From a virus, in the IMG/VR virus record IMGVR_UViG_3300046467_000345, positions 1 to 22,647 of that record: a stretch of 22,647 bases of DNA. One strand, written 5' to 3'. The position numbers and the translations under genes were made by a program. Shown piece after piece: positions 1 to 22,647 of this stretch (its first letter is position 1; each line of letters begins with the position of its first letter). Under the pieces are notes generated by a model that was given only the letters and a program-made list of their open reading frames with translations, made no database searches and had not been told where the DNA came from.

Positions 1-1
1 A

Positions 2-811
2 AAGATAGATGGTATAAATTGTATCACTTTCCAACCGAACACTATTTTTTATGCAGTCGATGTTAATTCTGCATTAGGAAAACAAATTTCAACAGCAAAT
101 TTTGGTATAGTCTTTCATACTACTTACAGTGGGGCAACAATCGATGGATTAACTGCATCATTTGGTGCAAACATTAAAGGGTTAGGACACAGTAACGATG
201 TGTGGGTTGACGATGCAACTTATAAAGATATGAGTGGAAACGCATCCATGACTGCAAAAGAGACACTTAAATTAACTCAAGAGTTATCGACAGTGGGAAA
301 AGCATTCCATGGTATCACTGCAAAAGACTTGGGTAAGTTTAGAGAACTTCAAGACATGATAACGACAAAGGGAGCTGGTGCATCATATAAGACATACATA
401 AACACACAAATTAGAAGTGGTAGTTTTAAACCCACAGCAGATGATTATCTTAACCATTTTCAATCTTATTGGGCAGATAAAGTAGTTGCAAAGGTTAAGA
501 TGCAGAAGACAAAAGAAATTAAACAAGAGATCGGTGAACAGATTTATAATGATCTGAGAGGCCTTAAAAAATTCTTAACAAATTTAACAATCTTTCAATC
601 ACATATTGTTAGTGCAAAACAGATTATTGTCACCACCCTAAATAGAGTTAAGTCTGTAGGAACATTTAATAAAACTGATAAAGGATTTGTTGCAGTAAAT
701 CCCGAAGGTTATGTTGCAATAAACTTGAAAACTGGAAAAGCAGTTAAACTGGTTGATAGAATGGAGTTTGCATATAACAACTTCACCGCAGCGAAGGCAT
801 GGGATAAATGA
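2..811 (+). CDS. DUF6267-like phage protein, 3' part (5' truncated)
   Basis: The reading frame is open from base 2, so the gene enters from upstream and only about the last 269 codons are visible. I recognise conserved blocks of a protein common in T4-like marine phages that I recall as DUF6267: ITFQPNTIFYAV, FHTTYSG, VWVDDATYKD and the C-terminal EGYVAINLKTGKAVKLVDRMEFAYNNF. From memory, full-length members carry an N-terminal K-x-D-G-like block, suggesting a nucleotidyltransferase or ligase-like fold, but that part is outside the window. An ATG-like start near 200 is only internal, because the conserved ITFQPNT block lies upstream of it. The stop overlaps the next start as ATGA (808-811), so the two are probably translationally coupled. 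Family fairly likely; biochemical function unknown. Confidence 0.75.
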   Translation, partial: KIDGINCITFQPNTIFYAVDVNSALGKQISTANFGIVFHTTYSGATIDGLTASFGANIKGLGHSNDVWVDDATYKDMSGNASMTAKETLKLTQELSTVGKAFHGITAKDLGKFRELQDMITTKGAGASYKTYINTQIRSGSFKPTADDYLNHFQSYWADKVVAKVKMQKTKEIKQEIGEQIYNDLRGLKKFLTNLTIFQSHIVSAKQIIVTTLNRVKSVGTFNKTDKGFVAVNPEGYVAINLKTGKAVKLVDRMEFAYNNFTAAKAWDK

Positions 812-1119
812 TAACTTTAACAGACAATGCAATACAAAAACTTAAAGAGTTTTTAGAACCTACAGAAATAGTCAGGTTGGCTGTTGAAGGTGGTGGTTGT
901 CATGGGTTTCAATATAGATTTGGAGTTTCCCCATCAACTGAAATTGCAGAGGATGATTACATTATAGAAGACAAAATCAGATTAGCTGTAGACCCTGTTA
1001 GTTATATGTATCTAGAAAATGTAGAAATAGATTATGAAGAAAAGACATTCAATTCAGCATTTAAAATCAATAACCCTGATACGAAGGCAACTTGTAGTTG
1101 TGGAAGCAGTTTTTCATAA
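808..1119 (+). CDS. A-type iron-sulfur cluster carrier (IscA/ErpA/HesB-like)
   Basis: A 103-residue protein, the usual length of A-type carriers, which accept and hand on Fe-S clusters during cluster assembly in the cytoplasm. The three family cysteines are present: C31 in GGGCHGFQY, and C96 and C98 in the C-terminal CSCGSSF. The N-terminal ITLTDNAIQKLKEFL matches the family's opening helix. The start ATG overlaps the preceding stop (ATGA), and the stop TAA overlaps the next start (TAATG), so it sits in a tight co-translated cluster. HesB-like genes occur in many marine T4-like phages. What it serves is not shown; Fe-dependent proteins elsewhere in the window are candidate clients (inference). 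Confidence 0.92.
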   Translation: MITLTDNAIQKLKEFLEPTEIVRLAVEGGGCHGFQYRFGVSPSTEIAEDDYIIEDKIRLAVDPVSYMYLENVEIDYEEKTFNSAFKINNPDTKATCSCGSSFS

Positions 1120-2408
1120 TGAAGAAATTTAACAACATGATAACCGAAGGAAAGGATAAAGGAGCAGTGTTTACCTTTGGTAGATTCAATCCACCAACCG
1201 TAGGTCATGGAAAACTTGTTGATACATTGCTTAAAGCAACTAGAGGTGGATATAAACCTGTCATTTATACCTCACATACAGAAGACCCAACAAAAAATCC
1301 TCTGAAATATAAAGACAAGATTAAATGGCTTCGCAAATTCTTTAAAAGGGTAACAGTCGTTGATACTACTGCAAGAACAATATTTGATATTGTCACAGAT
1401 TTATACGATAAAGGATTCAATCAAATACGCATGGTTGTAGGTTCAGATAGAGTTATGGAGTTTGATAAACTTATCAACACTTATAATGGTAAATATGGAA
1501 GACACGGACACTACAATTTTGACAAAATAGAGGTCATATCTGCTGGAGAACGTGATCCTGATGCAGATGATATAAGTGGAATGAGTGCATCAAAAATGAG
1601 AATGTTTGCAGACAAGGGTGATTTCGAGGAATTTAAGAAAGGAGTTCCATCTAGAAATAAAAAAGAGGCCGAAGGTCTATGGAAAGATGTTCGTAAAGGA
1701 ATGGGAATCCGTGAAGAGACTATCCCTGATTACATTTATGAAGATTTAATCATGGAAGGTGTTTATGACTCAGGAATCTTTAAGGCAGTATTTCTTATGG
1801 GTGGGCCTGCCAGTGGTAAATCAGCAGTGGTTAAACAACTTGCGTTAAAAGCATTAGGACTTAAATTGGTTAATACTGATTCTGCATTTGAATCGGGATT
1901 AAAGAAAGCAGGTTACTCTTTAGACATGAGAACTATGGATTCAGCTGTTAGAGACCCTATTCGTCAACATGCAAAGAGAATAACAGGTAAAGGTCTAGAT
2001 GGATATATTGAGGGTAGACTTGGTTTAATCTTTGACACTACCAGTGCAAAATCATCTAAAATTAAAGCATATAAAACAAATTTAGACCTTCTTGGATATG
2101 AATATAAAATGATTTATGTAAGAACCTCACTTGCAAATGCTCAAGCAAGAAATGCAGAACGAGCAAGAAAACTTCCCGAAAAAATAGTTCAAAAGGACTG
2201 GGAAGATGCACAAAAAAATGCACAATATTTTAGAGGAATGTTTGGTGTAGATTTCGTTGAAATATTAAATGATGATACGTTTGCTGACTTAAAGAAAAAA
2301 GCAGCTGCACTCTATAGTAGAATGTTAGGATGGACGACAAAGTTCCCAACAAACAAAAAAGCTATATTATGGAAGCAACGAGAGTTAATCATGAAAAAAC
2401 ATAAATAG
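1119..2408 (+). CDS. NadR-like bifunctional nucleotidyltransferase / P-loop kinase with capsid-targeting-like leader
   Basis: A 429-residue two-domain enzyme. Residues about 16-160 form a cytidylyltransferase-like domain with the HxGH-type signature GRFNPPTVGH (21-30) and a distal SGMSASKMR block, comparable to the ISSTxxR motif of NMN/pantetheine-phosphate adenylyltransferases. A second domain begins near residue 224 with a Walker A motif GGPASGKS and resembles zeta-toxin/AAA_33-type kinases. This resembles NadR (NMN adenylyltransferase plus nucleoside kinase), so a role in NAD salvage is plausible but not proven. I chose ATG 1119, overlapping the previous stop, rather than an in-frame ATG at 1098. 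With this start the first ten residues, MKKFNNMITE followed by G, closely resemble the T4 internal-protein capsid-targeting peptide (MKTYQEFIAE, cleaved after E). It may therefore be packaged. Confidence 0.8.
   Translation: MKKFNNMITEGKDKGAVFTFGRFNPPTVGHGKLVDTLLKATRGGYKPVIYTSHTEDPTKNPLKYKDKIKWLRKFFKRVTVVDTTARTIFDIVTDLYDKGFNQIRMVVGSDRVMEFDKLINTYNGKYGRHGHYNFDKIEVISAGERDPDADDISGMSASKMRMFADKGDFEEFKKGVPSRNKKEAEGLWKDVRKGMGIREETIPDYIYEDLIMEGVYDSGIFKAVFLMGGPASGKSAVVKQLALKALGLKLVNTDSAFESGLKKAGYSLDMRTMDSAVRDPIRQHAKRITGKGLDGYIEGRLGLIFDTTSAKSSKIKAYKTNLDLLGYEYKMIYVRTSLANAQARNAERARKLPEKIVQKDWEDAQKNAQYFRGMFGVDFVEILNDDTFADLKKKAAALYSRMLGWTTKFPTNKKAILWKQRELIMKKHK
2400..2407 (+). promoter_or_regulatory. T4-type late promoter (CATAAATA)
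   Basis: CATAAATA matches the T4 late -10 element TATAAATA at 7 of 8 positions. It overlaps the end of the upstream gene and ends exactly 5 nt before ATG 2413. In T4 the late start site lies about 6 nt after the octamer, so the predicted +1 is the A of the ATG. There is no Shine-Dalgarno in front of that start. Confidence 0.7.
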
Positions 2409-2412
2409 TATT

Positions 2413-3387
2413 ATGCCTCAAATAGATAAAATCAGAGATAAAGTCAGAGAAATTCAAGAAGATGATATTGATGTCGTTTTCAAAAGGTATCCTTTAAAAA
2501 ATCCAACTCATTCAACCACATTTAAAGAGTTAGTGGAAGATGCAGCCGCGGCAGCTTTAATCAAAGCAAAACAAGCAGATCAGATTCAAAAACAAAAAGA
2601 CAAACACGAAAAAGAAGTAGAAGCACTTAAAGATCGTCATGAAAGAGAAAACGATAGACAAAAAGGTCTTGATGCAAAAGAAACAGAAGATGACGCAATA
2701 AGAAAACAAAGAGACGCTGAAAGAAAAACAGCTGAAAAAGAAAGAAAGAATACAAGTGAAGATGTAAAAGAAAGAGTTCAACCAAAAACTTCGGACTGGG
2801 AAGGTCGTGCTACTATATCGAGGAATGCTAGAAAGAATTTTTGGAAAAGTTTAAAGAAACAAAAGAAAGAAGAATTTGAGAAAACTTTAAAAACTTGGGA
2901 CGTTGAGGAAGATAGAAATTACAAAAAAGAATACGAGAATTACCATGCAGACCCTAAACAGGTTGCAAGACGAAGTAAAAGAAACGAAGCACGAAGAATG
3001 TTAAAGAATAGAAAGGACATTAAGGGTAAAGATGTGCATCATAAGGATAATGATCCTATGAATAACGATAAATCTAATCTTTCTATTGTATCACAACACT
3101 TTAATAGAAGAGAACCAAGGTTAAGAGAAGGTGTTGATGGTGATGCAATGATTGATCTTATGCAGAAGTATCTTAATACAAAGAATAAGAAAGAGAAGAA
3201 GACTTTACTAAAACAAATTAATAGGTATCAAAAGAAGTTAGGTCTAAAAGTAACAGAAGAATTAGGTAAAGGTGCTACTCAGCAAGACTACATTGATGAT
3301 TTTTTAAAGTCCGATTCACCACAGTTTGTTGGTAAATCTAAAGACAAGGTTATTCAGATGGCAGTAGCAGCTTTTAAAGCTAACTAA
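2413..3387 (+). CDS. HNH-endonuclease-like virion-region protein
   Basis: A 324-residue, very highly charged protein. Residues about 50-125 are a long Lys/Glu-rich predicted coiled coil. Near residues 180-235 an RRSKRNEARRML block is followed by GKDVHHKDNDPMNNDKSNL, which has the H-H...N...N-L pattern of HNH nucleases, with H209/H210 and the Asn residues as the likely metal and catalytic set. Proteins with this arrangement are common next to head genes in marine T4-like phages. A TTFKELVE block (35-42) followed by D-A-A-A resembles a capsid-targeting/protease site but is internal, not at the N-terminus. The start is 5 nt after a late promoter, giving a predicted leaderless mRNA. Nuclease activity and DNA target are inferred from the motif only. 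Confidence 0.7.
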   Translation: MPQIDKIRDKVREIQEDDIDVVFKRYPLKNPTHSTTFKELVEDAAAAALIKAKQADQIQKQKDKHEKEVEALKDRHERENDRQKGLDAKETEDDAIRKQRDAERKTAEKERKNTSEDVKERVQPKTSDWEGRATISRNARKNFWKSLKKQKKEEFEKTLKTWDVEEDRNYKKEYENYHADPKQVARRSKRNEARRMLKNRKDIKGKDVHHKDNDPMNNDKSNLSIVSQHFNRREPRLREGVDGDAMIDLMQKYLNTKNKKEKKTLLKQINRYQKKLGLKVTEELGKGATQQDYIDDFLKSDSPQFVGKSKDKVIQMAVAAFKAN

Positions 3388-3390
3388 ATA
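3383..3390 (+). promoter_or_regulatory. T4-type late promoter (ACTAAATA)
   Basis: ACTAAATA lies across the end of the HNH gene. The expected start site near 3396 gives a short leader that includes GAGAGGAAAT, a strong Shine-Dalgarno for ATG 3407. This is a conventional late promoter with a leader, unlike the sites placed 5 nt before an ATG. Confidence 0.6.
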
Positions 3391-3406
3391 GATATGAGAG
3401 GAAATT

Positions 3407-5386
3407 ATGTCAGGAAATAAAACAGATAACGGTGTATTAGAAGTAGGAACTGATGAGATCAGAATGTCTTACTCAGAAGATACGCCAGGCCAATACGTTG
3501 ATGCGTTCATTAAAGAACAAGAAAAGGCATTCCACGAACAACAGAAGAAAGTAAAAAAGAATTTCTCCTCAGTATTCCAAAATCCGTTAAAAGGATTCCC
3601 TTATAACGAAGAAATCATAGTCAAACCTCTACAAGAAGAAACTATCCAAGAACTAAACACTAAAATGCCTGAGAAGGTGCAGAATCAAATCTTAGATATG
3701 ATGAACAAACTTATGGACTTACCATACGGTTCCATTGCTTTCAAAAAGTTAAAGAAAGAACAAGAAGCACTTCAAAAGAAATACTCAGTTAAGAGAGAAC
3801 ACCACCAGTCAAAAGATAAACCTCATGCACATTCAATGGATGAAGCTTTTTCTAAGAAACAAGCAAGAGGTAAAGATATTGCAAAGAAGATGATGAAGAG
3901 TAAGACAATGAAAGCTTTTGCAAATAAAGTTGCAAAAATGAGTAAAGTTTCTCCTTCTGAGTTAGATAAAATACTACCCGATTATGTAAGTGGTGGTGAT
4001 ATAGGTGCTTTATTTGAAGCAAATCTTCAAGAAGGCACATGGGCAGTTCCAGATTCATACAAAAAACTTTACAACTTACAAGTAGGTTTCTTAGCTAATA
4101 AAAAGGCAGCTACTGAACTTAATTCAAGAAAACTTTTAGTAGACCTATATGGTATTTTTGGTGATGATTCATTATATGATGATGTCGGAGAATATATTGA
4201 CACTCCCAATCCTAAATTTGATTTAAGAGAGTTAATTGTCAAACACTTAAAACCTTTTGGAATTAAAATCAATAATAGCTACAAAATAACTCATGCTCCA
4301 GAAGAGTGGATTGATAATCTAGGAAAATCAGAATCAAAAATTGAAGAAAGACTTATCGAAGGAATGCCAAGAAGAGGTAGAGGAAACATCAAAAAACCTA
4401 AAGGGAAAATGGTTTCTTTTGTAATGAGAAAAGAAAATAAGGAGAAGGATACAGTGTCAAAAGAAAATTATAATAATCCATCATTTGAAGAGTTCCAAGA
4501 AGCTTCAAGGAAAATGAGTGGTTCTAAATTAACTGGTGCTGAGATTAGTTCCTACTTTAGAAAACACAAAGTCAGAGATAAGACTGTCAGAAAAGCAGTA
4601 GAGATCGCACTTGATCACGGTGGTGCAATGAACTATGCAATTAAACAAATTGAAAAACTTAAAAGAGGTCTTTCTAATCATAAAGATGTGGAGAAAGCAC
4701 TTGAAGTTGCAAACTTTGGTGAACATGTATCAGAGGAAGATGTTGAAAAATTCTTTGGATTCTTTTCAGAAGCATTCACAGATGCACAGATAGACAAATT
4801 AAGAAAGTCCTATGCTACTGTTAAAGGGATTGACCCAACAACAGGAACAGGTAAGAAACTCCTAGACTTCATGAGAGGTAGAGCCGAGGACGAATTAGTT
4901 GCATTATACAAGGGTAAAATCAATTTTATATCCTTACTTGCAGCGTCTAATTTAATTGCTCGATTTAAATATTCATCAGCTGATATTTTAAAACTGAAAG
5001 AAGAAAAACTTAAAGAAGCACCAGTATTACCATCAACTCAAGCAGGTCAGATACAAGGTGATCATTCAGTCGAAGATGGTGTTAAAAAGTATGAAGATGT
5101 GATCAACAAACAAATTCAAACAGGTCGATTTTCAAAATTACACAAAGAAAGACAAACAAAAATCATAGCAAGAAAAGCAAATAAATATTATCGTGTTGAA
5201 GAACATGAAATGGGTAGAGCAGGTTCTATCCACGCATTCATAGATATTTCAAATGGTGATATATTCAAACCAGCAAGTTTTAAAGCTCCCGCTAAAGGTG
5301 CCAGAGGTAATGTAACAGATCAAAGATACATAGATTATGTTGCAAAATATCCTGACTCGTATTACGGTGGCCATTTATACAAATAA
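3407..5386 (+). CDS. Large modular conserved protein of unknown function, probable internal virion protein
   Basis: A 659-residue charged protein with no catalytic motif I recognise. It looks modular. Short segments resembling capsid-targeting/prohead-protease sites separate its parts: LIEG (316-319), SFEEFQEA (359-366) and FFGFFSEA (449-456). After the third comes a block, TDAQIDKLRKSYATVKGIDP, that I associate with several marine T4-like phage proteins. The C-terminal block GSIHAFIDISNGDIFKPASFKAPAKGARGN is also conserved in T4-like cyanophage hypothetical proteins. The start ATG follows a good Shine-Dalgarno (GAGAGGAAA) and a late promoter. Late expression and the protease-like sites suggest a prohead-packaged protein processed into pieces; this is inference. 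No transmembrane segment or signal peptide is seen. Confidence 0.72.
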   Translation: MSGNKTDNGVLEVGTDEIRMSYSEDTPGQYVDAFIKEQEKAFHEQQKKVKKNFSSVFQNPLKGFPYNEEIIVKPLQEETIQELNTKMPEKVQNQILDMMNKLMDLPYGSIAFKKLKKEQEALQKKYSVKREHHQSKDKPHAHSMDEAFSKKQARGKDIAKKMMKSKTMKAFANKVAKMSKVSPSELDKILPDYVSGGDIGALFEANLQEGTWAVPDSYKKLYNLQVGFLANKKAATELNSRKLLVDLYGIFGDDSLYDDVGEYIDTPNPKFDLRELIVKHLKPFGIKINNSYKITHAPEEWIDNLGKSESKIEERLIEGMPRRGRGNIKKPKGKMVSFVMRKENKEKDTVSKENYNNPSFEEFQEASRKMSGSKLTGAEISSYFRKHKVRDKTVRKAVEIALDHGGAMNYAIKQIEKLKRGLSNHKDVEKALEVANFGEHVSEEDVEKFFGFFSEAFTDAQIDKLRKSYATVKGIDPTTGTGKKLLDFMRGRAEDELVALYKGKINFISLLAASNLIARFKYSSADILKLKEEKLKEAPVLPSTQAGQIQGDHSVEDGVKKYEDVINKQIQTGRFSKLHKERQTKIIARKANKYYRVEEHEMGRAGSIHAFIDISNGDIFKPASFKAPAKGARGNVTDQRYIDYVAKYPDSYYGGHLYK

Positions 5387-5389
5387 ATA
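5382..5389 (+). promoter_or_regulatory. T4-type late promoter (AATAAATA)
   Basis: AATAAATA overlaps the stop codon of the 659-residue gene. The expected start near 5395 leaves a short leader that includes TAGGAG in front of the next gene. The match to the T4 octamer is 7 of 8. Confidence 0.5.
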
Positions 5390-5413
5390 TAAGATATAAT
5401 TAGGAGAGTGAAG

Positions 5414-5719
5414 TTGGTTGACAACTTAGCATATACTGAAACAGTCCATACTAAACACGGAACGGATAGGGAATATCATATATTGACCTTTAAAGAACAA
5501 TTAAATTGGCATCGTTCCAACAAATCACAAACCATACACATATTATCAGGAACAGGTTGGCGACTTAAACAGAATGAAAATCCAACCATTGAATTAGAAG
5601 TAGGTAAAGACTATCAATTAGTCCCAAAAGGAGAATGTAGATTGAGTAAAGGACGAGAACATCTCGTCATGCGGATTGAGGAGTTATTTCAACCCTCACC
5701 AAAGAATCCAATCTTATAA
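5414..5719 (+). CDS. Small conserved-looking protein, possibly cupin-like
   Basis: A 101-residue protein. The frame has a GTG at 5408 and a TTG at 5414. The Shine-Dalgarno AGGAG (5402-5406) is only 1 nt before the GTG but 7 nt before the TTG, so I chose TTG 5414. The segment from TIHILSGTGW through LEVGKDYQLVPKGECRL to HLVMRIEEL alternates short hydrophobic strands with turns, like a small single-domain cupin, but the metal-binding histidines of a true cupin are not clearly in place. It lies between two late promoters and is probably late. Function unknown. Confidence 0.6.
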   Translation: MVDNLAYTETVHTKHGTDREYHILTFKEQLNWHRSNKSQTIHILSGTGWRLKQNENPTIELEVGKDYQLVPKGECRLSKGREHLVMRIEELFQPSPKNPIL

Positions 5720-5722
5720 ATA
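5715..5722 (+). promoter_or_regulatory. T4-type late promoter, perfect consensus (TATAAATA)
   Basis: This is an exact TATAAATA octamer, overlapping the end of the upstream gene and ending exactly 5 nt before ATG 5728. The predicted start site is the A of that ATG, and no Shine-Dalgarno is present, so the mRNA is predicted to be leaderless. Confidence 0.78.
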
Positions 5723-5727
5723 ATACT

Positions 5728-6234
5728 ATGAGTTACAAATCTGAAAACTGGAAAGATAAATTAAACGAAGTTCGGGCTTTTACGCAAAAGGACGAAGTTA
5801 AAGAAGACGTATCTAAAGTAGATGAAGAAATCGAATTATTACTTCAAGAGTTAGACGAAGAAACGCCCGAAATAACAGAAGGTCGTTCACTGAGTCTCGA
5901 TCAGATCAAAAAGAAATATAAGAGAGACCTTGCTAAACTTAACGGACAATTTCCTAAAGATAGAAGTCCTTTAAATCGTGCATTGTTGAGACATGCTTAT
6001 GATCATGGTTTAATTAAGACTGATGATCCTGATCATGCAGACAAAGTTATTGATGGTTTATTAGACGATATGGATGAAAGTGTTGTTAGAGAAGAAAAAG
6101 TTTCAGTAGAAAAAACTGTAGAAAAACTCACAGAAAAAAATATGTTGGGTAGACTTGCAAAACAACTAAGACTCACCGAAGAGGGTAAAAATTTAATGTT
6201 TAATTACTTTGAAAAAGGGGAATTGAACCAATGA
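5728..6234 (+). CDS. Acidic hypothetical protein of the late region
   Basis: A 168-residue, strongly acidic protein with a Glu-rich first third and a more structured middle (DQIKKKYKRDLAKLNGQFPKD...LNRALLRHAYDHGLI). The segment EITEG, at about residues 50-54, fits the T4 prohead-protease pattern [ILV]-x-E before a small residue, so cleavage there is conceivable. The start is 5 nt downstream of a perfect late promoter and lacks a Shine-Dalgarno. Its stop overlaps the next start as ATGA (6231-6234). I do not recognise a family; a head-associated role is suggested only by position. Confidence 0.65.
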   Translation: MSYKSENWKDKLNEVRAFTQKDEVKEDVSKVDEEIELLLQELDEETPEITEGRSLSLDQIKKKYKRDLAKLNGQFPKDRSPLNRALLRHAYDHGLIKTDDPDHADKVIDGLLDDMDESVVREEKVSVEKTVEKLTEKNMLGRLAKQLRLTEEGKNLMFNYFEKGELNQ

Positions 6235-6509
6235 CATTCAAATGGGCACAACCCAACCAATGGCAACAGTTAAAGGAAAGAAAGGGTGATGTTGAGATTA
6301 TGGACATAGACCCTAAGAAAACTAAAGACCTACTTAAAGCATTAAAAAAGGCTGAGAGTAATATGGGTAGAGGTGCAAGAGTCATGGGTGACAGTGACAC
6401 TTCTATAACAATTTCTAATATCCATCCAGTTTGGGGTGGTTCAGAAGTAGAAAAGGTGTTGTCTAAATTAAGAATAAGTCGAAATGATGTCGACATAAGG
6501 CAGGGATAA
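6231..6509 (+). CDS. Hypothetical protein
   Basis: A 92-residue protein beginning MTFKWAQPNQWQQL. It has a basic helical stretch (DPKKTKDLLKALKKAESNMGRGARVMG) followed by a beta-like TSITISNIHPVWGGSEVEKVL. The start overlaps the preceding stop as ATGA, so translation is probably coupled. The short gap to the following gene includes an AGGG motif serving that gene. No family recognised. A longer minus-strand frame covers the same bases, but the coupling and gene direction favour this reading. Confidence 0.6.
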   Translation: MTFKWAQPNQWQQLKERKGDVEIMDIDPKKTKDLLKALKKAESNMGRGARVMGDSDTSITISNIHPVWGGSEVEKVLSKLRISRNDVDIRQG

Positions 6510-6510
6510 A

Positions 6511-6735
6511 ATGACATACGGTGCAATAAAAACATTACCAGCAGGTTTAGTTGATTCAGTTAAAGAATTATTGAATTACGAACAATCTGTAAAAGAAGGA
6601 AAATACCTTAAATACTCAGACCTCTTGCTTAAAAAACAAAGAGAATTAGAGAAGATTGATAAAGAAACCGAGAGGAATCCTAACTACAATGGTTTGGGTG
6701 CTTTAAAGTCTATAAATAAAGAAATTAGTAAATAA
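6511..6735 (+). CDS. Small hypothetical protein, helical
   Basis: A 74-residue, mostly helical and charged protein (VDSVKELLNYEQSVKEGKYLKYSDLLLKKQRELEKIDKE). The ATG follows the previous stop by 1 nt with AGGG about 6 nt upstream as ribosome binding site. Its last codons contain a perfect TATAAATA late promoter for the next gene. No family recognised; it belongs to a run of small late genes (5728-7466). Confidence 0.58.
   Translation: MTYGAIKTLPAGLVDSVKELLNYEQSVKEGKYLKYSDLLLKKQRELEKIDKETERNPNYNGLGALKSINKEISK
6711..6718 (+). promoter_or_regulatory. T4-type late promoter (TATAAATA) inside the end of a gene
   Basis: A perfect TATAAATA octamer lies within the last codons of the upstream gene. 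The predicted start near 6724 leaves about 12 nt before ATG 6736, with no Shine-Dalgarno in that stretch. Because it is coding sequence (Ser-Ile-Asn-Lys), a chance match is possible. Confidence 0.45.
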
Positions 6736-6912
6736 ATGAAACACATTGGTATTCGTGAAGAAACAGGTGATAAAGAAGAATATCAGAAATTTTTTCAAGC
6801 AGCATTGAAAAAGTTTGGTGTTAAGTCTCCCGCTGAATTAGAAGGGGACAAAGAAAAAGAATTTTACGACTATATCGACAAGAACTGGAAAGGCGATAAA
6901 GAGTCGGACTAA
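6736..6912 (+). CDS. Small conserved T4-like phage protein (58 aa)
   Basis: A 58-residue frame starting at the ATG directly after the previous stop. The core, EEYQKFFQAALKKFGVKSPAELEGDKEKEFYDYIDKNWKGD, is a pattern I recognise from many marine T4-like phages, where a small protein with YIDKNW near its end is encoded among virion genes. It fills the otherwise empty interval 6736-6912 in a region with no other gaps. It is acidic, predicted helical, and has no catalytic motif. A prohead-core or other internal head role is a guess from position and composition. Confidence 0.75.
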   Translation: MKHIGIREETGDKEEYQKFFQAALKKFGVKSPAELEGDKEKEFYDYIDKNWKGDKESD

Positions 6913-6917
6913 CCATC

Positions 6918-7466
6918 ATGGATCGTGTAGATGCAAGATATAGGGTCTTTAAAGAAAAACTTAAGAAATTAGGTTACATTAAAGACCAAGCAAATATGGT
7001 CAGACAAGTGATGGAAGTTGTTGCAGACTTCGGAATGATGTCCGATGCAGGCAATAAGAAAGTTGCGAGAGCAGTTTCCCAGTCAAAGACTGAAAAGGAT
7101 TTGAGGGCAAAGTTAGAGAAAATCTCTACAATGGCAAAAGGGAAATATGCAGAAGCAGGTGATGATGATATTATTGATCGTGCCATTATGGCAATGAGCA
7201 GTAAAGCAACAGGGATACAGTTAAGACCTGATGCAAACATGTTTATGCAGTTGAAAGGCTTTGAGGACTTGAAAAAGGACGCAGAAGTTAGAACTGATGA
7301 CATGAAAAAGACGAAGATCAAGTGGAAAGATGCAGTCATAGTTTATAAAGCTTTAGACGGTCTTAAACCACAAGATAAGTCTAAATATGTAAGACTGCTC
7401 CAAAAGGATCAGAGAACATTTAAAAAAACATTCAAGAATATCTTGGATATTGTAAAAAGAGGATAA
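6918..7466 (+). CDS. Hypothetical protein of the virion-gene cluster
   Basis: A 182-residue, predominantly helical protein (VDARYRVFKEKLKKLGYIKDQANMVRQVMEVVADFGMM near the N-terminus, KTKIKWKDAVIVYKALDGLKPQDKSKYVRLLQKD near the C-terminus). It starts 6 nt after the preceding stop and ends 4 nt before the next start, with GAGG near its own stop serving as ribosome binding site for that gene. Its neighbours are small virion-associated genes. I do not recognise a family or catalytic motif. A 121-codon minus-strand frame over the same bases is a shadow. Confidence 0.65.
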   Translation: MDRVDARYRVFKEKLKKLGYIKDQANMVRQVMEVVADFGMMSDAGNKKVARAVSQSKTEKDLRAKLEKISTMAKGKYAEAGDDDIIDRAIMAMSSKATGIQLRPDANMFMQLKGFEDLKKDAEVRTDDMKKTKIKWKDAVIVYKALDGLKPQDKSKYVRLLQKDQRTFKKTFKNILDIVKRG

Positions 7467-7470
7467 AAAG

Positions 7471-8016
7471 ATGGCATTATGGGGAATTACAGACGGTGCA
7501 GAATCAAAACCTAAGTATCTAACGCAAGAAGATAAGAATAATACTGTTGCAAAACCACATGGTTGGGAATTGCAAAAAGCAGTTGGTGCTAGAACACAAA
7601 CTGAAACATTAGTTGCAGTTGGTTCTAAAACAGTTCTTTCTACTGCATTAGCAGAAGCAACAATCGCTTCAGTATACTTTGTAGCAGATTCTTATGCACG
7701 ATCAGCAGCAGGTGGAGTTATCGTTTCATATAACGAACAAGTTAATGTGACTAACGGTGCAACATTAGTAGTAACTGCTTCAAACAGTGGAGCAACAACA
7801 GCTACCGCAGCCGCACACACTTCTGATAATACAGTATTGTTTGCATTTACAGTTCCAAACGCAGCAAACACGCTGACAATCGGAGCTCAAACAGTTAGTG
7901 GAACAATCGTAGATTCAGCCGGTGGAGCAACATCTGATAAAGTTATCGCAGCAGGAGATATAATCGATGCTGGTGGTGCTGGAACAGGTGGAACAGCAAC
8001 TATAGCAGTAGCATAA
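7471..8016 (+). CDS. Putative virion structural protein (Ala/Gly/Thr-rich)
   Basis: A 181-residue protein with the N-terminus MALWGITDGAESKPKYLTQEDKNNTVAKPHGWEL, a pattern (W-G-x-x-D...SKPKYLT...GW) that I associate with small structural proteins of T4-like marine phages. The rest is rich in Ala, Gly, Thr, Val and Ser with alternating beta-strand character and few charges, as expected for an exposed decoration or fibre-like protein. GAGG 8-9 nt before the ATG provides a good ribosome binding site. The following gene encodes a second small beta-rich protein, so the two may form a structural pair. Exact role unknown. Confidence 0.7.
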   Translation: MALWGITDGAESKPKYLTQEDKNNTVAKPHGWELQKAVGARTQTETLVAVGSKTVLSTALAEATIASVYFVADSYARSAAGGVIVSYNEQVNVTNGATLVVTASNSGATTATAAAHTSDNTVLFAFTVPNAANTLTIGAQTVSGTIVDSAGGATSDKVIAAGDIIDAGGAGTGGTATIAVA

Positions 8017-8029
8017 GGAATTTAAAATC

Positions 8030-8293
8030 ATGAAAACAAAGGTTTTAGGTTCAGAAGCAGCTTGTGGAACATCGACTACCAATGGTTCAAGTTTTGGATC
8101 ATCAACGGCAGTTCGTTTACACAACTCAGGTGCAGCTGCAAGATTAGTTTCAGTAGAAACATCTGCAAATGTATTAATAGGAACATTCACTCTAGGTAGT
8201 GGTGCAACAGAGATGGTTCATAAGGACGCATCAGATGAAGTATTCGCTGCACACGCAGAAGTGTTAGGAGTAGGTGTTGCAATTACAACTTAA
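8030..8293 (+). CDS. Small beta-rich putative virion protein
   Basis: An 87-residue protein. The pattern VRLHNSGAAARLVSVETSANVLIGTFTLGSGATEMVHKDASDEVFAAHAEVLGVGVAITT resembles short single-domain beta proteins found as structural or decoration proteins in pelagic phages. It is Ala/Gly/Ser/Thr-rich with a single Cys and no catalytic motif. AAGGAA upstream of the ATG is a good ribosome binding site, and it directly follows the larger Ala/Gly-rich structural protein. The structural role is inferred from composition and neighbours. Confidence 0.65.
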   Translation: MKTKVLGSEAACGTSTTNGSSFGSSTAVRLHNSGAAARLVSVETSANVLIGTFTLGSGATEMVHKDASDEVFAAHAEVLGVGVAITT

Positions 8294-8301
8294 GGAAAAC
8301 A

Positions 8302-8706
8302 ATGAAAAAATTTAGTCAATTTATACAAGAACAATACGGACATCAAGAAGATGCTGGTTTATCCTCTCAGCATGTTCCCCACGACATTGATGATCCTGAT
8401 GTTCAAAGAAAAATAAACGCAATTCTAGGTCATACTGCAAGTTCAGAATATATGACACCTGAGGCTGCAATCGGTCAAATGGAAGCAAAACTTTCATTAC
8501 TCGGTTTAGCACCTCAAGATGGCGACAGAGAATTTAGTGAAAGTGGAACAATAGATATTCAAATGTCAAGATACGGTGACATCACAGGTAAATCAGTAGA
8601 TACACCTTTTGATGAAATCGAACATGAATCAAGAGATTATACCTTATCAGTTCGATACGAACAGTTAGAAACAGGTAGTTATAAAGTTTACGCAAACTTC
8701 TCTTAA
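8302..8706 (+). CDS. Conserved late protein with N-terminal capsid-targeting-like peptide
   Basis: A 134-residue protein. Residues 1-10, MKKFSQFIQE, closely match the T4 internal-protein capsid-targeting sequence MKTYQEFIAE in length, spacing of aromatics and the final I-x-E protease site. The remainder contains HDIDDPDVQRKINAILG, a helical TPEAAIGQMEAKLSLLGL and a beta-rich C-terminus (YTLSVRYEQLETGSYKVYANFS), an arrangement I recall from T4-like cyanophage hypothetical proteins. AAGGAA upstream of the ATG is a good ribosome binding site. I infer a prohead-packaged internal protein trimmed after residue 10; the body's function is unknown. A hairpin and late promoter separate it from the next gene. 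Confidence 0.72.
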   Translation: MKKFSQFIQEQYGHQEDAGLSSQHVPHDIDDPDVQRKINAILGHTASSEYMTPEAAIGQMEAKLSLLGLAPQDGDREFSESGTIDIQMSRYGDITGKSVDTPFDEIEHESRDYTLSVRYEQLETGSYKVYANFS

Positions 8707-8711
8707 TTTTA

Positions 8712-8727
8712 GAGTCAGGATTGACTC
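8712..8727 (+). other. Short inverted repeat between two late genes
   Basis: GAGTCA-GGAT-TGACTC forms a perfect 6-bp stem with a 4-nt loop. It lies directly between the stop of one late gene and the -10 octamer of the next late promoter. There is no T-tract after it, so a canonical intrinsic terminator is not supported. It could act as a 3'-end protector, a weak terminator or a promoter-adjacent site. Confidence 0.4.
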
Positions 8728-8735
8728 ACTAAATA
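8728..8735 (+). promoter_or_regulatory. T4-type late promoter (ACTAAATA)
   Basis: ACTAAATA lies 10 nt before ATG 8746. The predicted start near 8741 leaves a leader of about 5 nt with no Shine-Dalgarno, close to leaderless. The same transcript should read through the tRNA gene at 9121. Confidence 0.6.
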
Positions 8736-8745
8736 TCTTTATATC

Positions 8746-9120
8746 ATGACTATTGTTTTTGACAAACTCACCGCGAAGAATTTTCAGGCTTATGCCTTAA
8801 ATAACTATGACGATCCTCAGTGCATAGACCTTCAAGATTTCCAAGAGGATGTTCGTAGATTCAGATACCTCAAACGACTTCTCCACAGATACCATGAAAA
8901 TGGTGAGTTACGAGAACGTCTCATGTTAAATCACTTAATAACACTTTTCAATGTATTTGGGTTTGACCCATGTATGAGAATGTTACAGTTCAAAATCCAA
9001 GAAGACAGATATTGGTCTTCTATCAAAACCATGTTACTCTATCTAGGTTATATTGAGGAAGCATGGAAAACAGACATAGCAATAGACGATCTACTTGCCC
9101 AAAGACTCCGAGACCTTTAA
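8746..9120 (+). CDS. Conserved T4-like phage protein (DUF7207-like), unknown function
   Basis: A 124-residue protein. The pattern LTAKNFQAYALNNYDDPQC...DFQEDVRRFRYLKRLLHRYHENGELRERLMLNHLITLFNVFG...YWSSIKTMLLYLGYI matches a family present throughout T4-like phages that I recall as DUF7207 (unverified). It is helical, with no membrane segment and no catalytic motif. A late promoter lies just upstream. The stop TAA (9118-9120) abuts the first base of the tRNA-Thr gene with no spacer, so processing of the tRNA 5' end by RNase P would cut the mRNA exactly at the stop codon. Confidence 0.75.
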   Translation: MTIVFDKLTAKNFQAYALNNYDDPQCIDLQDFQEDVRRFRYLKRLLHRYHENGELRERLMLNHLITLFNVFGFDPCMRMLQFKIQEDRYWSSIKTMLLYLGYIEEAWKTDIAIDDLLAQRLRDL

Positions 9121-9196
9121 GCTGGTGTAGCTCAGTTGGTAGAGCACCTCACTTGTAATGAGGATGTCGGGAGTTCAAATCTCTCCACCAGCTCCA
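9121..9196 (+). tRNA. tRNA-Thr (anticodon TGT), CCA encoded
   Basis: A full cloverleaf can be drawn. The acceptor stem is GCTGGTG (9121-9127) with CACCAGC (9186-9192). The D stem is GCTC/GAGC. The anticodon stem CCTCA/TGAGG encloses loop CTTGTAA, giving anticodon TGT at 9154-9156 (Thr, reading ACA). The T stem GGGAG/CTCTC has one G-T pair and loop TTCAAAT. The discriminator is T (9193) and CCA (9194-9196) is encoded. It sits between two late genes and would be made as part of a late transcript. Phage tRNA-Thr(UGU) is also known in T4. Confidence 0.96.
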
Positions 9197-9209
9197 GCCA
9201 TTCAGTTAC

Positions 9210-9217
9210 CATAAATA
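9210..9217 (+). promoter_or_regulatory. T4-type late promoter (CATAAATA)
   Basis: CATAAATA ends exactly 5 nt before ATG 9223, giving a predicted start site on the A of the ATG. There is no Shine-Dalgarno. It lies 13 nt after the tRNA 3' end. Confidence 0.72.
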
Positions 9218-9222
9218 GATAT

Positions 9223-9816
9223 ATGAGGATTATAGACACTTTAATTGTATTCAGAATACTCAAGATGTTAACAACACCTTGGGAGAAACAATCTGCATAC
9301 AAGCTTGGATTTATTGATAAGGCAGGGAAACGAATAAAATCTATTCCCCATCCCGAAAATAAAAATCAATATATTGATAATAAACCTAAAACATCGGAAG
9401 AAAAGGCTTCTTTGACACCTTTGCACAGGTTAGTCTTTAACCTTAAGAAAATAATAAACAAAGTTCCGTTTGGAAAAACTGCATTTGCCTCTTACGCAGT
9501 TGCGATTGCACTGTTAAAAGAAGAAGCAGAATTAGATGAAGATCAAGCAAATGAACTATGTGAAAAGTTCTATAGTTATTTAAAAGATAATGATTTAATA
9601 ACCTCAAGTATGATCGTAGAGATTCAAGAATTAACTACAATAGGAACAGGTATTAAATACAGATTCAGAAGACCGTTAGAACAAAACGACAAAATTTATC
9701 CACTTAAAGAAGCGGTAGAGATTGTTGCAGAACATAGTCAGATTTTTGGTATTAACATATGGATTGGTTTTTCACAGAACGAAAGGGTATTGGTAACAGC
9801 AGATGACGTATATTAA
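9223..9816 (+). CDS. Conserved marine T4-like phage protein, unknown function
   Basis: A 197-residue protein starting MRIIDTLIVFRILKMLTTPWEKQSAYKLGFIDKAGKRIK, followed by LHRLVFNLKKIINKVPFGKTAFASYAVAIALLKEE. This combination is one I recall from many T4-like cyanophage and pelagiphage genomes, without an assigned function. The frame extends upstream to an ATG at 9136, but that start lies inside the tRNA gene and its first codons are tRNA sequence. ATG 9223 is preferred because it lies 5 nt after a late promoter and begins the conserved block. It contains helices and a beta-rich region (GTGIKYRFRRPL) but no clear transmembrane segment. The last 14 nt overlap the next gene. Confidence 0.75.
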   Translation: MRIIDTLIVFRILKMLTTPWEKQSAYKLGFIDKAGKRIKSIPHPENKNQYIDNKPKTSEEKASLTPLHRLVFNLKKIINKVPFGKTAFASYAVAIALLKEEAELDEDQANELCEKFYSYLKDNDLITSSMIVEIQELTTIGTGIKYRFRRPLEQNDKIYPLKEAVEIVAEHSQIFGINIWIGFSQNERVLVTADDVY

Positions 9817-10075
9817 ATCATTTAAAGAAATAGTTAACGAAGGACAGTTCTCAAGAATTGCCGCAGACATTGAAGATGGTCTTTCACCACAGAAAATTGC
9901 AAAGAAATATGGTGTTGCACTTAAACAAGTCAAACAATGGGCAGCCGAGTGGAAGAAACTTGGGGAAGATGCTCCCATGAATGCAACAGGGGCTGCTGTG
10001 TCTACAGATAAACCTATAGTTAGAAAGAAAAAACAATATGAGATTTGGAAAAGAGCAGCGATAGAACAGAAATAA
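9803..10075 (+). CDS. Small helix-turn-helix protein with capsid-targeting-like N-terminus
   Basis: A 90-residue basic protein. Residues 27-52 (LSPQKIAKKYGVALKQVKQWAAEWKK) form a typical helix-turn-helix, so DNA binding is likely. Residues 4-13, IKSFKEIVNE followed by G, fit the capsid-targeting/prohead-protease pattern, with cleavage predicted after E13. The start overlaps the previous gene by 14 nt and has no Shine-Dalgarno, so it is probably translationally coupled. If packaged, it would be a DNA-binding protein delivered with the genome (inference). An alternative is an ordinary late regulatory protein. Confidence 0.7.
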   Translation: MTYIKSFKEIVNEGQFSRIAADIEDGLSPQKIAKKYGVALKQVKQWAAEWKKLGEDAPMNATGAAVSTDKPIVRKKKQYEIWKRAAIEQK

Positions 10076-10082
10076 CTATATT

Positions 10083-11267
10083 ATGAATAAATTTTTCAAT
10101 TATCTTGCATTGATGAGTGCAATCGGAGTTGCTGGTATCGCAGCATACTTCTCAGTTATTGGTCTTGCAACCATATTTGCTGGTGCATACTTGGGTGTTG
10201 TCATTATGACAGCTGCCTTAGAGTTTGGTAAACTTGTCACCGCTGCATACTTACACTTAAAATGGGATTTACTTGGTAAACAAAAGTATTATCTTGCATT
10301 TTCAGTTGTTGTTCTCATGTTGATCACTTCACTGGGTATTTTTGGATACCTTGCAAAAGCATCCTCAGACACTTCTTATGCAACTATGTCTGCCCAAGCT
10401 GAAGCAGATCGATTCACTACTCAAATTGAAAGAGAAGAAAATAGAATAGAGACACTTACAATCAGACTTGATACATTTGGTCGTGGTCAATTTGATATAA
10501 CCGAAAGTGTTAATGCACAGGAAGATATAAGAGACGGTGCATGGAGTAGAGTTCAAGGTGATATAGATTACTCACAGGGTCAGATAGATGATATTCGTGA
10601 AAGATTAAATACCTCACTAACTGCACTTGATAACATTGTTCTGAGTTATACGGAACAGGGAACAGTCACGGTAGGTGGTGCATTTAATAGAGACACTACG
10701 GATAATGTTGCATTAGGTGTTCAAGTAAGAGAAGATCAACAATCAGAAAGAAATCAACTACAACAGACTGCAAATGGACAGATCGAGGGATTTCAAACTC
10801 AAATAGATTCATATAGAGAACAAGCCCAAGACACTATTAACACTTCAAACACTGAAATACGGCGACTTCAAAATTTAAATAATTCTGCACAGGATGAGGT
10901 TATCGCTAATAGTGCAGAAATCAACTTACAAATAGATAACATTTATGATATAATAAGTGGGTTAAGAGATGAAAGATTTGTTTTTGAACAAGAAATCTTA
11001 GCATTTGAGAAAGAAGTCGGCCCAATTAAGTATGTTGCAGAAGTTATTTACGGTCAAGAGGAAAGTGTCAAGTATCTTGACAACGCTATTAGATGGGTCA
11101 TTTTTGCGATTATCTTTGTGTTTGATCCACTTGCGGTGTTACTGTTAATTAGTTCAGCAGGATTAATTGCAAAACCATTAGGAAAAAAACAACCACCAAT
11201 AGTTGAGAATAGATATGTTATTCAAGTTCCAAAGGACAGAGTTTTAAACCTAAATAAAGATAAATAA
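10083..11267 (+). CDS. Large membrane protein with periplasmic- or cytoplasmic-side coiled coil
   Basis: A 394-residue protein. The N-terminus has three predicted transmembrane segments (about residues 6-30, 33-57 and 69-91). A long Gln/Glu/Asp-rich helical region (about 100-325) follows, with heptad-like hydrophobic spacing. A fourth membrane segment (about 336-362, WVIFAIIFVFDPLAVLLLISSAG) and a short basic tail end it. The FDPLAVLLL block and overall layout are familiar from T4-like marine phage membrane proteins of unknown function. There is no signal peptidase site. It begins 7 nt after the previous stop with no evident Shine-Dalgarno. A role in the host envelope during late infection is inferred from topology only. 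Confidence 0.72.
   Translation: MNKFFNYLALMSAIGVAGIAAYFSVIGLATIFAGAYLGVVIMTAALEFGKLVTAAYLHLKWDLLGKQKYYLAFSVVVLMLITSLGIFGYLAKASSDTSYATMSAQAEADRFTTQIEREENRIETLTIRLDTFGRGQFDITESVNAQEDIRDGAWSRVQGDIDYSQGQIDDIRERLNTSLTALDNIVLSYTEQGTVTVGGAFNRDTTDNVALGVQVREDQQSERNQLQQTANGQIEGFQTQIDSYREQAQDTINTSNTEIRRLQNLNNSAQDEVIANSAEINLQIDNIYDIISGLRDERFVFEQEILAFEKEVGPIKYVAEVIYGQEESVKYLDNAIRWVIFAIIFVFDPLAVLLLISSAGLIAKPLGKKQPPIVENRYVIQVPKDRVLNLNKDK
11249..11266 (+). promoter_or_regulatory. Two overlapping T4-type late promoter octamers
   Basis: CCTAAATA (11249-11256) and GATAAATA (11259-11266) lie 2 nt apart at the end of the membrane-protein gene. Start sites near 11262 and 11272 would give leaders of about 26-36 nt for the gene at 11298, which has its own GGAG ribosome binding site. 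One or both may be active. Confidence 0.5.
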
Positions 11268-11297
11268 CAATACAATAATTATAACTTGGAGAAACCC

Positions 11298-11630
11298 ATG
11301 GCAGAAGAAGAAACACCTTTAGTATCAGTTGAAGAACAGATTTCAACTCTTGAAGGAAAATTACTCTCATTAGAAGTTCCATCGATTGGTGATGATTTAG
11401 AAGGCGAAGCACTTGAGTTAGCCCAAGCATCACTAGATGTTGCACAAGTATCATATGATGCTAACATCGCAAAGATTGAATCAAAGATTGAAGAGCTTAA
11501 AAATCCCGCTGTTGCCCCTTTATCAGAAGGTGGTAACGAAGATGGTGCCCCTGACGTAGAAGATGCCCCCTTAACAGAAGGTGGTAACGAATACGGTGAA
11601 GACGGCCCACCAGTAGAAGAAGAAGAGTAA
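11298..11630 (+). CDS. Acidic protein with C-terminal tandem repeat
   Basis: A 110-residue acidic protein. I chose ATG 11298 (MAEEETPLVSVEEQ) because GGAG sits 6 nt upstream; a TTG at 11286 in the same frame overlaps that site. Residues about 10-70 form a helical Glu/Leu/Ala-rich region with heptad-like spacing, probably a coiled coil. The C-terminus holds two copies of a 17-residue unit, APL[ST]EGGNE-x-G, and ends in a run of Glu residues. It is the last gene of the late block before the early promoter of the primase operon. Function unknown. Confidence 0.68.
   Translation: MAEEETPLVSVEEQISTLEGKLLSLEVPSIGDDLEGEALELAQASLDVAQVSYDANIAKIESKIEELKNPAVAPLSEGGNEDGAPDVEDAPLTEGGNEYGEDGPPVEEEE
11514..11615 (+). 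repeat. Tandem 51-bp in-frame repeat, two copies
   Basis: Units at 11514-11564 and 11565-11615 share a 17-nt identical core (CAGAAGGTGGTAACGAA at 11524-11540 and 11575-11591) with a period of exactly 51 nt (17 codons). The first unit is APLSEGGNEDG..., the second APLTEGGNEYG.... Copy number could vary between strains. Confidence 0.8.
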
Positions 11631-11660
11631 AACCCTCTAGTAAATTCCTTAAAACTATAG

Positions 11661-11666
11661 TATAAT
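11661..11666 (+). promoter_or_regulatory. Early/middle-type promoter -10 (TATAAT)
   Basis: A consensus sigma70 -10 element lies in the only gap (11631-11675) between the late block and the primase operon. No good -35 element is seen at 16-18 nt upstream, so an activator-dependent (middle) promoter is possible. The predicted start near 11673 would leave only about 3 nt before ATG 11676. Confidence 0.55.
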
Positions 11667-11675
11667 AGATGTATA

Positions 11676-12701
11676 ATGCTATGGTTGGAAAGGAAATATC
11701 TTTCTATGTGTATTGCTCATCTAGGGCATGCAAAATGGAAGAATGAGAACACATTAAATCACCGATGTCCCTATTGTGGAGATTCAAAAAAGAATCAATA
11801 CAAAGCTAGGGGCTATCACTTTGTGATTGAACAAAACTTTGTATATAAATGTCATAATTGTGGCAAAGCAACGTCATCTGTTCATTTTATGAAGGATAAT
11901 TTTCCTTCAATTCATAGAGAATATCTTGTAGAATGGTTAAAAGAAAATCATGTAAAACCGAAGGCAAAAAAGATGCTTTCTGCTAATGAATACAAGTTTA
12001 CTCCCCAACAAGATTTACTAAATATCAGTGTTGAAACTCTAAAAGCAGTCTGTTATCCAGCATGGGATAAACTTGTTTCTAGGGAGTATCTTCAACACAG
12101 AAAGATTCCTGATGAGAAGATAAAGGAACTTTGGTATGTCGATAATTCCCAATATCTTGCGAATTTATCGAAGAAATATAAAGACCGAGTTCTCGGAAAT
12201 GACCCAAGGATCGTATTGCCATTCTTTGCAGAGAATGGAGAATTAGTTGGAGTATCAGGTCGAGCCATTAATGACTCACCGTTAAGATACTTAACAATGA
12301 AATTTTTAGATGATATTCCACTCATCTACAACATTAATAAAGTGGACAAAACAAAAACCATCTATGTGACAGAAGGGCCGATAGATAGTTTATTCCTACC
12401 AAATAGTATTGCAGTCGGTGGTAGTGATTTTAAAAAATTAGACAATAGTATTAAAGACAATGCAGTAATCATTTTTGATAATGAACCTCGGAGTAGAGAG
12501 ATAATTAAAAAACTTCAAGAGGTGATTGATCTTGGTTATAAAGTTGTAATTTGGAACAATAAAAGGGTAAACAACTTAAAAGATATAAATGATATGATTA
12601 CAGATGGGTTAAGTCAAAATGAGATTCTTGATATTATTAATACTTCAATATTTGATGGTCTTTCAGCAAAACTGAAATTGACGGAGTATAAAAAAACATG
12701 A
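11676..12701 (+). CDS. 61: DNA primase, T4 gp61-type
   Basis: A 341-residue primase that synthesises RNA primers for lagging-strand replication with the replicative helicase; the length matches T4 gp61. The N-terminal zinc ribbon has C31-P-Y-C34-GDSKKN and C59-H-N-C62. The toprim core shows YVTEGPIDSLFLPNSIAVGG (about residues 229-250) with its catalytic Glu, and IIFDNEPRS (about 265). I kept ATG 11676 over the in-frame ATG 11706, although the latter has AAAGGAAA upstream, because the first residues (LWLERKYL...IAHL) align with the gp61 N-terminus (PWIDNEFAYRALAHL, from memory). It is the first gene of a long overlapping operon, and its stop overlaps nrdA as ATGA. Confidence 0.92.
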   Translation: MLWLERKYLSMCIAHLGHAKWKNENTLNHRCPYCGDSKKNQYKARGYHFVIEQNFVYKCHNCGKATSSVHFMKDNFPSIHREYLVEWLKENHVKPKAKKMLSANEYKFTPQQDLLNISVETLKAVCYPAWDKLVSREYLQHRKIPDEKIKELWYVDNSQYLANLSKKYKDRVLGNDPRIVLPFFAENGELVGVSGRAINDSPLRYLTMKFLDDIPLIYNINKVDKTKTIYVTEGPIDSLFLPNSIAVGGSDFKKLDNSIKDNAVIIFDNEPRSREIIKKLQEVIDLGYKVVIWNNKRVNNLKDINDMITDGLSQNEILDIINTSIFDGLSAKLKLTEYKKT

Positions 12702-14989
12702 ATCACGACATGAAGGTAGTCAAGTCTGATGGTAAAAGAGTTGACATTAATTTAGATAAGATTCATAGAATGGTAGAAAAGGCTTGTAGACATATCACAG
12801 GCGTTAGTGAATCATTAGTGGAAATGAACAGTGGACTGCAATTCTTTGACGGAATAACCACACAAGAAATACAAAAGATTCTAGTTAAGTCTGCATCAGA
12901 CTTAATTTCATTAGATAACCCAAATTATCAATTTGTAGCTGCAAGACTTTTATTGTTTGCAATACAAAAACAGGTGTTTAACACTAAGTGGAAGGATTCA
13001 GAAATTTATCCACCCTTGATAGACATCATAGAAAAAAATATTCATCTTAATGTTTATGATAAAACAATATTAAAACAATATTCTATTTTAGAAATAGAAC
13101 AATTAGATGGATACATTAGACATGGAAGAGATTTAGATTTCACCTATGCTGGTCTGCAACAAATTGTAGACAAGTATTTGGTGCAAGACAGATCAACACA
13201 ACATGTATTTGAGACACCTCAGTTCATGTATATGTTAATTGCAATGACACTCTTTAACAAATATGATAAAGAGAATCGTATCGATTATGTTAAACGATAC
13301 TATGACGCAATTTCAACATTTAAAATTAACATATCAACTCCTATTATGGCAGGGGTCAGGACACCATTACGACAATTTGCGAGTTGTGTTTTGGTGGATG
13401 TCGATGATACGTTGGATTCAATTTTTTCATCTGATACGGCAATCGGAAAATATGTTGCCCAAAGGGCAGGAATAGGAATCAATGTAGGCCGACTTAGAGG
13501 TTTGGGTTCTAGAATAAGAGGTGGGGAAGTTCAACACACTGGTGTTATCCCATTTCTTAAAAAGTTTGAGTCAACAGTAAGATGTTGCACTCAAAATGGT
13601 GTTAGAGGTGGAAGTGCAACCGTGCATTTTCCAATATGGCATCAAGAAATTGAGGACATTATTGTTCTCAAAAACAATAAGGGAACCGAAGATAATAGAG
13701 TAAGGAAATTGGATTATTCAATTCAAATGTCTAAACTGTTTTATAAAAGGTTTCTTAATAATGAAGATATTACATTATTCTCACCTCATCATGTCGATGG
13801 TCTTTATGACGCATTTGGACTGGATGAGTTTGATGAACTTTATGAGAAGTATGAAAGAGCAACTTCCATACCCAAGAAGAAAGTTAATGCAAGAGAATTA
13901 ATAACTAATATTTTAAAAGAGAGAGCAGAGACAGGTCGAATATACATTATGAATATCGACCACGCTAACACTCATAGTAGTTTTCTTGACAAAGTCAACA
14001 TGTCGAACCTTTGTCAAGAGATTACTTTACCAACAGACCCAATTCAACACATAGACGGTGAAGGTGAGATAGCATTGTGTATGTTGAGTGCAATTAATGT
14101 TGGAACAACCAAGATTGAAGAACTTGATAATTTATGTGATCTAGCAGTGAGAGGACTTGAAGAACTAATAGATCATCAGAGGTATCCAGTGAGAGCCGCT
14201 AAGATTTCAACCGAAGCAAGACGATCACTGGGTGTTGGTTATATTGGACTTGCACATTTCCTTGCAAAGAATAAAGTCAGATATGAAGATAAAAAAGCAC
14301 TAGAATTAGTGCATGAATTAACAGAACAATTCCAGTATTCACTATTAAAAGCATCCAATGACCTTGCAGAAGAGAGAGGTGCATGTGAATATTATAACAG
14401 AACAAAGTATTCTAAAGGAATACTACCCATTGACACTTATAAGAAAGCAGTGGATACATTAGGTAAATTTGAACTTAAATGTGATTGGGAAAAACTTAGG
14501 AAATCTATAGCAGAACATGGTCTAAGACACTCCACACTGTCTTCACAAATGCCTTCTGAGAGCTCCTCAGTCGTCTCTAATGCGACGAATGGTATAGAAC
14601 CACCTAGAGACTACTTGAGTGTTAAGAAGAGTAAAAAAGGAACCCTTAAACAGGTGGTTCCTCAATACTCTTTCTTGAAGAATTTTTATACATTATTATG
14701 GGATATGAAAGACAATCAGGGGTATATAAAGATCGTTGCAGTAATGCAAAAGTTCTTTGATCAATCCATCAGTGGAAATTGGTCATATAATCCCGAAAAT
14801 TATGAGAACAATGAAGTTCCAATATCTGTCATGGCTACAGATTTGTTAACTACATATAAGTATGGATGGAAAACTGCATATTATCAAAATACTATGGATG
14901 GTAAAGTTGAAGATGTTATGTTAGAACCAGTGAATGAAGATAAGTATGAGGTAGATGATGATGAAGACTGCGAAGCTTGCGCGATTTGA
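12698..14989 (+). CDS. nrdA: Class Ia ribonucleoside-diphosphate reductase, alpha subunit
   Basis: A 763-residue catalytic subunit (E. coli 761, T4 about 754) reducing NDPs to dNDPs for phage DNA synthesis. An N-terminal ATP-cone (MKVVKSDGKRVDINLDKIHRMVEKA) indicates allosteric activity control. The active site is complete: C230 (FASC) and C461 (ALCMLS) form the redox pair, and N437, C439 and E441 lie in NLCQE. Y728/Y729 in the radical-transfer path are in WKTAYYQNT, and the C-terminal shuttle cysteines are C758 and C761 (CEAC). The start overlaps the primase stop as ATGA. The 3' end overlaps the next gene by 35 nt. An inserted oxygenase gene separates it from nrdB. Confidence 0.98.
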   Translation: MNHDMKVVKSDGKRVDINLDKIHRMVEKACRHITGVSESLVEMNSGLQFFDGITTQEIQKILVKSASDLISLDNPNYQFVAARLLLFAIQKQVFNTKWKDSEIYPPLIDIIEKNIHLNVYDKTILKQYSILEIEQLDGYIRHGRDLDFTYAGLQQIVDKYLVQDRSTQHVFETPQFMYMLIAMTLFNKYDKENRIDYVKRYYDAISTFKINISTPIMAGVRTPLRQFASCVLVDVDDTLDSIFSSDTAIGKYVAQRAGIGINVGRLRGLGSRIRGGEVQHTGVIPFLKKFESTVRCCTQNGVRGGSATVHFPIWHQEIEDIIVLKNNKGTEDNRVRKLDYSIQMSKLFYKRFLNNEDITLFSPHHVDGLYDAFGLDEFDELYEKYERATSIPKKKVNARELITNILKERAETGRIYIMNIDHANTHSSFLDKVNMSNLCQEITLPTDPIQHIDGEGEIALCMLSAINVGTTKIEELDNLCDLAVRGLEELIDHQRYPVRAAKISTEARRSLGVGYIGLAHFLAKNKVRYEDKKALELVHELTEQFQYSLLKASNDLAEERGACEYYNRTKYSKGILPIDTYKKAVDTLGKFELKCDWEKLRKSIAEHGLRHSTLSSQMPSESSSVVSNATNGIEPPRDYLSVKKSKKGTLKQVVPQYSFLKNFYTLLWDMKDNQGYIKIVAVMQKFFDQSISGNWSYNPENYENNEVPISVMATDLLTTYKYGWKTAYYQNTMDGKVEDVMLEPVNEDKYEVDDDEDCEACAI

Positions 14990-15992
14990 CAAAAAGATAA
15001 CTCAAAAATATCAGGAAGACGGCAAAAGTATTCCTTACGCTGGATACACTGATCAGAATACTATTGATTTTGTAGAAAATCGTTATATTCTGTTAAAAGA
15101 TTTCATACCTAAAGAAATTCTCACTATGACTTTGGACGCATGGAAAGTTATTGAGAATAATCCTAAACAACATAAATTATATTTTCAATTAGAAGATGAT
15201 ATAATTCATGATTCACCCAAAGAAACATTACAAAAATCACACGGTGCATACTGCTTCCCACCAGCAGTTGCACTACACCACTGGATGAAGAATGCGTTAA
15301 GAGGTGCATTGGATTTAAGATTAAAAGAAACCTATTCCTACACAAGAAAATATCAAAGAGGTGCATATCTAAAAGCACACACAGACAGACCATCTTGTGA
15401 AGTATCAACTACCATGTGTTTAGATTATAAAACGGATGATAACACTCCATGGAAAATATGGGCAAATGGAAAACAGAATTGGATTCTTAGAAAACAATTC
15501 CAAGAAGATATTTGGAATGAAGTTCAAAACATACCACACTCACAACGGAAGAAAAATGGTTCAGTGTCATTTGCACTAGAGCCTGGCGATGTTCTCGTTT
15601 ATCAGGGCCCTAATATATGTCATTGGAGAGATTACTTATTGGGTGAACACAGTTATCACATGTTTCTGCATTTCTATAATGCTAATGGAGAGATAAGGGA
15701 AATGGAAAATGCCAATTATGAAATAGAACAAAATGAATTTGTGGGTGCAAATAAACTCAGATATGGAAATGAACAGTTAGCAAGAGGTAATAATTATGGC
15801 CCAAGAGGAGACCCTAGACACGCATTAGCATATGATGGAAGACGAAATCGTTATGACACTACTGCAGATGAAGATAATGCCTATGAGAAAATCAAATTTA
15901 ATAAGTTTTCAGAATCATATGATAAATATTCACCTGAGGAACTAGCGGATTATGTAAATAACTATAAGTGGAACAAAGATGACCGTATTTAA
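14955..15992 (+). CDS. 2OG-Fe(II) oxygenase (prolyl-4-hydroxylase-like) between nrdA and nrdB
   Basis: A 345-residue protein with a double-stranded beta-helix oxygenase core. The metal site is H142-T-D144 in YLKAHTDRPS and probably H223 in CHWRD. The strand GDVLVYQGPN...HMFLHFYN completes the jelly roll. R225 in HWR may bind 2-oxoglutarate, since the usual distal Arg position reads GEH. The last about 100 residues (from ENANYEIEQ) are Asn/Arg/Tyr-rich and look like a separate tail. ATGs at 14955, 14958 and 14961 follow one another. GAGG at 14948-14951 best suits 14958 or 14961, and the exact start is uncertain. It overlaps nrdA by 35 nt and nrdB by 14 nt. The substrate is unknown. Confidence 0.85.
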   Translation: MMMKTAKLARFDKKITQKYQEDGKSIPYAGYTDQNTIDFVENRYILLKDFIPKEILTMTLDAWKVIENNPKQHKLYFQLEDDIIHDSPKETLQKSHGAYCFPPAVALHHWMKNALRGALDLRLKETYSYTRKYQRGAYLKAHTDRPSCEVSTTMCLDYKTDDNTPWKIWANGKQNWILRKQFQEDIWNEVQNIPHSQRKKNGSVSFALEPGDVLVYQGPNICHWRDYLLGEHSYHMFLHFYNANGEIREMENANYEIEQNEFVGANKLRYGNEQLARGNNYGPRGDPRHALAYDGRRNRYDTTADEDNAYEKIKFNKFSESYDKYSPEELADYVNNYKWNKDDRI

Positions 15993-17076
15993 TAAAAAGA
16001 ATGTAGATTTTACAAAAGAGAACATGTTCTTTGGTGAACCATTAAACACACAAAGATTTGACAACTTTAAATATCCAATATTTGATAAACTAACACAAAA
16101 ACAACTCGGTTTCTTTTGGAGACCTGAGGAAGTATCATTACAGAAAGATAGAAGTGATTTTCAAACACTCAACGAAGCACAGAAACATATATTTACCTCT
16201 AATTTGAGGTATCAAACTTTGCTCGACTCAGTTCAAGGTAGGGCCCCAAGCATAGCATTCCTACCATTTGTGACCTTGCCTGAACTTGAGTCGTGCATCA
16301 TTACATGGGATTTCTTTGAATCCATCCACTCAAGGTCTTATACTCACATCATTAAAAATATCTACGCAGACCCAAGTGATGTGTTTGACACCATCTTAAC
16401 AGAACCAGCAATCGTTAAAAGAGCAGAAATGGTGACTGATAAGTATGACGAGTTCATTCACATAGGACGAAGACAGTTGTTAGGATTAAAAGTAGATAAA
16501 TATGAATTGTATAAGGCACTTTACCTTGCTCTTGTGTCGGTGAACATCTTAGAAGGAGTTAGATTCTTCGTCTCGTTTGCATGTTCATTCGCATTTGGGG
16601 AGCTGAAACTCATGGAAGGATCGGCAAAGATCATTTCTCTGATTGCTCGAGATGAGTCTCAGCACCTTGCGATCACTCAACATATCCTAAAGAATTACCA
16701 ACGCCTTGAGAAAGATAAACTTATGTTAAAGGTCATGAAGGATTGTGAAAAGGAAGTGTATCAATTATATGAGGAAGGTGTCAAAACTGAAAAAGAATGG
16801 GCAGAGTTCTTATTTAAAGAAGGAAGTATGATTGGACTGTCAACTCTTTTACTAGGAAACTATATTGAATTTATTTGTAATAAAAGATTAAGAGCAATCG
16901 GGTTAAACACCATATATGATGTTCCTTCAACCAATAATCCATTACCATGGACACAACATTGGTTTAACAGTAGAGGTCTTCAAAACGCACCACAGGAAAC
17001 TGAAATAGAATCGTATATTGTTGGTGGAATCAAACAAGATGTCGATGATGACACATTTGAAGGATTTAAATTATGA
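15979..17076 (+). CDS. nrdB: Class Ia ribonucleoside-diphosphate reductase, beta subunit
   Basis: A 365-residue diiron-tyrosyl-radical subunit pairing with NrdA. The ligands are all present: D83 (LLDSVQG), E114 and H117 in ESIHSRSY with the radical tyrosine Y121, the Glu of LEGVRFFVSFACSFAF, and the Glu and His of ARDESQHLA. Because the tyrosine is kept, this is a conventional Fe/Tyr class Ia enzyme. The C-terminus DDDTFEGFKL is typical of the NrdA-docking tail. The start overlaps the oxygenase gene by 14 nt, and the end overlaps the glutaredoxin gene as ATGA. Confidence 0.98.
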   Translation: MTVFNKKNVDFTKENMFFGEPLNTQRFDNFKYPIFDKLTQKQLGFFWRPEEVSLQKDRSDFQTLNEAQKHIFTSNLRYQTLLDSVQGRAPSIAFLPFVTLPELESCIITWDFFESIHSRSYTHIIKNIYADPSDVFDTILTEPAIVKRAEMVTDKYDEFIHIGRRQLLGLKVDKYELYKALYLALVSVNILEGVRFFVSFACSFAFGELKLMEGSAKIISLIARDESQHLAITQHILKNYQRLEKDKLMLKVMKDCEKEVYQLYEEGVKTEKEWAEFLFKEGSMIGLSTLLLGNYIEFICNKRLRAIGLNTIYDVPSTNNPLPWTQHWFNSRGLQNAPQETEIESYIVGGIKQDVDDDTFEGFKL

Positions 17077-17345
17077 TGGAAATTTGGGGAAGAGTAGGTT
17101 GTTCGTTTTGTAATAAAGCAAAATACCTATGTGATTCAAAGGAAGTTGAATACACCTATTATCAATTAGGGGAAGATTTCACAAGAGAAGAACTCTTGGA
17201 ACAATTCCCTACGGCACGAACATTTCCACAGATTAGATTCGTTGACCATACAGGTGAAGACATGACTGAATCAAAGTATATTGGTGGTTATACTGAATTA
17301 AACGAATATCTTCAAGCTGATTTAGCAACAGGTATATGGATATGA
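17073..17345 (+). CDS. grx: Glutaredoxin
   Basis: A 90-residue dithiol glutaredoxin. The active site is C10-S-F-C13 after the first strand (EIWGRVG), the cis-proline motif is TFPQI, and IGGYTELNEYL matches the family's GG-x-x-[DE]-L end. It probably reduces the C-terminal cysteines of NrdA (C758/C761), in line with its position directly after nrdB with a 4-nt overlap. T4 encodes the functionally similar NrdC. The stop overlaps the next start (ATGA) of a tiny membrane-protein gene. Confidence 0.95.
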   Translation: MMEIWGRVGCSFCNKAKYLCDSKEVEYTYYQLGEDFTREELLEQFPTARTFPQIRFVDHTGEDMTESKYIGGYTELNEYLQADLATGIWI

Positions 17346-17416
17346 GAATCATTATCATAATCTTGTATACATCTATTATCTTATCTATAGGATTTATGAT
17401 TGGGCATTACGCATGA
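17342..17416 (+). CDS. 24-residue single-pass membrane microprotein
   Basis: The frame encodes MRIIIIILYTSIILSIGFMI followed by GHYA: one hydrophobic helix with an N-terminal Arg. It begins with an ATGA overlap with the glutaredoxin stop and ends with an ATGA overlap with the following gene, so it exactly fills what would otherwise be a 67-nt gap. In an operon where all other genes are joined by overlaps, the double overlap is good evidence that it is translated. Tiny hydrophobic ORFs occur in other marine T4-like phages. Possible roles are a membrane effector, an inner-membrane partner of its neighbour, or a translational relay. Function unknown. Confidence 0.7.
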   Translation: MRIIIIILYTSIILSIGFMIGHYA

Positions 17417-17721
17417 GTCCTATTATCTTACCCAGTAAAGAAGAACTAAAGAAATCTAACCGATGGTTCAAATCAGCTACACCTAAGTATACCTTTGATT
17501 GGTATCTTAAATGGGTGGCAAGTATATTTGTTCTTGTGGCCATGTCAATGCGTGGAGTAGAAGGATTACAATTATATGATTTAATTTTTTCAATTATTGG
17601 AATCACTGGTTGGTTAGTGGTCTCGGCAATATGGGAAGACAGGGCGTTAATTATGTTAAACTCTTTTGGTCTAATATTATTGCTAAAGAATTTAGTTACC
17701 ACACTGGTGGTAGTCACATGA
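17413..17721 (+). CDS. Small integral membrane protein (about three TM segments)
   Basis: A 102-residue protein. A polar N-terminus (LPSKEELKKSNRWFKSATPKYT) is followed by three hydrophobic segments: about 30-48 (WYLKWVASIFVLVAMSM), 54-73 and 80-101. WLVVSAIWEDRALIMLNSFGL resembles small cyanophage membrane proteins that I recall as DUF6552 (unverified). It overlaps both neighbours by 4 nt (ATGA). Expression with RNR and redox genes suggests an early inner-membrane role, but there is no motif for transport or catalysis. Confidence 0.7.
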   Translation: MSPIILPSKEELKKSNRWFKSATPKYTFDWYLKWVASIFVLVAMSMRGVEGLQLYDLIFSIIGITGWLVVSAIWEDRALIMLNSFGLILLLKNLVTTLVVVT

Positions 17722-17855
17722 AGATTTATAAATGTATCGTATGTGGTCATGAATATAATGAATGGGAAGAGGATGTTCTTTTTAAAGACCTTCCTGACGA
17801 TTGGGAATGTCCTGATTGTTTCGTAGGAAAAGACATGTTTGAGGAATGGCAATGA
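17718..17855 (+). CDS. Short-loop rubredoxin
   Basis: A 45-residue protein with the rubredoxin iron site: C6-x-x-C9-G and C31-P-x-C34, plus the family blocks F-K-D-L-P-D-D-W before the second knuckle and VGKDMFE after it. The Cys pairs are 21 residues apart instead of the usual 29 or so, so the loop after Tyr13 is shortened. Rubredoxins carry one electron in a mononuclear Fe(SCys)4 centre. ATG 17718 is the start because it overlaps the previous stop as ATGA. An upstream in-frame ATG at 17610 would place 36 codons over the membrane-protein gene. A partner reductase is not seen here. Confidence 0.88.
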   Translation: MKIYKCIVCGHEYNEWEEDVLFKDLPDDWECPDCFVGKDMFEEWQ

Positions 17856-18139
17856 GAAAATACAAGTTATATTTGCCATTGAAAAAGGATCAAGACATTA
17901 TTTGTAAAAGATGGATTCATTTATTCAAGGAGATTGATGTTGAATATCAAGAAGTTCGAATCTTGACTGCGGGAGAGGATTTTCAAAAGATTGATGCAAA
18001 ACACTCACTTCCCTATGCAGTAATGATTGACCATGGTGAAGAAACAGGAAAGAAAAAGTCTTATGAAAATATGTATAAACATGTTTTAGTAGACAGTGGG
18101 AAATCGGAAGATGACTATATACCAAAAGATTATGATTGA
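17852..18139 (+). CDS. Small protein, possible degenerate thioredoxin-fold
   Basis: A 95-residue protein. The order RKYKLYLPL (strand), DIICKRWIHLFKEID (helix with a single Cys), VEYQEVRIL (strand), then SLPYAVMIDHGE (possible cis-Pro followed by a strand) resembles a glutaredoxin that has lost its CxxC. This is a weak fold guess by eye. ATG 17852 overlaps the rubredoxin stop as ATGA with GAGG at 17841-17844; an in-frame ATG at 17846 is too close to that site. It overlaps the zinc-ribbon gene by 8 nt. Position with glutaredoxin, rubredoxin and RNR fits a redox role. Confidence 0.6.
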   Translation: MRKYKLYLPLKKDQDIICKRWIHLFKEIDVEYQEVRILTAGEDFQKIDAKHSLPYAVMIDHGEETGKKKSYENMYKHVLVDSGKSEDDYIPKDYD

Positions 18140-18299
18140 TTCACTTAAACTAAGAATACATTGCGATGGGTGCAAATCCGAAAGTGTTATTGAGCACGAA
18201 ATGGATTCAGAGAATTATCACATACATAATTGTCCTTTTTGTGGCAAAGATATTGATCATGAACTTGAGTGTGAGGAAGTATTTGAGGATGATTTCTAG
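18132..18299 (+). CDS. Small zinc-ribbon protein
   Basis: A 55-residue acidic protein with two metal-binding knuckles: C11-D-G-C14 and C34-P-F-C37-G, spaced 19 residues apart, as in zinc ribbons. The start at 18132 overlaps the previous gene by 8 nt. An in-frame ATG at 18096 would lie well inside the previous gene. The C-terminus is very acidic (ELECEEVFEDDF). Such minimal ribbons are common in phages and may bind nucleic acid or protein. No partner identified. Confidence 0.7.
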   Translation: MIDSLKLRIHCDGCKSESVIEHEMDSENYHIHNCPFCGKDIDHELECEEVFEDDF

Positions 18300-18726
18300 T
18301 AACGGATATAACATACATGTCGATTTCATCGGACAGATAGCACAAAAGAAGAGAATTATTCAATTCGTTAAAGACACTATAACACACTTCATGCCTAGAA
18401 TGTGTAGACCTGTTGACATTGAAATTACAACTGTCAATAGATGTAATCATGAATATTATGCCCTATGTTGGGGTAATAGAAATACCGTAGAAATAGAGAT
18501 CGCAAGAGGCTCAGAAGATAATGAATTTAACCTTGATGAAATGATGTTAAATCTTGCACACGAACTCATCCATGCAAAACAGTTTTTAAGGGGTGATTTA
18601 TCGGCAAATTTAAGGTGGACTGAGAGGAAAATACCACTTTATGAGCAATATATGAGTCAACCTCATGAAAGAGAAGCGTATAACAAAGAAACAGAAATCT
18701 ACGAAAAATACTGGCAAAAGCCTTGA
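18289..18726 (+). CDS. Putative zinc metalloprotein with HExxH motif (SprT-like size)
   Basis: A 145-residue protein. H91-E92-L-I-H95 in LAHELIHAKQF is the zincin metal and catalytic motif, and E127 or E129 in PHEREAYN is a suitable third ligand on the following helix. The N-terminal region has beta segments (VDIEITTVN, NTVEIEIARG). Small HExxH proteins of this kind occur in T4-like marine phages and resemble SprT-like peptidases, though substrates are unknown. The start is ATG 18289, 11 nt inside the preceding gene, with GAGG just upstream. A longer frame from 18166 overlaps the zinc-ribbon gene. It is the last gene of the overlapping operon; its stop lies inside the -35 element of the next promoter. 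Confidence 0.78.
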   Translation: MISSNGYNIHVDFIGQIAQKKRIIQFVKDTITHFMPRMCRPVDIEITTVNRCNHEYYALCWGNRNTVEIEIARGSEDNEFNLDEMMLNLAHELIHAKQFLRGDLSANLRWTERKIPLYEQYMSQPHEREAYNKETEIYEKYWQKP

Positions 18727-18752
18727 CAATGCCCCGCATCTAATGCTATACT
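18723..18752 (+). promoter_or_regulatory. Sigma70-type early promoter (TTGACA, 18 nt, TATACT)
   Basis: A perfect -35 hexamer (18723-18728) is separated by 18 nt from TATACT (18747-18752). It overlaps the stop codon of the upstream gene. The expected start about 7 nt after the -10 falls at about 18759, which is the A of the next ATG. Confidence 0.82.
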
Positions 18753-18758
18753 AACAGT

Positions 18759-18980
18759 ATGGAAAATGGAATAAAAGGAACACACATTGCAACTGGATAC
18801 CCTTGTTGCATCGAACTGACTCCGAGAGAAATGGAACTTGCAACTTGTAACGACATCTGTATGAACGAATGTTGGGACAAGATGAATGATTCAGTCTTTC
18901 TTAGAACAGGCGAGGTCATAATCGACCAAGTTGAAATTGATACAATTACTGTGAATGGAGTTGTCAAAAACTTCCACTAA
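18759..18980 (+). CDS. Small Cys-rich hypothetical protein
   Basis: A 73-residue protein with six cysteines, including C-C in TGYPCCIEL and a spaced set in ATCNDICMNECWDK, plus a beta-like C-terminus (VIIDQVEIDTITVNGVV). The Cys spacing (C-x3-C-x3-C) could hold a metal or form a disulfide cluster. No family recognised. It is the first gene behind a strong early promoter whose expected start site coincides with its ATG, and no Shine-Dalgarno precedes it. The next gene follows after 1 nt. Confidence 0.62.
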   Translation: MENGIKGTHIATGYPCCIELTPREMELATCNDICMNECWDKMNDSVFLRTGEVIIDQVEIDTITVNGVVKNFH

Positions 18981-18981
18981 A

Positions 18982-19479
18982 ATGACTAAAATTAAAAGAA
19001 TATTTGTAGATATGGACGGTGTAGTAGCCGACTTCATCACTGGATGTTCTGGAATGATAGGACAGCCTCTTACTCCTGATCAAGATGGTCACAACATATA
19101 TGATGAACGGAAGGTTGAATTAACCAATAAACGGTTATTCAGACACTTACCACCAATGGTAGATTACGCAGACTTAATTGCCTATATTCGACACACTGAA
19201 TTACCATGGGAAATCTTGACTGCAGCTGGAGTTGTTAATCGTGAACTGGTTGTTTATGACAAGCAGGAATGGATCAAAGAATGGGTTTGTCCAAATGTTG
19301 TAGTGACTTGCACATATAGTGGGTCTCAAAAAAGTGCCTTCGCAAAGAAGGGATTTGTCCTTATTGATGACAGAAAACGAAACATCGAATGCTGGGAAGA
19401 AGCAGGTGGAATCGGAATCTTACACAAAACTGCACAGAATACTATTGAGACATTGAAAGCTCTTAGAAATCCACAGTAA
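18982..19479 (+). CDS. HAD-superfamily 5'(3')-deoxyribonucleotidase-like phosphatase
   Basis: A 165-residue HAD phosphatase. Motif I is D10-M-D12-G-V-V-A-D in IFVDMDGVVADF, motif II is the Thr of EILTAAG, the motif III Lys lies in SAFAKKGF, and motif IV is IDDRKRN. Size and motif I match 5'-nucleotidases such as NT5C, which dephosphorylate (d)NMPs. I chose ATG 18982, 1 nt after the previous stop, over 18955. No Shine-Dalgarno is seen, so expression depends on coupling. Near an RNR operon, a role in adjusting nucleotide pools or recycling host nucleotides is plausible but inferred. Confidence 0.88.
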   Translation: MTKIKRIFVDMDGVVADFITGCSGMIGQPLTPDQDGHNIYDERKVELTNKRLFRHLPPMVDYADLIAYIRHTELPWEILTAAGVVNRELVVYDKQEWIKEWVCPNVVVTCTYSGSQKSAFAKKGFVLIDDRKRNIECWEEAGGIGILHKTAQNTIETLKALRNPQ

Positions 19480-19485
19480 AAATCC

Positions 19486-19493
19486 CCTAAATA
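19486..19493 (+). promoter_or_regulatory. T4-type late promoter (CCTAAATA)
   Basis: CCTAAATA ends exactly 5 nt before ATG 19499, in the only gap between the early nucleotidase gene and the lysis cluster. The predicted start site is the A of the ATG, and no Shine-Dalgarno is present. Confidence 0.7.
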
Positions 19494-19498
19494 GTTAT

Positions 19499-19732
19499 AT
19501 GAAAAGTATGAAAAGACTATGGAGATTTTTAATATCTCTTTTTAGGCATGAATATGAGATAACCATTTACCGTCAATCAGATTTGAGTGGTAATATGTAT
19601 AAATCTATATACAGTGCAAAGAGAATTATTATAAGAAAAGAGAAACACTTGAAATTCCGTGATTGGAATACCAAGAAAGTAGTCGAAGTTCGATCCTCAA
19701 CTGGATTGGAATATAAAATAGAGGAAAAATAA
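19499..19732 (+). CDS. Small conserved late protein next to spanins
   Basis: A 77-residue basic protein opening MKSMKRLWRFLISLFRHEYEITIYRQSD. The amphipathic N-terminal helix followed by beta strands (AKRIIIRKEKHLKFRDWNTKKVVEVRSS) is a pattern I recall from small T4-like cyanophage proteins of unknown function. It is probably membrane-surface associated but has no full transmembrane helix. Start 5 nt after a late promoter. Its stop overlaps the i-spanin start by 1 nt, with GAGGAAAA as that gene's ribosome binding site. A lysis-related role is suggested by position alone. Confidence 0.65.
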   Translation: MKSMKRLWRFLISLFRHEYEITIYRQSDLSGNMYKSIYSAKRIIIRKEKHLKFRDWNTKKVVEVRSSTGLEYKIEEK

Positions 19733-20112
19733 TGCAACAAGTATTAATAGGTTTGTTGGTTGCTCTCGGTATTTTTAGTTATTTCCTATATAATGATAAT
19801 CAAACTCTGAAAGCAAATAACTACAAATTAGAGATTGCAGTCGAAGAACAGAAAGTTGCCATGTTGGCAATAAAAGAGTCTTATGAAAAGCAAGGTCAAT
19901 CCTTGATGCAAATGTCTGCTCGTAATGCAGAGATTGAACAGGACATGAACAAATACTTGGATATTTTTCGTAGACATAATTTAAATCAGTTGGCAGAGGC
20001 AAAGCCTGGCCTAATTGAAACCCGAATAAATAAGGGAACAGCTGATGTATTTAAGAGTATAGAAGATGATAGCAAAGAGCTTAGTAGCCTTAATAACAAT
20101 AACACTCCTTAG
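19732..20112 (+). CDS. i-spanin-like inner-membrane lysis protein
   Basis: A 126-residue type II membrane protein. An N-terminal membrane helix (about 3-19, QVLIGLLVALGIFSYFLY) is followed by a periplasmic coiled coil (about 22-75), then LAEAKPGLIETRINKGTADVFKSIEDDS, a sequence typical of the i-spanin-like proteins of T4-like cyanophages. Spanins join inner and outer membranes in the last lysis step. Its 3' end overlaps by 47 nt a gene for an outer-membrane lipoprotein, the usual Rz/Rz1 overlapping arrangement, which supports the call. The ribosome binding site is GAGGAAAA. Confidence 0.85.
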   Translation: MQQVLIGLLVALGIFSYFLYNDNQTLKANNYKLEIAVEEQKVAMLAIKESYEKQGQSLMQMSARNAEIEQDMNKYLDIFRRHNLNQLAEAKPGLIETRINKGTADVFKSIEDDSKELSSLNNNNTP

Positions 20113-20623
20113 TTCTTGTTCCCTAATGGGAACCAAGGAAGTGGAGATAATCTCTAAACCCATAGAGATTGAAATCATGCAACCACAATTACCAAGGGCA
20201 ATCAATTTGATTGAACCAACATGGTATGTGGTATCTGAAGCAGTGATTGCAAATCCTTGTATTAAAAATGAGGAAGGCAAGAGAGTCAGAAATGAGGACA
20301 GGACTTGTAAACTGGGTAAAGAGAATGACTGGCCTGAGGGTTACACTTACCTTGATAGATTCTTAGATGATATTAAAGATCAGAATGGTGGGAGCATCGT
20401 ATTTGTTGCAACCACGATTGGTGATTATGAAGCAATGTCTGCAAATATGCAAGAATTAAGACGATACATCAAGCAGATGGGTGAAGTCATAATATATTAT
20501 AGAAACGTCACCATCAAGGGTGAACCTGCCGTAGGGGTAGGAGTGAAATTAGACAATGAAACGAAGAGACCTTCAATAGGACTCTTCCCGCGAAACAAAG
20601 ATGACAAGACCGAGTCAAAATAG
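20066..20623 (+). CDS. o-spanin-like outer-membrane lipoprotein
   Basis: A 185-residue predicted lipoprotein. The N-terminus MIAKSLVALITITLLSSCSL has a lipobox L15-S-S-C18, so the mature chain would start at C18. The mature part has a Pro-rich stretch (KPIEIEIMQPQLPRAINLIEPTWYVVSE) and an extended domain with helical NMQELRRYIKQMGEVI. It is out of frame with the i-spanin gene and overlaps it by 47 nt. At 185 residues it is much longer than a typical Rz1, so it may carry an extra periplasmic domain. The last 23 nt overlap the next gene. Confidence 0.8.
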   Translation: MIAKSLVALITITLLSSCSLMGTKEVEIISKPIEIEIMQPQLPRAINLIEPTWYVVSEAVIANPCIKNEEGKRVRNEDRTCKLGKENDWPEGYTYLDRFLDDIKDQNGGSIVFVATTIGDYEAMSANMQELRRYIKQMGEVIIYYRNVTIKGEPAVGVGVKLDNETKRPSIGLFPRNKDDKTESK

Positions 20624-21359
20624 ATACGCTCCAGCAAGATTAGAAGTATTAAATGTGTTCCCTACTCCATTCGCGAGAGGGATTCTTGATATTGATTTAG
20701 ATCAAGTAGTCGAGGACTGCCGAAATCTTGTGGCCGAGGTTCATGAAAGGTGTCCTGATAATAATGGTCAAAACTACACAACCTATTTTGATCAAGACCT
20801 CAGAGAAATCATGCACGAATATGAATGGTTCAAAGAATTTTCAGATCGAATCAAAGACACTTATATCGATTTCATATCAAGAACTTTTGAATCTCGAATA
20901 GAACATTTATCCCGAAGTGACATACACCTATTTTCATGGGTCAATCGTTATGAAGGTCATCATCATCATGAAATTCATAATCATGTCGATTCCTTTATTA
21001 GTGGAACATGGTATATCAAAGCAGCAAAAACTTCACCTATTAAATTCCTTAGTCCAAATCTTATGGCAACCTTTTCCCATAAAACCGAAGATCGGATGAT
21101 TAAAAGAGAGGGATTTCCAAATATAGAATTTAATGGAGTCAACGGAGTCGATCAAGAATTTTGTCTCTTTCCACTGGATGGAGAATTTCTCATGTGGCCT
21201 TCTTATATGCAACATACGGTTCCTGCTAATTATGAACCAGTGGATGATAAATATGAAAGAATCTCTTTGAGTTTTAATTTAAAACATAAGGAGATAATCA
21301 CCGATAACGAAACAGGACACGACATGTCCTATGGGGAATTAAATGAGAGTAAGAGATAA
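20601..21359 (+). CDS. 2OG-Fe(II) oxygenase-like protein (PF13759-like)
   Basis: A 252-residue protein with the layout of the putative 2OG-Fe(II) oxygenases common in marine phages. FPTPFARGIL stands at the N-terminus, H126-N-H128-V-D130-SFISGTWYIK supplies metal ligands, and FLMWPSYMQHTVPAN gives the distal His. ERISLSFN supplies the Arg for 2-oxoglutarate. The substrate is unknown; phage members may modify proteins, nucleic acids or small molecules. The start overlaps the o-spanin gene by 23 nt, and it is the first of three consecutive oxygenase-type genes. Confidence 0.85.
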   Translation: MTRPSQNRYAPARLEVLNVFPTPFARGILDIDLDQVVEDCRNLVAEVHERCPDNNGQNYTTYFDQDLREIMHEYEWFKEFSDRIKDTYIDFISRTFESRIEHLSRSDIHLFSWVNRYEGHHHHEIHNHVDSFISGTWYIKAAKTSPIKFLSPNLMATFSHKTEDRMIKREGFPNIEFNGVNGVDQEFCLFPLDGEFLMWPSYMQHTVPANYEPVDDKYERISLSFNLKHKEIITDNETGHDMSYGELNESKR

Positions 21360-21582
21360 AGAACATCAATCTTTAGGATTAAAAGAACTTGAACAATTAT
21401 GTATTGACAACCCAAACGATTCTGATCTAGGTTTGGCAATAAGACAGATAGTAAAGGCGGCACGGATAAATGGATACATGGAGAGCAAAGACCCTTATGA
21501 TAATGATGAATATGCGAAGTCTCATGATGAAAATGAGCATGTTGATTGGAGAAAGGATACAATTTGGGACAAAGACATATAA
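21343..21582 (+). CDS. Small acidic hypothetical protein
   Basis: A 79-residue protein with a helical N-terminal half (LKELEQLCIDNPNDSDLGLAIRQIVKAARINGYME) and a very acidic C-terminus rich in Asp, Glu, His and Trp. GGGG upstream of ATG 21343 may be its ribosome binding site. It overlaps the oxygenase gene by 17 nt, and its stop overlaps the next oxygenase start (TAATG). No family recognised. It lies between two oxygenase genes and may be an accessory protein, but nothing in the sequence proves that. Confidence 0.6.
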   Translation: MRVRDKEHQSLGLKELEQLCIDNPNDSDLGLAIRQIVKAARINGYMESKDPYDNDEYAKSHDENEHVDWRKDTIWDKDI

Positions 21583-22265
21583 TGGATAAGACATTTGCAT
21601 TAGATGATATGTTTAAATTCTCATCAAAACTGGAATCTAGTTACGATGGGTTTGCACTCACTATTGATAATTTTTATGAAGACCCTGATAAACTATACGA
21701 GTGGATAGATTCTCAATCATATCCCCTTTGGAAATTCAATCCCGAAAGAGGAGAGAGTTCTAACAGTAAAGTATATAATGATTGTCGATTAGTGATAAAG
21801 GTTGCACATCCAACAAGAACCTATTACACTGAAATGCAGAGAGTCCTTAGTTTTTGCAGAAAGCATTGGTGGAAAAATGACTACGAATGGGATAGATTAT
21901 ATGAAATTAATTGTTTTCAAACCATCACTGAGTTTGATCCAAAAATGCAACACTACCCTCATACCGATTCTTCCTTCGATACACCCGATGAAAGATCAAC
22001 CCTAAATATGATTGTCTATTTGGATAAAGAAGAAAATGGTGGAACAGCAGTTTATGATGGAGAGTGGATTTCTAACGATGAAAGGTTTGATATGCTATAT
22101 CCAGTAGAAGAAAGATTTACTATAGAAAGGGTAATCCCTGCTAAGTATAACAGATGTGTCATTTTTCCCGGCAATAGATTGCATGGTGGATACATCGAAG
22201 ATTATAAGAAATACAGTGGTGATAAATGGAGATTTACACAAGTCCAATTTTTACACCCGAATTAG
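21582..22265 (+). CDS. 2OG-Fe(II) oxygenase-like protein (DUF6445-like)
   Basis: A 227-residue protein. H127-T-D129 in HYPHTDSSFDTPDERSTLNMIVYL is the HxD pair, H201 in IFPGNRLHGGYI the distal His and R217 in WRFTQVQFL the likely cosubstrate-binding Arg, which makes an intact jelly-roll oxygenase site. GGTAVYDG follows the first ligand strand as in DUF6445-type proteins (recalled, not searched). ATG 21582 overlaps the previous stop; an ATG at 21546 in frame would overlap the upstream gene by 37 nt and is less likely. Substrate unknown. Confidence 0.82.
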   Translation: MDKTFALDDMFKFSSKLESSYDGFALTIDNFYEDPDKLYEWIDSQSYPLWKFNPERGESSNSKVYNDCRLVIKVAHPTRTYYTEMQRVLSFCRKHWWKNDYEWDRLYEINCFQTITEFDPKMQHYPHTDSSFDTPDERSTLNMIVYLDKEENGGTAVYDGEWISNDERFDMLYPVEERFTIERVIPAKYNRCVIFPGNRLHGGYIEDYKKYSGDKWRFTQVQFLHPN

Positions 22266-22271
22266 AATATT

Positions 22272-22647
22272 ATGAAAAACATTGAATCGTTATTTGTGTT
22301 CGAAAGAGCTTTGGCCGAGGATGATTGTCGCTTAATCATTGAACGGTTTGAACGAAGGTCTTTCACCGAAGTGACCCAAGGACTTGGGACACACGGAGAA
22401 CAGGCGGTTGCTGTGAATGAGGAAGACGAGAGTAGGTTAAAATATGCCGATCAATTTGGCAAGATCAACTACAACTTGACTCATCCTGATAATGAGGACT
22501 TTGATTATATCATGGACAAGGTTGATCCCTTTTTGCCAAAGAACGATCTTTTCGGCACAATCAATTTTGCGTCAATTATCAAATACCCTACCAATACCTT
22601 AATGCCTCCACATAAAGATATGGCAGACCTCAATGACACCGCAACCG
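22272..22647 (+). CDS. 2OG-Fe(II) oxygenase-like protein, 5' part (cut by window end)
   Basis: The frame is open from ATG 22272 to the window end (125 codons, no stop). The start MKNIESLFVFERALAEDDCRLIIERFE is typical of the N-terminal helix of prolyl-4-hydroxylase-like phage oxygenases (FxxALxxxxCxxII). IIKYPTNTLMPPHKDMADLNDTAT supplies H114 and D116 as the HxD pair. The distal His and Arg are beyond the window. It starts 6 nt after the previous stop with no clear Shine-Dalgarno. This would be the third consecutive oxygenase and the fourth in the window. Confidence 0.78.
   Translation, partial: MKNIESLFVFERALAEDDCRLIIERFERRSFTEVTQGLGTHGEQAVAVNEEDESRLKYADQFGKINYNLTHPDNEDFDYIMDKVDPFLPKNDLFGTINFASIIKYPTNTLMPPHKDMADLNDTAT

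Follow-up and report, generated by a model that had tools for sequence, protein, structure and literature searches.

The stretch of DNA analyzed here (the window) comprises 22,647 bp and is the virus record of a marine T4-like (Kyanoviridae-type) phage, and its closest sequenced isolates are the Pelagibacter phage HTVC008M and the Methylophilales phages Melnitz. The main feature of the locus is a 429-aa protein encoded at positions 1119-2408 (+), a leader-bearing two-domain enzyme whose components are listed in Table 1 together with related features of the window. At 1119, its ATG overlaps the stop codon (TAA) of the Fe-S carrier gene that lies before it (808-1119). A longer reading from a TTG at 1098 is available, and homologues with differing upstream sequence begin at the same Met or Val. 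Upstream, positions 1-811 (+) encode the C-terminal part of a DUF6267 protein; since a single 764-position profile (PHROG 455) spans both the DUF6267 domain and the adenylyltransferase domain, natural fusions of the two are suggested. Additionally, a tRNA-Thr(TGT) gene was identified within the gene cluster at 9121-9196 (+). The TTG start called for ORF 9136-9816 (at 9136) falls inside this tRNA gene, and the real start is therefore further downstream. Positions 17718-17855 (+) encode a 45-aa rubredoxin-like protein (MKIYKCIVCGHEYNEWEE...CPDCF), the likeness being judged by eye. The late-promoter motif ATAAATA showed no excess in the window, with 11 occurrences vs. approximately 10 expected.

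Table 1. Features of the window related to the leader-bearing enzyme. Arrows here and in the text mark cut sites or candidate cut sites.
Feature	Positions	Strand	Support
A-type Fe-S carrier (IscA/HesB-like)	808-1119	+	PF01521, E=5e-18
Leader MKKFNNMITE, a putative capsid-targeting sequence predicted to be cut by the prohead protease after E10 (after base 1148)	1119-1148	+	Conservation, controls
Adenylyltransferase-type domain, residues 11-196; GRFNPPTVGH 21-30, SASKMR 156-161	1149-1706	+	AlphaFold pLDDT 91, PDB fold matches
Domain linker between GIRE (I-R-E 197-199) and DLIME↓G (I-M-E 211-213), with an internal site of the prohead protease predicted after E213	1707-1757	+	Motifs 26/26
P-loop kinase domain GVYDSGIFKAVFLMGGPASGKS..., polynucleotide-kinase/PSTK-like	1758-2405	+	PF13671, E=1e-9; Foldseek
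Second leader copy MKKFSQFIQE, on 134-aa protein 8302-8706	8302-8331	+	Same-type leader in nearly all family variants
Third leader copy MTYIKSFKEIVNE↓G, on HTH protein 9803-10075	9803-9841	+	HTH module also after FDE↓G in L007

As modelled, domain 1 shows a generic fold of the adenylyltransferase type, matching the PPAT, NadD, and FAD synthetase folds in the PDB with a TMt of up to 0.67. The GRFNPPTxGH and SASKxR motifs are kept, with G and H invariant in T-V-G-H, so that the fold and both motifs of the adenylyltransferase superfamily (HxGH / SxTxxR) are present, with PF01467 just under its cut-off. No significant match was obtained when the PDB was searched with this domain by phmmer and by profile, and the NadR, NadD, and NMNAT models scored far under their cut-offs (for TIGR01526, 15.4 bits vs. 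341). Judging from its predicted structure, domain 2 resembles a polynucleotide kinase or PSTK, with a Foldseek TMt of 0.70 to T4 polynucleotide kinase (1ly1), T4 and bacterial polynucleotide kinases and PSTK among the closest solved structures, and AAA_33 likewise among the best matches. Given these best matches, the ribosylnicotinamide kinase of NadR was rejected as the identity of domain 2. The preliminary description had named the protein a NadR-like NMN-adenylyltransferase/kinase; the succession of an adenylyltransferase-type domain and a P-loop kinase stands, but the missed cut-offs and the nature of the kinase reduce "NadR-like" to a resemblance in domain order. Regarding partner genes, NAMPT was present in 0/5 relatives, and NadE was confined, among the relatives checked, to G002 and the annotation of HTVC008M, so that the data do not support a full set of NAD salvage genes.

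Codons 1-10 of the enzyme read MKKFNNMITE and codon 11 encodes Gly. In T4 (NC_000866), internal protein IPIII starts with MKTYQEFIAE↓A and IPI with MKTFKEF. The pairwise match to the IPIII leader is weak because only four of the ten residues are identical (M1, K2, I8, and E10), F4 standing in place of Y4 and M7 in place of F7. When aligned with 26 non-redundant close homologues (mutual identity <92%), E10 was found in 26/26 and K2 in 25/26, while F or L occupied position 4 and A or G position 11 in 24 each. Position 7 is mostly F/W, position 8 is L/I/V where ungapped, and positions 3, 5, 6, and 9 vary freely. The same residues are kept in the cyanophage-type homologues (n=38, non-redundant), with K2 in 37/38, F4 in 36/38, and F7 and E10 in 38/38, bringing the invariance of E10 to 64 non-redundant homologues. 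In T4, mutagenesis linked residues 4 and 7 to targeting and residues 8 and 10 to processing (PMC9026906). The window leader fits this targeting rule with its hydrophobic F4/M7, and its I8 and E10 followed by G11 fit the L/I-x-E cleavage motif, to which HTVC008M and one F-x-E subgroup are the exceptions. The HTVC008M adenylyltransferase starts with MKTLKELLRKK, keeping K2/L4/L7/L8 with K at position 10, and processing is therefore not universal. Homologues of the subgroup (MKTFKSF-NEA) have F at P3, that is, F-N-E in place of L-x-E, yet their capsid protein has SLDE↓A.

The K-anchored leader pattern occurred at 3/35 ORF starts of the window, compared with 2/14,477 internal start-type codons when the control sequences were pooled. 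In S-SCSM1, the strict 10-residue rule was matched by 2/282 genes and 0/1010 internal Met, with a mean of 0.03 after shuffling; a chance match was rejected on the basis of both controls. A looser pattern, which allowed [LI]xE at any point within residues 1-17, was uninformative in the same phage (41 matches vs. 37 expected). The T4-like leader that had been proposed for the enzyme is thus confirmed: pairwise identity is low, but the pattern stands above the controls and its key positions are conserved in the homologue alignment.

The same leader type was identified on several unrelated proteins, namely those at 8302-8706 and 9803-10075 in the window and a K/R-rich 128-aa protein in relatives. 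In the 8302-8706 family (for example, MKTFKNFLFE, MKKFKDFINE, and MKTFKTYLVE, with a partial leader in HTVC008M), the residues right after the leader vary, while the leader itself is kept in nearly all homologues. The HTH module of 9803-10075 also occurs in the relative L007 inside a 698-aa protein, immediately after FDE↓G. The K/R-rich protein lies just upstream of the enzyme in relatives (L031:9618-9998, with 32% K+R; L007:9462-9830; also L016 and L076) and bears leaders such as MKSFREYLEE and MKSFKEFIGE. This basic module, possibly a DNA-binding internal head protein, carries the leader when it forms a separate gene; in fusions with the protein before it, the joint reads L-x-E↓V.

A gp21-type protease (PF03420) was encoded in 5/5 long relative contigs holding the enzyme. 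As a 22.6-kb fragment, the window contains no head genes, and its own protease was therefore not seen. Near the propeptide end of the relatives' major capsid proteins, the candidate sites TLEE↓A, TLDE↓A, SLDE↓A, FLAE↓A, and ILTE↓A were identified, and the T4 major capsid protein site FLTE↓A resembles these L-x-E↓A sites; the exact positions of the cuts in relatives are predictions from sequence.

Homologues of the enzyme have been detected in purified cyanophage particles. Four were compared, all of them with the leader: the putative cytidylyltransferase of cluster T4-GC190 in S-SM1 virions (PMC3037559), which starts with MKKFSAFLNE↓A; ORF91 (NMNAT) of S-SCSM1 (PMC9602691), MKSFLQFLKE↓A; ORF154 of S-CREM2, with a peptide count of 3 (PMC10665884), MKNFSSFLTE↓A; and S-SZBM1_140, with a peptide count of 2 (PMC9146016), MRFRQFIIE↓A. 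The NMNAT of S-CBWM1 is likewise reported in virions. In S-SCSM1, the annotation lists the neighbours 89, 90, 92, 93, 95, and 97 among the virion proteins, and the cluster is placed as that of the window, between helicase-side genes and primase-nrdA-nrdB. The four virion papers reported no mature N-terminal peptide of these homologues, and no description of the leader or of its cleavage on these proteins was found in them or among the papers retrieved on capsid targeting in cyanophages and other marine phages.

A second conserved E↓G site, absent from the preliminary description, lies at the domain junction. The enzyme contains eight [LIVMF]-x-E motifs and, besides the leader, only those at 197-199 (GI-x-E) and 211-213 (DLI-x-E↓G) are conserved in 26/26 homologues, both with a free P2 residue. 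Specifically, the junction reads L-(I or L)-x-E↓G in all 26 with seven different P2 residues. Linker residues 200-204 and 206-210 have a pLDDT <50, a value found elsewhere only in the leader and at 146-149. HTVC008M and Melnitz encode the kinase separately, in genes starting with MIPFILKE↓GLYDPGIFKA and MKTFAELQE↓GVYDPNIFKA, respectively, and in Atu_ph07 it follows VTE↓G within a larger protein. The separate kinases thus have their own leader ending at the same E↓G as the junction of the fused enzyme. Because of this correspondence and of the conservation of the junction, the precursor is probably cut in two; judged on the sequence pattern, we consider it somewhat likely, with less certainty than for the leader, that a cut at L-I-M-E213↓G yields two enzymes inside the head.

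We consider the leader to be a working T4-type capsid-targeting sequence, with a probability of roughly 0.8. The proposed capsid targeting is well supported by conservation according to the T4 rule, by the presence of the leader across different architectures, by the gp21-type protease and capsid-protein sites of relatives, and by the four virion-detected homologues. As the tag fits the T4 loading rule and four tagged cyanophage relatives were found in virions, the phage probably ships a nucleotide enzyme with its DNA. In the proposed mechanism, leader residues 2-7 would draw the enzyme precursor into the prohead core, where the phage gp21-type protease would cut it after I-T-E10, the predicted E10/G11 site, with a probable second cut at the domain junction. 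The mature particle would then hold two separate free proteins, an adenylyltransferase-type enzyme and a polynucleotide-kinase-like kinase, and both could enter the host with the DNA, able to act before any phage gene expression. We infer these cuts, the injection, and the catalyzed reaction.

Other explanations were weighed against this reading. The leader could have no capsid role, either belonging to the enzyme fold as its normal N-terminus or matching by chance, in keeping with its 4/10 identity to T4 IPIII and with its position in the window-type homologues, where it adjoins the first strand of the fold. However, the cyanophage-type leader (MKSFFQFLSE↓A type) is retained in the 38 homologues though it is located approximately 100 residues from the catalytic fold, whereas the homologues in 121Q and S-RIM44 lack a leader and their fold begins at the N-terminus. 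The leader is also found on unrelated neighbour proteins, residues 1-11 are disordered in the model (pLDDT <50), and the rate at internal codons is minimal, which leaves this explanation largely refuted and very improbable.

An alternative that accepts targeting holds that the leader reaches the prohead core but usually stays uncut, or that it serves to bind a different protein of the core, with the E↓G motifs having a structural role. The absence of E10 in HTVC008M would agree with it, as would the T4 variant with Asp at position 10, which still targets without being processed (PMC9026906). Nevertheless, an invariant P1 Glu in both homologue sets, a usually small P1' residue, and a free P2 mirror what is seen at the capsid-protein sites, and we regard this alternative as unlikely. 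Carry-over would be another explanation, the enzyme acting only in the infected cell; the S-SCSM1 authors themselves noted that non-structural proteins may be carried over after CsCl purification (PMC9602691), and few peptides were recovered from S-CREM2 and S-SZBM1. Against it, leader-bearing homologues were detected in at least four cyanophages prepared independently of each other, and gene-cluster neighbours are also among the virion proteins, making it quite unlikely.

The capsid-targeting reading may extend beyond this enzyme. The kinase, HTH, and basic modules are each encoded in some cases by a small leader-bearing gene and in others within a longer protein, directly after (L/I/F)-x-E. 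Tentatively, and at slightly less than even odds, marine T4-like phages could build an injected proteome from modules bounded by prohead-protease sites, the protease freeing separate enzymes in the capsid in polyprotein fashion. What appears new is an enzyme as the cargo of T4-type capsid targeting in phages other than the T-evens, together with a second cut that is likely to occur inside this cargo. The virion papers left unexplained how cytidylyltransferase/NMNAT-like proteins enter cyanophage particles, and the leader would supply a mechanism, widening the T4 mode of capsid targeting to include a very common family of marine phages and making packaged cargoes predictable from sequence. The delivery of a nucleotide-metabolism enzyme at infection also becomes testable, e.g., in repairing NAD or nucleic-acid damage from host defence. 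With NAD-restoring phage pathways known and T4 internal proteins such as IPI acting against host defence, a role of the enzyme in restoring NAD is possible, although speculative.

When compared to known systems, NadR likewise combines a P-loop kinase with a preceding domain of the adenylyltransferase superfamily and differs in the identity of both domains, as described above. The cyanophage "cytidylyltransferase/NMNAT" proteins of T4-GC190 (S-SM1, S-SCSM1, S-CREM2, and S-SZBM1) share the enzyme domain, the leader, virion presence, and, in S-SCSM1 and S-SZBM1, the genome neighbourhood, but have no fused PNK-like kinase domain. The T4 Alt ADP-ribosyltransferase is also a nucleotide-using enzyme packaged in the head and processed by gp21, although it belongs to another enzyme class and has a shorter propeptide of 7 residues (PMC9026906). 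Finally, T4 IPI, IPII, and IPIII, of which IPI is an anti-defence protein and IPIII is required for infecting one E. coli strain (PMC9391042), carry approximately 10 N-terminal residues of the form M-K-x-aromatic-x-x-hydrophobic-I/L-x-E followed by a small residue, and there too the leader is common to several unrelated proteins of one phage. Their cargo consists of small proteins, in contrast to the two-domain nucleotide enzyme described here, with its apparent second protease site between the domains.
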